Positions 1 to 64,000 of a stretch of DNA of 64,000 nt are shown piece after piece. Below the pieces are notes generated by a model, which was not told where the DNA came from, made no database searches, and saw nothing but the letters and a program-made list of their open reading frames with translations. How positions within the stretch are numbered: the first letter of the stretch is position 1; every line of letters starts with the position of its first letter. The stretch covers positions 1,984,001 through 2,048,000 of the forward strand of contig NZ_JABBYJ010000001.1 of NCBI RefSeq assembly GCF_012932565.1, written 5' to 3'. The DNA is from Sneathiella limimaris (GTDB lineage Bacteria > Pseudomonadota > Alphaproteobacteria > Sneathiellales > Sneathiellaceae). The position numbers and the translations under genes are program-made.

Positions 1-906
1 ACGGATCAGGCGATCAAGGGCGAAGACAAACCAAGCCATGCCCTCCGTAAAGGACGCAAAAGCAGCATGCGGCTTGCCATCGATTCTGTTCGGGATGGCG
101 AGGCAAGAGGCGTGGTGTCTGCGGGTAATACCGGCGCCTTGATGGCGATGGCCAAATTCTCTCTAAAAACCCTTCCAGGTATTGATCGTCCGGCAATCGC
201 TTCCGTTCTTCCCTCTCCAAAAGGGGAAACGGTGATGCTCGATTTGGGCGCTAATATCGAATGTGATGCTGATAACCTGGTGCAGTTCGCAGTGATGGGT
301 GCAGATTTTTCCCGCGCTGTTCTGGGGCGGGTTCCGCCGCGCGTTGGCCTTCTCAATGTTGGAAGTGAGGAGCTCAAAGGCAGCGACACTATCAAGGAAG
401 CGGGTGAGCGCCTTAGGGATATGGAAAACGCTCCCTTTGAATATTATGGCTTTATTGAAGGCGATGATATTACCCGCGGTGTTGTAGATGTGGTGGTCAC
501 AGACGGTTTTACCGGTAATGTTGCCTTGAAAACTGCGGAAGGGGTCGCCACCTTGTATGCAGACTTCCTGCGTCAGGGGTTTCGGAGTTCGATTCTGACC
601 ATGATCGGGTATCTTTTGGCTCGTAGTGGCTTGAAAATGTTGAAAGATCGACTGGATCCCCGCGGATATAATGGCGGCGTTTTCCTTGGTCTAAACGGCA
701 TTTGTGTGAAGAGCCATGGCGGGACCGACGAGCACGGCTATGCGAATGCGATTGCGGTTACAATTGAAATGATCACTGATGGCATGATCGATAAAATGAT
801 TGATCATTTCAAAGAGTTTGCGGTTCGAATGAGTAACAGTGGTACAACTACTCCCGCGGCGGAGAAGTCGAGTGAAAACCCATCCGAGGTCGCTACGGAC
901 ACCTGA
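1..906 (+). CDS. plsX: Phosphate acyltransferase PlsX (5' end outside the window)
   Basis: PlsX converts acyl-ACP to acyl-phosphate, which PlsY uses to acylate glycerol-3-phosphate, the entry to phospholipid synthesis. The frame is open from base 1, so the gene enters from the left edge. About 60 N-terminal residues are missing, judged from the RKSSM segment at visible residues 19-23, which lies near residue 85 in E. coli PlsX. The visible 301 residues show SAGNTGALM, LDLGANIECD, VTDGFTGNVALK and a C-terminal KSHGGTDEHG block, all typical of the family. The ATG at 67 is internal. fabH follows after 51 bases in the usual plsX-fabH order. The last 25 residues are a Ser/Thr/Pro-rich tail. Confidence 0.96.
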   Translation, partial: TDQAIKGEDKPSHALRKGRKSSMRLAIDSVRDGEARGVVSAGNTGALMAMAKFSLKTLPGIDRPAIASVLPSPKGETVMLDLGANIECDADNLVQFAVMGADFSRAVLGRVPPRVGLLNVGSEELKGSDTIKEAGERLRDMENAPFEYYGFIEGDDITRGVVDVVVTDGFTGNVALKTAEGVATLYADFLRQGFRSSILTMIGYLLARSGLKMLKDRLDPRGYNGGVFLGLNGICVKSHGGTDEHGYANAIAVTIEMITDGMIDKMIDHFKEFAVRMSNSGTTTPAAEKSSENPSEVATDT

Positions 907-957
907 TTGTGTGAAGAAAAATAAGTGCTGAAGTCTGTCTTCAGAGAATAGGGAATT

Positions 958-1929
958 ATGCGTCGTTCGATTATTACCGGAACAGGATCTTATCTGCCAG
1001 AACGTGTCGTCACCAATGATGAGCTGGCGGAGAGAGTAGACACTTCTGATGAATGGATTGTCTCCCGCTCTGGTATTCGTCAACGGCATGTTGCTGCAGA
1101 AGGTGAAGTCACTTCTGATCTTGGAACTAAGGCTGCCTTAAAAGCGATGGAGGCCGCTGGCGTAACGGCCGATGACATCGACATGATTATACTGGCAACA
1201 GCCACACCTGATCTGACGTTCCCAGCATCAGCAACGACTATCCAGAAGAACCTTGGGATGACCCATGGGTATGCATTTGATATCCAGGCTGTTTGCACCG
1301 GGTTTATCTATGCGCTTGCAACCGCGGATAATTTTATCAAAGCAGGACAGGCCGATCGGGTATTGGTCATCGGCGCTGAGACATTCTCCCGTATTCTGGA
1401 TTGGAAGGATCGAACCACATGTGTTCTTTTCGGGGATGGAGCTGGTGCAATTGTGCTGGAGGCTGATGAGCAACCGGGCACAAATCAAGATCGGGGAATG
1501 CTGACAAGCCACCTGCATGCCGATGGACGCCACCGTGATCTTCTCTATGTGGATGGGGGACCTTCCTCGACCCAGACAACAGGTTTTTTGAAGATGGAAG
1601 GCCGTGAAGTCTTTAAGCATGCGGTTACTAATCTGGCCAATGTGGTTGGCGAAGCTTTGGAGGCAACGGGTCTCTCAGCTGACGATATCGATTGGCTGAT
1701 CCCGCATCAGGCCAATAAGCGGATCATCGATGGTACAGGCCGGAAACTTAAAATGGATCCGACAAAAGTCGTAGTCACTGTTGATCGGCATGGCAATACG
1801 TCAGCAGCATCTGTTCCGCTTGCTCTAGACGAAGCTGTTCGAGATGGCCGTATCAAAAAAGGTGATTTATTACTGCTTGAAGCAATGGGTGGCGGTTTTA
1901 CGTGGGGTTCCGCACTAGTGCGATTCTAG
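958..1929 (+). CDS. fabH: 3-oxoacyl-ACP synthase III
   Basis: FabH condenses acetyl-CoA with malonyl-ACP to start each fatty-acid chain. The 323-residue protein has the normal family length and the complete catalytic triad: Cys113 in AVCTGF, His250 in IPHQANKR and Asn280 in HGNTSAAS. The N-terminus ([18 protein letters not shown]) and the glycine-rich C-terminus ([16 protein letters not shown]) are canonical. The gene lies 51 bases behind plsX and is probably cotranscribed with it. An AGGGAATT just before the ATG is a modest ribosome binding site. About 200 bases containing an imperfect hairpin and a candidate promoter separate it from ihfA. Confidence 0.97.
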
Positions 1930-2070
1930 TTATTGGTGATTCTGTAAATTAAGATTCGTTTTTACAGACTTTTTCCTTCGACTATTGGCTAATTCGACAT
2001 ACTAAAAGGCGGTTTTTCTATAAAATCACCGTTTTAGGCCATTTTCTTATGTCTTTTTCTCTGTTTGGAG

Positions 2071-2099
2071 TTGACGGTCACATCTCCTGTGCTAATCCT
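2071..2099 (+). promoter_or_regulatory. Candidate sigma70 promoter for ihfA
   Basis: TTGACG at 2071-2076 is followed after 16-17 bases by TAATCC/AATCCT at 2093-2099. This is a reasonable match to the alphaproteobacterial housekeeping consensus and lies 27 bases before the ihfA start. An imperfect inverted repeat (CTAAAA..CGGT against ACCGTTTTAG, 2002-2037) lies upstream and may end the plsX-fabH transcript, but it lacks a clean U-run. Promoter call by eye only. Confidence 0.45.
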
Positions 2100-2125
2100 T
2101 TAATACAGTGTATGAGGTGGGAGAC

Positions 2126-2428
2126 ATGAGCAAAAAAAAGGCAGTTACCAGGTCTGATCTGGCTAAAGCACTTTATCAGAAGGTAGGGCTTTCTCGCAAA
2201 GAGTCTGCGATGCATGTGGAAGCTGTATTGGACGAAATTTCCAGATGTTTGATCGACGGCGAAAATGTCAAAATTTCTTCTTTTGGCAATTTTGAGGTTC
2301 GTCAGAAAAATGGACGCGTTGGACGGAACCCTAAAACGGGTGAAGAAGTCCCGATCGAGCCACGCCGGGTTCTTGTATTCAAGGCCTCAAGTGTTTTGAA
2401 AGACAAGATCAACAGCCAGTCCAGCTAA
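2126..2428 (+). CDS. ihfA: Integration host factor subunit alpha
   Basis: IHF alpha pairs with IHF beta to bind and sharply bend DNA, shaping promoters, origins and recombination sites. From the ATG at 2126 the protein is 100 residues, against 99 in E. coli. An in-frame GTG at 2108 would add six residues, but GAGGTGGGAGAC directly before 2126 is the better ribosome binding site. The N-terminal [10 protein letters not shown]-like helix (here [20 protein letters not shown]), the [23 protein letters not shown] arm region with its intercalating proline and the [11 protein letters not shown] end mark the alpha subunit. A MerR-like gene follows after 17 bases, a pairing seen in many alphaproteobacteria. 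Confidence 0.95.
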
Positions 2429-2445
2429 GAATTTAATGGTTGGGT

Positions 2446-2910
2446 ATGGCAGATTCTAATAGCACTAATGGGGGTAAATCAGAAAAGGATCCTGACGCTT
2501 TTCGAACGATAAGCGAAGTATCTGAGGAGCTGGATGTCCCCCAGCACGTCCTGCGGTTCTGGGAAACCAAATTTACAATCGTGAAACCTCTGAAAAGAGG
2601 TGGTGGACGCAGATATTATCGTCCCTCTGATATCGAAATTATTCGCGGCATTCGCGATCTTCTCTACACCCATGGGTTTACGATCAAGGGTGCCCAGAAG
2701 CTCTTGAAGGAGCAGGGTGGCAAGATCGAGAATATTGATGTTCTTTCCGGGGAATTTCAGAAAACTCAACCTGTTACTACATCTACACCAGTTTCAGATG
2801 CTCCTGCCCAGACTACTCCCGATGATGCAGGGTTGAACGCTGGTTCCAGAGAGAAACTGGAAGGGCTTTTGCAGGAACTTCAGGCAATTCGCCGACTACT
2901 CCCTCGCTAA
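2446..2910 (+). CDS. MerR-family transcriptional regulator
   Basis: A 154-residue MerR-type DNA-binding protein. The winged-helix domain occupies about residues 15-85: [21 protein letters not shown] forms the helix-turn-helix, followed by the [19 protein letters not shown] wing and helix and [13 protein letters not shown]. The rest is a Pro/Thr-rich linker and a short C-terminal helix with no cysteine cluster or obvious effector pocket, so the inducer is unknown. A TTG two codons upstream (2440) could also be read as the start, but ATG 2446 is preferred. It lies directly behind ihfA and is probably in the same operon. Family assignment is firm; the target genes cannot be deduced. Confidence 0.88.
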
Positions 2911-2953
2911 AAAATCCAGTCAGAACTTTTTTAAATCGGCGCGCGTGATTGCG

Positions 2954-2982
2954 TTGCATTGGCAAAATAACGAGGCTATAGT
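2954..2982 (+). promoter_or_regulatory. Sigma70-type promoter of the tRNA-Pro gene
   Basis: TTGCAT (2954-2959) and TATAGT (2977-2982) are separated by exactly 17 bases and sit 18 bases upstream of the mature tRNA 5' end. The same TTGCAT/TATAGT hexamers recur in front of rpsF, so this is likely the local housekeeping promoter form. Confidence 0.7.
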
Positions 2983-3000
2983 GCGCGCCGGTTAGACAGA

Positions 3001-3077
3001 CGGGCAGTAGCGCAGCCTGGTAGCGCACTTCACTGGGGGTGAAGGGGTCGTCGGTTCAAATCCGGCCTGCCCGACCA
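3001..3077 (+). tRNA. tRNA-Pro (anticodon GGG)
   Basis: The cloverleaf closes completely. Acceptor arms CGGGCAG and CTGCCCG pair over 7 bp, the D-arm GCGC/GCGC is present, and the anticodon stem CTTCA/TGAAG flanks the loop CTGGGGG, whose positions 34-36 read GGG. The T-arm has GTCGG and CCGGC around TTCAAAT. The CCA end is encoded (3075-3077). A strong terminator hairpin follows within 10 bases. Confidence 0.97.
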
Positions 3078-3083
3078 ATCGAA

Positions 3084-3120
3084 AAGCCCTTGAAAACTCT
3101 CGTTTTCGAGGGCTTTTTTT
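3084..3120 (+). terminator. Rho-independent terminator after tRNA-Pro
   Basis: A 14-bp stem (3084-3097 with 3102-3115, one G-U pair) closes a TCTC tetraloop and runs straight into T7. The stem contains GCCCTTGAAAAC against GTTTTCGAGGGC. It ends the tRNA transcript and, because the 5' side is A-rich, could also stop leftward transcription of the binding-protein gene that ends at 3135. Confidence 0.9.
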
Positions 3121-3134
3121 ATGGGGAATTCTAT

Positions 3135-3950
3135 TTAGTATTCAGGGATAAAATAGGGTGCGTCGGTCATGATTTCTTTGTACCGACCGCTTACGATCAT
3201 TTTGAGGATCACATTGGTGAACGTATTGGCAAGAGAGATGCCCTCTTCATCAGGATGGAAACAAAAGCCACCACCCCAGAAATCGATCACAGTTCCATGG
3301 TGAAGGTCATCAAGTAAACCCTCTCTTTTCAGCCCTGGAACCCAACCCGTTTGCAGAATGCCAGCATCAATTCTGCCAGCGGTGAGCATTTTTGGGATTT
3401 GTTCGTTATTGGCGACAGCTTGTTTGGATATACGATCGTTTTTTTCATATGAGACAGGAATTCCATAGCCTAAAGCGTGAACGACCGTTTTTCCTTCGAG
3501 GCTTACTATGTCATTGATAACGGGCTCATCTTTGCGGGTAAATATATAGTATCCCCCCATGATGATCGGCATTGAATATACAGGAAGTTCTGGATAGCCC
3601 CATTCTTTTACCCTGACAGGATCTTCACTAATAATAAAGGGCCAGACAATGTCTACCTCACGTTTTGCAAACATATGTGCGCAACGCGCGGCAGGGCGAA
3701 TAATGAGTGAAAATTCATAACCTGTTTTGGCTGATACCTTTGTGGTGATCTCATTAAATAGCGTGACATAAGGTTGGTTTTTATCAATTGTCCCGTCATT
3801 TCCCGTGGTCATTAATCCGCCGGGAATTTCCACTGAACACACCTTTAAACTCTTAGCTTGAGCATCCAATGGCATCATAAACATCATGACCAATATCATT
3901 GAAGCGACTTGAGCGATAGAGATTGCATTGTGCGGTAAGAGTTTAATCAT
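3135..3950 (-). CDS. Orphan periplasmic substrate-binding protein (SBP_bac_3-like)
   Basis: A 271-residue exported protein. Residues 1-32 form a signal peptide: a short basic start, the hydrophobic run IAQVASMILVMMFMMP, then AQA before the cleavage point. The mature part begins KSLKVCSVEIPGG and has the two-lobe outline of amino-acid-type binding proteins, with an early YVTLFNEI helix, a KREVDIVWPF segment and a hinge region near LEGKTVVHALGYGIPVS. No permease or ATPase gene is adjacent; its neighbours are tRNA-Pro and heme A synthase. It may deliver ligand to a distant transporter or to a sensor. Ligand unknown; family call moderate. Confidence 0.7.
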   Translation of the reverse strand: MIKLLPHNAISIAQVASMILVMMFMMPLDAQAKSLKVCSVEIPGGLMTTGNDGTIDKNQPYVTLFNEITTKVSAKTGYEFSLIIRPAARCAHMFAKREVDIVWPFIISEDPVRVKEWGYPELPVYSMPIIMGGYYIFTRKDEPVINDIVSLEGKTVVHALGYGIPVSYEKNDRISKQAVANNEQIPKMLTAGRIDAGILQTGWVPGLKREGLLDDLHHGTVIDFWGGGFCFHPDEEGISLANTFTNVILKMIVSGRYKEIMTDAPYFIPEY

Positions 3951-4079
3951 GGGCTTATAAATAACAGGTAATTCTTAAGTTGAGTTTAAGTGTGAGGCGA
4001 GACGACTGGGTCCGTGGCAAATTGCCGCTTTAATTCCAATTGCGCTTTAAAACAGTTCCAGAGTATCTTGCGGCACATG

Positions 4080-5144
4080 ATGGATATTTCTCAAAGTTAT
4101 GGGTTCTCCCTTGAGGCGAAGAACCGCAAGTTGCTCGCAAACTGGCTCTTGCTGGTTGCGTTTCTTGTTTTTTGCATGGTCGTTCTGGGTGGGGTGACAA
4201 GGCTTACGAACTCCGGTCTTTCCATGGTGGAGTGGAAGCCGGTTACAGGTTGGCTTCCCCCTTTGAGCGAGGAAGCCTGGCACGCTGAGTTTGATAAATA
4301 CAAAGCCTTTCCAGAGTATCAGAAAATCAACAAAGGAATGAGCCTGGACGAATTCAAGGAAATCTTTGCCTTTGAATATTCCCACCGGGTTTTGGGTCGT
4401 TTGATCGGGCTTGCTTTTGCTGTCCCGTTTTTCCTGTTTCTGATCCTTCGAAAAATCCCGATGAACATGGTTCCTAGGCTGGTTGGCCTTCTCATATTGG
4501 GGGGTAGTCAGGGTGTCATGGGCTGGGTCATGGTGAAAAGTGGCCTAGTTGACCACCCTGACGTCAGCCATTATCGCCTCACAGCGCATTTGGGATTGGC
4601 GGGGATTATCTTCGCAGCCCTTTTGTGGACTGCATTTGAGCTTCTCTATCCGAAAGAAGGGGTCAAAAACTCGAGCGCATTGTTGCGATTTGCCGTTATT
4701 TCCTTGGCGTTGGTATTTCTTCAGATCCTTATCGGCGGTTTCGTCGCCGGTCTTAACGCGGGCTTTATCTACAATGATTGGCCGACGATGGGTGGAGGCT
4801 TTATGCCGGATGATATTTTTCACATGAGCCCCTTGTATCTGAATTTTCTGGAAAATGTGGCGACTATTCAGTTTACCCATCGGATTGGTGCTTATGTCGT
4901 CTTTGCGGTAATTATCGTCCTCTTTTTAAAATGCCGGAAGGAGACGACAGATCCCACCGTTCGGCGCTTTGCCCATTTTCTGGTTGCGAGCGTCTTTCTG
5001 CAGGTCATAATTGGGATCTGGACGCTGGTTATGGTGGTTCCCGTGTCGCTGGGCGCTTTGCATCAGGCAGGCGGAATGGTGGTTTTGGGATTTGCCATTG
5101 CGACTGTTCATAGTCTTCACCAACAGCGATTAATGACAAAGTGA
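4080..5144 (+). CDS. ctaA: Heme A synthase (Cox15/CtaA)
   Basis: Heme A synthase oxidises the C8 methyl of heme O to give heme A for aa3-type cytochrome oxidase in the inner membrane. The 354-residue protein shows eight hydrophobic segments and the paired His motifs of the family: FEYSHRVLGRLIG, HYRLTAHLGLAG, FTHRIGAYVVF and LGALHQAGGMVV. GGVTRLTNSGLSMVEWKPVTG near the N-terminus is a Cox15 signature. Adjacent ATGs at 4077 and 4080 are both possible starts; a GTG at 4014 would add an unlikely polar leader. The stop overlaps a GTG that may start the next gene (GTGA), suggesting coupling to the VOC gene. Confidence 0.94.
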   Translation: MDISQSYGFSLEAKNRKLLANWLLLVAFLVFCMVVLGGVTRLTNSGLSMVEWKPVTGWLPPLSEEAWHAEFDKYKAFPEYQKINKGMSLDEFKEIFAFEYSHRVLGRLIGLAFAVPFFLFLILRKIPMNMVPRLVGLLILGGSQGVMGWVMVKSGLVDHPDVSHYRLTAHLGLAGIIFAALLWTAFELLYPKEGVKNSSALLRFAVISLALVFLQILIGGFVAGLNAGFIYNDWPTMGGGFMPDDIFHMSPLYLNFLENVATIQFTHRIGAYVVFAVIIVLFLKCRKETTDPTVRRFAHFLVASVFLQVIIGIWTLVMVVPVSLGALHQAGGMVVLGFAIATVHSLHQQRLMTK

Positions 5145-5545
5145 GCCTTGCCATGATTGGACGTCTCGATCACCTGGTTATTACAGTAGCCGACCTTGAA
5201 AAAACAAAGGCATTTTATTGTGATGTGCTGGATATGCGCTTTGAGGAGTTTGGTGACGCGCGCTATGCGCTACATTTCGGCTCTCAAAAACTGAATGTCC
5301 ACGTCGTGGGTAAGGAGCTGAGCCCTCGGGCAGAGCTTGCGAAGCCTGGAACAGCCGATCTTTGCTTCATTTGCTATGTCCCGCTCGAGAAAGTTGAAGC
5401 TCGGCTTAAATCGGCTGGCATCGAAATTCTGCAAGGGCCAGTTGCCAGGTCAGGGGCGACGGGGTCAATCACATCCCTTTATGTGCGTGACCCCGATCTG
5501 AATTTGATAGAGCTCTCCGTTTATGATGACGAAAAGCCTGCCTGA
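5141..5545 (+). CDS. VOC-family (glyoxalase/bleomycin-resistance fold) protein
   Basis: A 134-residue protein of the vicinal oxygen chelate fold, built from two beta-alpha-beta-beta-beta modules. It has DHLVITVADLEKTKAFYCDVLDM at the start and DPDLNLIELSVYD at the end, giving the usual metal ligands His (DHLV) and Glu (LIELS), with His in KLNVHVVG between them. Substrate cannot be read from sequence; members include lyases, dioxygenases and resistance proteins. GTG 5141 overlaps the ctaA stop by four bases; ATG 5153 is an alternative that drops four residues. The gene ends against the convergent metY gene with no gap. Confidence 0.85.
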   Translation: MSLAMIGRLDHLVITVADLEKTKAFYCDVLDMRFEEFGDARYALHFGSQKLNVHVVGKELSPRAELAKPGTADLCFICYVPLEKVEARLKSAGIEILQGPVARSGATGSITSLYVRDPDLNLIELSVYDDEKPA

Positions 5546-6826
5546 TCAGGCTTTTTGGAGTGCCTGATCTAGGTCAGCAATAATATCGTTTACATTTTCG
5601 ATGCCGATTGATAGTCGGATCACATCTGGACCTGCGCCTGCCGCAACCTGCTGGGGTTCTTCCAGTTGTCGGTGCGTTGTCGATGCCGGATGAATAATCA
5701 GGCTTCGGGTGTCGCCGATATTAGCAAGATGAGAGAACAGATCCACATTCTCAACCATCCTGATGCCAGCTTCATATCCACCCTTGATACCAAATGTCAT
5801 CACAGCGCCGCCTGATGCATCTCGCATATATTTCTTTGCAAGGCCGTAATAAGGATCGCTCTCTAGTCCTGCATAGGACACCCAAGCAACCTTGTCATGA
5901 CCTTTCAGGAACTCAGCAACTTTCAAAGCGTTTTTGCCATGCTCACGCATTCTTAGGGCAAGGGTTTCGATGCCGGTCACCAGTTGGAAGGCATTGAACG
6001 GCGAAAGGGCAGGGCCCAGGTCCCGAAGACCAAGTGCCCGGCAGGCGATGCCAAAAGCAAGCTCCCCAAAAGTCTCATGGAATTTGAGGCCGTGATAGGA
6101 CGGGTTCGGTGCGCTTAACGTTGCGAACTTATCGCTGGCGCTCCAGTTAAACTTACCTGAGTCCACAATCACACCGCCAACTGAGTTTCCATGACCGCCC
6201 AAGAATTTGGTCACAGAATGGACAACGATATCCGCGCCCCATTCAATTGGACGGCAAAGATAGGGTGTTGCCAGTGTATTATCGACAATCAATGGAATGC
6301 CGGCTTCATGGGCAATTTTTGCGATGGCTTCGATATCCGTTACGACACCGCCCGGATTGGCCAGGCTTTCAATAAAAATCGCCTTACATTTTGGGGTAAG
6401 GGCCGCTTTGAAGTTTTCAGGATTATCCGGATCAACAAAGATCGCGTGCCAGTCAAACTTCTTGAAAGACTGACTGAACTGAGTGATCGAGCCACCATAG
6501 AGCCGGGTGGAGGCCAGGAATTCATCTCCTGGCTCCATTAGCGTGTGAAAGGCAATCATCTGCGCTGCATGGCCAGAGGCGACGGCTAAAGCTGTTGCTC
6601 CGCCTTCAAGGGAGGCAACCCGTTCTTCAAGAACCGCATTGGTCGGGTTGGTCAGGCGCGAATAGATGTTGCCAAAGGCTTGCAGGTTAAAAAGCTCAGC
6701 AGCATGATCTGCATCATCAAACACATAGGAAGCTGTCTGGTAGATTGGAGTGATCCTCGCGCCGGTCGTTGGGTCTGGGGCCGCGCCGGCATGGACAGCC
6801 AAGGTTTCAAATTTCGGGTTTGTCAT
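5546..6826 (-). CDS. metY: O-acetylhomoserine sulfhydrylase (Cys/Met metabolism PLP enzyme)
   Basis: A 426-residue PLP-dependent enzyme that probably joins O-acetylhomoserine with sulfide (or methanethiol) to form homocysteine (or methionine). FETLAVHAGAAPDPTTGARITPIYQTASYVF at the N-terminus and IYSRLTNPTN are hallmarks of the MetY branch; the PLP lysine lies in HSVTKFLGGHGNSVGG. C-terminal SIGIENVNDIIADLDQAL is typical. It starts inside the stop of the CoA-binding gene (ATGA overlap at 6823-6826), so translation is probably coupled. The homoserine precursor would come from hom at 26.5 kb. Methionine gamma-lyase is a less likely alternative. Confidence 0.93.
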   Translation of the reverse strand: MTNPKFETLAVHAGAAPDPTTGARITPIYQTASYVFDDADHAAELFNLQAFGNIYSRLTNPTNAVLEERVASLEGGATALAVASGHAAQMIAFHTLMEPGDEFLASTRLYGGSITQFSQSFKKFDWHAIFVDPDNPENFKAALTPKCKAIFIESLANPGGVVTDIEAIAKIAHEAGIPLIVDNTLATPYLCRPIEWGADIVVHSVTKFLGGHGNSVGGVIVDSGKFNWSASDKFATLSAPNPSYHGLKFHETFGELAFGIACRALGLRDLGPALSPFNAFQLVTGIETLALRMREHGKNALKVAEFLKGHDKVAWVSYAGLESDPYYGLAKKYMRDASGGAVMTFGIKGGYEAGIRMVENVDLFSHLANIGDTRSLIIHPASTTHRQLEEPQQVAAGAGPDVIRLSIGIENVNDIIADLDQALQKA

Positions 6827-7317
6827 CTCTTTTTCCCTAGTAGCTTATTTCGTTTCGATGAAATGATGCCTGACCGACCGCCCATATAGGCAATCTCCCC
6901 AGATAATCGGCCAAACTCAATTTTTGGGCATCGGTTCATGACAACCTTCATGCCCGCAGCCTCCGCCGTTTTTGCAGCCTCTTCATTAATAACCCCAAGC
7001 TGCAACCAGAGGACGGGTGCCTTGATGGCCTTTGCCTCTTCGACAATAGCCGGGATGGCTTCGCTGTTTCGGAAACAGTCCACCATATGAATTGGCTCTT
7101 CAATTTCCTGAAGAGACCCATATACCTTTTCACCAAGCAGTTCCTGACCTGCTTTCCCAGGATTTACCGGAAATACTCTGTAGCCTTTACGCTGCAGATA
7201 GCGCATCACCATATAGGAGGGGCGAACCGGGTTATCACTGGCGCCAACAAGCGCAATGTTCTTTACAGTCTCCAGGATCTCGCCAATATACTCGTCTGAA
7301 TAACTTGAATGATCCAT
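6823..7317 (-). CDS. CoA-binding-domain protein (YccU type)
   Basis: A 164-residue Rossmann-fold protein of the CoA_binding_2 family. The nucleotide-binding segment is IALVGASDNPVRPSYMVMRYLQRKGYRVFPVNPG, followed by VYGSLQEI and a C-terminal CPKIEFGRL, matching the family from end to end. ATG 7317 is chosen because it overlaps the upstream crotonase stop by one base (TAATG); an in-frame start at 7332 would only add five residues. The downstream metY also overlaps, giving a tight three-gene operon. The precise role is unknown in the literature for most members; ligand binding (CoA or related) is inferred from the family. Confidence 0.87.
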   Translation of the reverse strand: MDHSSYSDEYIGEILETVKNIALVGASDNPVRPSYMVMRYLQRKGYRVFPVNPGKAGQELLGEKVYGSLQEIEEPIHMVDCFRNSEAIPAIVEEAKAIKAPVLWLQLGVINEEAAKTAEAAGMKVVMNRCPKIEFGRLSGEIAYMGGRSGIISSKRNKLLGKKR

Positions 7318-8117
7318 TACTTGTCCTGCCAATCGGGCTCGCGTTTATTCAGGAAGGCATCAATTCCTTCTTGGGCGTCATGGGACTGCATGTTATTCGC
7401 CATCACCTCCGAGGCAAAATCATAGGCTTGATCCAGTGGCATATTCACCTGCTTATAGAAAGCAGCCTTGCCAGTTTTCACCGTGTGGGTGGATTTGCTT
7501 GCAATATTCTTGGCGAATTTTTGGACAATATCCTCAAGTTCATTCGGCTCGACTGCTTTATTGATCAAGCCAAAGCGCATTGCGTTTTCACCATCGATGA
7601 ATTCACCGCTCAACAGCATTTCCATGGCATGCTTTGGTGCGACATTCCGACTTAGGGCGACCATAGGAGTGGAGCAGAAAAGGCCAAGATTGACGCCAGG
7701 TGTCGCAAAGCGGGAGGATTTGGTGGCGAAAGCCAGATCACAGCTGGCAACGAGCTGGCAACCGGCCGCTGTCGCAATACCATCTACTTTGGCAATGACC
7801 GGCTGCGGCAGGTTGACAATTTTCTGCATCATCGCACTGCATTGGTTGAACAGGGCCAGCATCACTTCCTGACGGTTGTCGCTCATAACTTCCTTCAGAT
7901 TATGGCCTGAGGAAAAGACCGGCCCTTCAGCTCCCAGAATAACAACAGCAATATCAGCATTCCCTGCAATCTCATCGAAGGTATCGCTGATAGTTTGCAT
8001 CATCTGACTAGAGAGGGAATTTCGGCTCGCAGGGTCCGTTAAGGTCAGCCGTGCGACACGTCCTTCTATTTCCAAGGACAGTAGTGAGGCGGATTTTGCT
8101 GCAACTTCACTCATCAT
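7317..8117 (-). CDS. Crotonase-fold enoyl-CoA hydratase/isomerase family protein
   Basis: A 266-residue crotonase-superfamily protein, first gene of a leftward operon with the CoA-binding protein and metY. The oxyanion-hole segments are visible as VFSSGHNLKEV and ATAAGCQLVASCDLAFA. The second catalytic Glu of true hydratases appears conserved (KHAMEMLLSGE), but the position of the first (PEI/PEV in classical enzymes) reads PGV in SRFATPGVNLG. That pattern and the AAGCQL motif resemble ECHDC3-like members, so hydratase activity is doubtful and another acyl-CoA reaction is possible. Length is normal; start ATG 8117 (MMSEVA) is uncontested apart from an adjacent second ATG. Confidence 0.88.
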   Translation of the reverse strand: MMSEVAAKSASLLSLEIEGRVARLTLTDPASRNSLSSQMMQTISDTFDEIAGNADIAVVILGAEGPVFSSGHNLKEVMSDNRQEVMLALFNQCSAMMQKIVNLPQPVIAKVDGIATAAGCQLVASCDLAFATKSSRFATPGVNLGLFCSTPMVALSRNVAPKHAMEMLLSGEFIDGENAMRFGLINKAVEPNELEDIVQKFAKNIASKSTHTVKTGKAAFYKQVNMPLDQAYDFASEVMANNMQSHDAQEGIDAFLNKREPDWQDK

Positions 8118-8262
8118 AAATCTCCCGTTTGGCCCTGTTTTTATAGTCTACCGGGCTTTGAGCTAGATTACTGGAAAATGCCGGGAGTGCAATGACAACT
8201 GTTCACTTCAGTTGATAGCTTGTATAAAACCGGTGACAACAAGAAGAAAAGGGGAGTGGTGG

Positions 8263-8685
8263 ATGCCAGTAATGACTGATGAAATGCTGATGGAATTTCT
8301 CAAGACAGAATTTCCGGAGGTGTCCCACTATGGTTATCAGGTTGAATCTGTCAGTGATACTGAAATCACGATTGGCATGAAAACATCCGATCAGCATCTC
8401 CGCCCAGGGGGAACCGTATCCGGACCTACCATGATGTCCCTTGTCGATGTGACCATGTATCTCCTTCTGCTGGCACAAATCGGTCCTGTCGCGTTGGCGG
8501 TCACCACAAACCTGAATATTAATTTCCTTCGCAAACCACAGCCGGGAATCCTTCGTGGTGAAGGACGCCTTTTAAAGCTGGGTAAGCTTTTGGCAATTGG
8601 GGATGTCGCGATTTATTCCGAAGGGGTAGAGGATCCGGTTGCCCATGCAACGGTAACCTACGCAATTCCGCCGTCAAAATCCTAA
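8263..8685 (+). CDS. PaaI-family hotdog thioesterase
   Basis: A 140-residue single hotdog-domain protein that probably hydrolyses an acyl-CoA thioester. The central helix and active-site loop read HLRPGGTVSGPTMMSLVD, followed by AVTTNLNINFLRKPQPG and the strand GEGRLLKLGKLLAIGDVAIYS, the usual PaaI/YbgC-like order. ATG 8263 is preferred because GGGGAGTGGTGG lies directly upstream; an in-frame TTG at 8212 would add 17 atypical residues. It is divergent from the crotonase operon and precedes rplM by 190 bases. Related thioesterases are often found near rplM-rpsI in alphaproteobacteria. Substrate is unknown. Confidence 0.87.
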   Translation: MPVMTDEMLMEFLKTEFPEVSHYGYQVESVSDTEITIGMKTSDQHLRPGGTVSGPTMMSLVDVTMYLLLLAQIGPVALAVTTNLNINFLRKPQPGILRGEGRLLKLGKLLAIGDVAIYSEGVEDPVAHATVTYAIPPSKS

Positions 8686-8773
8686 ACAAAATAAGGGGTT
8701 ATCAATCACCTAAAATAATGCGGTAATATAATACCACATAAATAAAGGTGTGTTTTTATTGCGTTTTTTCCGA

Positions 8774-8802
8774 TTGACAATGATCTAAAGTAAAATTATA
8801 AC
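8774..8802 (+). promoter_or_regulatory. Strong sigma70-type promoter of rplM-rpsI
   Basis: TTGACA (8774-8779) and TATAAC (8797-8802) are spaced by 17 bases, the closest match to consensus seen in the window. Transcription should start near 8809, giving a leader of about 65 bases before rplM. A GGGAG/CTCCC hairpin (8818-8834) followed by a T-rich run occupies that leader. Confidence 0.75.
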
Positions 8803-8817
8803 CCACCTCAAGTTTTG

Positions 8818-8846
8818 GGGAGCGTTTGTCTCCCTTTCTTTTGTTT
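8818..8846 (+). promoter_or_regulatory. Hairpin in the rplM leader, possible L13 autoregulatory site
   Basis: A 5-bp stem GGGAG/CTCCC with loop CGTTTGT lies about ten bases after the predicted transcription start and is followed by a T-rich tract (8835-8846). L13 is known to repress its own operon through the mRNA leader in E. coli. Here only the hairpin is seen; the regulatory role is inferred. A four-codon ATG..TGA frame (8855-8869) overlaps the rplM ribosome binding site. Confidence 0.35.
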
Positions 8847-8874
8847 TGGCACGCATGAGCGAAGGCTGAATTTT

Positions 8875-9339
8875 ATGAGCACCTATTCTGCAAAACCTTC
8901 CGAGGTTGAAAGCAAATGGACGATTATCGACGCTGAAGGGTTGGTCGTAGGTCGTCTTGCTGCAATCATTGCAAACCGCCTGCGCGGTAAGCATAAACCA
9001 ATGTATACACCAAATATCGATTGTGGTGACCATATCGTGGTCATCAACGCCGAAAAGGTTGTTTTCACTGGTCGTAAACTGACTGACAAGAAGTTCTATT
9101 GGCATACAGGTTACCCTGGTGGCATTAAAGAACGGACAATGGAAAAGCTGCTTGGGGGCGCCCATCCTGAACGTGTTCTTGAAAAAGCCGTTCAGCGGAT
9201 GGTTCCAAAAGGTCCACTGGGCCGCGCACAGCTGAAAAAACTTCATGTTTATGGTGGTTCCGAGCACCCACATGAAGCTCAGAAGCCAGAAGTTCTGGAT
9301 GTAGCTGCAATGAACGCTAAAAATACACGGAGAGCTTAA
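8875..9339 (+). CDS. rplM: 50S ribosomal protein L13
   Basis: L13 is an early-assembling protein of the large subunit. The 154-residue protein matches the family throughout: [59 protein letters not shown], and [17 protein letters not shown] close to the C-terminal [18 protein letters not shown] 8875 is chosen over an in-frame upstream start at 8815 because L13 homologues begin MxTYSAKP and a GAAGG lies nine bases before it. rpsI follows after two bases, the nearly universal L13-S9 pair. Confidence 0.98.
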
Positions 9340-9341
9340 GA

Positions 9342-9848
9342 ATGGCTGATGAAGTGAACTCTCTTGAGGATTTGAAAAACCTCGGCAGCGACGACGCTGT
9401 TGAAGTTGTTGATGCAGCTGAAGTTATCGAAGCTCCACTGCCTGAACCAAAAATTGACGAGCATGGTCGCTCATACGCAACAGGTAAGCGTAAAGACGCG
9501 ATTGCCCGTGTATGGGTAAAACCAGGCTCCGGTAAAATCACTGTTAATGGTCGTGACCAAGAACAGTATTTTGCACGTCCGGTTCTGCGCATGATCCTGG
9601 CTCAGGCCTTTGAAGTTGCTGACCGCGTTGAGCAGTTCGACGTTGTTTGTACAGTTAAAGGTGGTGGTCTTTCCGGTCAGGCCGGTGCTGTTCGTCACGG
9701 TATCTCAAAAGCTTTGACACTGTATGAACCAGCTCTGCGTCGTCCACTGAAAGCCGCAGGCTTCCTGACACGCGATAGCCGTGTTGTTGAACGTAAAAAG
9801 TTTGGTCGTCGGAAAGCTCGTCGGAGCTTCCAGTTCTCCAAACGTTAA
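9342..9848 (+). CDS. rpsI: 30S ribosomal protein S9
   Basis: S9 contacts the P-site tRNA through its C-terminal tail. The 168-residue protein is about 40 residues longer than E. coli S9 because of an acidic N-terminal extension ([22 protein letters not shown]...), a feature common in alphaproteobacteria. The core starts at [27 protein letters not shown] and ends in the diagnostic [17 protein letters not shown], with the terminal basic KR that reaches the P site. It is separated from rplM by two bases and followed by an intrinsic terminator. Confidence 0.98.
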
Positions 9849-9872
9849 TCAGTTTCCAGTTTTGGAAATGGG

Positions 9873-9901
9873 AAAGGGCTCGCAGTTGCGGGCCCTTTTT
9901 T
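9873..9901 (+). terminator. Intrinsic terminator of rplM-rpsI
   Basis: AAGGGCTCGCA pairs with TGCGGGCCCTT (with a G-T pair) across a very short loop and runs into T6 ending at 9901, 25 bases after the rpsI stop. It marks the right border of the ribosomal operon; the next 220 bases hold no gene. Confidence 0.85.
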
Positions 9902-10120
9902 CGTGATGGCTTCCGAAAATTTGCAGCAATATAAAACGCACAAATCTGCTGCCTTAAAAACTGTCCAAAGCATGAGTTGAGCTCAAGGGTATGATCCTGC
10001 TTATTCAGCTCGGTCTTCTTTTGTCATTATACGAAACAGATCTATTTGTTGGAGTTTGGAGATACAGTATGCTCTTTCAAGAGAAACTGAATGTTCTGTT
10101 TTTTTCTGATGGGAGTGGTC

Positions 10121-10411
10121 ATGAGTGCTTTTATTATTGGGAGGATGCAAATCCATAAAAAAGATTGGATGGATGAGTACTTCTCAAAGGTTCCAGAATT
10201 GATTGAGCAGCACGAAGGAAAGTTTGTTGTGCGAGGAGGAGGCCCAAAGTTGCTAGAAGGTGAAGAAGGGCTGCCTGATGCGGTTTTTGTAATTGAGTTT
10301 CCTTCGCGAGAGCAGGCAGAGAAATTTTGGTCCTGTGACGAATTTCAACCACTTGTAGCACTTAGGCAAACAGGTTCGACATTAAATGCGATGCTTGTAG
10401 ATAAGTTGTAA
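10121..10411 (+). CDS. DUF1330 family protein
   Basis: A 96-residue protein of the DUF1330 family, which has a dimeric alpha/beta-barrel (ferredoxin-like) fold and no established function. The segments HKKDWMDEYFSKVPELIEQHEGKFVVRGG and FVIEFPSREQAEKFWSCDEFQPLVALRQTG fit the family along its whole length. ATG 10121 follows GGGAGTGGTC and is preferred over an in-frame ATG at 10091, which would add a hydrophobic decapeptide. It stands alone at the beginning of the accessory stretch between rpsI and argC. Confidence 0.8.
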   Translation: MSAFIIGRMQIHKKDWMDEYFSKVPELIEQHEGKFVVRGGGPKLLEGEEGLPDAVFVIEFPSREQAEKFWSCDEFQPLVALRQTGSTLNAMLVDKL

Positions 10412-10516
10412 ACTCATCTACTGGCATTTTTGGCAGGCATGCTGTTCGAGTTTAAAATCTACCGCCTGCAACATTCAGCTTCGAATATCTGTTAATAGGA
10501 AAAAGTGGGACGGGTG

Positions 10517-11308
10517 TCAGTTGGTAGGACTGGTACGGTCAAAGAAACTACGTTTTTTGAGGACTTTCTGAAAGGCCGTATTCAGGCGTGGGACAAGATG
10601 CTCATGTTTTTTAGCAAGCACATGAACAACCTTAGATTTTTGAATAACCAGGCTCGTGACCTCAGGGCCGATGTTATGAATTGCTCTCAGGCTTTCAAAA
10701 ATAGGCAAGGAGAGGATAGCTGCTTTCAATCGGTTGTTTTTGAGCAGAAAGAACAATGATTTGTGATCGTCGACGATCACCCGTCGGGCTCCCATCGATT
10801 GGATAAATTGATCACCTTGGACCGTCCCGAGAATGGTTCCGATAGATTGGCCTTCAAGTGATTTTTGAAGATTGTTGGGATCAACACTTCCCGTGTTAAA
10901 GACAATGCCGACCTCAGTTTCAAGGAGCGCTTCAGGTATTGGAACTAACCAGTCTAGGCGGGTATCTGTATATTCCTTGAGGCGCCACATGTCGGCGTCA
11001 ATCGTTCCGTCTTTTAGTAATTGTTCCGAGCGCTTATAGGGAATTTGCAAAAATTTATGACATATTCCCGCTTCTTCATAAGCCTCTTGAACAATCTCAA
11101 GTCCGGTCGCAAATTCAGGTGTATCCAATTCCCAATAGGCAATTTTCAAGCAAGGTTGCTCCGCGGACATGGCGGGGGGGCTCGTAATTACAGATTGCAG
11201 AGTGCATATACCGATGAACGCAACGAGCACCCTGAACCTTAAGGATAACCACACTGTACTGATACTTTCTCTTAAATCACCCAAATATGTTCCATTAGAA
11301 ATATTCAA
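10517..11308 (-). CDS. Second orphan periplasmic substrate-binding-like protein
   Basis: An exported protein of up to 263 residues. A hydrophobic stretch VLVAFIGICTLQSVI and a probable cleavage site after AMSA precede the mature start EQPCLKIAYWELDTPEF. The pattern that follows (early EIVQEAYEEAG helix, QIPYKRSEQLLKDGTIDADMWR, GQSIGTILGTVQGDQF hinge) resembles bacterial extracellular solute-binding family 3. The first codon in this frame is TTG at 11308 with no clear ribosome site; a GTG at 11254 (residue 19) is an alternative. No transporter genes adjoin it. It is the second lone binding protein in the window, not obviously a close copy of the one at 3135-3950. Confidence 0.62.
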   Translation of the reverse strand: MNISNGTYLGDLRESISTVWLSLRFRVLVAFIGICTLQSVITSPPAMSAEQPCLKIAYWELDTPEFATGLEIVQEAYEEAGICHKFLQIPYKRSEQLLKDGTIDADMWRLKEYTDTRLDWLVPIPEALLETEVGIVFNTGSVDPNNLQKSLEGQSIGTILGTVQGDQFIQSMGARRVIVDDHKSLFFLLKNNRLKAAILSLPIFESLRAIHNIGPEVTSLVIQKSKVVHVLAKKHEHLVPRLNTAFQKVLKKRSFFDRTSPTN

Positions 11309-11388
11309 TAAGCAGGATGAAGGATAAGTATGAAGTTTGAATTAACCCGTGAATTCACGTAGAGGCGCTACCCCAGCTCTGAAGCCTG

Positions 11389-11835
11389 TTATTTTTCAAC
11401 CAAGCAGAGCAAAATTTGCGAAGGGTCTTCGGCGTCTTTTGTTGTAAACACGGGGATTAGCGCTCTGTAAGACGTTCTGTTATGGTCTTGAAAAACATGA
11501 ATGTAGTGAATAACAGGTTTCTGATTGCTGTAAACGGCTAGCATATCTTCATGCAGATGAAGACCATACACGAGATCAATGTCTTTTGCTGTTCGGCCCC
11601 AAAGGTCTTGCTTCGTGATATCGATTACCTTGTTGCCAGGCTTTTGCAGTCTGAAGCTCCTGCCTCCTGATTCAACCTCATAAATATCCACATATTCAAG
11701 CCAGTTTTTGGGCAGAGCTTGCCCAAGTTGTTTAAGTTGTGGTTGACCCGTGTTCAGTGCGGCTTTCTCCCACGCCTTAACAATTTTTTGGAGCAGTTTT
11801 GGTGCATTCTCGAGAGGAACCAGTTTGTTTTTCAT
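11389..11835 (-). CDS. Small soluble protein, possibly PAS-like
   Basis: A 148-residue protein without signal peptide or membrane segment. An N-terminal helical part (ENAPKLLQKIVKAWEKAAL) is followed by a region with PAS_5-like order: WLEYVDIYEVESGGRSFRLQKPGNKVIDITKQDLWGRTAKDID, then alternating short strands to VFTTKDAEDPSQILLCLVEK. The W..Y.D.Y....G..FR....G....D.T...L.G pattern recalls the alphaproteobacterial PAS_5 family seen more clearly at 17.3 kb. It is a single gene between the orphan binding protein and the transporter operon. Function unknown; the PAS assignment is tentative. Confidence 0.5.
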   Translation of the reverse strand: MKNKLVPLENAPKLLQKIVKAWEKAALNTGQPQLKQLGQALPKNWLEYVDIYEVESGGRSFRLQKPGNKVIDITKQDLWGRTAKDIDLVYGLHLHEDMLAVYSNQKPVIHYIHVFQDHNRTSYRALIPVFTTKDAEDPSQILLCLVEK

Positions 11836-11918
11836 TTTTTGATCTATTGGTTCAAGCCGTATCGCCTAAGAAAGTACCGTGTTTATTCGCTCTGTGCAAT
11901 AACCTGTAAGTCTACTTA

Positions 11919-11950
11919 AAAAAGGGGCGTGCTTTCACGCGCCCCTTTTT
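11919..11950 (-). terminator. Terminator of the polyamine-type ABC operon
   Basis: GGGGCG-T-G pairs with C-G-CGCCCC in an 8-bp stem with a CTTTCA loop, flanked by A5 and T5, 18 bases downstream of the last permease gene. The flanking A and T runs make it work in either direction, but only the leftward operon needs it. Confidence 0.88.
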
Positions 11951-11967
11951 AGTCTAGCAGAAAAACC

Positions 11968-13245
11968 TTAGTCTTCGGTTTTTTCTTTATTCAGGTTCTG
12001 CGGAGCGAAAACGCCACCAAATGCACCTGCACCAGGATTGGTGGATTTTTTCTCAGATCCTTTATCAGGTGTTTCTGTGTCCAGATTCTTAGGGGCGAAC
12101 ACACCGCCGAAGGCACCTGCACCCGGATTAGTGGCTTTAGGTGCTGTGTTGGTCGTTCCGCTGGAGCTTTGCTCCTGCTGACGTTTCAGCATTTCCTGAC
12201 GCCGTTTTTCTTTGATGGCGTCAATCTTCTTCTGGATCTCAATTTGCTTCTGTTCCCGAACTTGTTCGATACATTGATCAGGGCTGTAGACTTGTGCAAA
12301 CCAGATCGTGGAGGCACCGCCAAGAGCCAGAAGAACCAGAACAATCGCTGCTGGGTTGCCCCGAAAGATCTTGGGCAACTTAACACCGCCCATGACTTCT
12401 GAGACCGGAGCCCCGTTTGCAACAGCCAGTTGCTGCTTACGTTTATAGGCTTCGTGAATAAGGGCCCCAAGAACCGTTAATGCGATGATGATGAAGGCGA
12501 GGGAGGATATGGATGGATTGATTCCGTAGCGAACCTTCTGAGCCAGTTCGATCGTCAGTGTCGGAAACTTCCCAAAGGTAAAAGTCGTCGTATTGTAGTT
12601 CTCAAACGAGGCAAGGAACGCGAGCACCGCAGCAGATCCAATTGCCGGCTTCATAAAGGGTAGCAGGATTTTCCGAAACGCCTGCACATTGGTCGCCCCA
12701 AGATCAAGGGCTGCCTCGGTCAGGCCTTCGTCGAACCGTTGCAGCCGGGCAACGAAGACCAGCATGCAATAGGAGGCGATAAAGGTGGATTGACCGAGGA
12801 TGGTCAGGAAAATTCCGTTATGCAGGAAGCTTTCATTGCTAAGGCCGAGCATAATGTTGACCCGGTCCCAAAAAACCAGCGTTGAAATACCAAGCACAAC
12901 ACCCGGGATCAGGATTGGCGCGATCACAATCGTGTAGTAGGTCGCCCGCATGCGCGGCCAGATCTGGGTTAGCAGAAGCGCGCCCGCAAGTCCCATCGTC
13001 ACTGACAGGATCACCGTGCCGAAACCAACGATGAGGCTGTTTTTCAAGCCATTCAGGATCCTGTCATCATTGGCGAGGACATCGAACCATTCAAAGGTCA
13101 GGCACTCCCACGGGGTCATCCTTGGAAATTCGGGTGAGTTAAACGCCGTTACGCTCATCACCAAAAGCGGCCCCAGCAGGTATCCGAAAAAGACAATCAG
13201 ATAAGCGAACAGGAAAAATTTGAGGAGGAGATTGTCGGTCTTCAT
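11968..13245 (-). CDS. PotC-type ABC permease with repeat-bearing C-terminal extension
   Basis: Inner-membrane permease of a spermidine/putrescine-type importer. Residues 1-280 are a normal binding-protein-dependent permease with six predicted helices and the EAA loop EAALDLGATNVQAFRKILLPFMKPAI that docks on the ATPase. Beyond the usual end the protein runs on for some 150 residues: another hydrophobic segment (about 298-320, AIVLVLLALGGASTIWFAQV), a highly charged helix (about 325-358, rich in K, E, R, Q) and two near-identical repeats containing NPGAGAFGGVFAP (from about 372 and 402). PotC proteins are typically about 265-290 residues. Overlaps the upstream permease by ATGA (13242-13245). 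Function of the tail is unknown. Confidence 0.9.
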   Translation of the reverse strand: MKTDNLLLKFFLFAYLIVFFGYLLGPLLVMSVTAFNSPEFPRMTPWECLTFEWFDVLANDDRILNGLKNSLIVGFGTVILSVTMGLAGALLLTQIWPRMRATYYTIVIAPILIPGVVLGISTLVFWDRVNIMLGLSNESFLHNGIFLTILGQSTFIASYCMLVFVARLQRFDEGLTEAALDLGATNVQAFRKILLPFMKPAIGSAAVLAFLASFENYNTTTFTFGKFPTLTIELAQKVRYGINPSISSLAFIIIALTVLGALIHEAYKRKQQLAVANGAPVSEVMGGVKLPKIFRGNPAAIVLVLLALGGASTIWFAQVYSPDQCIEQVREQKQIEIQKKIDAIKEKRRQEMLKRQQEQSSSGTTNTAPKATNPGAGAFGGVFAPKNLDTETPDKGSEKKSTNPGAGAFGGVFAPQNLNKEKTED

Positions 13246-14171
13246 TTGCCGATATCCCCCATTCTGACTTTAAAGATACGCATCATTGTGAGGACGATAA
13301 TGATACAGGCAACCAGCAGAACGATGGCAAAGGCTGCACCTCTTGGCCAGTTTCCGCCTTGGTTGAACCATTGATAAATAATCTGCGTGAACCAAAGACT
13401 GGACGGGCCGCCCAGAATTTGCGGGGCCGCAAGAGCACCAGCGGTGAGCATGAAGACCATCGTGCAACCCGATGAGATCCCGGGTTTTGCAAATGGGATC
13501 ACAACCCGCCAATGGATCCGTATCCAGGAAGCTCCCATATCCCGCGCCGCCTCAATCTGGTTTCGGTCCAAGCTCTCAATCACGTTATAGATTGGGAAGA
13601 TCATCAGCAGGATATAAGCATATCCAAGCCCGGCATAGAGCGCCACATTGGCGCGTATAAAGTCGATAGGGTCTCCGATCAGCCCAATAGCCAAGAGGGT
13701 CTCGTTAATCAGACCGGTTTCGCCGAAGATGATCCGAAAAGCGAAAGCCCGAAGGATTTCATTGATCCAGTAAGGAATGATCAACAGCAGGACCAAGGCC
13801 CGCGTAAAACCCCCCTTGTTGGATTGCGCCAAATAATAGGCGATGGGATAACAGATCACCAGGTTCATCAGGGTTACGAAAACCGCAGCCAGGATTGTCC
13901 GCCCAAAGACACTAAGATCCACAACATTGTATGAACTGTCAGCACCCGGCGCACCCAGCAGCAGGTATTTGTAATGCTCAATTGTGTAGGTATCTTTCGG
14001 GCCACCCATTTCCGGCGGTGGCAGATGGTGCCGGAAGGAGAAATCCAGCATGGAAAGCTGCGGCAGGATAATGAGGACAATTACCCAGAAGGCAACCGCC
14101 AGCAGAAGGAAGGTGCCAAGTCCGACACCGTTCTTCAAATAAAAATTTCGGAAGGCATGCGCAATATTCAT
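13242..14171 (-). CDS. PotB-type ABC permease
   Basis: First permease of the polyamine-type importer, 309 residues, six predicted helices. The EAA loop EAARDMGASWIRIHWRVVIPFAKPGI lies in the last third, and the N-terminus carries the long periplasmic loop typical of PotB/PotH (LDFSFRHHLPPPEMGG onward). It lies nine bases after the ATPase gene and overlaps the next permease by four bases, so the two membrane subunits are probably made in equal amounts. Ligand is inferred from the family; putrescine, spermidine or another cationic or opine-like solute would all fit. Confidence 0.92.
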   Translation of the reverse strand: MNIAHAFRNFYLKNGVGLGTFLLLAVAFWVIVLIILPQLSMLDFSFRHHLPPPEMGGPKDTYTIEHYKYLLLGAPGADSSYNVVDLSVFGRTILAAVFVTLMNLVICYPIAYYLAQSNKGGFTRALVLLLIIPYWINEILRAFAFRIIFGETGLINETLLAIGLIGDPIDFIRANVALYAGLGYAYILLMIFPIYNVIESLDRNQIEAARDMGASWIRIHWRVVIPFAKPGISSGCTMVFMLTAGALAAPQILGGPSSLWFTQIIYQWFNQGGNWPRGAAFAIVLLVACIIIVLTMMRIFKVRMGDIGK

Positions 14172-14180
14172 GACACCCTC

Positions 14181-15305
14181 TTACTCGCTGGCCAGTTCAC
14201 CGAAGGGAAGGATAACGGCGAGCTCTGGATTATATTCCAAAGTCAATTCCTGTCCGGCGGCTGATTTGCGATCCTGTCCCACATTGACCAGTGACATTTT
14301 AATTTCTTTGCCCTGATCGCCTTCCATGAAGACATTGTAGGTCTGACCTTCAAATTCTTCGTGCTGCACAACAGCCTTAAATCTGTTTTGCGCTGGGTTG
14401 TCGTCACCCGCAAGGCTGCAGGCTTCTGGCCGCAGGAACATCATGGCTTGGTCCCCGACCGAGAGTTTCCCAGCGGCGGCTGGAGCGATGCGGCCAACCA
14501 GATCACCTGTCCGGTTTGTCGACACGATGGCATGAGATCCTTCAATGGATTTGATGGTGCCCCTGAACACATTGTTTTCCCCAACGAAAGAGGCGACAAA
14601 AGGCGTTGCCGGGTCGTTATAGATGGTATGTCCATCCGCAATCTGATCAATAATACCGGCCCGCATAACGGCCACATTGTCTGACATGGTCAGGGCCTCG
14701 CCCTGGTCATGGGTAATGTAAATAAAGGTAATGCCGACCCGTTGCTGAATTTCACGAAGCTCTGTCCGCATATGCTGACGCAGTTTCAGATCCAAGGCTG
14801 ACAAGGGTTCATCAAGCAGCAGAACATCTGGTTCCGCGCATAAAGCCCGCGCAATCGCGACACGCTGTTTCTGTCCACCCGAAAGCTCTGAGGGAAGTTT
14901 GTCACCTTGGCCGGGAAGGGCAATCATATCAAGGAGTTCATCAGCGCGCTTGCGCCGCTCAGCTTTGCCAACTCCCTGAACCTCCAAAGAGAAAGTAATA
15001 TTTTCCCAAACTTTCATCAGCGGGAAAAGGGCCAGGTTTTGAAAGATAAGGGCAGTGGGGCGTTTGTTTGGTCCAAAGCCAGCCATATCTTTGCCGCCGA
15101 TCAGGACGCGTCCCTGGCTGGGCTCCAAAAAGCCGGAAACGGATCTGAGGATTGTTGTCTTGCCGCAACCAGATGGTCCGAGAAACGAAAAGAATTCACC
15201 GCCATTAATATTTACGTTGGCCTGACGGACGGCGACAAAATCGCCAAACCGGATCCAAACATCCTCGAGGGATACTCCAACACCCTTCGTCATCCTGTTC
15301 TCCAA
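14181..15305 (-). CDS. PotA/PotG-type ABC transporter ATPase
   Basis: Cytoplasmic ATPase subunit, 374 residues. Walker A is GPSGCGKTT (about residues 43-51), the signature is LSGGQKQRVAIARAL, Walker B is VLLLDEPLSALD and the switch His is in ITHDQGEALTMSD. The C-terminal 130 residues form a TOBE-type regulatory domain (FVGENNVFRGTIKSIEG, AMMFLRPEACSL), characteristic of polyamine and sugar importers. The first methionine (15305) is followed by a second at 15293 (MTKGVGVSLEDVWIRFG), either of which could be used. It is preceded by a hairpin that separates it from the binding-protein gene. Confidence 0.94.
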   Translation of the reverse strand: MENRMTKGVGVSLEDVWIRFGDFVAVRQANVNINGGEFFSFLGPSGCGKTTILRSVSGFLEPSQGRVLIGGKDMAGFGPNKRPTALIFQNLALFPLMKVWENITFSLEVQGVGKAERRKRADELLDMIALPGQGDKLPSELSGGQKQRVAIARALCAEPDVLLLDEPLSALDLKLRQHMRTELREIQQRVGITFIYITHDQGEALTMSDNVAVMRAGIIDQIADGHTIYNDPATPFVASFVGENNVFRGTIKSIEGSHAIVSTNRTGDLVGRIAPAAAGKLSVGDQAMMFLRPEACSLAGDDNPAQNRFKAVVQHEEFEGQTYNVFMEGDQGKEIKMSLVNVGQDRKSAAGQELTLEYNPELAVILPFGELASE

Positions 15306-15360
15306 AACCTTCTGTCGACGTATTACTTCAATTGTTTGTTTTTAGCCCTCTTGGGGACAT

Positions 15361-15399
15361 AAAAAATCAAACCCGGACTTAGTCAAATAAGCCCGGGTT
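15361..15399 (-). terminator. Terminator-like hairpin between binding protein and ATPase genes
   Basis: On the minus strand AACCCGG/CCGGGTT and CTTA/TAAG form an 11-bp interrupted stem (15370-15399) with a GTCAAA-type loop, followed at once by T6. It lies 18 bases after the binding-protein stop and 55 bases before the ATPase start. Such an element would let most transcripts end after the binding protein, or protect its 3' end, giving more binding protein than transporter. The differential-expression role is inferred. Confidence 0.65.
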
Positions 15400-15417
15400 C
15401 AATATTTGGATTAGCGG

Positions 15418-16578
15418 TTAAGCGCTCTTGAACTTGTTGACATATTCTGTCCGGATTTCAGCATACCATGGTGCCTGTGGTGGCCATGGGTTCAAGTTGC
15501 TGAGGGAATCCCCAGGATACGCATCCGCGAAGTTCTTCTTGTAGGCATCGCCAGCAAATTTGTCAGCACCCAGAACTGGTGAGTTATAGCCGTGATCATC
15601 AATTGCTTTACCAGCGTGCTGAGCCATGTATGAGAATTTGATGAACTCATAAATCTGGTCAACATTCTTGGCGCCGATTGGCATTGCCATACCGTCAACC
15701 CATGCCATGGAACCTTCTTTTGGTGCCTGGTACATGATTGGGTCGCCAGCAGTTTTCAGGGCGAGTGGAGGACCATCCCAAGTCTGGCCAACAATCACAC
15801 CTTCGTTCAGCAGACCATTTTTCTGTGTATCTGCATCGTTCCACAGAAGCTTGAGGTTTTTCTTACGGGCGATACACCAGGCTGTGACTTTTTCCCAGAT
15901 TGGACGCATTGTAGCTTCGCTTTCATAAGCTTTCCACATGTCACCTGGCTCAAGTTCACCGATTGTTTCCATGTAAAGGCCAGCACCCAGCATCATTGAA
16001 TGTGGGCGACCCATGGTTTTACCTGCGTTCGCTTCGTCCCAGACATCACCATAGCTTGGTGCTGCGCCAGCAGGAGCCCATTTGTCAGTCCGCCAGGCAA
16101 TTCCTTCGGTACCCCAGATATGTGGCAGCCAATGCGAACCTTTGCTGTCAAAGTTCCAGTCTTTCTCACCAATGGCAGACATGGCTGGATTAACTTTGTC
16201 CAGTGGAACCTTGCTGAGATCAAATGGTTGAAGCAGCTCGAGCGGTCCCCATTCCAGACCCTGGTTGTTAGTTGGGGAAACAATGTCGAAGCCTTGCCCC
16301 TTGTTGGCTTTCATTTTGTTGATGATTTCTTCGTTTGATCCGATACCAGTGTAATTGATCTTGATACCGGTTTCTTTTTCGAAGTCTGCAATGAACTTGG
16401 GTGGCAGATAGTCTGACCACATCAGAATGTTGATCTCTCCTGAAGAGGAAAGGGCATTTTTAATGTATGCAGGACCAGCAACTGTAAAAGCACCAACCGC
16501 AGCGGCACCTTTCACGACACTCCGGCGGCTAACACCACCAGCGGATGGCGCTTCTGTTTTATCAATATGTTTTGTCAT
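15418..16578 (-). CDS. Polyamine-type periplasmic binding protein with Tat signal
   Basis: A 386-residue PotD/PotF-like solute-binding protein, first gene of the ABC operon. The N-terminus SRRSVVKGAAAVGAFTVAGP is a twin-arginine signal, so the protein is probably exported folded. The mature part starts GEINILMWSDYLPPKFIADFEKETGIKINYTG, the classical opening of the family (strand, then YxxP/xxFxxxTGIKV). It continues with VSPTNNQGLEWGPLELLQPFDLSKVP and ends TEYVNKFKSA. An Asp/Trp pair in the ligand region (IWGTEGIAWRTD) suits a cationic ligand but does not define it. Confidence 0.93.
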   Translation of the reverse strand: MTKHIDKTEAPSAGGVSRRSVVKGAAAVGAFTVAGPAYIKNALSSSGEINILMWSDYLPPKFIADFEKETGIKINYTGIGSNEEIINKMKANKGQGFDIVSPTNNQGLEWGPLELLQPFDLSKVPLDKVNPAMSAIGEKDWNFDSKGSHWLPHIWGTEGIAWRTDKWAPAGAAPSYGDVWDEANAGKTMGRPHSMMLGAGLYMETIGELEPGDMWKAYESEATMRPIWEKVTAWCIARKKNLKLLWNDADTQKNGLLNEGVIVGQTWDGPPLALKTAGDPIMYQAPKEGSMAWVDGMAMPIGAKNVDQIYEFIKFSYMAQHAGKAIDDHGYNSPVLGADKFAGDAYKKNFADAYPGDSLSNLNPWPPQAPWYAEIRTEYVNKFKSA

Positions 16579-17312
16579 TAACGACTCCCAGTTGTTGAGT
16601 AGAAATTTAGGTCACGAATGACCTCAGCACGAATTTGCGAAATTGGTATGACAGTCTCCCTGCAGTCTCTCAAAACCGTGCCAAAAACGATACGAATGAA
16701 AAAACGATAACACCAAGATTGTTCGTGTGAAAACATTTAATTTTATTTCAGAGAATGCTTTCAAACGTTTGAAAGCCAAACATTTTTTGTTAGAAATGGC
16801 TAAAATTTGGGCCTGATTAAAAGTCAGGCAGGGGTGCATATTTTTCAATCATCGATTGGATTCAAACACAGGTTTTTACACATGCTTGAAGTTACTTGGA
16901 AATAAAGCGTTCTGAAACAGGATGAACTTTCTTAAAATTTCGAATCAATGCAATCGAAACTAAAACGCAAATTATTTGCTCAAAATATCATCGAAACTAT
17001 CCGTCGTTAATTCAGCATGGCTTGTTTCGATCAACCTTTGGCAGTCATTTGAATAAAATCAAAAAATGTAACTTTTGGCATAGGAGAGTCGATAAAATTG
17101 GCTCTCAAATATGAATATGATTCACAGTTCACGTTTATTTTATGGGTTTCTTTCATCAAGCCTCATTTAGCCACGAATTTTACTTGTTTTAGAGAATTGG
17201 AATAGGTATCTAGGGCGCAGACAAGCGAATAAGCAATTAGTTATGTAACGTAAAAACCTTCAGAAATTAAACAATGAGAAGAGGGTTTTGTGACGACGGT
17301 GGGGGCCGACGG
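16579..17312. other. Long AT-rich intergenic region between the ABC operon and a PAS gene
   Basis: About 730 bases without a credible gene lie between two divergent transcription units. It holds a 20-bp perfect palindrome (16757-16776), described separately, about 180 bases before the binding-protein start. A weak promoter candidate for the rightward PAS gene is TTGTTT (17184-17189) and TATCTA (17207-17212), 17 bases apart. The remainder is AT-rich with several A/T runs and GATTGAT-like stretches. No tRNA-like or protein-coding signal was recognised. Confidence 0.6.
16757..16776. promoter_or_regulatory. Perfect 20-bp palindrome, candidate operator
   Basis: GCTTTCAAAC is followed directly by its exact reverse complement GTTTGAAAGC, with no spacer. 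A central CG flanked by AT-rich arms is the form used by LacI-family and some other dimeric repressors. The site lies about 180 bases upstream of the binding-protein gene of the ABC operon and about 535 bases before the PAS gene. No regulator gene is adjacent. Palindrome seen; operator role inferred. Confidence 0.5.
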
Positions 17313-17840
17313 ATGTCCATAAAGCAGTTTGGGGATGTTGACTGGAGTGATGACCGGTTACGCGAGTTTGCGGCTTATTGGGATAGCCTCAGAACTTCCG
17401 ATGAACTTCCCCGGCAGTCAGACTTTAATCCAGCAGATGTAACTCATTTATTGCCAGGTATGGCGATTTATGAACTTCAGCCAGACGGCCAATTACATTG
17501 TCGCCTGATGGGGACTGGCTTGGCTGATGCATTTGGATGGGACTACACCAATTTGGATTTCCTGAGCCTTTGGACCGATGTGGAACGGGAGCAGGTTCGC
17601 CAGCACTTTATACAGATGCTTAAAAATGGCATGGGGCTTTACACCGATCTCATTGGCTATACGGAAAGCGGGGTTAAGGTCACTGGAAGTTCTATCTGCC
17701 TTCCTGCTTTGGATAATGAAGGGCAGGCAAACCGGATCATCGGGATGACGGTGGCGCCGGAGCGTATGGGGCAATTTGGAACCCGTGAAGATAAAGTTGT
17801 AACCATCCACGCAACGCGGGCATGCCATATTACTTTTTAG
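17313..17840 (+). CDS. PAS_5-family protein
   Basis: A 175-residue single-domain protein of the alphaproteobacterial PAS_5 family. It begins with the typical helix and motif FAAYWDSLRTSDELPRQSDFNPADVTHLLPGMAIYEL, continues with LHCRLMGTGLADAFGWDYTNLDFLSLW and ends in a strand pair around RIIGMTVAPERM. There is no output domain, so it may be a free sensory module or bind a partner. ATG 17313 is preferred; an in-frame ATG at 17274 would add 13 Arg/Gly-rich residues. It converges on the acetyltransferase gene with an 18-base gap. Ligand unknown. Confidence 0.82.
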   Translation: MSIKQFGDVDWSDDRLREFAAYWDSLRTSDELPRQSDFNPADVTHLLPGMAIYELQPDGQLHCRLMGTGLADAFGWDYTNLDFLSLWTDVEREQVRQHFIQMLKNGMGLYTDLIGYTESGVKVTGSSICLPALDNEGQANRIIGMTVAPERMGQFGTREDKVVTIHATRACHITF

Positions 17841-17858
17841 TGTGAGTATGGCTGTCTT

Positions 17859-18488
17859 TTAAGGGACTTGAGCAAGGAAATCCTCAGTCTTGGAGAAGAA
17901 ATCAGCCACATGTTTGCCATCCACCAGCGCATGATGGGCCTGCAAGTTTAAAGACAGAATCCAATCCTCGCCGCGTTGGATATATTTGCCCCAGACAATC
18001 CGCGGAATACAGTCATCTTTATGCATCATCGGGTGCATGGCACCTGTAAGGTGTATCCACGGCATGCAGGAAAGATAGGTCCAGTTCAGCGCATCTGCGT
18101 TGTCTTCCAGCTTGGTTTGGGTTTTCGCAGCTTCAATTCTCTCTGAGGCAATTTTGTTGAACTCATGCCAGTTCTCCGCAAAGGGGACTTCACAAAAGGC
18201 AAAATCATTTTCGTTGATCGGGACCGTAAATGAGGGATCGGTCCGGTCGACTTCAAATACCCCGTCCTCATCAAAACGCATGCGCAGTTCCGGAATGTCA
18301 TTGATAGCCCGCATCACCGAAAAAAGTGTGAAGTTAAAAAGTGGTGGCCTCATGTCTCGCGACGTTGTCATCAGCGGTGTTACATTAATATCTGTCGTTA
18401 GCGACAGGAATGGAAAATCAGCTTTGCGAAAAAGATGGTAGGCTTCTTTTCGGCTCCAGCGATCCAGATCAACCCGCTTTATATTCAT
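17859..18488 (-). CDS. Chloramphenicol acetyltransferase-like (CatA fold) acyltransferase
   Basis: A 209-residue member of the type A chloramphenicol acetyltransferase family. The catalytic HHxxxDG motif is present as HHALVDGKHVADFF (about residues 185-198), and the N-terminal FPFLSLTTDINVT and RMRFDEDGVFEVDRTDPSFTV segments fit the fold. Many chromosomal relatives do not act on chloramphenicol, so resistance cannot be assumed; another acyl-CoA-dependent O-acetylation is equally possible. It lies 23 bases downstream of the leftward LysE exporter gene and is probably cotranscribed with it. Confidence 0.85.
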   Translation of the reverse strand: MNIKRVDLDRWSRKEAYHLFRKADFPFLSLTTDINVTPLMTTSRDMRPPLFNFTLFSVMRAINDIPELRMRFDEDGVFEVDRTDPSFTVPINENDFAFCEVPFAENWHEFNKIASERIEAAKTQTKLEDNADALNWTYLSCMPWIHLTGAMHPMMHKDDCIPRIVWGKYIQRGEDWILSLNLQAHHALVDGKHVADFFSKTEDFLAQVP

Positions 18489-18511
18489 GGACTTACCCGC
18501 TTTTCTTTAAG

Positions 18512-19159
18512 TTAAGCCTGTTCCCAGAACGCCCATAAATCCTGTGCTGGAATATAGGCGCCAAGGGCCATAACTGCGCTTCCTGCAACTTTTGTCAGGC
18601 GGGTGCTGTTGGATGCGCCTTGATTTAGGCGGGCTGTGATGGCGCCAGCGAATAGGCCGACAGACCCCATGATGACAAGGGCTGTCAGCTGGAAAAGGAC
18701 CCCAAAGAAAACCAGCTCGAACGTCACATTCTGGCTGTCCGCACTGACGAACTGCGGCAGGAAGGCCAGGAAGAACAGCGCGACTTTTGGATTAAGGATA
18801 TTCATCAAAATGGTCTGGCGATAAATCTGGCCAAGAGGAGGAGCAATTCCATCCTTGTGGACTGTAACGGCCGGAGCATGGAAAATCTTCCAGCCGATGT
18901 AAATGAGGTAAGCAGCCCCTGCATATTTCACGAGCGCAAAAAGAAGGGGGGAGCTTGCCAGCACGGCAGATAATCCAACTGCCGCCAAAGTAATATGGAC
19001 AAAAATCCCGGTAATCAGCCCCAGTGCTGCAACAAGGCCCGCTTTCCAGCCCTGTGCCAATCCGCGCATAGCCACATAGATAATGTCTGGCCCCGGCGCG
19101 ATTGTCAGCATGAAGGCGGATGAGATAAACAGTAGAATTGTTGCCAGATCTGGAAGCAT
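18512..19159 (-). CDS. LysE/RhtB-family amino-acid exporter
   Basis: A 215-residue inner-membrane exporter with six predicted helices. The N-terminal FISSAFMLTIAPGPDIIYVAMRGLAQGWKAG contains the family hallmark TPGP-like motif (APGPD) and G-rich helix 2. Later segments AAYLIYIGWKIFHAP and FLAFLPQFV are also diagnostic. ATG 19159 (MLPDLATILLF) is chosen; a TTG at 19189 would add ten polar residues not seen in homologues. Substrates in the family include homoserine, threonine and lysine; the one here is unknown. Probable operon with the CAT-like gene. Confidence 0.88.
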   Translation of the reverse strand: MLPDLATILLFISSAFMLTIAPGPDIIYVAMRGLAQGWKAGLVAALGLITGIFVHITLAAVGLSAVLASSPLLFALVKYAGAAYLIYIGWKIFHAPAVTVHKDGIAPPLGQIYRQTILMNILNPKVALFFLAFLPQFVSADSQNVTFELVFFGVLFQLTALVIMGSVGLFAGAITARLNQGASNSTRLTKVAGSAVMALGAYIPAQDLWAFWEQA

Positions 19160-19275
19160 CAAAATGACCCTTGGATTGAAGTTGCCCAACGCTATCGGCT
19201 TTATCTTCTATCGACAAGATCAAAATGGATCGTGTAAGAGGAGCGTTGTCAGATGCGTGAAGGGGCTATCTGGTG

Positions 19276-19785
19276 ATGGTTTTGAGTAGGGAGTTGGATT
19301 TCGTGGAGATTAAATACCGGGCAGCCGTGGATGAGGATGCGGATGGGTTGATCGAGCTGGTTGACCGTTGTTATGCGGATTATGAAGGCTGCATTCTGGA
19401 TGTGGATGCAGAGGAGCCACAGCTTCGATATATCGCCACTTATTTTGCAGAAAAAGACGGTGAGTTCTGGGTTGCGACGCGGGATGCGCAAATTGTCGGA
19501 TCCATAGGCTATACCTATGATAAAAGGGTCTGTGAAATAAAACATCTATATGTGGACAATCGCATCCGCCGCCAGGGTATCGCCACCAGGCTGTGTGATT
19601 TGGTCGAAAATGCCGCTCATCAAAGAGAGGCTGAAAAGTTAATTCTCTGGACGGATACGCGTTTTGAAACTGCTCATCAACTCTATGAGCGGCGGGGGTT
19701 TAAAGGCAAGACTGAGACACGAGAGCTACAGGATCTCAGTCAAACCACAGAATACTATTATGAGAAGTCTTTGCGCAGCGCATAA
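19276..19785 (+). CDS. GNAT-family N-acetyltransferase
   Basis: A 169-residue GNAT protein. The acetyl-CoA pyrophosphate loop is IKHLYVDNRIRRQGIATRLCDLVENAA (about residues 92-118), with R-R-Q-G-I-A at the nucleotide turn. The strand before it is GSIGYTYDKRVCEI, and the final ETAHQLYERRGFKG motif is classical. The acceptor substrate cannot be deduced. GTG 19273 and ATG 19276 are adjacent and both possible as starts. It stands divergent from the LysE gene with a small gap and precedes an unknown gene by 52 bases. Confidence 0.87.
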   Translation: MVLSRELDFVEIKYRAAVDEDADGLIELVDRCYADYEGCILDVDAEEPQLRYIATYFAEKDGEFWVATRDAQIVGSIGYTYDKRVCEIKHLYVDNRIRRQGIATRLCDLVENAAHQREAEKLILWTDTRFETAHQLYERRGFKGKTETRELQDLSQTTEYYYEKSLRSA

Positions 19786-19837
19786 ATTGGTGTAAGACAC
19801 TCTCCCGGAAAACAAGCACGTTTATGGAATTCGGCTC

Positions 19838-20170
19838 ATGGAATATCCCATCAAGGATATGAAAGACATTGGTATTGAGGATCTTGGCATCGAGGTAGAT
19901 GGCGAGGGGTCATTTGCCGTTCAGATCAAAGGGTATGAGCACCGCTTCACGGCTGAGGAAGTTGTCGCTGAAATGTCTGACCAGCTGGAAGTGCGCAATT
20001 CCATAAAAAATGCACTGCTCAGAAAAGCACAAAAAGTCATTTTGTCAGGATTGAAAAAAGGACGCCTCCGATTAAGCGAGGAGGAACTTGAAGATTTCGA
20101 CCTGAATATGTTGATTTGGTTCGCCGACAAAGCGTTAAAAGGCGAGCACAAATCTTACCTGACAAAATAG
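19838..20170 (+). CDS. Hypothetical protein, 110 residues
   Basis: Not recognised. The protein is acidic in its N-terminal third (KDIGIEDLGIEVDGEGSFAVQIKG) and then strongly helical and charged (AEEVVAEMSDQLEVRNSIKNALLRKAQKVILSGLKKGRLRLSEEELEDFD). There is no signal peptide, cysteine pair or membrane segment. It lies between the GNAT gene and argC, 34 bases before the latter, and may be carried on the argC transcript. The ATG at 19838 is preceded by TCGGCTC, a weak ribosome site, but the codon usage and a stop close to argC make it a credible gene. Confidence 0.6.
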   Translation: MEYPIKDMKDIGIEDLGIEVDGEGSFAVQIKGYEHRFTAEEVVAEMSDQLEVRNSIKNALLRKAQKVILSGLKKGRLRLSEEELEDFDLNMLIWFADKALKGEHKSYLTK

Positions 20171-20204
20171 AATAGGGAACTGCCAACTCTGGCAGGCAAC
20201 TAAA

Positions 20205-21266
20205 ATGAGTGAGACAGATACAAAAATCAAAGCTGGTATCCTGGGTGCCAGTGGCTATACGGGTGCGGAAGCGATGCGGCTTTTGCTCCGGCATCCATCG
20301 GTAGACCTGACCCTGCTGACAGCAGACCGCAAAGCTGGTCAATCCGTCGAGGAAGTTTATCCCCATTTGGGTGGCTATGGCCTGCCGGATATGATTTCCG
20401 TGGATGAGGCCGACTGGTCATCTGTCGACGTTGTTTTCTGCGGATTGCCTCACGGTACGACACAGGAAATTATCGCAACCCTGCCAGCCAATGTGAAGGT
20501 CGTTGACCTGAGCGCGGATTTCCGGATCAGGAATGCGGAAACTTACGCAGAATGGTACGGTCACCCCCATATGGCGATGGATCTGCAAAAGGATGCGGTA
20601 TATGGCCTAACCGAATTTTACCGGGATGATGTGAAAGCCGCGCGGCTCGTGGCTTGCCCCGGTTGCTATCCGACAGCAACCCTGATTGCGCTTCTGCCGT
20701 TGGTATCTGCCGGGTTAATTGATGCCAAGGACCTGATCATCGATGCAAAATCCGGTGTGACAGGCGCGGGCCGTGGCCTGAAGCAAAACACACTTTTCAG
20801 TGAGGCTGGCGAAGGGCTTAGCCCTTACAGCGTTGCCAAGCATCGGCATGCACCTGAAATTGAGCAGGAGGTTGCCAGGGCAGCAGGACTGGACGCCGCT
20901 GAAATGCGGGTCAATTTTATTCCACATCTTATTCCGATGAGCAGGGGTGAATTGGTGACCTGTCATGTTCGGCTGGCAGATGGCGTCAGTGTTCAGGATA
21001 TCCGCACCGAATTTGCAAACCGGTTCAAGGATGAGCCATTTGTCCGCTTGCTGGATGAAGGTAATGTCCCGCAGACCCAGATGGTTCGGGGATCAAACCA
21101 TTGCGTCCTCAATGTGTTTGAGGATCGGATCCCGGGCCGGGCAACCGTAATTGCGACAATCGATAACCTGGTCAAAGGGTCTAGCGGACAGGCTGTTCAA
21201 AATATGAACCTGATGTTTGGACTTCCTGAAACCCTGGGACTTGAACAGGTTGCCCTGTTCCCATAA
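20205..21266 (+). CDS. argC: N-acetyl-gamma-glutamyl-phosphate reductase
   Basis: ArgC reduces N-acetylglutamyl-5-phosphate to the semialdehyde, the third step of arginine synthesis. The 353-residue protein has the NADP-binding start AGILGASGYTGAEAMRLLLRHP, the catalytic Cys in VACPGCYPTA and the C-terminal GSNHCVLNVFEDRIPGRATVIATIDNLVKGSSGQAVQNMN. The HRHAPEIEQEV segment supplies the second catalytic residue (His). It is the longer, type 1 form. It starts the conserved block after the accessory stretch and is followed by the gamma carbonic anhydrase gene after 33 bases. Confidence 0.97.
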   Translation: MSETDTKIKAGILGASGYTGAEAMRLLLRHPSVDLTLLTADRKAGQSVEEVYPHLGGYGLPDMISVDEADWSSVDVVFCGLPHGTTQEIIATLPANVKVVDLSADFRIRNAETYAEWYGHPHMAMDLQKDAVYGLTEFYRDDVKAARLVACPGCYPTATLIALLPLVSAGLIDAKDLIIDAKSGVTGAGRGLKQNTLFSEAGEGLSPYSVAKHRHAPEIEQEVARAAGLDAAEMRVNFIPHLIPMSRGELVTCHVRLADGVSVQDIRTEFANRFKDEPFVRLLDEGNVPQTQMVRGSNHCVLNVFEDRIPGRATVIATIDNLVKGSSGQAVQNMNLMFGLPETLGLEQVALFP

Positions 21267-21299
21267 CAAAAAAAAACAGATTAAAGACGGAGCTTAACG

Positions 21300-21824
21300 A
21301 TGAGCAGCAATATCAGAACCTTCAAGGGGACAACCCCAGAGATTGATGAAAGCGCGTTCATCGCTCCGTCTGCTGAGGTGATTGGCGATGTTGTCATCGG
21401 CGAGAAATCCAGCATCTGGTTTAACTGTGTTGTGCGCGGTGATGTGAATTACATACGGATCGGCAAGCGCAGCAATATTCAGGACGGGACTGTTATTCAT
21501 GTGTCCAACGGCACGCATCCAACTGTTGTTGGGGATGATGTTCTTGTTGGACATAACTGCCTGGTCCATGGCTGCACATTGGAAGATGGAAGCTTTGTCG
21601 GTATGGGGGCAACTATCCTGGACGGTGCGGTCGTTGAGGGCGGGGCCATGGTCGCGGCAGGCGCACTGGTCACCCCCAACAAGCGGGTTCCTCGCGGTGA
21701 GCTGTGGGGTGGATCCCCAGCCAAATGCCTGCGTAAGCTCAGTGACGAGGAAATCTCCAACCTGACGAGCGGCGCAAAGCATTATGCGGAGCTCGCTCAG
21801 ATTTATAAATTAGATGAGCAGTAG
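21300..21824 (+). CDS. Gamma carbonic anhydrase-family hexapeptide-repeat protein
   Basis: A 174-residue left-handed beta-helix protein of the gamma carbonic anhydrase family. Repeating hexapeptides (IGDVVIGEKSSIW, IRIGKRSNIQDG, VVGDDVLVGHNCLVHGCTL, VGMGATILDGAVV) run through residues 25-140. The RGDVNYIRIGKRSNIQDGTVIH segment supplies the family Arg/Asp and the first zinc His; H in LVGHNCLVHG supplies the others. A C-terminal helix (LSDEEISNLTSGAKHYAELAQIY) packs the trimer. Whether it hydrates CO2 or serves another role is not settled for many bacterial members. It ends three bases from the convergent phaC. Confidence 0.9.
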   Translation: MSSNIRTFKGTTPEIDESAFIAPSAEVIGDVVIGEKSSIWFNCVVRGDVNYIRIGKRSNIQDGTVIHVSNGTHPTVVGDDVLVGHNCLVHGCTLEDGSFVGMGATILDGAVVEGGAMVAAGALVTPNKRVPRGELWGGSPAKCLRKLSDEEISNLTSGAKHYAELAQIYKLDEQ

Positions 21825-21827
21825 GGC

Positions 21828-23654
21828 CTAACCCGCTGCTTTTCCAGGCTTTGCTTTAACTTTGACATAAGACCCAGGTGCGTCCTCTAAAGGTTTTAGT
21901 TTCCCTTTTGAAGGATCGCGAGCAGGGACTTTTTTGCCGGATTTCTTGGATAACCACTTATCCCAATGTGGCCACCAGGAACCAGGGTGTTCCGTCGCAT
22001 CAGCAAACCAATCTTCAGCCGTTTCATATTTCTTGCGAGAACTGTTCGTCCAGTATTGATACTTCTTGGCATCTGGATGGTTAATCACGCCCGCGATATG
22101 ACCAGAGCCCGCCAGACAGAATTCGGCGGGACCGCTCATCAACTGAGTGGCTTTATATACAGATGTATAAGGCGCGATATGATCTTCTTTGCTGGCTTGA
22201 ACAAAGATGGGTGTCTTGACCTTGGAAAGGTCAATGGACTGTCCGCCAAGGGTTAGACCGCCCGGTTTGCTAAGCAGGTTCTTCTGGTACATGTTGCGCA
22301 AATAGAAGCTGTGCATTTGCGGGGGCATGTTGGTCGTGTCGCAGTTCCAGAACAGCAAATCAAACGGGAAGGGATCCTTACCCATCAGATAATTATTCAC
22401 AACAAAAGACCAGATTAGATCGTTAGAGCGAAGCATGTTGAAGGTGGTCGCCATATTCTTGCCTTCAAGATATCCAGCTTCCTTCATTTTCCGTTCAATC
22501 ATCTGGACTTGCTCTTCATCAGTAAAGAGCAACAGATCACCTGCGTCTTCAAAATCGGTTTGGGTCGCAAAGAAGGTGCAGGCCTTGATCCGGTCTTCAT
22601 CAATCGCTGCGAGATAAGCAAGGGTAGCTGACATCAGCGTTCCGCCGATGCAATAGCCAATGGCGGTAACCTCTTTTTCACCCAATGTTGTTTCGATCGC
22701 ATCAAGAGCAGCCAGAATGCCTTCCGACATATAGCTTTCGAACGTTTTGTGGATGTGCCGCTCATCCGGATTAACCCAGGAAATCACGAAGACGGTGTAA
22801 CCCTGATCAACGCACCATTTAATGAAGGAATTTTCCTGCTTGAGATCAAGAATATAAAATTTGTTGATCCATGGCGGTGTAATCAGAAGTGGGCGCTTAT
22901 ACACTTCCTTGGTGGTGGGAGTGTACTGAATGAGCTGCATCAGATCATTTTGAAAGACAACTTTGCCATCAGTAACTGCAACATTTTCACCAACCTTGAA
23001 AACGCCTTCGGGCACCATGCGTGGATTAAATTGCCCGCGACCATTGCGCATGTCCTCCAACAGGTTTTCCATACCTGCGATCAGGTTTTCGCCCTTTGTT
23101 TCATAGGTCCGTTTCAAGACTTCAGGATTGGACCAGAAGAAATTGCTCGGCGACAGGGCGTCGGTAAATTGTTTGGTATAAAAATCTACTTTCTTGTGAG
23201 TAAATTCATCCATACCTTCTACATCCGCGACCATGTCATTAATGGATTTCGCTGTCAGCAAATAGGACTGCTTGATGTAGTCAAAGATCTGGTTTTTCCG
23301 CCACTCCTCAGATTTGAACCGCTTGTCGCCTTTGTCCGGTTCAATGACCGGATCAGCCTTCTGACCAGTTGCCGCCATGGCAGCGTTTTGCCAAAGGTTC
23401 ATGTAGCCCTGCCATAGTTCGGTCTGAGCCTGGACGAGTTTATCCGGCTCTGTTAGTAGTTTCTGAGTAAGTTCCAGAAATGCATTTCCGATATTCAACG
23501 GATCCAGGTCAGGCTTGCCCATGGATTTCTGTTGCTCGTAAAACTCGTTTACCAGCTCCATACTCTTTTCCGAGAGCTTGGCCATATTATCAGTGAATTC
23601 CTGACTGTTTTCAGGAAATGTTGGGAGTTGAAAGTCCTCTGTAGTCTTGGTCAT
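21828..23654 (-). CDS. phaC: Class I poly(3-hydroxyalkanoate) synthase
   Basis: PhaC polymerises (R)-3-hydroxyacyl-CoA into polyester granules used as carbon store. The 608-residue protein is of class I length. The alpha/beta-hydrolase core carries the lipase-like box GYCIGG with the nucleophilic Cys, the Asp in QASKEDHIAPY and the His in GSGHIAGVINHP, plus PPWINKFYILDL and FVISWVNPDERH. The Lys-rich C-terminus (KKVPARDPSKGKLKPLED) resembles other alphaproteobacterial synthases. No phaA, phaB, phasin or depolymerase gene lies in the window, so precursor supply comes from elsewhere. It is divergent from the OmpA-like gene. Confidence 0.96.
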   Translation of the reverse strand: MTKTTEDFQLPTFPENSQEFTDNMAKLSEKSMELVNEFYEQQKSMGKPDLDPLNIGNAFLELTQKLLTEPDKLVQAQTELWQGYMNLWQNAAMAATGQKADPVIEPDKGDKRFKSEEWRKNQIFDYIKQSYLLTAKSINDMVADVEGMDEFTHKKVDFYTKQFTDALSPSNFFWSNPEVLKRTYETKGENLIAGMENLLEDMRNGRGQFNPRMVPEGVFKVGENVAVTDGKVVFQNDLMQLIQYTPTTKEVYKRPLLITPPWINKFYILDLKQENSFIKWCVDQGYTVFVISWVNPDERHIHKTFESYMSEGILAALDAIETTLGEKEVTAIGYCIGGTLMSATLAYLAAIDEDRIKACTFFATQTDFEDAGDLLLFTDEEQVQMIERKMKEAGYLEGKNMATTFNMLRSNDLIWSFVVNNYLMGKDPFPFDLLFWNCDTTNMPPQMHSFYLRNMYQKNLLSKPGGLTLGGQSIDLSKVKTPIFVQASKEDHIAPYTSVYKATQLMSGPAEFCLAGSGHIAGVINHPDAKKYQYWTNSSRKKYETAEDWFADATEHPGSWWPHWDKWLSKKSGKKVPARDPSKGKLKPLEDAPGSYVKVKAKPGKAAG

Positions 23655-23936
23655 TTTGTCCCTCTCCCGACGTTATGATCTTGCTTGTCTTCTACTTTAG
23701 CAGACTCAAATCTCTTGGCATCAAAAAATCGAAAAAATATGGCATTTTAATGAGATTGCTCTGAATATATTGCGGAATTGGCCCCCATGTGCTTTAAGTT
23801 ATTGATTATTATTTTCGTGGGCGGGTTTTAGCAGTACGTCATTTGCCGTCGTTAGAATTAAAACCACAGACCAAAGCAGGTGCAGGCAGTTATGGTTGTA
23901 ACAAAGATTATTCCGTTTGAACTTGAGGTGGAGAGT

Positions 23937-25139
23937 TTGAAGCGTGGCGCGTCCCGAATGGCGATCGCAGCCAGCTTTCTGGCACTCGCAGGTTGTTCAA
24001 CACCAGACTGGGTTAATCCAGTTAATTGGTTTGAAGACACCGCGGACGCACCCCAACAGATAGAGCAGCCCGAAGAAGAGGTTGCAAAAGCGCCAGCTAC
24101 GTCTTCGGATGAGGATGGTGAATTTCCAAAATTGGGGGATACACCTCCGGTGCCTGGGAAAACAATTTCCATCAAGGACGCTGAAACAATTGAGCAAGGT
24201 CTGAAGGCCGACAAAGAAAAAGCTCAGTATACAGATCAGAAGCTACGCGCAGATACAGCGATCCAACCACTACCTACGCCCAAGCCGGTCGAAGCGCCAG
24301 CCCCGGCAGCAGCTGCACCTTCAGCATCGGTTGCCTCTTCCGGGCCACTTACAGCTCCGGCAACTGTTGCGCCGGTGACTTCAGCGCCCTTGACTGCGCC
24401 TAAACCTGTTTCAGCTGGGACTGCTCCTACGTTGGCCGCGCCATCTCAGGCTACTCAGGGCGGCGTTAAGCTGATGCCAAATGCAGCGCCAGTAACAACC
24501 CCGGAAGATGCTTATGCACAGCGTGTTCCAGGCGGGAATACAGTTGTGATTAGTGGCAGTGGTGTAAATGATGTTTATCAGCGTCAGCTGGCAGCTTCTG
24601 CAGCAACGACGACGACTTTGCCTGCAAGCACGCAGTTCCAGTCCTATCCTGTTCAGCCTCTGAATAACTCAGCGGTCGCTGTCTCACCGATCGTTCAGGA
24701 TACCTATAACCAACCTGTTGCCCTTGGATATGGAAATGCGACAGGTGTTGGGGGTGCTGCCCAAAACGTCGGCTATTCCTCTTATGGTGAGCCAGCAGCC
24801 ATTATTCATTTTGAAGTTGGATCCTCACGGGTTGGATCTGGCGACATGAGTAAACTGCGGTCCATTGCTAAGCAATATGGTCAACAGGGCGGTATCGTGA
24901 AAGTGGTCGGACATGCATCCAGCCGGACACGCGAACTACCTCTCGATCGGCATAAGCTTGTTAATCTGCGGATGTCTCAAGAGCGAGCGACCAGCGTGGT
25001 CAAAGCGCTGATTAATCTGGGTGTTCCGTCCGAGAGTATTGCCGTTGAATCCAAGAGTGATTTGATGCCTTTGACCCGCGAAGCCATGCCTAGCGATGAG
25101 GCAAAAAACCGCAGAACGGAAATCTTCCTCGTCAATTAG
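23937..25139 (+). CDS. OmpA-family lipoprotein with Pro/Ala-rich linker
   Basis: A 400-residue envelope protein. The C-terminal 120 residues form an OmpA/MotB-type peptidoglycan-binding domain: IIHFEVGSSRVGSGDMSKLRSIAKQ, VVGHASSRTRE, RMSQERATSVVKALINLGV and the NRRTEI end. The N-terminus has a lipobox (FLALAGCS), placing it on the outer membrane after lipidation. A long Ala/Pro/Thr linker joins the two. I place the start at TTG 23937, because GAGGTGGAGAG lies directly upstream and MKRGASRMAIAASF makes a proper signal sequence; GTG 23880 and ATG 23892 would add an unsuitable acidic leader. It probably ties the outer membrane to the cell wall. Confidence 0.85.
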   Translation: MKRGASRMAIAASFLALAGCSTPDWVNPVNWFEDTADAPQQIEQPEEEVAKAPATSSDEDGEFPKLGDTPPVPGKTISIKDAETIEQGLKADKEKAQYTDQKLRADTAIQPLPTPKPVEAPAPAAAAPSASVASSGPLTAPATVAPVTSAPLTAPKPVSAGTAPTLAAPSQATQGGVKLMPNAAPVTTPEDAYAQRVPGGNTVVISGSGVNDVYQRQLAASAATTTTLPASTQFQSYPVQPLNNSAVAVSPIVQDTYNQPVALGYGNATGVGGAAQNVGYSSYGEPAAIIHFEVGSSRVGSGDMSKLRSIAKQYGQQGGIVKVVGHASSRTRELPLDRHKLVNLRMSQERATSVVKALINLGVPSESIAVESKSDLMPLTREAMPSDEAKNRRTEIFLVN

Positions 25140-25245
25140 AGAAACATCGTTTAAATAACGGTTGACCAAAATGAGCCAAAGGAAGAAAAGCTTCCTTTGG
25201 AGTGGATAAGCTCAACCAAATGAGACAATTACCGAGAACAGACCG

Positions 25246-26466
25246 ATGAATTCCGATTTTCACCGCATTAAAAGGTTGCCCCCATACGTATTTGAAGAAG
25301 TTAATCGTATGAAAGCGGCGGCGCGAGCGGCGGGGGAAGATATCATTGATCTGGGAATGGGTAACCCGGATACACCGACCCCAAAGCATATTGTTGATAA
25401 ACTGGTCGACACGGTACAGGATGGTCGGACCCATCGATATTCCACTAGCCGCGGGATCCCGGGGTTGCGCCGGGCAAACGCTGCTTATTACAAGCGGCGC
25501 TTCGGGGTTGATATTGATCCGGAGACAGAAACCATTGCAACCCTCGGCTCGAAAGAAGGGCTTGCGAACTTGGCGATGGCAATTACCACGCCAGGTGACG
25601 TGATCCTGTCACCAAATCCAAGCTATCCAATTCATCCTTACGGTTTCATTATTGCGGGCGCGGTTGTCCGGCATTTTGAGGTCGGACCGCATATTGATTT
25701 TTTTGAGGCGCTGGAGCGCGGGATGGCCCATTGCTATCCAACGCCGACCTGCCTGATCCTGAATTTCCCCTCCAATCCGACTGCCATGACGGTTGATCTG
25801 GATTTTTACCGCCGAGTTGTGGATTTCGCCAAGCAGCACGAAATGTATATTTTGTCCGACTTGGCCTATGCGGAAATTTACTTTGACGGAAACCCACCAC
25901 CCTCGATCCTGCAGGTCGAAGGGGCGAAAGATATTGCGGTTGAGTTTACGTCGCTTTCCAAAACCTACTCCATGCCGGGCTGGCGGATGGGATTTGCTAC
26001 GGGCAACAAGCAGTTGATCGGCGCGCTGACCCGGATAAAGTCCTATCTGGATTATGGGGCGTTTACGCCAATTCAGGTGGCGGCCACCGCAGCCTTGAAT
26101 GGCCCACAGGATTGTGTGGAAGAGGCACGGGCACTTTATCAATCTCGTCGGGACGTAATGATTTCAGGGATGGCAGCGGCTGGGTGGAATATTCCATCCC
26201 CTGAAGCCACCATGTTTGCCTGGGCCCCGATCCCGGAGCCATTTACGGAACTAGGTAGCCTTGAGTTTTCAAAGCTTCTGTTGAAAGAGGCAAAAGTGGC
26301 GGTTGCACCTGGCCTTGGCTTTGGCGAGCATGGTGATAAGTTTGTTCGAATTGCCATGGTGGAAAACGAGCAGCGGATCCGTCAGGCAGCGCGTAATGTA
26401 AAGAAATTTCTGTCAGAGGCGGATCGCCATCTGGCAGCCTATCATGACCAGAAAAGCGGTAGTTAA
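25246..26466 (+). CDS. Class I/II aminotransferase (LL-diaminopimelate/alanine type)
   Basis: A 406-residue fold-type I PLP aminotransferase. The start FHRIKRLPPYVFEEVNRMKAAARAAGEDIIDLGMGNPDTPTP is characteristic of the AlaC/YfdZ/DapL-like group. Further matches are SNPSYPIHPYGF-like NPSYPIHPYG, the PLP Lys in TSLSKTYSMPGWRMGFATGN and the C-terminal Arg in KFVRIAMVENEQRIRQA. It lies one base before hom, so a role in aspartate-family amino-acid metabolism is likely, and genes of this type are often labelled LL-diaminopimelate aminotransferase in alphaproteobacteria. Substrate preference (pyruvate/glutamate against diaminopimelate) cannot be decided here. Confidence 0.9.
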   Translation: MNSDFHRIKRLPPYVFEEVNRMKAAARAAGEDIIDLGMGNPDTPTPKHIVDKLVDTVQDGRTHRYSTSRGIPGLRRANAAYYKRRFGVDIDPETETIATLGSKEGLANLAMAITTPGDVILSPNPSYPIHPYGFIIAGAVVRHFEVGPHIDFFEALERGMAHCYPTPTCLILNFPSNPTAMTVDLDFYRRVVDFAKQHEMYILSDLAYAEIYFDGNPPPSILQVEGAKDIAVEFTSLSKTYSMPGWRMGFATGNKQLIGALTRIKSYLDYGAFTPIQVAATAALNGPQDCVEEARALYQSRRDVMISGMAAAGWNIPSPEATMFAWAPIPEPFTELGSLEFSKLLLKEAKVAVAPGLGFGEHGDKFVRIAMVENEQRIRQAARNVKKFLSEADRHLAAYHDQKSGS

Positions 26467-26467
26467 A

Positions 26468-27748
26468 ATGAAGGTTGGAATAGCGGGACTAGGAACTGTC
26501 GGAGCAGGGGTCATTAAGATCCTCAATAAACATGCCGACCTTCTGACGGCTCGCTCAGGGGAGTCCCTGGAAGTGAGCGCTATATCTGGACGGGACCGGA
26601 GTAAGGATCGGGGCGTCTCTCTGGATGGGCTGACCTGGTATGATAATGCAGTGGATATGGTTTCGGACCCGAATGTGGACATGGTTCTGGAGCTGATTGG
26701 CGGAAGTGAAGGCACAGCCCGCGATCTTTGCGAGGCAGCCCTGAAAGCGGGCAAGCCTGTCGTTACAGCCAACAAGGCTCTTCTGGCGATCCACGGGACC
26801 GATCTTGCCCGGCTTGCAGAGGAAAATAACACGTTTCTTGCGTATGAAGCTGCAGTTGCGGGCGGTATTCCCATTGTTAAAGCCATGCGCGAGGGATTAA
26901 CCGGAAACGCCATTTCCCGCGTCTACGGAATTCTCAATGGCACTTGCAATTACATACTGACCGAGATGGAAGAAACCGGCCGGGATTTCGATCCGATCCT
27001 GACAGATGCTCAGGCTCTCGGCTATGCAGAAGCGGATCCAAGCTTTGATGTGGATGGAATTGATGCGGCCCATAAACTGGCGATCCTGACCAGCCTTGCA
27101 TTCGGTACTCCTGTTGATTTCGGCAGCGTTTATATAGAAGGAATTCGCGAGGTAAGTGCGCTTGATATCGAGTTCGCCAAAGAGTTCGGCTATAAAATTC
27201 GTCTCTTAGGCGTTGCACGGAAAACGGACAAAGGAATAGAGCAACGGGTTCATCCTTGCATGGTGCGCAAGGAAACCCCGATTGCCAACGTGTCTGGTGT
27301 ATTTAATGCGGTCGTTGCAGAGGGTGACTTTGTGGACAGCACCGTGTATGAAGGGCGCGGTGCTGGTGAAGGTCCGACAGCTTCTGCCGTGATGGCGGAT
27401 GTTGTTGACATTGTTGCCGGGCGGACAACGCCGACTTTTGGTATTCCTGTCGCAAAAATGCAGGAATCGCCTAAAGTTCCGGTAGAGGAGCATATTGGTT
27501 GCTATTATGTTCGTTTGACAGTGCGGGACCTGCCGGGTGTGATTGCTGATGTTTCAGCGGCTTTCCGAGATGAAGAGATCTCGATCGAGAGCCTGCTGCA
27601 ACGGGGGCGGGCGCCAGAAGCTGCGGTTTCTGTTGTGTTGACAACACATGAGGTTAAAGAAGCTGCCCTGCTTCGTGCGCTATCTGTTATTGAACAATTC
27701 GAGCATAATGTGGCAAAACCACAAATGATTCGAATAGCGACACTTTAA
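26468..27748 (+). CDS. hom: Homoserine dehydrogenase
   Basis: Reduces aspartate semialdehyde to homoserine, the branch point to threonine and methionine. From ATG 26468 the protein is 426 residues. The Rossmann start is KVGIAGLGTVGAGVIKIL; the catalytic segment GILNGTCNYILTEMEETGRDF and the substrate-binding DPSFDVDGIDAAHKLAILTSLAFG are fully conserved. The C-terminal 80 residues form an ACT domain (YYVRLTVRDLPGVIADVSAAF), implying feedback control by threonine. An in-frame ATG at 26444 overlaps the aminotransferase and is unlikely to be used. Its product feeds the O-acetylhomoserine enzyme at 5.5-6.8 kb. Confidence 0.97.
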   Translation: MKVGIAGLGTVGAGVIKILNKHADLLTARSGESLEVSAISGRDRSKDRGVSLDGLTWYDNAVDMVSDPNVDMVLELIGGSEGTARDLCEAALKAGKPVVTANKALLAIHGTDLARLAEENNTFLAYEAAVAGGIPIVKAMREGLTGNAISRVYGILNGTCNYILTEMEETGRDFDPILTDAQALGYAEADPSFDVDGIDAAHKLAILTSLAFGTPVDFGSVYIEGIREVSALDIEFAKEFGYKIRLLGVARKTDKGIEQRVHPCMVRKETPIANVSGVFNAVVAEGDFVDSTVYEGRGAGEGPTASAVMADVVDIVAGRTTPTFGIPVAKMQESPKVPVEEHIGCYYVRLTVRDLPGVIADVSAAFRDEEISIESLLQRGRAPEAAVSVVLTTHEVKEAALLRALSVIEQFEHNVAKPQMIRIATL

Positions 27749-27795
27749 GGACTGATGAATGCCGCTAGGCGCGGCTTAAACTTGGATGAGAGATA

Positions 27796-28755
27796 ATGTC
27801 TGAAACTTCCCCACTAGATCGTAAACTGACCCTGGAAATCGTGCGGGTCACAGAAGCCGCAGCAAGAGCTGCCTGCAACCTTGTCGGTCTCGGTGACGAG
27901 AAAGCCGCTGATCAGGCTGCTGTGGATGCCATGAGAACAGCCCTGAATAAGCTGGATATTGATGGCACAATCGTGATCGGGGAAGGGGAGCGTGATGAAG
28001 CTCCTATGCTTTATATCGGCGAAAAAGTGGGAACTGGTAAAGGCCCCAAAATTGATATCGCATTGGATCCACTGGAAGGAACAACCCTGACAGCCAAGGG
28101 TGGTCCAAACGCACTGGCCGTTATTGCATTTGCAGAGTCCGGTAACTTCCTGAATGCACCTGATACCTACATGGAAAAAATCGCTGTTGGCGGTGGCTAT
28201 CCTGAAGGGATAATTGATATCGACAAATCAGCTGGCGATAACATTAAGGCGCTGGCTGAAGCCAAGGGTGTTCCTGTGAACCAGATGATGGCTTGTGTGC
28301 TTGATCGTCCACGTCATGCTGACATCATTGCCTCTATTCGCGAAACAGGGGCGCGGATCAAACTGATCTCCGATGGTGATGTTGCCGGTGTGATGGCAAC
28401 AGCAAACCCTGAAACTGGCGTTGATATGTATGTGGGTACAGGTGGTGCTCCAGAGGGTGTTCTGGCTGCTGCTGCTCTTCGCTGCATTGGTGGACAGATG
28501 CAGGGTCGTCTTGTTTTCCGGAACGACGACGAAAAAGCCCGCGCTGTAAAATGGGGCATCAGTGATTTTGGCCGGATCTATAACCTGGAAGAGTTGGCTG
28601 CTGGCAACGTGATCTTTGCGGCAAGTGGCGTAACGGATGGGTCCATGCTCAAAGGTGTGCGTCAGGTTGGCGATCGCGTTCAGACTGAAACGATTGTCAT
28701 GCGCTCCCAGACTGGAACAGTTCGCTACATCCGTGGCAGCCACCGCGTAAAATAA
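27796..28755 (+). CDS. glpX: Class II fructose-1,6-bisphosphatase
   Basis: GlpX-type FBPase removes the 1-phosphate of fructose-1,6-bisphosphate in gluconeogenesis. The 319-residue protein shows the metal and substrate motifs IGEGERDEAPMLYIGE, DPLEGTTLTAKGGPNALAVIAFAESG and GTGGAPEGVLAAAALRCIGGQMQGRL. Length and order match bacterial GlpX. It lies 47 bases after hom and 12 before recJ, so all three may be on one transcript, as is common in alphaproteobacteria. No glpFK genes are nearby, so the glycerol-regulon link of E. coli glpX does not apply. Confidence 0.96.
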   Translation: MSETSPLDRKLTLEIVRVTEAAARAACNLVGLGDEKAADQAAVDAMRTALNKLDIDGTIVIGEGERDEAPMLYIGEKVGTGKGPKIDIALDPLEGTTLTAKGGPNALAVIAFAESGNFLNAPDTYMEKIAVGGGYPEGIIDIDKSAGDNIKALAEAKGVPVNQMMACVLDRPRHADIIASIRETGARIKLISDGDVAGVMATANPETGVDMYVGTGGAPEGVLAAAALRCIGGQMQGRLVFRNDDEKARAVKWGISDFGRIYNLEELAAGNVIFAASGVTDGSMLKGVRQVGDRVQTETIVMRSQTGTVRYIRGSHRVK

Positions 28756-28767
28756 AGGCGGAATTGC

Positions 28768-30552
28768 ATGAGTGACAGGATAAGTCCGGCTTTTCTTGAC
28801 GTTGAAAAATCACTCATGGGAAAAAGATGGCGGTTGCGGTCAGATGATGATCGCAGCAGCCTCGCTCTCTCCCAAAAACTGGGATTACCCGAAATTGTAG
28901 GGCGTGTCCTGACAGGACGCGGCGTTGGAATTGAGGATGCGGATCATTATCTGGATCCGAAACTTCGCGAACTATTGCCAGATCCCAGTCATTTTCAGGA
29001 TATGGACAAAGGGGCAAAGCGCCTGGCCGAAGCTATTCGTGCGGGCGAAAATATCTATGTCTTTGGTGATTATGATGTGGACGGTGCGACGTCCTCCAGT
29101 TTGCTGAAGCGGTTTTTTGACGCCATTGGAGTTCCGCTTGGCGTTTATATCCCAGACAGGATCAAGGAAGGCTACGGCCCCAATATAGAGGCCTTCGATT
29201 TTATCAAATCATCGGGTGCTGATCTGGTCATTACGGTCGATTGCGGCATTGTGTCCTTTGACCAATTTGAGCATGCCAAGAAAATCGGGCTCGATGCGAT
29301 TGTCGTTGATCATCATCAGGCAGAGACGCGGTTACCTGTTGCTACAGCCGTGATTAACCCCAAGCGGCACGATGAAAATCAGGAGTATGATTATCTGGCA
29401 GCAGTTGGGGTTACGTTTATTCTGCTTGTTGCGCTTAACAGAGAACTGAGAGAGAGCGGCTGGTACGGAGACCGGCAGCCTCCGAACCTGATGCAGTTTC
29501 TGGATCTGGTAGCACTCGGGACTGTTTGTGATGTCGTACCACTGAAAGGGCTTAACCGGGCGTTTGTGTCGCAAGGGTTAAAGGTTATGTCACAGCGGCG
29601 AAATCCGGGACTGGTTGCGCTCTCTGATGTTTCTGGACTAGATGAAAAGCCCGGGACCTATCATCTTGGCTATATTCTGGGACCACGGGTAAATGCAGGC
29701 GGCCGGGTTGGAAAACCTGATGTGGGGCCGAGGTTATTATACAGCAATGATCCCTCAGAATGTATAGAACTTGCGCGGTTTTTGGATGAAAATAACCGGG
29801 AACGCAAGGAAATAGAGCAGCGGGTAACTGAGGAAGCGCTGGAGCAGGCTGAGCGCCAGCAGGCATCGCAATCGGCTGTACTTGTTCTTCATGGTGAGGA
29901 TTGGCATCCAGGTGTGATCGGAATTGTTGCAAGCCGCGTTAAGGACGCTTATCAGCGGCCTGCCATTGTAATCGGTATGGATGGAGACACCGGAAAGGGA
30001 TCCGGAAGGTCCATGCCTGGCGTAGATCTCGGAGCCGCAATCGGGGTGGCCCGCCAGAAGGGGTTGATCGTTGGCGGCGGTGGTCATGCCATGGCGGCAG
30101 GTTTAACAATTGACCGGCCACAGATAACTGACTTTATAGAGTTCCTGAACCATCGACTTGGCAGCGATGTCCATGAGGTGATCCAGAATGCTAGTCTTGG
30201 GTTGGATGGGGCGCTTGGAGTTGAGGGAGCCTCTGTTGACCTCATTGAGCAGCTGGAGCAGGCGGGGCCCTATGGAGCTGGTAACCCTGAGCCACGGTTT
30301 GTTTTGTCAGGAGCTAAAATCGTTCAAGCCTCTATCGTCGGGGATAAACATGTTCGGGTGATTTTGACTGGAACCGGAAACAGGGGACGCTTGACCGGGA
30401 TCTCTTTTAACTCCCTTGAGACAGCTTTGGGCGATAGTTTGCTCAATCATCAGGGAAGTCGCTTTCATATTGCCGGTCATTTGAGAAAAAATACCTGGAG
30501 AGGGCAGACTTCGGCTCAGATCCTGATCGAAGATGCGTATCGATTATCCTGA
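28768..30552 (+). CDS. recJ: Single-strand DNA exonuclease RecJ
   Basis: RecJ degrades single-stranded DNA 5' to 3' in RecF-pathway recombination and mismatch or base-excision repair. The 594-residue protein has the DHH motifs: FGDYDVDGATSSSLL, VITVDCGIVSF, IVVDHHQAETRLP and NAGGRVGKP, then the DHHA1 domain with VGGGGHAMAAGLTI and GPYGAGNPEPRF in the OB-like C-terminal part. All catalytic Asp/His residues of the family are visible. Starts with ATG 28768, a dozen bases after glpX, and is followed by the tRNA-Glu promoter region. Confidence 0.96.
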   Translation: MSDRISPAFLDVEKSLMGKRWRLRSDDDRSSLALSQKLGLPEIVGRVLTGRGVGIEDADHYLDPKLRELLPDPSHFQDMDKGAKRLAEAIRAGENIYVFGDYDVDGATSSSLLKRFFDAIGVPLGVYIPDRIKEGYGPNIEAFDFIKSSGADLVITVDCGIVSFDQFEHAKKIGLDAIVVDHHQAETRLPVATAVINPKRHDENQEYDYLAAVGVTFILLVALNRELRESGWYGDRQPPNLMQFLDLVALGTVCDVVPLKGLNRAFVSQGLKVMSQRRNPGLVALSDVSGLDEKPGTYHLGYILGPRVNAGGRVGKPDVGPRLLYSNDPSECIELARFLDENNRERKEIEQRVTEEALEQAERQQASQSAVLVLHGEDWHPGVIGIVASRVKDAYQRPAIVIGMDGDTGKGSGRSMPGVDLGAAIGVARQKGLIVGGGGHAMAAGLTIDRPQITDFIEFLNHRLGSDVHEVIQNASLGLDGALGVEGASVDLIEQLEQAGPYGAGNPEPRFVLSGAKIVQASIVGDKHVRVILTGTGNRGRLTGISFNSLETALGDSLLNHQGSRFHIAGHLRKNTWRGQTSAQILIEDAYRLS

Positions 30553-30619
30553 TATTTCAGTGCTATTCCGCACTTTTCCGGGGCTATCAAAAAAAATTCA
30601 AATTTCTTGAATTTTTTAC

Positions 30620-30648
30620 TTGATCAGGCGGCTAAAACTCATTAGAAA
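30620..30648 (+). promoter_or_regulatory. Candidate promoter of tRNA-Glu
   Basis: TTGATC (30620-30625) and TAGAAA (30643-30648) are 17 bases apart and end 21 bases before the tRNA 5' end. Both hexamers keep the most conserved positions. No clear recJ terminator precedes it. Confidence 0.5.
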
Positions 30649-30669
30649 CTGCCTCCAGCAACACGGTGT

Positions 30670-30744
30670 GTCCCCTTCGTCTAGTGGTTAGGACGCCAGA
30701 TTTTCATTCTGGAAACAGGAGTTCAATTCTCCTAGGGGATGCCA
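30670..30744 (+). tRNA. tRNA-Glu (anticodon TTC)
   Basis: The cloverleaf is complete: acceptor GTCCCCT pairs with AGGGGAT (first pair G-U), the D-loop has AGTGGTTAGGA, the anticodon stem CCAGA/TCTGG encloses TTTTCAT with TTC at 34-36, and the T-arm is GGAGT/CTCCT around TCAATT. CCA is encoded at 30742-30744. Confidence 0.97.
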
Positions 30745-31068
30745 CCGGTGTTGACTTCCTAAGGCGATAATCAGTCTGAACGATTAGCCTAATTTCTCCC
30801 AAACTGACATTACTCTTCTTCTTCGCTGTGGTTTTTTGCCTAGTCTTTCGGCGTATACCTAAAGTCTTTGCTTGTCGGAATCTAACCCTACCAATCTGTC
30901 ATAGGAGTATGTCTTGTGGTGGAGAATTTTTTGTTTTTTTTCAATAATTAAGGACAAATTTCTATAATAATTAACGGAATGTTTGCTTTTCGAATATTAA
31001 GCTTTTAAGCAAGTATATGGATGGTGTGAGGGAGAGAACTGGTTTGCCTATGGGGGGAGAGGCACGCT
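30745..31068. other. Intergenic region before the histidine kinase
   Basis: About 320 bases with no convincing gene. A TATAAT at 30963-30968, with a weak TTCAAT-like -35 at 17 bases, could start the kinase transcript about 95 bases upstream of its GTG. Long T runs (around 30935-30950) and the nearly palindromic TTAAGCTTTTAAG near 31000 are the only other features seen. No tRNA terminator was recognised. Confidence 0.5.
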
Positions 31069-33006
31069 GTGACTAAGCACATGACCAAGTCTGTTAGATG
31101 TGGTGTAAATGAGAAGAAGGTCCGCAAGGACCACCGGGTGTCAGATTTTGGCAGCCTTATCTCAGAATGGCTTTGGGAAATAGATCAGGATGGAGATCTG
31201 ATTTATTCCAATGGTCTTCTGGAGGAACAGGTTGGCCTGACAAGTTCTGATTGGAAAGGCAAGTATTTCACCTCGGCGCTGAAATCTATTGGTGCCTTTG
31301 ACAGTACAGTTAATCAAAGACAACTCGAACAACTGGCCAACCTTGTTAAAGACCAGGTCCCTATCAGGGATTTGATATTTGATTTTACGGATAGGTATGG
31401 CGAGGAAAAACAGCTTTTCATCGGCGCAGATCCAGTCAGTAGTCTGGGAAAATTTGTTGGCTATGTTGGGGTTGGTCGGATCGAAAAATTGCCGGCTCCC
31501 GCGCATGAGAATGCAAGCCAGCTACAGACTTTGATGAAGGCAGTTGATCATGCACCAAATGGCGTTCTGATAACGGACAGCAACGGCGTGATCATGTATG
31601 CCAATCCAGGTTTTACCAATATTACAGGATACTCGTTAGCGGAGACCAAAGGTAAAACGCCAAGGATTTTGTCGTCAGGGCAACATTCGCAAGCTTTTTA
31701 CAAGAAATTCTGGGCAACCATTAAAGATGGTAAGAGCTGGCAAGGGGTCGTCCGAAATAAACGAAAAGATGGAACCTATTTCTGGTGTCGGGAAACTGTT
31801 TCTCCAGTTGTTCGGCGCGACGGCAGCATTTCAAACTTCATCGCCATGCAGCAAGACGTCACCATTGAGGTCGAAGCTGAGCAAAGACTTAAAGCCAGTG
31901 AAGAACGCTTTAGAGGGTTCGCTGATGCCGCTTCAGACTGGTATTGGGAGATGGATGCTGATTTGAAATTTTCTTATGTCTCTGAGGCAGCCTGTGAAAG
32001 TGCAGGGATGACACGAGATGAGATGCTCGGTATGCAGCGATCAGAGCTCGTGACGCTTAAAGATGAAGAAGAAGACCGCAAAAAGCACCTCCAAGTCCTT
32101 TTGGACAGGAAGCCGTTTAAGGATTTCACTTATACATTTGTTCGAAAAGATGGGGAACATCGCCACTGGAAGATTTCCGGTGCCCCTTATTATTCTGAAG
32201 ATGGGGAGTTTCTAGGCTATCGAGGTGTGGGGCGCGATGTCACAGAACCGACTGTCTTGGAAGCACAATTAAAGCAATCGCAAAAAATGGAAGTCGTTGG
32301 CCAACTCACAGGTGGGATAGCTCACGATTTCAATAACCTTCTTGCTGTAGTTCTTGGTAACGCTGAGCTTGCTGAGGAGATGCTGGAAGAGGAAATAGAT
32401 GCGGAGCGTCTCAAAGCTCATCTGAAAACGATTATTCATGCCGCAAGTGTAGGCTCCTCGATTACCAGTCAGCTATTGATGTATTCCCGTAAACAAATGC
32501 TCAAACCAAAGAGGTTAAACCTGCAGCACGAAATTTCGGAGTTTCTTGAAATTCTGAAAAGCAGCGTTGGGCAGATGATTACAGTGCATTTGACATCAGA
32601 TGATGGTCTTTGGGAAACCTTTCTGGACCGGGATCAGTTCGTGAATACGTTACTCAACCTGGCTGTCAATGCGCGAGATGCGATGCAGCGTTCTGGTGAT
32701 CTGTTCATCCAACTGAAGAATGTTGTTGTGGCAAAGGACGAACCTGGCAAAGTCTTGTCCTCCGGCGAGTATGTTTGCTTGAAAATCAGGGACACAGGGG
32801 CAGGGATGGATGACGCGACCTTGCAGCATGTGTTTGAGCCATTCTATTCCACTAAAGAAGCTGGAAACGGCACAGGTTTAGGGCTTAGTATGGTTTACGG
32901 CTTCGTCAAAAAATCTGGTGGGACTATTTTGATTGAAAGTTCTCTTGGACAGGGCTCAACGGTCACCCTATATTTCCCTAAATATACTGAGGATCCAGAT
33001 AACTAG
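31069..33006 (+). CDS. Triple-PAS sensor histidine kinase
   Basis: A 645-residue cytoplasmic sensor kinase with no membrane segment. Three PAS domains are visible: about 20-135 (LISEWLWEIDQDGDLIYSNGLL), 150-270 (AVDHAPNGVLITDSNGVIMYANPGFTNITGYSLAETKGK) with its C-terminal WCRETVSPVVRRDGSI, and 280-400 (FRGFADAASDWYWEMDADLKFSYVS). The phosphoacceptor His is about residue 418 in GGIAHDFNNLLAVV. The HATPase has LLNLAVNARDAM, IRDTGAGMDD and GTGLGLSMVYGFVKKSGG. There is no receiver domain and no response-regulator gene adjacent, so the partner is encoded elsewhere. GTG 31069 has GGGGGGAGAGG upstream; ATG 31081 is the alternative. Confidence 0.92.
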   Translation: MTKHMTKSVRCGVNEKKVRKDHRVSDFGSLISEWLWEIDQDGDLIYSNGLLEEQVGLTSSDWKGKYFTSALKSIGAFDSTVNQRQLEQLANLVKDQVPIRDLIFDFTDRYGEEKQLFIGADPVSSLGKFVGYVGVGRIEKLPAPAHENASQLQTLMKAVDHAPNGVLITDSNGVIMYANPGFTNITGYSLAETKGKTPRILSSGQHSQAFYKKFWATIKDGKSWQGVVRNKRKDGTYFWCRETVSPVVRRDGSISNFIAMQQDVTIEVEAEQRLKASEERFRGFADAASDWYWEMDADLKFSYVSEAACESAGMTRDEMLGMQRSELVTLKDEEEDRKKHLQVLLDRKPFKDFTYTFVRKDGEHRHWKISGAPYYSEDGEFLGYRGVGRDVTEPTVLEAQLKQSQKMEVVGQLTGGIAHDFNNLLAVVLGNAELAEEMLEEEIDAERLKAHLKTIIHAASVGSSITSQLLMYSRKQMLKPKRLNLQHEISEFLEILKSSVGQMITVHLTSDDGLWETFLDRDQFVNTLLNLAVNARDAMQRSGDLFIQLKNVVVAKDEPGKVLSSGEYVCLKIRDTGAGMDDATLQHVFEPFYSTKEAGNGTGLGLSMVYGFVKKSGGTILIESSLGQGSTVTLYFPKYTEDPDN

Positions 33007-33024
33007 GAGATTAGGGGAAATCTG

Positions 33025-33327
33025 ATGGATTTACGGCTCTGTTTTGAAAATAAAGCAGGCATGAGAATTGATGAAGCCTCTGCCTTTCGCCATTACGCCG
33101 AAAACTATCTATCTGGATTTGATATCGAGTGGGGAGGGTCAATCAGCATCCCTCACACGGATACGAAAACCAGGTCACTGGAACCCCTTTGGCAGTATTT
33201 TATTCGAAATGCCAGCCAGGCATGTCGAGATTACCTGCAGGAATATCTGAACCGAAACCCTATGGCTGGTTATTTTGTCCATATTTACGAAGTCGACAAA
33301 GGGCAGCGCGACCAGAAAATTTATTAA
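33025..33327 (+). CDS. Hypothetical protein, 100 residues
   Basis: Not recognised. It begins 18 bases after the histidine kinase with AGGGGAAATCTG before the ATG, so it is very probably in the same operon. The sequence is mixed alpha/beta with several aromatics (FRHYAENYLSGFDIEWGG, LEPLWQYFIRNASQACRDYLQEYLNR, YFVHIYEVDKGQ) and no signal peptide or membrane helix. A link to kinase signalling is suggested by position only. The gene converges on the pentapeptide-repeat gene with a 16-base gap. Confidence 0.6.
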   Translation: MDLRLCFENKAGMRIDEASAFRHYAENYLSGFDIEWGGSISIPHTDTKTRSLEPLWQYFIRNASQACRDYLQEYLNRNPMAGYFVHIYEVDKGQRDQKIY

Positions 33328-33343
33328 GGGTCTTTAGTTAGCT

Positions 33344-34603
33344 CTAATCAAACACCGCATCTTCAGTGATGGCATCTGTCAGGATTGTATCTTTCAGATT
33401 TGCCCCTTTGAAATTGGTGTCAATCAGGTTCGCCTGAGTGAGATCCGCGCCTTCCAGATCCGCATCGTTAAAGTTGGCCGCTGAAAGGTTTGCAGGCCAT
33501 TTCTTTCCCATGGGCTCTCCATTCGGGCCTTTAAGATCAACAGCCGTAATCATGGCACCTTTGAGGCTTGCCCGGGTCAGGTTGGAGCGGGACATATTGA
33601 CCCCTTCCATAACCGCATAAGACATATCTACACCCACCAGATTGCAGTGGGAGAGATCGCTCATCACCATTTGGGCGCCGTCAAGTCGGGTATTCTCCAG
33701 ATTGCATCCTCGCATATTGGCGCCACTTAACGCACAGTTGCGAAGGTCCATATTGGAAAGGTCCATTCCATGTAGATCCGCACGTTCGCCAGCGCTTCCA
33801 TTTGTTTCCACCCACAAGAAATGCTTTTCCAGCAGGGACTTGAGGCTGGATGGCAGAGGTGTCGAGATTTTTTGCTGTCGTGCAAGCTGTGCTTTCAGTT
33901 TTTCATCTTCCAGCTCAATACCTTCCAAATTCGCGCCTTCCAGATTGGCCGCGAGAAGGTCGCATCCGCCGACTTTAGCCCCTGTCATGTTGGCATCTGA
34001 AAGATTGGCACCTTTGATTGCTGACCCTGAAAGATCACAATTCTCCAAATTGGCGCCTTGCAGCATGGCATTTTCCAACTGACTTTCAGAGAGGTTCGCA
34101 CCGTTCAATTGGGAATAAGCAAGGTTCGCATTTTCGAGTTGAGCACCAGAGAGATTGGCGCCGCTTAGATTGGCTTTTTCAGCAATAACATCTCCCATAT
34201 CGGATCCAGATAAATTCGATGATCCGAAAGTGACTGTTTTGCCGCCGGCTAAAATCATGGATCCTCCACGGAAGTCTGCTTCCTGAAGGTTTGCACCATG
34301 TAGCCGGGCGCCTCTCAATTCTGCTCCGCGAAGGTCTGCCCTGATCAGCAGAGCGTTCGTCAAATCTGCTTTTGTGAGGTCAACAGCAAAGAGATCTGCC
34401 TGAATTAGGTTTGCGTTTTTCAAAATGGCACGGGAGAGCTTGCATCCGGAAAAAACTGATTTCTGAAGTTTCGCACCTTCCAGGTTAGCCCCGGATAAAT
34501 CGATTTGCCGAAAAACGGCTTGCTTTCCCTCTTTAGGGTTGCGCAGCCACTTTAAATGTTGCTCCAGCATTATTATGATTTCTTGCGGAGTCAAAGAAGA
34601 CAT
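33344..34603 (-). CDS. Pentapeptide-repeat protein with duplicated architecture
   Basis: A 419-residue protein made almost wholly of A(D/N)LxG-type pentapeptide repeats, predicted to form a right-handed quadrilateral beta-helix. Block 1 spans about residues 34-240 and block 2 about 281-415. Each is preceded by a similar helical head: LEQHLKWLRNPKEGKQAVF at about 13-31 and LEKHFLWVETNGSAGERADL at about 262-281, followed directly by a DLS-type repeat. This looks like an internal duplication of a head-plus-helix unit. No signal peptide is visible, so it is likely cytoplasmic. Function is unknown; some relatives mimic DNA and protect gyrase (Qnr, MfpA), but nothing here shows that. Confidence 0.9.
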   Translation of the reverse strand: MSSLTPQEIIIMLEQHLKWLRNPKEGKQAVFRQIDLSGANLEGAKLQKSVFSGCKLSRAILKNANLIQADLFAVDLTKADLTNALLIRADLRGAELRGARLHGANLQEADFRGGSMILAGGKTVTFGSSNLSGSDMGDVIAEKANLSGANLSGAQLENANLAYSQLNGANLSESQLENAMLQGANLENCDLSGSAIKGANLSDANMTGAKVGGCDLLAANLEGANLEGIELEDEKLKAQLARQQKISTPLPSSLKSLLEKHFLWVETNGSAGERADLHGMDLSNMDLRNCALSGANMRGCNLENTRLDGAQMVMSDLSHCNLVGVDMSYAVMEGVNMSRSNLTRASLKGAMITAVDLKGPNGEPMGKKWPANLSAANFNDADLEGADLTQANLIDTNFKGANLKDTILTDAITEDAVFD

Positions 34604-34759
34604 TGAGTTCCCTTTAAATACATCAACTGAATTTCAGAGTTCGAAAGTACGAAAGAATAGCCCATTTGGCTAGAATTTTAACTAATACGACCGCAAAGTT
34701 AATAGTTCGTTTCTGTTTCGGACTTAAGGTGCAGAAAAACAGGTAAAAAGGTGACAAAA

Positions 34760-35014
34760 ATGCAGATAACGCAAGAGCAAGTCGACGCACTAGAGCTATG
34801 GATTGAGGATCGCAAGTCAGCGTATCTGGCGAAAGGCTTCGCATTGGCCGGTGCAGCCGGCGTAGAAAAGCTGGCGGCACTCAATTCAGAAAGCCAACTT
34901 TCCGAGGCGGATCGGGAGAAATCCCTATCTGAGATTAAGGCTGAATTGGATCTGGCAGAAGAATTTCACAAAAACGCCCGGCAAATTCTGTTTGCAGGGC
35001 GGCAAGGTGGATAA
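34760..35014 (+). CDS. Hypothetical small helical protein, 84 residues
   Basis: Not recognised. ATG 34760 lies six bases behind AAAAAGGTGAC; an in-frame GTG at 34751 is the alternative. The protein is predicted helical throughout (ITQEQVDALELWIEDRKSAYLAKGFALAGAAGVEKLAALN, then SEADREKSLSEIKAELDLAEEFHKNARQIL), with a regular pattern of acidic and hydrophobic residues that suggests a helical hairpin or coiled coil. It stands alone, divergent from the pentapeptide-repeat gene and convergent with the PilZ gene. Confidence 0.55.
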   Translation: MQITQEQVDALELWIEDRKSAYLAKGFALAGAAGVEKLAALNSESQLSEADREKSLSEIKAELDLAEEFHKNARQILFAGRQGG

Positions 35015-35068
35015 GACGTTTTAGGGTGGTCAAGTTGATAGGGGGCTAGTGCCCCCTGAACAGCCTAT

Positions 35069-35407
35069 TCAGGCAATATTTTGTTCTTTTTGCTGACGCT
35101 TGCGCTCAATAATGTCGGTAATTTGTTCGATGAAGCGTTGCTCTTTTTCTTCGGAAATCTCAAATTTTACGCCCACGCCTTCTTTCATATTGCGAACGAC
35201 ACGCGCAGGAATGAGACCAAGATCTTCAATGTTGACTGTGATCCGGGTGTTGTCTTTGAGCTGAACATCAAGACTAATCCCGGCACCTCCGGCTGAGATG
35301 TTCAGGATCCGGCCCTTAAAGTTTTCATCATTTGTACTGACAATCGTTGGCTGTGACACAATCACGCGTTTGTGCTGGCGTCGGTTTTGTGTCTCTTCGT
35401 TAGTCAT
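35069..35407 (-). CDS. PilZ-domain protein (putative c-di-GMP receptor)
   Basis: A 112-residue single-domain PilZ protein. The two c-di-GMP-binding motifs are recognisable: RQHKR (RxxxR, about residues 9-13) and the NISAGGAGI version of (D/N)xSxxG (about residues 38-46). The beta-barrel strands DNTRITVNIEDLGLIPARVVRN and GVGVKFEI follow, then a C-terminal helix with a basic tail. Such stand-alone PilZ proteins pass c-di-GMP level to motility or exopolysaccharide machinery, but the partner is unknown. Start ATG 35407 is followed by a polar linker; an A8 run lies just upstream (TTTTTCCCCCAAAAAAAA on the plus strand). Confidence 0.87.
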   Translation of the reverse strand: MTNEETQNRRQHKRVIVSQPTIVSTNDENFKGRILNISAGGAGISLDVQLKDNTRITVNIEDLGLIPARVVRNMKEGVGVKFEISEEKEQRFIEQITDIIERKRQQKEQNIA

Positions 35408-35624
35408 TTTTCCCCCAAAAAAAATGGTGAAGACTGGATACGCAAACTAGTCTCCTCATAAGCAATTGCCTGAGATTGGCGGAAAATAGTTAAAAAGGGG
35501 TTTTCTTATCCGGTTTTATTTGTTTATTCGGCAAATTTACTTTAAATATTTGTTAAGACTTTGTTTACGGTGTTCTCTTAAAATTCTTTTCAAATAGTCA
35601 GTTTGCAGGAACAAGGATATTCCC

Positions 35625-35876
35625 ATGCAGCCGGTTGAATTGAAGTCTCTGGTCAACGAATTTAAGGGTGATTTTTCAGGCGATGCCTCTGTCGATCGTA
35701 AGACTGTGGCAGACCGGGCCAATATGGCCAATAGCGCAGCCCTGGATATGTTGGCAGATCTTGTTTCCGATAAGAATTCAACATCCTTCCTGGAGAAGGG
35801 ACGTCAGCTTCATAGCCTGACAGCAGAATTAGGGGACATTACCGAGGTTGTGGAAGAGCTCGGTTCTCGCTCCTAA
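35625..35876 (+). CDS. Hypothetical small protein, 83 residues
   Basis: Not recognised. It starts MQPVELKSLVNEFKGDFSGDASVDRKTVADRAN with ACAAGGATATTCCC before the ATG, and ends ELGDITEVVEELGSRS. The composition is acidic and helical, without signal peptide or cysteines. A clear intrinsic terminator lies 32 bases downstream, which supports a real transcription unit. It stands alone between the PilZ gene and a lipoprotein gene. Confidence 0.6.
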   Translation: MQPVELKSLVNEFKGDFSGDASVDRKTVADRANMANSAALDMLADLVSDKNSTSFLEKGRQLHSLTAELGDITEVVEELGSRS

Positions 35877-35907
35877 CACCCACTTTGAATAGCTGGGGTA
35901 AACAGAA

Positions 35908-35931
35908 GGCAGGTGAAAACCTGCCTTTTTT
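35908..35931 (+). terminator. Intrinsic terminator after the 83-residue gene
   Basis: GGCAGGT and ACCTGCC form a perfect 7-bp stem with a GAAA tetraloop, followed by T6. It lies 32 bases after the stop codon at 35876. Confidence 0.9.
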
Positions 35932-35962
35932 GTTTGGGTTAATTAATCTGGAATGTCTCAGG

Positions 35963-36652
35963 CTAAGCTGCCTGTTGTTGAGTTATATTTAGTATTTCAA
36001 AGCTTTTGCCATTGTCAGACGAGGAGGAACAATCCTTGGGGTGCATGTCGTTCGTCATAAATGAGATGGTTGCTGCGAGAGGTGAGGGGCGAGGTGTTGC
36101 TGTAATTTTGTTGTATGGAAGCAAATTAGCTTCTAGTCGCTTCATATAATTATGGATTTGGTCAAAATCCATTACGTCTATTCCATTAAACCGTATGAAA
36201 TTAATTTGGCCTGCTTTGATTTCAAAAACCGGTGCAGCTAGGCCCAGGCATCCACTATCAATAATTTTTGAAATTTTACTATTTCTGCTCATGCCAAAAT
36301 CATCAAACGTTTCAGTGAATTGCACTATAGCATAATTTCCTGGTGGTATTTTCTTGGCAAGAAACCGCATTCGCAAGTATGCGTCCTCATTTTCGATTAC
36401 ATAAGTATTCCCTTTGAAGAAGCAGGTTATGCAACCATAAATTTTAACGGGTTCGCCTAGAAATTTTCTATTTTGAAGATCTACCTGCCGGAATTCAAAG
36501 ACCGGTTCGGCTTTGTTGAGATCAGCTATCGTAATCATAGCTTCGTTATCGCTACGACTAAAACTGATATCCCCGCTAGGTGTTGGTTTGGGTAGTGAGA
36601 GGCAACTGGTTAAGGTAAGCAAACTGACAAGGATGGGTAAGCTCTTCAACAT
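35963..36652 (-). CDS. Hypothetical lipoprotein, 229 residues
   Basis: Not recognised beyond its export signal. The N-terminus MLKSLPILVSLLTLTSCLSLP is a lipoprotein signal with lipobox LTSC, so the mature protein should be acylated at Cys17. The mature part has a beta-rich outline (DISFSRSDNEAMITIADL, PVKIYGCITCFFKGNTYVIENEDAYLRMRF, GNYAIVQFTETFDDFG) and a CxxC-like GCITC pair. Codon use looks more AT-rich by eye than in flanking core genes. It stands alone next to tRNA-Gln. Homologues, if any, are likely to be few. Confidence 0.6.
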   Translation of the reverse strand: MLKSLPILVSLLTLTSCLSLPKPTPSGDISFSRSDNEAMITIADLNKAEPVFEFRQVDLQNRKFLGEPVKIYGCITCFFKGNTYVIENEDAYLRMRFLAKKIPPGNYAIVQFTETFDDFGMSRNSKISKIIDSGCLGLAAPVFEIKAGQINFIRFNGIDVMDFDQIHNYMKRLEANLLPYNKITATPRPSPLAATISFMTNDMHPKDCSSSSDNGKSFEILNITQQQAA

Positions 36653-36792
36653 TAGTTCAGATTCCAGATATTTACTGCGTCTTGCTATTAGTAGCAGACG
36701 GATTGTATTAAATTAACTGGAAATAGTCCCGTTCAGGAAATTGAAAGCAATAGCAGAATGTTATGAGATCTCAGTTCAATCAGGGAAGAAGT

Positions 36793-36866
36793 TGGCTGGG
36801 GAACCTGGACTCGAACCAGGATTGACGGAGTCAGAGTCCGCTGTCCTACCATTAGACGATTCCCCA
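36793..36866 (-). tRNA. tRNA-Gln (anticodon CTG)
   Basis: Read on the minus strand the acceptor TGGGGAA pairs with TTCCCCA, the D-loop has TAATGGTAGGA, the anticodon loop CTCTGAC gives CTG at 34-36 between GCGGA and TCCGT, and the T-arm is CCTGG/CCAGG around TTCGAGT. CCA is encoded at 36793-36795. A promoter lies upstream at 36900-36928. Confidence 0.97.
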
Positions 36867-36899
36867 GCAGTCTGGGCGCTTGGGCCCATGTAGGCGGCT

Positions 36900-36928
36900 T
36901 CACTACCAAGTCCGATAAATTCTGTCAA
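36900..36928 (-). promoter_or_regulatory. Sigma70-type promoter of tRNA-Gln
   Basis: On the minus strand TTGACA (36923-36928) and TAGTGA (36900-36905) are separated by exactly 17 bases, with the -10 ending 33 bases before the mature tRNA. The -35 is a perfect consensus; the -10 is weaker. Confidence 0.6.
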
Positions 36929-37091
36929 TTACGAAATTCAAAATCTTTTTCAAAAATCGGCGCTTTTGGGCTCGTTGATCGATGATTTGATTTCAGTTGA
37001 AAATTTTTATGAAATCTTATGACGATTGCTGTTACTCTATCCATCAAAGTGCCGAGAGGCAGAATTTATTATGTCCTGGAGGGCAGATTGA

Positions 37092-38195
37092 GTGACATTG
37101 TCAGATAGTCCAAAGAATGGGCGCGACAATCGTAGGAGATATCGAAGGAAACCTAGACCAAAACGATTAAACAAAGGAAGGTGGTCCCATACATTTGGGG
37201 CTGTGGATCTAGGGACGAATAACTGCCGTCTTCTGGTGGCAAAGCCGGAAGCGCAGAGTTTTCGTGTTGTGGACAGTTTTTCGCGGATCGTCCGCTTGGG
37301 TGAAGGCGTGAGTAGAAGCGGCCAACTGTCTGAACAGGCCATTGATAGAACAATTGAAGCGCTAGGTGTGTGTGCGGATAAAATGCGGCGCCGGGGTGTC
37401 TCCCGAATGCGTTGTGTTGCGACAGAGGTTTGCCGCAAAGCCGCTAACAGCGATGAATTTCTAGATCGCGTCCGAAAAGATGTGGGAATAGAGTTAGATA
37501 TCATCTCAACGCAGGAGGAAGCCAATCTTGCGTTGGATGGATGCGCTCCCCTTTTAGATTACCGAAATCGCTATGCGCTGGTTTTCGATATCGGTGGTGG
37601 CAGCACCGAACTGGTCTGGTTGAAGCTGGGGCGAGGACGACAGAACTTGATTCTTGGATGGACGTCCATACCTTATGGAGTGGTATCCCTGACGGAGCGT
37701 CATGGCGACGTGACCAGATCTGATGCAGCTTATGCAAATATGATAGCGGATGTGGCGGAGCATGTTCAGGCTTTTGAGGATCGGTTCCAGATTTCCGATC
37801 ACATACAAAGCGGACGAGTTCAGATGCTCGGGACCTCTGGTACTGTGACCACGCTCGCAGGCGTCATGTTCGGGTTGCCAAGGTATAACCGCCGCCGCGT
37901 GGATGGTGCGTGGATCAGAACCTCTCGGGTGATTGATATATGTGAGCGGCTTTCGACCAGTAGCTATGATGCGCGAGTGGCTGAGCCTTGTATTGGTGTT
38001 GAGCGGGCTGACTTGGTGGTTTCCGGTTGTGCGATTGTGCAAGCCATGTATAACGCTTGGCCCTTTAGAAAACTTAGGGTCGCAGACCGCGGGGTTCGTG
38101 AAGGACTGTTATTGGGTTTGATGCGCGAGGCCGATCAGGAAATGAAAGCAGCGCCCAACGACCAGACAGATGAAGTAAGTGAGAAGTTAAGCTGA
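37092..38195 (+). CDS. Exopolyphosphatase/pppGpp phosphohydrolase family protein
   Basis: A 367-residue Ppx/GppA-type phosphatase of the ASKHA fold, degrading polyphosphate and/or pppGpp. The phosphate loops are [31 protein letters not shown] and [33 protein letters not shown] closes the domain. It lacks the long C-terminal HD-like domain of E. coli Ppx and matches the shorter alphaproteobacterial form. The N-terminal 30 residues are Arg/Lys-rich. The start is GTG 37092; no early ATG exists. It overlaps rlmE by one base (TGATG), a standard alphaproteobacterial pair. Confidence 0.9.
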
Positions 38196-38911
38196 TGGCA
38201 GGCAATGGAAAAAAAGGCAAAAAAGCGGGTGTTGGATCAAGTGATACAACAGGCCGTTTGCTGCATACCAAGGTAAAGTCTGCTCGTGGGCGGAAATACT
38301 CATCAACGCTTTGGCTGGAGCGGCAGCTCAACGATCCCTATGTGGTTGAAGCCAAAAACCGGGGCCTTCGTAGCCGTGCAGCTTTCAAGCTGATGCAATT
38401 GGATGACAAATATAAGCTGTTGAAACCAGGCGATTCTGTAGTTGACCTTGGAGCGGCACCCGGGGGCTGGACCCAGGTGGCGATTGACCGGGTAGGATCC
38501 TTGAAAGGCAAGGGCCAGGTATTGGCCGTTGATATTCTGGAGATGGAACCCATCGCAGGCGCCGAAGTGATGCAGCTTGATTTTACGACAGAAGATGCAG
38601 ATGTGCGGGTTAAAGAGCGTCTTGGCGGCCCGGTGAACGCAGTTATTTCGGATATGGCAGCGCCAACAACGGGTCATCGCCAGACCGATCATCTTCGAAT
38701 TGTCTATATGTGCGAGCTTGCTTTGGACTTTGCGGTGGATGTTTTGGCGCCCGGCGGGGTCTTTATCGCTAAGGTCTTGAAGGGCGGTACAGAAAATGAA
38801 CTGCTGGATCTGATGAAGCGAAATTTTTCAGTTGTCCGACATGCCAAGCCAGAAGCCAGCAGACCGGATTCGCGTGAAGCTTATGTGATTGCAACAGGCT
38901 TCAAAAGCTAG
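38195..38911 (+). CDS. rlmE: 23S rRNA 2'-O-ribose methyltransferase RlmE (FtsJ)
   Basis: RlmE methylates U2552 (E. coli numbering) in the A-loop of 23S rRNA late in subunit assembly. The 238-residue protein has the K-D-K-E-type active site and SAM motifs: [58 protein letters not shown] and FIAKVLKGG, ending with [21 protein letters not shown] 35-residue basic N-terminal extension rich in Lys and Gly precedes the fold. It overlaps the Ppx/GppA gene by one base. Confidence 0.95.
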
Positions 38912-39056
38912 GGCTTATTTGCGTCTGAAATAATCGAAAAGTCGAGCGTCTGGTTAAGGTTAAAAAATTTCTCAAATGTGGGTTTCCAGACGCGTGACTT
39001 AAAAAAAATCGATCCTGAAATTTTTGGTCTAGGAATTTTAAAACTTGCCGTTATGA

Positions 39057-40544
<1,488 letters not shown>

Positions 40545-40567
40545 GCAATAATACTTCTGGGGGAAGC

Positions 40568-41872
40568 ATGACACCGTCAGCCCGGTTGGCTGCAGTATCC
40601 GAGTTGCTTGAGCTTTTAGAGGAAAGTCAGAGTAAAGCGGATTTTGTAGTTTCAACTTATTTTCGGAACCGGCGGTTTGCTGGCTCGAAGGACCGTCGTT
40701 GGATCACAGAGAAATTCTATATGATCCTGCGGCGGCGAGGTGAGCTGGACGGATACCTGGAGTTTCTGGGGCTTCCTGTTTCCTCGCGATTGCGGTCAAT
40801 TATTTCCTTGCTGGCTTTTGATATGTTTTTGCTGGCGGATATTAAATCCGCCTACTTCAGTGGTCCACATGCACTAGCACCACTGGAGCCAGAAGAGGAG
40901 AAGCTTCTTAAAGCCTGGGTCACACCGATGGATGTCAACCTTCCTGAAAGTGCGGTGGCAAATCTTCCGGATTGGATTGTTCAGAAAATTCGGGTGGCAT
41001 ATGGAGATCGGGCCGATCAAATTCTCGCTGCTTTTAAGGAGCGGGCGCCGGCGACTTTCCGGGTTAATCATCAGAAGTCAGATGTCCAAAAGGTCCTGCA
41101 GCAACTGCAGCAAGAGGGAATTGACGCGGTTTCAACAGATGTGTCGCCTGTCGGTGTTATGCTGAAATCCCCCCGCAACCTGATGCAGCACGCGCTATAT
41201 CAGCAAGGGGCCTTGGATGTGCAGGATGAAGCTGCGCAGATTGCAGCGATACTGGCAGGCGCCAAGTCAGGTCAGTCCGTAATGGATTATTGCGCAGGCG
41301 CTGGCGGCAAGGCCCTTGCGATGGCAGATCGTATGGACAATCAGGGGCAGATTATTACCCTTGATATCGATAAAAAGCGGATGCGGGATATCGAGCCTAG
41401 ATCCAAAAGGGCAGGGATCAATTGCATTGAGACCGCAGTATTGCCGCCTGCAGGGTCGGCGAGTGATCAATTACTTTCGCTGGTCTCGACAATGGATGTC
41501 GTTTTTGTGGATGCACCCTGCAGTGGGTCAGGGACCTGGCGGCGTCAACCAGATCAGAAATGGAACTTCACCCAAGAGCGTCTGGGCGAACTCACGGAGT
41601 TGCAAAAAGGGATCTTCGAACAGGCTTCACAGTATGTGAAGCCCGGGGGAACTCTGGTCTACGCCACCTGTTCCTTGTTGCCTGAGGAAAACCAGGGCCA
41701 GGTTGAGCAATTCTTGAAAAGTCATTCAGAATTTAAGGTGATTTCGGTACGGGATAGGTGGTCTGAGGTTGGTTTACGCAGAGAAGCTCCTGAAGGGCCT
41801 TATCTTCAGATAACGCCAGAACAATTTGGTGCAGATGGCTTTTTTGTCGCGCTCCTACAAAGACAAGCCTAG
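40568..41872 (+). CDS. RsmB/NOP family rRNA cytosine methyltransferase
   Basis: A 434-residue SAM-dependent m5C methyltransferase of the RsmB (Sun) type. An N-terminal NusB-like helical part (RLAAVSELLELLEESQSKADFVVSTYFRNRR) precedes the methyltransferase core. The SAM loop is VMDYCAGAGGKALAMADRM; the two active-site Cys lie in VDAPCSGSGTWRRQPDQKW and YATCSLLPEENQGQVEQFL. The arrangement fits 16S rRNA C967 methylation, but alphaproteobacteria have several paralogues, so the target is not certain. It sits between guaB (23 bases upstream) and a TPR gene, a common alphaproteobacterial context. Confidence 0.9.
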   Translation: MTPSARLAAVSELLELLEESQSKADFVVSTYFRNRRFAGSKDRRWITEKFYMILRRRGELDGYLEFLGLPVSSRLRSIISLLAFDMFLLADIKSAYFSGPHALAPLEPEEEKLLKAWVTPMDVNLPESAVANLPDWIVQKIRVAYGDRADQILAAFKERAPATFRVNHQKSDVQKVLQQLQQEGIDAVSTDVSPVGVMLKSPRNLMQHALYQQGALDVQDEAAQIAAILAGAKSGQSVMDYCAGAGGKALAMADRMDNQGQIITLDIDKKRMRDIEPRSKRAGINCIETAVLPPAGSASDQLLSLVSTMDVVFVDAPCSGSGTWRRQPDQKWNFTQERLGELTELQKGIFEQASQYVKPGGTLVYATCSLLPEENQGQVEQFLKSHSEFKVISVRDRWSEVGLRREAPEGPYLQITPEQFGADGFFVALLQRQA

Positions 41873-41970
41873 ACTGAACAAACTGTTGCCTTGTTTCATT
41901 CCTAAGGTGAACCCATATTTAATTTGAAGCGTACTAAGTCTTGTGATTACCTCTAGCAGGTGAGGGAATA

Positions 41971-42465
41971 ATGAAAATTAAAGGCTTGGCCATAATACTC
42001 TATGCAATGGCAGCAACCCATCTCTTAACAGCTGAAATGGTTTTTGCCATGGGCAGCGGCAGTTCCAGCAGTTCTGGAAGCTCAGAAGTCGCGAAGGATC
42101 AGGATCCGGATTTCACCATGGGAAAACAGGAAGTTGCTGAAAAGAAGTGGAAGATGGCAATTGCGTCATTTGAGAAAGCCGTTGCGAAAAATCCAGAAAA
42201 TGCGGATGCCTTCAACTATCTTGGATATGCGAACCGTCAAGATGGAAACTATGAAGCCGCTTTTGCAGCTTATAATAAAGCGCTTTCAATTGATCCAAAC
42301 CACAAAGGAGCCCACGAGTATATTGGTGAGGCTTACCTGAAAACTGACAATCTGGCGAAGGCTGAAGAGCATCTAAAGAAGCTTGATGAAATATGCACTT
42401 TCGGTTGCGCAGAATATACACTCTTGCAGCGCGCCATCGCTAAATATCGAGGCGGCCAAAGCTAA
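41971..42465 (+). CDS. Exported TPR-repeat protein
   Basis: A 164-residue secreted protein. A signal peptide (LAIILYAMAATHLLTAEMVFA) is followed by a Gly/Ser-rich spacer, then three tetratricopeptide-like units: DFTMGKQEVAEKKWKMAIASFEKAVAKNPENADAF, NYLGYANRQDGNYEAAFAAYNKALSIDPNHKGAH and EYIGEAYLKTDNLAKAEEHLKKLDEIC. The C-terminus contains two Cys (ICTFGCAEY) that may form a disulfide in the periplasm. Such proteins act as periplasmic adaptors; the partner is unknown. It lies between the RsmB-like gene and guaA. Confidence 0.85.
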   Translation: MKIKGLAIILYAMAATHLLTAEMVFAMGSGSSSSSGSSEVAKDQDPDFTMGKQEVAEKKWKMAIASFEKAVAKNPENADAFNYLGYANRQDGNYEAAFAAYNKALSIDPNHKGAHEYIGEAYLKTDNLAKAEEHLKKLDEICTFGCAEYTLLQRAIAKYRGGQS

Positions 42466-42557
42466 GCTGTTGTCCCTCCAATCGATCAGGTAAAAAAGTG
42501 CGGTTTTAGTCCAAAATCCGGCTGGACTTTACGGGGTTCTCTCTGTAAATACCGTCT

Positions 42558-44105
42558 ATGAAAAACAGTATTCTGATCATCGACTTTGGAAGTCAGGTCA
42601 CCCAGCTTATCGCGCGCCGGGTCCGTGAGGCTGGGGTTTATAGCGAAATTGTCCCTTTCAACACAGCAGCTGAAAAACTGGACAGTTTTAATCCCAAAGG
42701 CATTATTCTCTCAGGCGGTCCCGCATCCGTTATTGGAGATGAGACACCGCGAGCACCTGAAAAGGTTTTCTCCATGGGTGTGCCGGTCCTTGGTATCTGT
42801 TATGGACAGCAAACCCTTTGTGCTCAGCTTGGCGGTCGGGTCGAGGCACCTGATCACCGCGAGTTTGGACGTGCCCAACTCAGTATTGTGAAAGACTGCA
42901 GCTTGTTTGACGGCGTTTGGACTGTTGGGGATCATGATCAGGTCTGGATGAGCCACGGTGATACTGTTACAAAAATCCCGGATGGTTTTGAGACGGTCGC
43001 AACTTCCAAAGGAGCTCCGTTTGCTGTTATCGCGAACGAAGAGAAGAAGTTTTATGGCACGCAGTTCCACCCTGAAGTGGTTCATACCCTGCAAGGGCAT
43101 TTGCTGATTTCCAATTTTGTTCACAAGATCTGTGGTCTCCCGGGTGATTGGACAATGGCCGCCTTTAAGGAGCAGTCAATTGCTGCAATCCGTGAAAAGG
43201 TTGGTGATGCCAAGGTTATTTGTGGACTATCCGGTGGGGTGGACAGTTCAGTTGCCGCCGTCCTAATCCACGAAGCGATCGGTGATCAGCTTACCTGCGT
43301 ATATGTGGATAATGGTCTTATGCGAACCGGCGAATCTGAACAGGTGGTGAGCCTTTTCCGGGATCATTACAACATTCCCCTGATCCACCGGGATGCTTCT
43401 GAGTTATTCCTGGCGGAGCTGGAAGGCGTTTCCGATCCTGAGGTGAAGCGGAAAACCATTGGCCGGATCTTTATCGATGTGTTTGATGAGGAAGCCAGCA
43501 AAGTTGGCGGTGCCAAATTCTTGGCGCAAGGCACGCTATATCCTGATGTGATTGAATCTGTGTCTTTCTCTGGTGGTCCGAGCGTTACGATCAAGTCTCA
43601 TCATAATGTGGGGGGCTTGCCCGAGCGAATGGATCTGCAGCTGCTGGAGCCCTTCAGAGAACTCTTTAAAGATGAGGTTCGGGAGCTTGGCCGTGAGCTT
43701 GGCATGTCCAAGGATCTTGTCGATCGGCATCCTTTCCCTGGGCCGGGCCTTGCCATTCGGGTTCCGGGTGAACTGACCCGTGAGCGTCTGGATATCCTAC
43801 GAAAAGCCGATGTCATCTATCTGGAAGAAATTCGTGAAGCTGGCCTTTACGATGAAATCTGGCAGGCCTTTGCGGTCTTATTGCCGGTGCGCACCGTTGG
43901 TGTGATGGGCGATAACCGGACATATGATTATGTCTGCGCCCTTCGGGCGGTAACTTCAACAGACGGCATGACAGCGGATTACTATCCGTTTGATCATGAT
44001 TTCCTTGGCCGTGTTTCCACCCGGATTATCAATGAGGTTCAGGGGATTAATCGCGTCGTTTACGATACAACGTCAAAACCACCCGGAACGATCGAGTGGG
44101 AATAA
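42558..44105 (+). CDS. guaA: GMP synthase (glutamine-hydrolysing)
   Basis: GuaA aminates XMP to GMP using glutamine. The 515-residue protein has the class I glutamine amidotransferase domain (residues 1-195) with catalytic Cys in [15 protein letters not shown] and His in [11 protein letters not shown]. The ATP pyrophosphatase domain follows with the P-loop [21 protein letters not shown], then the dimerisation domain with [15 protein letters not shown] and the end [11 protein letters not shown]-like sequence [12 protein letters not shown]. Start ATG 42558 has only a weak ribosome site. It is followed by a clean terminator. Confidence 0.98.
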
Positions 44106-44144
44106 TTTCCCGCTTTATGGAAGAAAATGTGAAAACAATTTCTA

Positions 44145-44172
44145 AACGGTGGTCAAATGATCACCGTTTTTT
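44145..44172 (+). terminator. Intrinsic terminator of guaA
   Basis: ACGGTGGTC pairs with GATCACCGT over 9 bp (one G-T pair) with an AAAT loop and is followed by T6. It begins 40 bases after the guaA stop and overlaps the region just beyond the end of the convergent 56-residue ORF. Confidence 0.85.
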
Positions 44173-44191
44173 GTTGCAGTCCAGAGAAAGG

Positions 44192-44362
44192 TCAGTGTTT
44201 CAGCTTTGAAACTTCTGCGGCGCTCAGTTTTTCCCGGATTGATGTGGCGATGTCATGCCAACCATATTGCTTGGCTGCGTGGAAAGCGCGTTCCAACCCA
44301 CATGTTTCAATAAGGTTCTGCGCGATCGCCTGTTTCTCTTTACTCAAAATAATGATGGCCAT
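44192..44362 (-). CDS. Hypothetical 56-residue protein
   Basis: A short frame not recognised as any family. It starts with ATG at 44362 with GGGAGTTAGGATT directly upstream, reads MAIIILSKEKQAIAQNLIETCG and continues with ERAFHAAKQYGWHDIATSIREKLSAAE to a TGA at 44192. The predicted protein is soluble, helical and basic, with no signal peptide. A good ribosome site, sensible amino-acid composition and position at the edge of the guaA terminator support it as a real small gene, though shortness limits confidence. Confidence 0.5.
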   Translation of the reverse strand: MAIIILSKEKQAIAQNLIETCGLERAFHAAKQYGWHDIATSIREKLSAAEVSKLKH

Positions 44363-44487
44363 AATCCTAACTCCCAGCCAAATACGCTAATCTTGCATAT
44401 GCTAACAATAAGATGTGAATTTTAAGTAAACTTGAAACTAGGCGATTTTCAGTTCCGAAAAGTGGCTATTTTTAGATATTAGAAAAT

Positions 44488-44516
44488 TTGCATTTAGTGT
44501 AAAAGTGTGGCATAAT
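44488..44516 (+). promoter_or_regulatory. Sigma70-type promoter of the candidate RNA gene
   Basis: TTGCAT (44488-44493) and CATAAT (44511-44516) are separated by exactly 17 bases, with a TGG just before the -10. TTGCAT is the same -35 used before tRNA-Pro and rpsF in this window. Initiation is expected near 44523. No protein-coding gene follows for more than 600 bases on this strand, so the promoter most simply serves an RNA. Confidence 0.6.
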
Positions 44517-44522
44517 CGCGAG

Positions 44523-44838
44523 GTTGAACAGAAGTCTTTGGAATTCAAAAACATGTTGGAAAACAACGGGTTTTTGCGTTAGGGGTATGGCTTCGTTCAC
44601 TCATAGTGATACCAAGGACATGGTTGCTTAAACCATGCCGATCGAACATCTGATGTCCTGTTATGGACGCCCGGACTATTTAAGTGGGCGCCTTGCTGAA
44701 ACTTAGACCGTCACGTTTCGAAACTGAATGAGGGTTGGTATCGCGGGATTACGAGGAGGTCAGGCGGCTATCGTGTGGGGCCCTTGATGTCAGATAATCT
44801 TTTAACGCCCAGGGAAATCCCCCTCGGACGCAGTTTTT
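44523..44838 (+). ncRNA. Candidate structured noncoding RNA, about 300 nt
   Basis: The stretch after the promoter contains clear helices. CAAAAAC/GTTTTTG (44546-44552 with 44570-44576) encloses GTTG/CAAC. CATGGTT/AACCATG (44619-44625 with 44631-44637) is perfect. CGCCC/GGGCG (44668-44672 with 44686-44690) carries an inner ACT/AGT. GGTAT/ATACC (44584-44588 with 44609-44613) holds an inner CAC/GTG. A long-range helix GCGTT..GGGG with CCCC..GACGC (44576-44585 with about 44818-44831) could close the whole, and T5 follows at about 44834. I could not match it to RNase P, tmRNA, 4.5S RNA or 6S RNA by their conserved motifs. End points are estimates. Confidence 0.45.
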
Positions 44839-44875
44839 AGCGCCCATTTTCATTCACGGATTCTGTCTCCTTCCG

Positions 44876-45055
44876 CTATGCACCTCCAAATAGCGAAAAT
44901 CCGATAGCAGCAATTAATCCAATGATGATCCAGATTGCCAGATTTCGAAAAGCGGCGCTTTTGCCGCTTCGACGGGTATAGTAAAGAAAGCCCGGTGCAA
45001 TGAGAAATAAAACCATAATGAGGGCAACTAGTCTTAAGAGGTCATTTTCCTGCAT
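44876..45055 (-). CDS. Small membrane protein, 59 residues
   Basis: Two predicted transmembrane helices (LVALIMVLFLIAPGFLYY and LAIWIIIGLIAAIGFSLFG) are joined by a basic loop RRSGKSAAFRN. The layout resembles the membrane-anchoring N-terminus of alphaproteobacterial retropepsin-like proteases (TIGR02281 type), but the protease domain is absent and the frame ends cleanly after helix 2. ATG 45055 is chosen because GGAAGAGAAA precedes it; a TTG four codons upstream is weaker. It is divergent from the YfgM-like gene. Function unknown. Confidence 0.6.
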   Translation of the reverse strand: MQENDLLRLVALIMVLFLIAPGFLYYTRRSGKSAAFRNLAIWIIIGLIAAIGFSLFGGA

Positions 45056-45218
45056 TTTCTCTTCCAAATTCTCCCGAAATGGTCAGATGTCATCAAATAT
45101 AAGTATGATCTGCCTAAATACCGCCGGATTTTTCTGCGAATAGTCGGCAACAGCATTTGCGTTCCGGCAGTAGTCAGTTTATTTTATCCCGCAAATTCAA
45201 GACATACTGGAGTTGTTC

Positions 45219-45857
45219 GTGGCCGATATTTTTAGTGAAGTTGATGAAGAGGTTCGCAAGGACCGATCCCTGCAACTGTGGAAAGCCTATGGTAAATATA
45301 TCATCGGGGCATCCGTTCTCCTCGTTGGCGTGACCGCTGCAGTTGTTGGCTGGCGGGAATATCAAAACAGTCAGGCGAGAGAGCAGGGCCGTCAATTTGA
45401 GCAGGCTGTCCAGCTGATGGCTGAAGACAAATATCAGGAAGCTGCGGACACATTTGGTTTACTCGCGAAAGAAGGAAGCGCTAGCTATAAAGCACTCGCG
45501 TCCATTCGTCAGGCTAGCGCACTGGTTAAAGCAGGCAAGGGTGAGACTGCTCTTGTTGTCTATGATGAGGTTGCCGCAAGCGAGGTTGCAGAAGAGTTTA
45601 AGTCTCTCGCTCGAATTCTGGCGGGTTACTACCTGATGGATAACGGAACAACTGAGGATGTTCGGAGCCGTGTGAGCGGGTTGGAAGTCTCAGGCGGGAT
45701 CTGGTCTGCATCTGCGCAGGAACTGCTGGCACTGGCAGCAATGAAAGATGGCAATACGGAAGAAGCGAAGAAGCTGCTGACAGCTTTATCTGAAGATGCT
45801 GGTGCACCACAGGCCCTAAAATCCAGAGCAGATCAGCTGCTTCAGACGCTCAACTGA
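45219..45857 (+). CDS. YfgM-like tetratricopeptide envelope protein
   Basis: A 212-residue inner-membrane protein of the YfgM family, which in E. coli works with the SecYEG-PpiD chaperone network. It has a short cytoplasmic N-terminus (ADIFSEVDEEVRKDRSLQLWKAYGKY), one transmembrane helix (IIGASVLLVGVTAAVVGW) and a periplasmic TPR-like domain (AREQGRQFEQAVQLMAEDKYQEAADTFGLLAKEG onward). The start is GTG 45219 with GGAG eight bases upstream; an in-frame TTG at 45213 is less likely because homologues begin MADIF. bamB follows, and der after it, the conserved YfgM-BamB-Der order. Confidence 0.9.
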   Translation: MADIFSEVDEEVRKDRSLQLWKAYGKYIIGASVLLVGVTAAVVGWREYQNSQAREQGRQFEQAVQLMAEDKYQEAADTFGLLAKEGSASYKALASIRQASALVKAGKGETALVVYDEVAASEVAEEFKSLARILAGYYLMDNGTTEDVRSRVSGLEVSGGIWSASAQELLALAAMKDGNTEEAKKLLTALSEDAGAPQALKSRADQLLQTLN

Positions 45858-45904
45858 TTGACCTCATTTCGAATAACTTGGACATTGCAAAGGTGGGTTT
45901 GCTC

Positions 45905-47248
45905 GTGAAAAAGACAGCGGCTTCAGTAGGGAAGACCATTATCCTGACAGGATTGTTTGCCTCTTTGGCTGGCTGTTCCATATTGCCGGACTGGTTCGGG
46001 CAAAGTGAAGAACCCCCTCTGCCGGGTGAGCGAATCTCAATACTTGCTCTTGAACAATCTCTAGAGCCAGATGAGGATCTCTCTGATGTGACCGTGCGCT
46101 TGCCAGCGCCCTATCAAAATGAGAATTGGCCGCAGTCTGAAGGGAATGCAAGCCATGCAATGCACCATTTGACGATGGATGGCCCCTTACAGGAAGTCTG
46201 GCGCGTCAGTGTGGGCGCAGGCTCTGATGATGAGCAACGATTGATGGCAAAACCGGTTGTTGCCAATGGCCGAGTGTTTGTCATGGATAGCAACAGTCAT
46301 GTCCGTGCTTTTGAACAGGAAACAGGTAAGCGGCTTTGGGAAGTCAATCTGACCCCTAAGGAAGAGGAGCTTGGTACTGTTGGGGGCGGGTTGGCTCTTG
46401 AATATGGCCGTCTTTATGCCACCACTTCTTATGGTCATGTTTGGGCCTTAGACCCAAATAGTGGGGGAATGTACTGGCGAAAAGATCTGAGAGTTCCACT
46501 TCGCGCCGCTCCAACAGTGGCAGAAGGGGAAGTTTTTGCGATGACTTACGACAGTCGTCTTTATGCCTTGGATGCCCGCACCGGTGACATCAATTGGGAT
46601 TTCGAAGGTGGTGTCGAGGTAACCGGTCTTCTGGGAGCTGCGAAGCCTGCTGTTGATAATGGAATTGTGATTGTTCCTTTCTCAACAGGCGAGCTGTTTG
46701 CCCTTCGTGCGGATACAGGGGAGCAAGCATGGAGCGATCAGTTGCAACGCAAACGCCGCTACAGTTCTCTGACATCTTTGACAGACATTAATGGTAGTCC
46801 TGTGATCGACCGGGGTATCGTAATCGCGGCTAGTTTCTCAGGTCATATGGTCGGTATTGATGCCCGAACTGGCGAGCGGAAATGGGACCAGGAAATTGCA
46901 ACTCTCGAGACGCCTTGGGTTGCGGGGGATTTTGTCTATACCATCACAACTGATGGAGAACTTGTCTGCCTAACCCGTCAGACAGGCCGAATCCGGTGGG
47001 TGCAGGCACTTGGAAAATATGAAGATGTAGAAGACAAAACTGATCTAATTGTCTGGTCAGGGCCCATTCTTGCAAGTGATCGATTGATTTTGGTCTCCAA
47101 TTCCGGTATTGGGATCTCTGTTTCGCCTTATGACGGCAAAATCCTCGGGAAGATAGACCTCTCTGATTCAGCAACGGTCGCCCCTGTGATTGCCGGAGGC
47201 ATGTTATTTATTTTGACGGACGATGCCGAACTAGTGGCATTTCGCTAA
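45905..47248 (+). CDS. bamB: Outer membrane protein assembly factor BamB
   Basis: BamB is the beta-propeller lipoprotein of the BAM complex that inserts beta-barrel proteins into the outer membrane. The mature start follows the lipobox SLAGCSIL. Repeated PQQ-type blades are visible: GRVFVMDSNSHVRAFEQETGKRLWEVNL, GRLYATTSYGHVWALDPNSGGMYWRKDL, VFAMTYDSRLYALDARTGDINWDF and VIAASFSGHMVGIDARTGERKWDQEI, among about eight. I choose GTG 45905 (AAAGGTGGG upstream; KKTAASVGKTIILTGLFASL gives a proper signal); a TTG at 45878 is the alternative. der begins seven bases after its stop. Confidence 0.92.
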   Translation: MKKTAASVGKTIILTGLFASLAGCSILPDWFGQSEEPPLPGERISILALEQSLEPDEDLSDVTVRLPAPYQNENWPQSEGNASHAMHHLTMDGPLQEVWRVSVGAGSDDEQRLMAKPVVANGRVFVMDSNSHVRAFEQETGKRLWEVNLTPKEEELGTVGGGLALEYGRLYATTSYGHVWALDPNSGGMYWRKDLRVPLRAAPTVAEGEVFAMTYDSRLYALDARTGDINWDFEGGVEVTGLLGAAKPAVDNGIVIVPFSTGELFALRADTGEQAWSDQLQRKRRYSSLTSLTDINGSPVIDRGIVIAASFSGHMVGIDARTGERKWDQEIATLETPWVAGDFVYTITTDGELVCLTRQTGRIRWVQALGKYEDVEDKTDLIVWSGPILASDRLILVSNSGIGISVSPYDGKILGKIDLSDSATVAPVIAGGMLFILTDDAELVAFR

Positions 47249-47255
47249 TTAACCT

Positions 47256-48587
47256 ATGTCATTTACAGTCGCAATTATCGGGCGCCCCAATGTGGGTAAG
47301 TCCACTCTATTTAATCGTCTTGTGGGCAAGAAACTTGCGCTTGTGGATGATACACCTGGAGTAACCCGTGATCGGCGGGAAGGGGACGCCCGTATTGGGT
47401 CCCTCAAATTTAAGGTGATCGACACTGCCGGGTTGGAAGAAGCGTTTGACGACAGCCTTGAAGGCCGCATGCGTCGCCAAACCGAAGCCGCATTAGCTGA
47501 GGCTGATGTGGTTCTGATGCTTTATGATGCGCGAATTGGTGTATCTCCCCTGGACAAACATTTCGCAGGGTGGATTCGTAAATCATCTGTTCCGGTTATT
47601 CTGGTGGCGAATAAATGTGAAGGCAAGGAAGCTCACGGCGATCTTTCGGAAGCCTATGCACTTGGGCTTGGTGAGCCACTCCCCATTTCGGCCGAACATG
47701 GCGAAGGCATGGGTGAGCTGTTTGATTTGCTGCTGCCTTTTGAAAAAGAGCAGGTCGAGGATATTCCAGCAAAAGAACGGCCGCTGCATCTTGCCATCGT
47801 TGGGCGTCCCAATGCTGGAAAATCAACACTGGTCAACAAACTGATCGGCGAGGATCGTTTGCTAACGGGTCCTGAAGCAGGAGTAACCCGGGATTCGATT
47901 TCCGTTGAATGGGAATTCGAGGGGCAGAAAATCAAGCTGGTCGATACAGCCGGTATTCGCCGTCGGGCGCGGGTTCAAAAGAAACTGGAAAAGTTGTCTG
48001 TGGCTGACAGTCTTCGGGTCATTAAAATGGCTGAAGTTGTGGTTCTGGTTCTGGATGCCGATGTCCCATTTGAGAAGCAGGATCTGACACTGGCCTCTCA
48101 TGTGATTGATGAAGGTCGGGCGCTGGTTATTGCCGTCAATAAATGGGACCAAACAAAGGATCGCAATGCGGTTCTGAAACATATTCGGGACAAGTTGCAA
48201 ATCTCGTTGCCACAGGTGCGCGGCGTTCCGGTTGTAACCTTGTCAGCCTTAACCGGACGCGGCCTTGAAAAATTGCTGCCAAAGGTTTTGCAGATATACG
48301 AAATCTGGAATAAGCGAATTTCGACGGCCAAACTGAACCGCTGGCTGGAACTGATGCTGGAAAAGCATCCACCGCCAATGGCCAAAGGTCGTCGGTTGAA
48401 GGTTCGTTATATGACACAGGTCAAATCACGGCCTCCAACCTTTTCCCTGTTCATGTCCTCTCGGGGTGAACTGCCAGAAAGCTATATTCGCTATCTGATC
48501 AATGGGTTGCGGGAAGACTTTGATATGCCGGCGGTTCCGATCCGCATTTATCCACGGACCGGTAAGAACCCTTATGTGAAAGATTAG
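47256..48587 (+). CDS. der: Ribosome-associated GTPase Der (EngA)
   Basis: Der is an essential double-GTPase needed for 50S maturation. The 443-residue protein has two G domains, with P-loops [14 protein letters not shown] (residues 8-21) and [14 protein letters not shown] (about 184-197), each with DTAG ([22 protein letters not shown]) and NK-D motifs ([17 protein letters not shown]). The C-terminal KH-like domain holds [20 protein letters not shown] and the [13 protein letters not shown] ending. It is the last gene of the rightward YfgM-bamB-der group and converges on the next gene with 10 bases between. Confidence 0.97.
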
Positions 48588-48597
48588 TCTCCCGGCC

Positions 48598-49641
48598 TTA
48601 TCGGAGGCTGGAGACCTCCCAAACAAGCTTTTCGGCATTGATCTGCTGACAATCTAAGGTCAGCATTTCCCGGTTGGAGCGCACAGTCCCGAGCCAGAGG
48701 TCTTTCCAGCAATCAAGGATCAGGGATGTGTCTTCTTGGCCAAGATCGCGGGTGATCCGAAGTCCGGTATGTTCAAAGCTGGCTTTTGTTTGAGATCCCG
48801 TTTCTATGGCTTTTACGTCATCACCCATGCCTTGCAGCATTGTCATCAAGAAAGAACGGGCATCGAGTGCATTGCCATCTTTCGCGCCAACTTTTTCAGC
48901 CATTTTGGGAAAGTACTGAAGACCAATAAGGCGAGCGGAGAGTTTGCCAATTTCAACGGCTTCTTCCCGGCCGATAACCTTTGCCAATGTCGTGAGGCCA
49001 TTGCGGATATAGCCGATCGCATAGTTGCGGTTGGCCTTTTGCAGTCTTTCTTCACTCCATTCGCCAACTGGTGGGGCGGGTTGCGCATCAGCATCAAAGG
49101 GTGGAGGCAGCTCACCTTTGTTAAATTGCAGACGTTCTTCGTCTTTTAGATCGTGGTCATATTCCTTGAAATAGCCGCAGAACCCAAATTCACCGGTGAC
49201 ATCTTCGGAGACGCAGACATATCCAAGTCTGGGGTTTTTCAACGAAACACCGTTATGGGCGTACCAGCCGCGTAAAAAACCACGCCCAACGCCGGGTGTT
49301 ACGCCTGCTAAAGTCGGACCGTCATACATCCAGCGGGGATAGCGAAACCTGACCCAGGCTTTCTTGTCACTCTCTTCCATATATTCAACGCCCACGCCGC
49401 CGATCTGGTTCGACAGCACATGATAACGAGCGCAGGCAACGGCATCAGGAAGGCCGGTAAGCCCTAGTTTTTGAAAGCTGCTCAGGAATTTTTCCAAATG
49501 CTGCTGCCGAAACAGATTAAACATCCATTCTTCCATAACCGCTTCGCCCTTACGGCTAGAAACCATAAGTTGGAGGCCAAGAAGATAGGCATGGTGAAGG
49601 TCGGCTTGGGCTTCAATCGCCCGGATTGGATGCTCGGTCAT
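48598..49641 (-). CDS. Conserved-looking hypothetical protein, 347 residues
   Basis: Not recognised with confidence. The protein is soluble and lacks a signal peptide. It has an N-terminal helical part (EEWMFNLFRQQHLEKFLSSFQKLGL), a Trp/Tyr/Arg-rich central part (WVRFRYPRWMYDGPTLAGVTPGVGRGFLRGWYAHNGVSL) and a Cys-containing CVSEDVTGEFGFCGYFKEYDHDL. The C-terminal part has helices and EVGKLSARLIGLQYF-like sequence (EIGKLSARLIGLQYFPKMAE). The outline vaguely recalls L-2-amino-thiazoline-4-carboxylate hydrolase-type proteins, but no catalytic signature was identified. It lies convergent to der. Confidence 0.65.
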   Translation of the reverse strand: MTEHPIRAIEAQADLHHAYLLGLQLMVSSRKGEAVMEEWMFNLFRQQHLEKFLSSFQKLGLTGLPDAVACARYHVLSNQIGGVGVEYMEESDKKAWVRFRYPRWMYDGPTLAGVTPGVGRGFLRGWYAHNGVSLKNPRLGYVCVSEDVTGEFGFCGYFKEYDHDLKDEERLQFNKGELPPPFDADAQPAPPVGEWSEERLQKANRNYAIGYIRNGLTTLAKVIGREEAVEIGKLSARLIGLQYFPKMAEKVGAKDGNALDARSFLMTMLQGMGDDVKAIETGSQTKASFEHTGLRITRDLGQEDTSLILDCWKDLWLGTVRSNREMLTLDCQQINAEKLVWEVSSLR

Positions 49642-49696
49642 GACAAGGTTCCTTCCATTATTTGGAATGTTTTTTTGAGCATTCTAGCGGGCAAAT

Positions 49697-49728
49697 AAAA
49701 AAGAGAGCAACTGATTTTGCTCTCTTTT
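49697..49728 (-). terminator. Terminator of the purF-SDR operon
   Basis: AAAAGAGAGCAA and TTGCTCTCTTTT form a 12-bp perfect stem (49699-49710 with 49717-49728) with a six-base loop. On the minus strand it ends in T6 (plus-strand A run from 49697), directly after the SDR gene stop at 49733. It marks the end of the long leftward gene block. Confidence 0.88.
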
Positions 49729-49732
49729 ATTA

Positions 49733-50431
49733 TTAGCTGATGATCTGTCCAGTCTGCTCAAACTCTGGAAGCAGCGCTTTTAGGAACATCTCTGCCTTAT
49801 CATCCGGGCTTGGTAGCGTTGACTGATCTTCACCCGGAAATGCGGATAGCCGAAGCTTCGTCGCGGTTGGTCCTGGATCTATCAGGTTAACATTCAGGTT
49901 TGTTTTTGATGTTTCAGCAGCATATGCCCGGATCATTTCTTCAAGGGCCGCTTTTGATGCTGCATATCCAGCCCAATAATGTTTCGCCTGATGAGCTTCA
50001 GCACTTGTCACAAATAAGGCGCGCCCAGCTTCTGCATTCCGAAGGAGCGGATCAAGCGCACGGATCAGGCGCCAGTTTGCATGCACATTTAATTTGAAAA
50101 CATTTTCCCAAAGCGTTGGGTCATATTGGGGAAGGGGGGTTAGCTTGCCGAGCGTGGCAGCGGCACCGACCAGAATGTCGAGTTTCTTCCACCGCTCGTA
50201 AAGAGGGGCGGCAAGTCCATCAATGGAGTTGGTTTCCAAGAGATCCAGCGGGACCAGTGTTGCCTGGCCACCAGCGTCCTGAATGGCATCGTCAACTTCT
50301 TCAAGCCCCCCAACTGAGCGAGCGACGAGAATAACGTGAGCCCCTTCAGCTGCGAGATGCTTGGCAACAGCTGCGCCAATACCACGGGACGCACCGGTTA
50401 CCAGTGCAGTTTTACCTTCAAATCTTTTCAT
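49733..50431 (-). CDS. Short-chain dehydrogenase/reductase
   Basis: A 232-residue classical SDR. The cofactor motif is TGASRGIGAAVAKHLAAEG (TGxxxGIG, residues 13-20), the NNAG position reads VGAAATLG, and the catalytic Ser and Tyr-x-x-x-Lys are in FVTSAEAHQAKHYWAGYAASKAAL. The substrate-binding C-terminal loop is short. It follows purF by 11 bases. This oxidoreductase is commonly found after purF in alphaproteobacteria and its substrate is not known; do not read it as fabG, which is at 61.8 kb. Confidence 0.9.
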   Translation of the reverse strand: MKRFEGKTALVTGASRGIGAAVAKHLAAEGAHVILVARSVGGLEEVDDAIQDAGGQATLVPLDLLETNSIDGLAAPLYERWKKLDILVGAAATLGKLTPLPQYDPTLWENVFKLNVHANWRLIRALDPLLRNAEAGRALFVTSAEAHQAKHYWAGYAASKAALEEMIRAYAAETSKTNLNVNLIDPGPTATKLRLSAFPGEDQSTLPSPDDKAEMFLKALLPEFEQTGQIIS

Positions 50432-50442
50432 AATCTGTCCGT

Positions 50443-51909
50443 TCAGGAGCCTTCTGACAGCAGGGTGAGTTCTTGGTCTGAGCCGCTCTCATGATCCACA
50501 AGACCAATAGGATAATCACCGGTAAAGCAGGCATCGCAATATTGCGGTAAATCTGTATTTCGGTTTTTCTCTCCCATTGCAACATAGAGACCATCAAGGG
50601 AGATAAAGCTCAGGCTGTCTGCTCCGATAAATTTGCACATTTCCTCAATTGAATATTGTGCAGCCAAGAGTTTCTGACGCGACGGTGTATCCACGCCATA
50701 AAAGCAGGAATGAGTTGTTGGTGGGCTGGCGATCCGCATATGAACCTCGGTGGCGCCTGCTTCGCGAACCATCTGTACGATTTTGGTTGAGGTTGTGCCG
50801 CGAACAATACTGTCATCCACCAGCACCACACGCTTGCCTTCGATCATGGCCCGGTTGGCGTTGTGCTTCAGTTTCACACCAAGATGGCGGATCTGGTCGG
50901 TTGGCTCAATAAAGGTCCGGCCCACATAATGGTTTCGAATAATGCCGAGCTCAAACGGAATGCCGGCTTGTTCTGCATAGCCAATGGCTGCGGGGGTGCC
51001 ACTGTCAGGAACCGGTATAACCGCATCCACGTCCACCGGGTTTTCAATGGCGAGCTGACGGCCAATATCTTTTCGCACATCATAGACAGAGCGATTTTCC
51101 AGAACGCTGTCAGGGCGGGCAAAATAGATATGCTCAAAAATGCAGAAGCGGGCTGGTGGTGTCTCAAATGGGGAGAGGGATGTCAGCCCACTTTCGTCAA
51201 TAACAACAACTTCACCCGGCTTGATATCCCGCACAAACTCTGCGCCGATAATATCAAGTGCACATGTTTCAGAGGTTAGAATATAGGCTTTGTCCAGCTT
51301 GCCAAGGACCAGTGGTCGGACGCCAAAAGGATCGCGCATACCGATCATTTTCTTACTGGTAACAGCCACAAGTGAATAGGCACCCGTCACTTTATGCATC
51401 GCATCAACCATGCGGTCTACGACTTTGATTTTCTTGCTGTTTGCGACCAGATGGATGATGACTTCTGTGTCCATGGTGGACTGGAAAATGCTGCCCTCTG
51501 CTACCAGTTGGCGGCGTAAGGTGGAGGCATTGGTAAGGTTTCCGTTATGGGCAACAGCAAGTCCGCCATTGGCAAGATCTGCGAAGATAGGCTGCACATT
51601 GCGAAGTACTGTTCCGCCGGTTGTCGCATACCGGTTATGGGCAACAGCAGCATCTCCTTTCAGGCTTTTAATAACCTCTTCGGAGGAGAAGTTGTCACCG
51701 ACTTTGCCCATGCCTTTGTGGCTGTGAAAGTGGCGACCATCGTGGCTGACAATACCTGCAGCTTCCTGTCCGCGATGCTGCAAGGCGTGCAAACCGAGTG
51801 CTGCAAGCGCAGCTGCTTCGGGATGTCCATAAATGCCGAAGACGCCGCATTCCTCATGGAGCTTGTCGTCGTCATATGGGTTTGTGCTTATCTCATGTTG
51901 CTCAGTCAT
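50443..51909 (-). CDS. purF: Amidophosphoribosyltransferase
   Basis: PurF makes phosphoribosylamine from PRPP and glutamine, the first step of purine synthesis. The 488-residue protein has a 20-residue propeptide ahead of catalytic Cys21 in HEECGVFGIYG, consistent with the processed class of enzymes. The HRGQEAAGI and ATTGG motifs of the amidotransferase domain and the PRPP loop VVLVDDSIVRGTTS are complete. C-terminal Cys (SCFYGVDTP, CDACFTGDYP) may ligate an Fe-S cluster as in Bacillus PurF. It overlaps cvpA by four bases (ATGA), a coupling seen in many proteobacteria. Confidence 0.97.
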   Translation of the reverse strand: MTEQHEISTNPYDDDKLHEECGVFGIYGHPEAAALAALGLHALQHRGQEAAGIVSHDGRHFHSHKGMGKVGDNFSSEEVIKSLKGDAAVAHNRYATTGGTVLRNVQPIFADLANGGLAVAHNGNLTNASTLRRQLVAEGSIFQSTMDTEVIIHLVANSKKIKVVDRMVDAMHKVTGAYSLVAVTSKKMIGMRDPFGVRPLVLGKLDKAYILTSETCALDIIGAEFVRDIKPGEVVVIDESGLTSLSPFETPPARFCIFEHIYFARPDSVLENRSVYDVRKDIGRQLAIENPVDVDAVIPVPDSGTPAAIGYAEQAGIPFELGIIRNHYVGRTFIEPTDQIRHLGVKLKHNANRAMIEGKRVVLVDDSIVRGTTSTKIVQMVREAGATEVHMRIASPPTTHSCFYGVDTPSRQKLLAAQYSIEEMCKFIGADSLSFISLDGLYVAMGEKNRNTDLPQYCDACFTGDYPIGLVDHESGSDQELTLLSEGS

Positions 51910-52598
51910 GGTCTTACCTGGGTACCTTTTGTGAGGTTTTCCATTTGTTGACGGGATTTTTCATCATATCCCTTGTCCAATTGTTCAATGGCTCCCTTAA
52001 CCGTGTCCTCTACATCCTTGCGGAGGGTCTCCGGTATAGCCTCATAGGATTTCTTTGCGCTCCCTGCGGCATCCTCTGCGGTTTCAACCGCAATATTGAG
52101 GTTTTCCTGCATATCTGGTGGCGTTAGCCGGGCCAGAAAAATCCCACTTTCCTTTGCGACAGGCATCAGCCTGGCTTCGGTTACAACTTCTGGCCGGTCC
52201 TCTGGCGGGATAAACTGAACAAATACCAACCACACGATACCGACAATTACCACAGCCCGTGCGATCCCAAAGAAGATACCCAAGGACCGGTCCAACGCAC
52301 CCAGTGCAGAAGCCTTAACCTTCTCAGAAATCATATGGGTGAGGAAGGACAAGGCGACGAGGGACAGAATAAAAATACCTGCGCCCGTCAGGATATCGGC
52401 CAACAGTAGATTGTCGATATAGTTTCTAACATAGGGTTTCAGGATGGGAAACAGATAGAGGGCAAGAAAAGAAGCACCAACCCATCCGGAAATGGAGAGA
52501 ACTTCTTTCACAAATCCGCGGATAAATCCGAAAACCGCGGATATGAGGAGGATCGCCAGAATGACTGCATCGACGGGATTGATTGGCAGTTCTTCCAT
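51906..52598 (-). CDS. cvpA: CvpA family membrane protein
   Basis: A 230-residue inner-membrane protein of the CvpA family, which affects colicin V production and envelope resistance to bile in E. coli. It has four predicted helices; the first two are VDAVILAILLISAVFGFIRGFVKEVLSISGW. A cytoplasmic charged C-terminal helix (ETAEDAAGSAKKSYEAIPETLRKDVEDTVKGAIEQLDKGYDEKSRQQ as a segment) extends beyond the E. coli protein. It is coupled to purF by an ATGA overlap and lies 12 bases after radA. Biochemical function is unknown. Confidence 0.92.
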   Translation of the reverse strand: MEELPINPVDAVILAILLISAVFGFIRGFVKEVLSISGWVGASFLALYLFPILKPYVRNYIDNLLLADILTGAGIFILSLVALSFLTHMISEKVKASALGALDRSLGIFFGIARAVVIVGIVWLVFVQFIPPEDRPEVVTEARLMPVAKESGIFLARLTPPDMQENLNIAVETAEDAAGSAKKSYEAIPETLRKDVEDTVKGAIEQLDKGYDEKSRQQMENLTKGTQVRP

Positions 52599-52610
52599 AT
52601 ACTCCTGGTC

Positions 52611-53996
52611 CTATACTCTTTGGGCCCCGGAAGCCTGCTTTTCAGAGGTAAACAGGCTTACGATCTCAGACAGATGCTCAACTTCGATAATCTTCAGGTC
52701 AGCGTCTTTCACTTTACTGCCCATGGGGATGATCGCAGTCGTAAATCCTAGTTTGGCGGCCTCTTTCAAACGGGCATCCGTCTGACCAACCGCGCGCACC
52801 TCACCAGATAATCCAATCTCACCAAAAATGATACTATTTTCGGGGACCGGGATGTCAGAAATTGACGAAACAAGTGCTGCTGCCACCGCCAGATCCGCCG
52901 CAGGCTCCTGAACTCTCAATCCACCTGCGACATTGAGGTAAACTTCGTTGCCAGCGAGGGATAATCCGCATCGGGCATCCAGAACCGCCAGAATCATAGC
53001 AAGTCGGCTGTTGTCCCAGCCAACGACCGCACGCCGAGGGGTCGCTTGTTGAGACGGCGCGACAAGCCCCTGAATTTCGACAAGCAAAGGCCGTGTCCCT
53101 TCAACGCCAGCAAAAACAGATGCCCCGCTGATTTCCCGATCTTTGTTGCTGAGGAAAAGGGAGGAGGGGTTAGCAACCTCCTGCAGGCCTTTATCGGTCA
53201 TTTCGAAAACGCCGATTTCATCGGTGGCCCCAAAGCGGTTTTTCACCGCACGTAGGATCCTGAATTGATGACCGCGGTCCCCTTCAAAATAAAGAACTGT
53301 ATCGACCATGTGCTCAAGGACGCGAGGGCCAGCGATTTGCCCATCTTTTGTCACATGACCAACGAGCAAGAGTGCGCATTGAACTTTTTTGGCAAGTCGA
53401 ATGAGTTCTTGCGAGCAAGCTCTTACTTGCGATACGGAGCCGGGAGCGCTGTCCAAATTATCCGCATACATGGTTTGAATACTGTCGATGACCAGTAGAT
53501 CAGGCTTGTCTTCCTTTTCAATGCTGGTGACGATATCCCGAATGGAATTTGCCGCTGCCAGCCTAACGGGGCTACCAGCAAGGCCAAGGCGTTTTGCTCG
53601 CATGGAGATTTGGCCTGTGGCCTCCTCCCCCGAAATATAGGTGCAGCGATATCCGTTCTTGGCCATCTGACCAACCGCTTGGAGCAGGATGGTTGATTTG
53701 CCGATACCGGGATCACCGCCGATCAGAACAGAGGATCCCGGCACAAACCCGCCGCCTAGCACCCTGTCTAATTCCTGTAGGCCGCAATGATGACGTGCGT
53801 GAGTTTCTTCCGCCTGGTCGAGAGAGGCGAATGTAATATGGCGCCCTTTACCGGTAGAGAGCCCTTTTGGTAGGGCTTCGCGGCCCGTATCTTCTATGAT
53901 AGAGTTCCATTCCCCACAAGCATCGCACTTGCCCTGCCATTTTCGATAACTGCTACCGCAATTTTGGCAAGAATACTGTTCTGTTACGCGTGCCAT
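52611..53996 (-). CDS. radA: DNA repair protein RadA (Sms)
   Basis: RadA is a RecA-like helicase that drives branch migration. The 461-residue protein has a four-Cys zinc finger (CQNCGSSYRKWQGKCDACGEW, two CxxC pairs separated by about ten residues), Walker A LIGGDPGIGKSTIL, Walker B LLVIDSIQTMY, the RadA-specific KNRFG motif (RAVKNRFGATDEIGVFEM) and a C-terminal Lon-like domain (VAAALVSSISDIPVPENSIIFGEIGLSGEVRAV). All are canonical. It lies between cvpA and the MlaF-type ATPase gene in the conserved alphaproteobacterial order. Confidence 0.97.
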   Translation of the reverse strand: MARVTEQYSCQNCGSSYRKWQGKCDACGEWNSIIEDTGREALPKGLSTGKGRHITFASLDQAEETHARHHCGLQELDRVLGGGFVPGSSVLIGGDPGIGKSTILLQAVGQMAKNGYRCTYISGEEATGQISMRAKRLGLAGSPVRLAAANSIRDIVTSIEKEDKPDLLVIDSIQTMYADNLDSAPGSVSQVRACSQELIRLAKKVQCALLLVGHVTKDGQIAGPRVLEHMVDTVLYFEGDRGHQFRILRAVKNRFGATDEIGVFEMTDKGLQEVANPSSLFLSNKDREISGASVFAGVEGTRPLLVEIQGLVAPSQQATPRRAVVGWDNSRLAMILAVLDARCGLSLAGNEVYLNVAGGLRVQEPAADLAVAAALVSSISDIPVPENSIIFGEIGLSGEVRAVGQTDARLKEAAKLGFTTAIIPMGSKVKDADLKIIEVEHLSEIVSLFTSEKQASGAQRV

Positions 53997-54015
53997 AGGG
54001 TCCCTTGCTTGAGCG

Positions 54016-54792
54016 TCAGGGTTTCAGAATATCCAACTCGATAGGGCCTTCTATATCGCCTCGCACGAACTGGTCAACATATGGATTGCCACAAGTTTCA
54101 ATTTCATTGGCCGGGCCAATCCAAACCACTTCTCCTTTATAGATCAGCGCGATGCGATCGGCAATTTTTTGTGCACTTTCCATGTCGTGGGAAATGGTCA
54201 ATGTAGTTGCCCCCAAATGCTGGGTACAGTCGCGGATCAGGTTATCAATCACATCCCCCATAATCGGATCCAGGCCTGTGGTTGGCTCGTCAAAAAAGAT
54301 GATCTCGGGGCTTGTTGCAATTGCCCGGGCAAGGCCAACGCGTTTTTGCATCCCCATGGAAAGGTCGGCCGGATTGCGATTGGCCATTTCGGGGCCGAGG
54401 CCAACAAGGGCGAGTTTCTCAATCGCAATGTCTTTAGCGTCGTTCCGGTTCATTCCCTCAGCCTGAATGAGGCCAAAGGCAACATTTTCCCAGACAGGGA
54501 GGCTGTCAAATAATGCTGCGTACTGAAACAGCATTCCGGTTTTTCGAAGTGTAATTTCCCGCTCAGACGGGGGAAGACCGACGACCTGTTTGCCATCAAT
54601 GAAAATTTCGCCACTTTCCGGCTCCAGCAATCCCAAAATGCATTTCAGCATCACTGATTTACCGGTTCCAGATCCCCCGATCACAACAACGGATTCGCCA
54701 TCTCCTATGTCCAGATTAAGGCCGTTTAGAACCTTCTTGGGTCCAAAGGATTTACAAACGTTCTTGAGACTGATTTTCGGCGTGGAGCTCAT
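54016..54792 (-). CDS. MlaF-type ABC ATPase of lipid transport
   Basis: Cytoplasmic ATPase of an Mla-type transporter that moves phospholipids between outer and inner membranes. The 258-residue protein has Walker A IGGSGTGKSVMLK, the signature LSMGMQKRVGLARA (an M in place of G at the second position, typical for MlaF), Walker B IIFFDEPTTGLDPI and H-loop TISHDMESA. It lies 13 bases after the permease gene and 19 before radA. The MCE protein MlaD, which should work with these subunits, is not encoded in the window. Confidence 0.92.
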   Translation of the reverse strand: MSSTPKISLKNVCKSFGPKKVLNGLNLDIGDGESVVVIGGSGTGKSVMLKCILGLLEPESGEIFIDGKQVVGLPPSEREITLRKTGMLFQYAALFDSLPVWENVAFGLIQAEGMNRNDAKDIAIEKLALVGLGPEMANRNPADLSMGMQKRVGLARAIATSPEIIFFDEPTTGLDPIMGDVIDNLIRDCTQHLGATTLTISHDMESAQKIADRIALIYKGEVVWIGPANEIETCGNPYVDQFVRGDIEGPIELDILKP

Positions 54793-54805
54793 TAAGATCG
54801 GCTCC

Positions 54806-55582
54806 TCAATCCAGCAGGAGAACAGTCAGGAAGTAGTCGCTGACAAGAATCAAAATGAAGGAGGACACAACGGCATTTGTTGTTGCCCGGCCAACACCTT
54901 GCGCACCGCCGGTTGAGTTGAAGCCGTGATAGCAGCCCATCAAGCAGACAATAAAGCCAAAGACGGATGATTTGATCAGGCCCGAGACAACGTCCCGCGT
55001 TTCCAGAAAATCAAAGGTGTTCTTGATGTATGTGCTGGGATTGAAATCGAGACTTTCTGTCGCGACCAGGAAGCCACCAGAGACACCAATAATATCGGCA
55101 ATGAGAACGAGCGCTGGCAGGGTCACCATACCGGCGAGAACCCGTGGCGCCACCAGATACTTAAACGGGTTTGTTGAAAGGGTTACCAGTGCATCAATTT
55201 GCTCTGTCACCCGCATGGTTCCAATTTCTGCAGCAATGGCCGCACCTACGCGACCTGCAATCATCAATCCACTCAAGACAGGGGCGAGTTCTCGGGTCAA
55301 GCCGATCACGACGATTGTAGCTACTGCGCTTTCTGCATTAAAGCGGGATGAACCGACGTAAATTTGTAAGGCTAGAACCATCCCGGTGAAGAGCGCTGTC
55401 ATGCCGACGACGGGCAAGGAGTAATAGCCGATACTCATAAGCTGTCTGAGGAAGATCCGTAAGTAAAAAGGTGGAAGGAAAATATGCCTGACGGTTTGAA
55501 CCGTAAACAGAGATAAATGCCCGACAGCAGCCATAAAGCGAAGAGCGACACGGCCAATTGCCGCCAGAAAATTCCAATCCAT
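54806..55582 (-). CDS. MlaE-type permease
   Basis: A 258-residue MlaE-family inner-membrane permease. The amphipathic N-terminal helix and five hydrophobic helices are present, with the family motifs SLPVVGMTALFTGMVLALQIYVG, RELAPVLSGLMIAGRVGAAIAAEIGTMRVTEQIDALVTL and PRVLAGMVTLPALVLIADIIGVSGG. The segment GCYHGFNSTGGAQGVGRATTNAVVSS is diagnostic near the C-terminus. It follows alr by 11 bases. Together with the adjacent ATPase it forms the transport core; other components lie outside the window. Confidence 0.94.
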   Translation of the reverse strand: MDWNFLAAIGRVALRFMAAVGHLSLFTVQTVRHIFLPPFYLRIFLRQLMSIGYYSLPVVGMTALFTGMVLALQIYVGSSRFNAESAVATIVVIGLTRELAPVLSGLMIAGRVGAAIAAEIGTMRVTEQIDALVTLSTNPFKYLVAPRVLAGMVTLPALVLIADIIGVSGGFLVATESLDFNPSTYIKNTFDFLETRDVVSGLIKSSVFGFIVCLMGCYHGFNSTGGAQGVGRATTNAVVSSFILILVSDYFLTVLLLD

Positions 55583-55593
55583 CCAGTTCTGTC

Positions 55594-56706
55594 CTATGCC
55601 CCGGCGTCCAGATATCTTCGGTGACAGCGTTGTCCAAGTGACGTCAAGATTTCATATGCAACGGTACCGGCTTTTTCTGCGATATAATCGAGCGTAACAC
55701 TCTCACCAATCAGATAAACCAGGTCACCCCGTTCACATTCACCTTCGTCCAATGACGTAATATCAATCGTGATCATGTCCATTGATACCCGCCCAACAAC
55801 TGGCACCCGTTTATTATTGATCGAAACCTCAGCTTTATTTCCCAGATATCTGAAATAACCATCAGCATAGCCAATGGAAACGGTTGCTATCCGGGATCGC
55901 TTAGACGTCCGATATGTGGCACCATATCCAACGGGTTTACCACTGTCAACGTCATGAACTTGCAGTACTTTTCCCTGCCATTCTACGACGGGGAGCATTG
56001 GGTTTTCCAAATGAGGGGTTGGATTAGCCCCATAAAGGGCAATCCCAGGCCGACCCAACTCGAACCGAAAATCGGTTCCGTGAAACATTCCACTGGAATT
56101 TGCAAAGGATACTGGTGTGTTCCGAAGGCCCTCAGGCAGTTTAGCGATCAGACCGGTCAGTGTATCCAGTTGTTCCTGATTTTGTGGATTTTTAAAATCG
56201 TCAGCACTTGCCAAATGGCTCATCAGGTACTCGACTTCAATACCATCCATGATGCCAGGGTTGGCGGCCAAAGCATTTACATCCGCTTCCAGTAAGCCAA
56301 GTCTGCAAATTCCGCTATCTATATGAATGATGGCGGGCAGAGGACCATGTGATTGCGTCAGCTTCGACCATGTTTCGATTTCTTCGAGACTGTTCAGCAC
56401 AGGTGCCAGGCGCTCATGGACATACACTTCTTCACAGTCAGGAAATAGGCCGCCTAGAATGAAGATCTCGACGTCAGGTAAAATACGCCGAAGGGCTACT
56501 CCTTCTTCCGGAATTGCAACAAAGAATTTCTGACAACCTGCATCGTGAAGGGCCGGTGCAACCATTTGAGCGCCCAGGCCGTAGGCATCGGCCTTGACAA
56601 CTGCTGCACAATCGTTCGCCTCCATGAGGGAGAGTAGTTTTTGATAGTTCTTCTGTATGGCGACCAGGTCTATGGTTATATAACCGGCAGATAGTCTGGG
56701 ATCCAT
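55594..56706 (-). CDS. alr: Alanine racemase
   Basis: Alr makes D-alanine for peptidoglycan. The 370-residue protein has the PLP Lys in AAVVKADAYGLGAQMV (about residue 39), the substrate motif HIDSGICRLGLLEAD, the PLP-phosphate Tyr region in GATYRTSKRSRIATVSIGYADGYFR with the catalytic Tyr, and the VPVVGRVSMDMITIDIT strand pair. It overlaps the dnaB stop by one base (TAATG at 56706), so dnaB and alr are probably cotranscribed, the usual alphaproteobacterial arrangement. The start ATG 56706 is uncontested. Confidence 0.96.
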   Translation of the reverse strand: MDPRLSAGYITIDLVAIQKNYQKLLSLMEANDCAAVVKADAYGLGAQMVAPALHDAGCQKFFVAIPEEGVALRRILPDVEIFILGGLFPDCEEVYVHERLAPVLNSLEEIETWSKLTQSHGPLPAIIHIDSGICRLGLLEADVNALAANPGIMDGIEVEYLMSHLASADDFKNPQNQEQLDTLTGLIAKLPEGLRNTPVSFANSSGMFHGTDFRFELGRPGIALYGANPTPHLENPMLPVVEWQGKVLQVHDVDSGKPVGYGATYRTSKRSRIATVSIGYADGYFRYLGNKAEVSINNKRVPVVGRVSMDMITIDITSLDEGECERGDLVYLIGESVTLDYIAEKAGTVAYEILTSLGQRCHRRYLDAGA

Positions 56707-58181
56707 TAATGATGCTCCGGTAAATACTGATCCAGGGCGAGGTCACCAAAGCGGGTAAATTCAGGCTGGAACTGCAGCTTGACAATGCCGATGGGGCCAT
56801 GTCGTTGCTTGCCGATGATAACCTCAGCCATATTATGTACCTTCGCCATCCTCTCCTGCCACTCAATATGTTCTGGCGTTCCTTCTGAGGGCTCGCGACG
56901 CCCTTCATAATATTCTTCACGATACACGAACATCACAACATCAGCGTCCTGCTCAATTGATCCGGATTCGCGAAGGTCCGAAAGCTGCGGCCGTTTATCA
57001 TCCCGGTTCTCCACCTGACGAGAAAGCTGGGAGAGGGCGATGACAGGTATATCCAGTTCTTTTGCGACTGCTTTTAACCCTTGCGTGACCTCCGAGATTT
57101 CCTGAACCCGGTTATCGCTTCGGCCACTACCCTTCATCAATTGTAGGTAGTCGACCACAATCAGGCCAAGACCATGACTTCGTTTAAGCCGACGCGCGCG
57201 CGTTCTGAGCGCTGCAATGGAGATGGCTGGTGTATCATCAATATAGAGCGGTAGTTCAGATAGGGTAGCGCTTTCCGGCACCAGCCGATTGGCAAACTCT
57301 TCGTCCGTGAGCTCACCTTTTCGAAGTTTTTCTGAACTGATTTCCGTTGCCTCGGCAAGAACACGCGCAACGAGTTGCTCACCCGACATTTCGAGTGAGA
57401 AAAATCCGACCGGGGCGCCCTCTGTTCCCCCAGATTTGTAATGGGCTTTCGCAGCATTATACGCAATGTTTGTTGCCAGCGATGTCTTACCCATTGACGG
57501 GCGCCCGGCCAGAATAAGCAGGTCCGACTTATGGAGCCCGCCAAGCTTGGCGTCCAGATCCCTAAGACCTGTTGTAACACCAACAAGATTACCGTCCCGC
57601 TGAAAGGCTTCCTCAATGGATTTGACGGCAAGATTTACTGCTACGCGTACAGGGGTCAGTCCCCCTTCGTGAGATCCGCTTTCAGCCAACGCGAAGAGCT
57701 GCCGCTCCGCATTTTCGATTTGGGTCGCCGATGTCTCTTCCAAATCAGAATCATAGGCCGTGTTGACGATCTCCCCTCCAAGATTGATCAGCTCACGTCT
57801 AAGCGCCAGATCATAAATGATCTTGCCATAATGTTCTGCGTTGATGATGGTCGTCGCAGATGCAGCCAGGCGGGCTAGATACTGGGCGCCGCCAATGTCA
57901 GCCAGGGCTTGATCATTCTCGAAATATGACTTCAATGTCACCGGGTCGGCAATCTCACCCCGATCAATCAGGATGGATGCAGCGTCATAAATACGGGAAT
58001 GTACGGGTTCGTAAAAATGCTCTGGCTTCAGAAAAGAACTGACTTTGGCACTGGCCTCATTGTTTATCAGAATGGCCCCCAACAGATCCCGTTCTGCGTC
58101 CAGGTTACTGGGCATGGAACGGTAGGTCGGGGAGGAGCTATCCTCAGTATTCGTTTCGGAATTCAGTACAGTGCTTTCCAT
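56706..58181 (-). CDS. dnaB: Replicative DNA helicase DnaB
   Basis: DnaB is the hexameric helicase that unwinds DNA ahead of the replication fork. The 491-residue protein has the N-terminal helical collar (PSNLDAERDLLGAILINNEA, with HSRIYDAASILIDRG), linker, and RecA-fold motor with Walker A LAGRPSMGKTSLA, GFFSLEMSGEQLVARVLAE, Walker B-like IVVDYLQLMKG, IALSQLSRQVENRDDKRP and the terminal RHGPIGIVKLQFQPEFTRF. The intact catalytic motifs show no intein. A cluster of DnaA boxes lies 67-110 bases upstream of its start. Confidence 0.97.
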   Translation of the reverse strand: MESTVLNSETNTEDSSSPTYRSMPSNLDAERDLLGAILINNEASAKVSSFLKPEHFYEPVHSRIYDAASILIDRGEIADPVTLKSYFENDQALADIGGAQYLARLAASATTIINAEHYGKIIYDLALRRELINLGGEIVNTAYDSDLEETSATQIENAERQLFALAESGSHEGGLTPVRVAVNLAVKSIEEAFQRDGNLVGVTTGLRDLDAKLGGLHKSDLLILAGRPSMGKTSLATNIAYNAAKAHYKSGGTEGAPVGFFSLEMSGEQLVARVLAEATEISSEKLRKGELTDEEFANRLVPESATLSELPLYIDDTPAISIAALRTRARRLKRSHGLGLIVVDYLQLMKGSGRSDNRVQEISEVTQGLKAVAKELDIPVIALSQLSRQVENRDDKRPQLSDLRESGSIEQDADVVMFVYREEYYEGRREPSEGTPEHIEWQERMAKVHNMAEVIIGKQRHGPIGIVKLQFQPEFTRFGDLALDQYLPEHH

Positions 58182-58247
58182 GGATTGACCATAACATAAG
58201 GGTTTTTGAACTGGAGCGGGTTATCTCAAATTCAGGTGCAATAAATT

Positions 58248-58289
58248 TGTGGATAAAATTTATCCACAGGCTGTGGAACTTGTGGATTA
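58248..58289. promoter_or_regulatory. Cluster of DnaA boxes upstream of dnaB
   Basis: Two perfect 9-mer DnaA boxes lie in inverted orientation: TGTGGATAA (58248-58256) and TTATCCACA (58260-58268), three bases apart. A near match TGTGGATTA (58281-58289, reading TAATCCACA on the other strand) follows. The sites lie between the rplI terminator and the dnaB start, in the dnaB leader or promoter zone. DnaA-dependent control of dnaB is inferred; the boxes are seen directly. No AT-rich unwinding element as in an origin was noted. Confidence 0.7.
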
Positions 58290-58361
58290 TTTCGAAAAGG
58301 GTATTGAAGCCATAGAGCTATGGCAACTGTTAATCGGGGAAAGTTAAATTTCCGACTGTTA

Positions 58362-58391
58362 CAAAAAAACGGCACCCCATAAGAGTGCCGT
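58362..58391 (-). terminator. Intrinsic terminator of rplI
   Basis: On the minus strand ACGGCACTC pairs with GGGTGCCGT around a TTAT-type loop and runs into T7 (plus-strand A7 at 58362-58368). It lies 34 bases after the rplI stop and separates the ribosomal genes from dnaB, which must have its own promoter. Confidence 0.9.
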
Positions 58392-58424
58392 TTCATTAGC
58401 TTCGGATTTCGAAGGGAAGCTGGA

Positions 58425-59003
58425 TTAGGATTCAGCTTCTTCGTCTTCTTGTTCAGCAGTAGATTCGAAAACATCGTTGATCGCTTCATCACGTGCATCG
58501 AGAGCAGCCTCAGCGACTGCTTCAACAGATTCACCGCGAGCCTGAATTTCTGCTTCCTCGTTAGAGCGAGCGATGTTGATTGTAATACCAACAGTAACTT
58601 CAGGGTGCAGACGAATGCGAATTTCGTGCAGGCCAAGTGTTTTCAGAACTTTGTCCATGATGACCTGTTTACGGTCAACTGTTGCACCATTTTCTGTCAC
58701 GGCGCGCGCAATGTCCTGAGTGCTGACTGAACCGTAAAGCTGCTGGCTTTCAGAAGCCGCACGGATCAGGATAACAGTCATGCCATCAATTTTCTGAGCA
58801 ACCTGTTCTGCTTCTTCTTTGCGTTTTAGGTTGTCTGCTTCGAGCTGAGCCCGTTTTGCTTCAAAGATAGCAAGGTTGTCCTTGTTGGCTCTGAGTGCTT
58901 TGCCCTGAGGCAGCAGAAAGTTCCGGGCGTAACCGTTCTTGACTGTAACGACATCACCCATTTGACCGAGTTTTTCAACACGCTCCAGCAATACAATTTC
59001 CAT
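58425..59003 (-). CDS. rplI: 50S ribosomal protein L9
   Basis: L9 stabilises the L1 stalk region of the 50S subunit. The 192-residue protein has the canonical N-terminal domain [37 protein letters not shown], the long connecting helix ([20 protein letters not shown]) and the C-terminal fold. It exceeds E. coli L9 (149 residues) by a Glu/Asp-rich tail of about 45 residues ([28 protein letters not shown]), a common alphaproteobacterial feature. It begins immediately after the DUF2232 stop (TAAATG). Confidence 0.97.
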
Positions 59004-59957
59004 TTAATCTTCCTCCAGGTCTGGATGTCCGTTCAGTTTCTCGCGAAATCCAACCCAACTGTCGACCAATCCAAGCAATGCGACTACCAGGACCAGCCAA
59101 AAAATTAAAAACATCGACAAATAAACCGCCGTCAGTATGAAAGGTCGATATCGCCAACCTTTAGAAACCTTGTGGATAACCGCAATCCCTTGAAGGAAAA
59201 ATGCGATTTCCAGTGCAAGTATCACCGCGCCTAGGAACGTATCACCCCAGTTGAACAACAGGTTGAAACCAACCACGCCAACTGTTGCAACCGCCATCCA
59301 GACGGGAAGCTTGAGGTCCTGGAAAACAGGACTGGGTCGGATATTCCGCTTGAACCTTACCAGCACACCCTGTGCCAGTATGCCTCCAAGCAGGAGGATC
59401 ACGCCCCAGAACGGTCCAAAGAACTGTGGGAGAGCCCGAACAATTCCTTCTGCCGTAATGGCCTCAAACATTTTCCCCTGTTGCTGGAGCTGAGGAAGGA
59501 TGAGATCAAACTGAGTGATCAGATTTTTCCTCAGTTCCTGATCCTGATACAGCAATGCAATTGCCATAAAGGACAGGAGAATACTTACACCTACCCAGAT
59601 CATGACCAGATTGGTCGTTGGATACCAGGTAACTTTTCCGTTTTCCTCGCGCCACAACAGGGACTGTCGTGTGATCAGCAGAACCGGCAGGCCGCAAGTC
59701 AAAACATATGTCATACTGAATAGTGGGGCGATAATCGTAGCAGCAACCAGAGCACCAGTTACTACCGCTGAAATACCACCTGCCAATCCCCAACCCAGTC
59801 CAGCGACGAAGAGGGGAACAACAGATAAGGTCATCAGGGACATTGTTTGGAGAGCATTTACTTGCCCGGCGGGTGTCCCACTACCCAGAACTGAGAAAAT
59901 CAGAAGAAGTGTACTGATTAGGCCCAGTGCTGTGCCAATACCAATGTCTTTGACCAT
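59004..59957 (-). CDS. DUF2232 integral membrane protein
   Basis: A 317-residue polytopic membrane protein with about eight hydrophobic helices (GLISTLLLIFSVLG, VVPLFVAGLGWGLAGGISAVVTGALVAATIIAP, YVLTCGLPVLLITRQSL and others). It matches the DUF2232 family found in the rpsF-rpsR-DUF2232-rplI order in alphaproteobacteria. ATG 59957 opens the frame, and the stop is followed directly by the rplI ATG. No substrate or enzymatic motif was recognised; a role in membrane physiology is assumed from position and topology only. Confidence 0.9.
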   Translation of the reverse strand: MVKDIGIGTALGLISTLLLIFSVLGSGTPAGQVNALQTMSLMTLSVVPLFVAGLGWGLAGGISAVVTGALVAATIIAPLFSMTYVLTCGLPVLLITRQSLLWREENGKVTWYPTTNLVMIWVGVSILLSFMAIALLYQDQELRKNLITQFDLILPQLQQQGKMFEAITAEGIVRALPQFFGPFWGVILLLGGILAQGVLVRFKRNIRPSPVFQDLKLPVWMAVATVGVVGFNLLFNWGDTFLGAVILALEIAFFLQGIAVIHKVSKGWRYRPFILTAVYLSMFLIFWLVLVVALLGLVDSWVGFREKLNGHPDLEED

Positions 59958-60001
59958 TGTCCCACTATCGGTTGGCGGTTACCCGCCAAACCGGCAATTA
60001 C

Positions 60002-60235
60002 TTACTTAACAACAAACGGCAGCAGCGCGAGGTTGCGTGCCCGTTTGATAGCCCGAGCCAGTTCACGCTGTTTCTTTGCAGAAACGGCAGTGATACGGCT
60101 TGGCATGATTTTACCGCGTTCGGAAACAAAGCGTTGCAGAAGCTTTACATCTTTGTAATCGATTTTTGGCGCGCCTTCACCGGAGAAAGGGCAGGTCTTA
60201 CGACGGCGGAAAAAAGGACGACGTGCATCAGACAT
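60002..60235 (-). CDS. rpsR: 30S ribosomal protein S18
   Basis: S18 binds S6 and the 16S platform. The 77-residue protein matches the family: [70 protein letters not shown] in outline, with the characteristic basic N-terminus and KRARxLALLPF end. The single Cys (KTCPF) fits the form that may bind zinc. It overlaps rpsF by one base (TAATG at 60235). Confidence 0.98.
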
Positions 60236-60657
60236 TAGTTATCCTCCTCGGAAGCATCGTTATCAGACTTGTCTTCGCTAGACTCGGCGCTGTCACCATC
60301 TTCGTCAGAGTCGCGACGACCGCCGGAGCGACCACTTTTGCTCTGAAGCATGACGGAATCGCCTTCTTCAAGTTCATCAACGCGGATGGTCATGTGGCGA
60401 AGGATATCTTCGTCCAGACGCATGTTGCGTTCCATTTCCTTGACGGCATCGACAGGGGCATCAATGTTGAGAAGAACGTAATGGCCTTTGCGGTTTTTCT
60501 TAACCTTGTAAGCCAGGTTGCGAAGTCCCCAATTTTCGACTTTAGCAACTTTACCGTCGCCAGCTGTTACAAACTGGGACATTTTTTCTGTCAGTGCATC
60601 CACCTGCTGGGAGGAAATGTCCTGACGGGCAATAAAAACTGTCTCATATAGAGGCAT
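60235..60657 (-). CDS. rpsF: 30S ribosomal protein S6
   Basis: S6 forms a heterodimer with S18 on the 30S platform. The 140-residue protein begins [26 protein letters not shown] and continues with [29 protein letters not shown] and [28 protein letters not shown], all typical. The last 35 residues are an acidic, Ser-rich tail ([27 protein letters not shown] as a segment), a frequent S6 feature; E. coli tails are polyglutamylated. ATG 60657 follows AAGGAGCTTATAC. It starts the leftward ribosomal block. Confidence 0.98.
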
Positions 60658-60686
60658 ATGTATAAGCTCCTTATGGCTCTTAAATA

Positions 60687-60738
60687 TCTGGAGTTAGCAC
60701 CAATGCTAACCGAACAGACGTAGCCGACCTCCGTCGGC
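60687..60738 (-). promoter_or_regulatory. Structured leader of rpsF, possible S6:S18 regulatory element
   Basis: The minus-strand leader has two hairpins. GCCGAC/GTCGGC (60723-60738) has a GGAG tetraloop. TCTG/CAGA (60687-60718) encloses GTTAGCA/TGCTAAC with a TTGG loop and an asymmetric TTCG/TC internal loop that includes the reverse complement CGGTT. S6 with S18 is known to repress its own operon by binding an mRNA stem-loop with a CCG-type element; whether this hairpin serves that role is inferred. Confidence 0.45.
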
Positions 60739-60759
60739 AAGGAGTTGTTGAGGCGGCGG

Positions 60760-60787
60760 ACTATACAGATTTCTGCAGTTTATGCAA
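60760..60787 (-). promoter_or_regulatory. Sigma70-type promoter of the rpsF operon
   Basis: On the minus strand TTGCAT (60782-60787) and TATAGT (60760-60765) are 16 bases apart, the same hexamers as the tRNA-Pro promoter. The expected start lies near 60753, giving a leader of about 95 bases. The -35 lies next to that of the divergent fabD promoter (60794-60821). Confidence 0.65.
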
Positions 60788-60793
60788 GTGGAC

Positions 60794-60821
60794 TTGACAG
60801 GAAAATCTTTCGTAATATGAC
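60794..60821 (+). promoter_or_regulatory. Candidate promoter of the fabD operon
   Basis: TTGACA (60794-60799), a perfect -35, is followed after 16 bases by TATGAC (60816-60821), a weaker -10. The site lies 38 bases before the fabD start and back to back with the rpsF promoter, so the two units diverge from one short region. Confidence 0.55.
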
Positions 60822-60858
60822 TGGTGCATCAAAGTTCAACAGGATCGGACAAATTATA

Positions 60859-61803
60859 ATGAAACGTGCATTTGTATTTCCGGGGCAGGGAAGCCAGGCA
60901 GTTGGTATGGGAAAGGCGCTTGCGGATGCTTTTCCAGTGGCCGCGCAAGTGTTTGAGGAAGTCGATGACGCCCTCAGTCAGAATCTGACAAAACTCATGT
61001 ATGAAGGTCCGATCGAAGAGCTGACACTGACAGAAAATACACAGCCAGCCCTGATGGCGACAAGTGTCGCTGTGGCGCGGGTGCTTGAGGCTGAAAGTGG
61101 TAAGAAACTCTCCGAAATGGCTGATTTCGTCGCGGGTCACTCTCTGGGTGAATATTCTGCTCTGACTGCTGCAGGTTCCTTGCAGCTTGCTGACACAGCA
61201 CGTCTGTTGAAGGCGCGTGGACTTGCCATGCAAAAAGCCGTTCCCGTTGGGGAAGGGGCTATGGCTGCCCTACTGGGTATGGAAATCGGCGGTGTGGAAG
61301 AGCTGGTCGCTGAAGCTGATGGCGCGGCAGGTATTTGCGTGATTGCCAATGATAATGCCGATGGTCAGGTGGTTCTGAGCGGTGACAAGGATGCTGTTGC
61401 GCATGTTATCGAACTTGCCAAGGAAAAGGGTGTTCGGAAAGCGATGATGCTGCCAGTGAGTGCACCATTCCATTGCCCATTGATGCAGCCGGCCGCTGAT
61501 GAGATGAAAGCCCAGTTGGCAGACGTATCGATCGCGCCTCCACTGGTGCCACTAGTTGCTAACGTAACGGCCTCTCAGGTCAGCGACCCTGAAACCATTC
61601 GCGGTTTGCTGGTTGAGCAGGTCACAGGTCGAGTTCGCTGGCGGGAAAGCGTTCTTTATATGGGTGAACAGGAAGTTGAAGCTTTGGTAGAGCTTGGAAC
61701 TGGGAAAGTTCTCTCCGCCATGGTTCGTCGGATTAATAAAGAAATGACTGGAAGCGCTGTTCAGACACCTGAGGATATTGAAGCGTTTTTGGGTTCACTT
61801 TAA
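60859..61803 (+). CDS. fabD: Malonyl-CoA:ACP transacylase
   Basis: FabD charges ACP with malonate for chain elongation. The 314-residue protein has the N-terminal FVFPGQGSQAVGMGK, the nucleophilic Ser in FVAGHSLGEYSALTAAG, the substrate Arg in LLKARGLAMQKAVP and the catalytic His in VSAPFHCPLMQPAA. ATG 60859 is chosen because MKRAFVFPGQGS is the usual start; an in-frame upstream ATG at 60745 would read through the promoter. It is 40 bases from fabG. Confidence 0.97.
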   Translation: MKRAFVFPGQGSQAVGMGKALADAFPVAAQVFEEVDDALSQNLTKLMYEGPIEELTLTENTQPALMATSVAVARVLEAESGKKLSEMADFVAGHSLGEYSALTAAGSLQLADTARLLKARGLAMQKAVPVGEGAMAALLGMEIGGVEELVAEADGAAGICVIANDNADGQVVLSGDKDAVAHVIELAKEKGVRKAMMLPVSAPFHCPLMQPAADEMKAQLADVSIAPPLVPLVANVTASQVSDPETIRGLLVEQVTGRVRWRESVLYMGEQEVEALVELGTGKVLSAMVRRINKEMTGSAVQTPEDIEAFLGSL

Positions 61804-61843
61804 GATTTCTGCTGCTAGAGTAGCGGCAAAGGGAGATGATGGA

Positions 61844-62581
61844 ATGTTTGATCTGACAGGCAAATGCGCACTGGTAACAGGTGCGTCAGGCGGACTTGGT
61901 GCGGAAATCGCGAAAGATTTACACGCGGCCGGTGCGACTGTTGCTCTTTCTGGAACTCGTGAAGATGCTTTGAAAGCCGTTGCTGATCAACTTGGTGACC
62001 GGGTTTTTGTTGTGCCTTGCAACCTATCTGATATGGAAGCGGTTGATGGCTTGATTAAAGCTGCTGAAGAGGCGATGGGCCAGGTGGATATCCTCGTCAA
62101 TAACGCGGGCCTGACAAGAGATGGTTTGGCCATGCGGATGAAGGATGAAGACTGGGATACGGTCCTGGACGTTAATTTGAAGTCTGCGTTTAAGTTGTCA
62201 AAAAACTGTCTTCGCGGCATGATGAAACGCAAAAACGGGCGCATTATCAATATCACATCCATTGTTGGCGTAACCGGCAATCCAGGGCAGATGAACTATG
62301 CTGCTTCCAAAGCTGGGATGATTGGCATGTCCAAATCTCTCGCGCAGGAAGTTGCCACTCGTGGTATCACAGTAAATTGTGTGGCGCCTGGGTTTATTGC
62401 AACTGCAATGACAGACGCGCTGCCTGATGCTCAAAAGGAAGCTCTGCTGACTGCGGTGCCTGCCGGACGCCTTGGGGATCCAAAGGATATTTCGGCTGCC
62501 GTTCTATATCTGGCATCTGATGAAGCTGCTTACGTGACGGGGCAAACACTGCATGTAAATGGCGGCATGGCCATGATTTAG
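61844..62581 (+). CDS. fabG: 3-oxoacyl-ACP reductase
   Basis: FabG reduces beta-ketoacyl-ACP with NADPH in each elongation round. The 245-residue SDR has TGASGGLGAEIAKDL (cofactor loop), NNAGLTRDGLAMRM, the catalytic Ser in INITSIVGVTGNPGQMNYAASKAGM with Tyr-x-x-x-Lys, and the C-terminal DEAAYVTGQTLHVNGGMAMI of true FabG. ATG 61844 follows GGGAGATGATGGA; an in-frame start at 61778 would overlap fabD. It precedes acpP by 184 bases, which contain a possible acpP promoter. Confidence 0.97.
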   Translation: MFDLTGKCALVTGASGGLGAEIAKDLHAAGATVALSGTREDALKAVADQLGDRVFVVPCNLSDMEAVDGLIKAAEEAMGQVDILVNNAGLTRDGLAMRMKDEDWDTVLDVNLKSAFKLSKNCLRGMMKRKNGRIINITSIVGVTGNPGQMNYAASKAGMIGMSKSLAQEVATRGITVNCVAPGFIATAMTDALPDAQKEALLTAVPAGRLGDPKDISAAVLYLASDEAAYVTGQTLHVNGGMAMI

Positions 62582-62620
62582 CCCTAATCTCTTTATTAAT
62601 TGCAGCATAAGTTTTTGAAT

Positions 62621-62650
62621 GTGACAGCTTTGCTTTGCAATGCCTATAAA
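62621..62650 (+). promoter_or_regulatory. Possible promoter of acpP
   Basis: GTGACA (62621-62626) is followed after 17-18 bases by CTATAA/TATAAA (62644-62650). acpP needs high expression, and the unusually long gap after fabG for such an operon supports an internal promoter. Judged by eye only. Confidence 0.45.
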
Positions 62651-62765
62651 GTATGTTAGGAACGCGACGAGATTTTCGCGATTGGAATTCTAGGGTTGAA
62701 AAATCAGGGGCAATCGCAAAATAAACTGAACTTTTTATTGCTGGTTAATCTTAAGGACAACACAT

Positions 62766-62999
62766 ATGAGCGATACAGCGGAACAAGTTAAAAAAATCGT
62801 TATTGAACACCTGGGTGTTGAAGAAGCTAAAGTAACTGAAGATGCAAGCTTCGTTGATGATCTTGGTGCAGACAGCCTGGACACTGTTGAGCTGGTTATG
62901 GCTTTTGAAGAGCAGTTCAATATCGAAATTCCAGACGATGCTGCTGAAAAAATCCTGACAGTTAAGGATGCTATTAGCTTTATCGAGTCAGCTTCCTAA
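62766..62999 (+). CDS. acpP: Acyl carrier protein
   Basis: ACP carries the growing acyl chain on a phosphopantetheine arm. The 77-residue acidic protein has the attachment Ser in [18 protein letters not shown] (about residue 37) and the canonical [27 protein letters not shown] start. AAGGACAACACAT precedes the ATG. It lies between fabG and fabF in the normal order and is followed by fabF after 55 bases. Confidence 0.98.
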
Positions 63000-63054
63000 T
63001 TTGGCGCTGAAACGTCATATAGATCTCTGATAACTTAACTCGATAGGTATCGAT

Positions 63055-64000
63055 ATGCGACGTGTAGTTGTTACTGGACTAGGACTTGTCACGCCTTTGG
63101 CTAACGGTGTTAAGCCGAGCTGGGACAGGTTGATAAATGGTGAGTCCGGTGCTGGAATGATCACCAAGTTTGACACAACAGACTTGGCGGTGGCTTACGG
63201 TTGTGAGGTGCCTGTCGGTGACAGTCAGCCTGATGCGTTTAATGCCGATGATGTGTTGGCTCCAAAGGAGCAGCGGAAACTTGATAGTTTCATTATCTAT
63301 GGTATTGCAGCGGCTGATGAAGCGATCAAGGACTCTGGATGGACACCAGAAACTGATGAAGATTTCTTCAGAACTGGCGTGTCCATCGGGTCCGGGATTG
63401 GCGGTTTGCCGTCAATCGAAGAGAATTCCATAAAACTTCATGAGCAGGGTCCCCGTCGGATCAGCCCGTTCTTCATTCCGGGTGCTTTGATCAACCTGGT
63501 TTCTGGGCAGGTTTCCATCCGCCACGGATTTAAGGGTCCCAACCACGCCGTTGTAACAGCCTGTTCTACAGGTGCTCATGCGATTGGTGATGCGGCCCGC
63601 ATGATTGCCGATGATGATGCAGACGTGATGGTTGCAGGTGGTGCAGAAGCTGCCATGTGCCGGATCGGCTTTGCCGGCTTTGCCTCTGCCAAGGCACTGT
63701 CCAAGGGCTTCCATGATGATCCAACCAGAGCGTCTCGTCCTTACGATGTGGACCGCGATGGCTTCGTAATGGGTGAGGGCGCTGGCGTTGTTGTGCTCGA
63801 AGAATATGAGCATGCCAAGAAACGCGGTGCGCATATTTATGCAGAGGTTGTGGGCTATGGCCTGTCCGGAGATGCGTATCATATTACTGCACCTGCCAGT
63901 GACGGTGACGGTGGTTTCCGTTCCATGCAGATGGCGCTTCGGAAATCTGGTCTGACCACTGCAGATATCGGTTATGTAAACGCGCACGGTACATCCACAC
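63055..64000 (+). CDS. fabF: 3-oxoacyl-ACP synthase II (3' end outside the window)
   Basis: FabF elongates acyl-ACP by condensation with malonyl-ACP. The frame opens at ATG 63055 (MRRVVVTGLGLVTPLANGV) and runs off the right edge, so 315 of about 420 residues are visible. The catalytic Cys lies in VVTACSTGAHAIGDAARMI and the first catalytic His in NAHGTST at the very end. SSGIGGLPSIEE-like GSGIGGLPSIEEN, GPRRISPFFIPGALIN and RPYDVDRDGFVMGEGAGVVVLEE are all typical. The second catalytic His and the Lys-containing C-terminal part are outside. Confidence 0.96.
   Translation, partial: MRRVVVTGLGLVTPLANGVKPSWDRLINGESGAGMITKFDTTDLAVAYGCEVPVGDSQPDAFNADDVLAPKEQRKLDSFIIYGIAAADEAIKDSGWTPETDEDFFRTGVSIGSGIGGLPSIEENSIKLHEQGPRRISPFFIPGALINLVSGQVSIRHGFKGPNHAVVTACSTGAHAIGDAARMIADDDADVMVAGGAEAAMCRIGFAGFASAKALSKGFHDDPTRASRPYDVDRDGFVMGEGAGVVVLEEYEHAKKRGAHIYAEVVGYGLSGDAYHITAPASDGDGGFRSMQMALRKSGLTTADIGYVNAHGTST

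Follow-up and report, generated by a model that had tools for sequence, protein, structure and literature searches.

A predicted ~320-nt structured noncoding RNA gene upstream of yfgM in Sneathiella that matches no catalogued family

The window, a stretch of 64,000 nucleotides of a Sneathiella limimaris contig, holds on its forward strand, at 44478-44846 and 5' of yfgM, a promoter followed by a predicted RNA gene of ~320 nt. The structured noncoding RNA itself was located at 44523..44846 (+) by a covariance model match and by covariation. Downstream of guaA it lies between two small protein genes on the minus strand, both traced by tblastn: sp56 (44192..44362), a conserved 56-aa small protein gene that is divergent from the RNA gene, and sp63 (44876..45067), a conserved gene for a putative 63-aa membrane protein that is convergent with it. 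Searched against Pfam, sp56 gave no match and sp63 only matches below the cut-off. Just 3' of guaA and upstream of the RNA gene, an 11-pair stem followed by a T run forms an intrinsic-terminator-like site (44144..44169, +); one such site was found compared with 1.0 ± 1.2 in shuffles. Positions 44410-44430, between sp56 and the RNA promoter, are conserved (identity 0.70 in a 20-base bin) and are perhaps the promoter of sp56.

The RNA promoter (44478..44516, +) consists of a -35 box TTGCAT at 44488-44493, a spacer of 17 bases and a -10 box CATAAT at 44511-44516, as a sequence-only reading of this DNA had described it, and its -10 box is extended (TGTGG-CATAAT). By pattern alone it is weak, the scan listing TTTGCA-18-CATAAT as one of three sites in the region versus 1.8 ± 1.5 in shuffles. 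Its conservation among relatives, with a mean pairwise identity of 0.71 over 44470-44517 in seven sequences, is not what chance gives. Most homologues carry ATTAG..TTG with a -10 box at the corresponding distance; L042, L051, L055, L056 and L116 have no match to this motif, and what matches it in L045 and L057 is something other than the promoter. Promoters were assigned for all 26 homologues, six of them via hand-written patterns. The element ATTAGAAAA (44478-44486, +), directly 5' of the -35 box, is retained in many Sneathiella species, perhaps as an UP element or as the binding site of a regulator.

We infer the 5' end of the RNA to be 44523, 7 bases past the -10 box, and set the 3' end by the drop in conservation, which extends to ~44845 and then falls: the mean pairwise identity of seven sequences is 0.72 in the tail and 0.25 beyond it. 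The conserved RNA goes ~8 bases further than 44838, where the sequence-only reading had let it end on a T5 (44834-44838). Many relatives have AAATTTGCCGCG instead of this run, it makes no clear terminator, and none was identified for the RNA gene. The same reading had noted the absence of a 60-codon frame, and indeed the ORF listing gives none inside the element; at a limit of 40 aa only two ORFs of 42 aa appear, both over its 5' part. No ORF common to the homologues was seen by eye, and since the longest ORFs vary in strand and place between species, the gene does not look coding.

A plain DNA search of 60 genomes, 24 of them from the genus, found a match only in the genome of origin (1/60). 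Homologues were reached by synteny instead: in congeners, two small minus-strand protein genes (56 and 63 aa) 3' of guaA flank a gap of similar length, and the aligned gaps share a conserved promoter and conserved blocks. The covariance model R1 was built from seven of these congener gap sequences and scores 223.9 bits at the locus in the window, whose sequence is part of the model. R1 detects one clear copy in each of the 24 Sneathiella genomes (24/24), at 40.5-321.6 bits, with secondary matches of at most 16.2 bits; the 17 genomes outside its training set score between 40.5 and 208 bits. A pattern scan of GTDB species returned 24 stretches. Twenty of these match R1, many of them identical to sequences of the 24-genome set; 19 have E ≤ 5.2e-12, and the remaining one, truncated at the locus end, has 3.9e-6, where E-values from the models built here are rough; four stretches were read as chance (L075, L088 and L089 without an R1 match, L083 with 7.5 bits). 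By tblastn, sp63 lies downstream of the RNA on the opposite strand in 24/24 loci and sp56 upstream of it in 17/24 within the flank covered. Downstream yfgM is present in 23/24 loci, the 24th being cut by a contig end.

Folding of the single sequence is marginal by itself for the whole 318 nt (z -1.99, 5/100 shuffles equally good), while the central 143 nt (44603-44745) reach a z of -3.84 with 0/200 shuffles as good. From the comparison of homologues, the RNA would consist of a hairpin domain at its 5' end, a three-way junction in which H3, tipped by H4, meets H1 and H2, a hairpin near the 3' end and a likely pseudoknot. Compensatory changes were counted mainly in two alignments, A5 with 25 sequences (without G024, the sister-genus genome described below) and A7 with 10 sequences of subclade A. 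Alignment A6 contains 24 of the 26 sequences (L049 and L050 left out), and A3 and A8 were not used for counts, L116 being misaligned in A8. The G014 sequence (L004/L057) is too divergent and was excluded from A1-A3, from R1 and from the identity count. At H4 the rows L038, L039, L041 and L085 of A5, and additionally L040 in A7, are shifted by one column and were counted as unpaired.

The 5' hairpin domain (44523..44602, +) is closed by helix H0 and takes in the RNA start and the ~30 bases before H1. Its sequence is little conserved (identity 0.35) and its pairing is retained: in a partner-swap test on 26 sequences, own partners gave a mean of -17.9 kcal/mol versus -11.6 kcal/mol for swapped ones, with 0/10,000 permutations (kinship ignored), and the 10 subclade A sequences alone likewise gave 0/10,000. 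H1 (44607-44615 with 44735-44743, +), which closes the three-way junction, shows compensatory changes in 6/9 pairs of A5, where 23 of the 25 sequences have letters, and is predicted by RNAalifold as well. H2 is a hairpin of GG-a-CATGGT (44616-44624, +) and ACCATGCC (44632-44639) with a bulged A at 44618; 4/7 of its pairs have compensatory changes in the 10 sequences of A7. H3a pairs TCGAA (44642-44646, +) with TTCGA (44717-44721), and 4/5 pairs changed in a compensatory manner in the same 10 sequences. For H3b, GATG (44652-44655, +) with CGTC (44709-44712), compensatory changes occur in 2/4 pairs in A5 and in 0/5 in A7.

The H4 hairpin (44665..44692, +) has the form GG-A-CG(CCC)/(GGG)CG-CC with a bulged A at 44667. 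Its motif GGACGC...GCGCC is conserved in 26/26 homologues, and the helix is too invariant for covariation in A5. The 3' hairpin H8 pairs CGCCCAGGG (44806-44814, +) with CCCT-C-GGACG (44821-44830); in A5 96% of its cells are paired, with little variation. H8 is a second copy of the CG-CC/GG-A-CG module, its CGCCC...GGACG being present in 26/26 homologues, so that a GG-A-CG strand with its bulged A faces CG-CC in both hairpins, and H2 of nine species carries a third copy. The H4 and H8 modules occur together in 0/4000 shuffled sequences, by patterns written after the modules had been seen. The closing helix that had been proposed between 44576-44585 and 44818-44831 is not supported: 44806-44830 forms the hairpin H8 of its own, and on the side of the first strand the bases from ~44589 sit in H0 of the 5' domain instead.

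A long-range pseudoknot is likely between the strand 3' of H4, GCTGAAA (44695-44701, +), and the 3' tail, TTTTAGC (44835-44841), as suggested by covariation and a swap test. In A5, 3/8 of its pairs have compensatory changes and 80.5% of its cells are paired; in A7 just 71% of cells are. Own partners gave -5.8 kcal/mol versus -4.7 kcal/mol for swapped ones, with 0/10,000 permutations (kinship ignored). The pseudoknot is weak in five of the 26 sequences (L034, L035, L038, L041 and L085).

In total, compensatory changes are seen in H1, H2, H3a and H3b and, to a lesser degree, in the pseudoknot, which makes five helices. Over the 32-pair structure including the pseudoknot, 89.9% of the cells of A5 are paired. 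Eleven pairs changed on both sides, with 44 such cells, and 0/500 shuffles reach either number when kinship is ignored; the further pair types in A5 were matched by 5/500 shuffles. In A7, again ignoring kinship, 12 pairs changed on both sides (3/500 shuffles) in 27 cells (0/500), and the 28 further pair types are not above shuffles, 392/500 of which reach this number. RNAalifold, run on A7 without a given structure, returned H1, H2, H3a, H3b, H5 and H8, with 13 of 40 pairs covarying; H4, where five rows are misaligned, was not predicted. The check on conservation and covariation in relatives that the sequence-only reading had proposed, run here by counts, shuffles and RNAalifold, came out in favour of the RNA gene. 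In L051 and L057 the RNA is shortened to ~245-249 nt and most of the junction and of the H5 region is gone, while H4, H8 and the tail are intact, which suggests that much of the architecture is dispensable.

The sole genome outside Sneathiella among 25 genomes of the order, G024, holds a weak-scoring but syntenic homologue, as judged from its sequence. The whole-core model R2 scores 15.5-15.7 bits there (E 0.8 at 15.5 bits), and this sole match has yfgM 1.3 kb further downstream, in the same orientation, a placement with a chance of ~1.6e-4, reckoned afterwards. The tail model R3, which includes the G024 sequence, gives 38.5 bits, with E 1.3e-7 over 83 kb. By eye, H1 (GTGACGGC/GCCGTCAC), H3a (TTCGGATCG/CGATCCGAA), H4 (GGACGCC...GGCGCC) and the tail (GACGCCC...GGACGAGATTT) can be made out, together with a pseudoknot ACGCAAAAAAT/ATTTTTT-c-GCGT, whose 11 pairs are interrupted by a single bulge, and a promoter TTGTCA-17-TAATAT; no H2 was discerned. 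With this copy the RNA is found in 25/25 genomes of the order examined, 24 of them strong and one weak but syntenic. In the surroundings, a 57-aa ORF of G024 (L116:4485-4658) resembles sp63 by eye. Before yfgM, G024 (L116:4996-5550) and G025 (L118:4793-5350) have an ORF of ~185 aa with a CNHCPYV motif, which by eye looks thioredoxin/peroxiredoxin-like.

Samples of 289 and 385 genomes of the class, searched under strict filters that a divergent relative could escape, gave no convincing homologue outside Sneathiellales. R1 over the 289 genomes matched four Sneathiella and, at 15.6-22.4 bits, three others, in which A/T-rich sequence aligns with the model's unstructured 5' part. R3 over the 385 genomes matched five Sneathiella, at 48-62 bits; another 102 matches reached E ≤ 1, led by one of 26.5 bits and E 0.004. 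Of these 102 loci, 15 were rescored with R2, with 13.6 bits at best, and five were inspected as sequence; they were read as chance. In 13 other Alphaproteobacteria, the 3.6 to ~5.5 kb upstream of yfgM contained no homologue, with best scores of 7.7 bits (R2) and 10.4 bits (R3). Plain blastn against plasmid and phage collections gave no match, which says little, as plain blastn also misses the congeners.

The RNA matches no catalogued family and, judged by Rfam 15, would be a new one. Rfam recognised three tRNAs only in the whole window, nothing within the element at E ≤ 10 and nothing at E ≤ 1 in seven congener loci. Four housekeeping RNAs that the sequence-only reading had set aside have their sole matches at other loci of the same genome: 6S RNA at G000:C3:81491-81650 (50.6 bits), alpha tmRNA at G000:C1:1539125-1539429 (269 bits), class A RNase P RNA at G000:C1:1727837-1728210 (327.6 bits) and the small bacterial SRP RNA at G000:C1:1062056-1062146 (56.5 bits); ARAGORN found no tmRNA in the window. 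Open-licence full texts yielded no paper on a Sneathiella noncoding RNA or a Sneathiellales RNA motif; the single paper retrieved for Sneathiella and sRNA concerns oil degradation, and among the matches listed for Sneathiella transcriptome papers none was on Sneathiella RNA by its title or the opening of its abstract. That reading had its promoter and ORF-free gap borne out, in contrast to its closing helix, and its main proposal, an RNA gene of no known class and possibly lineage-specific, agrees with an element that is without an Rfam match, conserved and covarying, and seen only in Sneathiellales.

With its own promoter, no common ORF, a covarying structure (by statistics that ignore phylogeny) and conserved synteny, the locus has the features of a free-standing structured noncoding RNA gene. 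Bacterial RNAs of this kind, free-standing, structured and of unknown function, are already known. As to its role, we lean towards an independent structured RNA of ~320 nt, encoded once per genome near yfgM, belonging to no described family and bound by protein in trans. It would act as a protein-bound structural RNA, that is a scaffold, a decoy or the core of an RNP, because the bulged-A module is invariant and repeated, the fold is mostly kept and no long conserved unpaired segment that could serve as a seed for pairing with mRNAs was seen by eye across both subclades.

This last point also bears on the main rival, a trans-acting sRNA that pairs with mRNAs, probably assisted by a chaperone, and uses its long structure for stability and for presenting a short seed. 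A single intergenic gene with its own promoter would suit such an sRNA, and a chaperone or a target might attach to the A/U-rich strand that precedes H4, which in many species of subclade B reads AATTTTTA or similarly. Pairing sRNAs are, however, rarely ~320 nt long with a multi-helix pseudoknotted core, and a conserved core of this kind, with no long seed visible by eye, makes this role unlikely, if still worth weighing.

An action in cis, as the leader of the yfgM transcript or as antisense control of the convergent sp63, appears improbable. The order of genes invites it, with the RNA upstream of sp63 in every locus and of yfgM in all but the contig-cut one. As sp63 intervenes on the other strand, before yfgM in the 23 loci with yfgM, and a terminator-like site follows guaA, the RNA is not a simple yfgM leader, and the arrangement differs from that of a riboswitch or cis leader. 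Moreover, the distance from the RNA start to yfgM varies from 556 to 1100 bases across loci, the sister genus has a 184-aa ORF between the two, and antisense action needs no such covarying fold. Similarly improbable is a very divergent member of a known family that the Rfam models missed: covariance models can miss such members, as R2 nearly did in G024, but the element and its congeners stayed without a match at the permissive thresholds given above, and 6S RNA, tmRNA, RNase P RNA and SRP RNA each have a locus elsewhere. That there is no RNA gene here and the locus is a decayed gene or a DNA element, as the marginal folding of the whole sequence might suggest, is highly improbable given the compensatory changes and the conserved promoter.

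Among known systems, the RNA described here resembles 6S RNA (RF00013) in being a single-copy, free-standing, promoter-driven structured bacterial RNA; 6S RNA has the shape of one long bubbled hairpin, whereas the present RNA is built around a three-way junction, with a likely pseudoknot. With the sequestering RNAs of the CsrB/RsmZ type it shares a repeated module resembling a protein site and several GGA triplets, but its invariant GGA triplets are in helices and not in loops. A decoy of this type was rejected, as none of 25 genomes of the order, of which 18 are 90% complete or better, matches CsrA (PF02599); as a control, PF02599 matched in 3/14 known genomes including E. coli. OLE, GOLLD, ROOL and raiA are large orphan structured RNAs, and like them the present RNA has a long, complex and conserved fold and no base-pairing target known at discovery; it differs in lacking any Rfam match, in occurring only in Sneathiellales and in being chromosomal and syntenic. 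Finally, the A-rich pseudoknot strand is flanked in many species by two U-rich strands, one preceding H4 and one in the tail, as in the U-A-U triplex pseudoknots of telomerase RNA and ENE type. Speculatively, this arrangement would allow a U-A-U triplex, but in contrast to those pseudoknots several species, for example G024 (L116) and L034, have only a poor version of the first U-rich strand.

More tentatively, the RNA may be the founding member of a new class: a large housekeeping-like RNA that would form the core or scaffold of an RNP, with a pseudoknot tail that clamps an A-rich strand, perhaps in a U-A-U triplex, and with two identical bulged-A protein sites. It would be kept in every genome of the order and serve a process for which other Alphaproteobacteria need no such RNA or use an unrecognisably divergent one. 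Several Sneathiella species are named isolates, so that expression, deletion and pull-down work should be feasible. That plain DNA search missed the RNA even within its genus, and that it surfaced only via synteny combined with covariance models, suggests that further structured RNAs confined to one lineage may be overlooked likewise.
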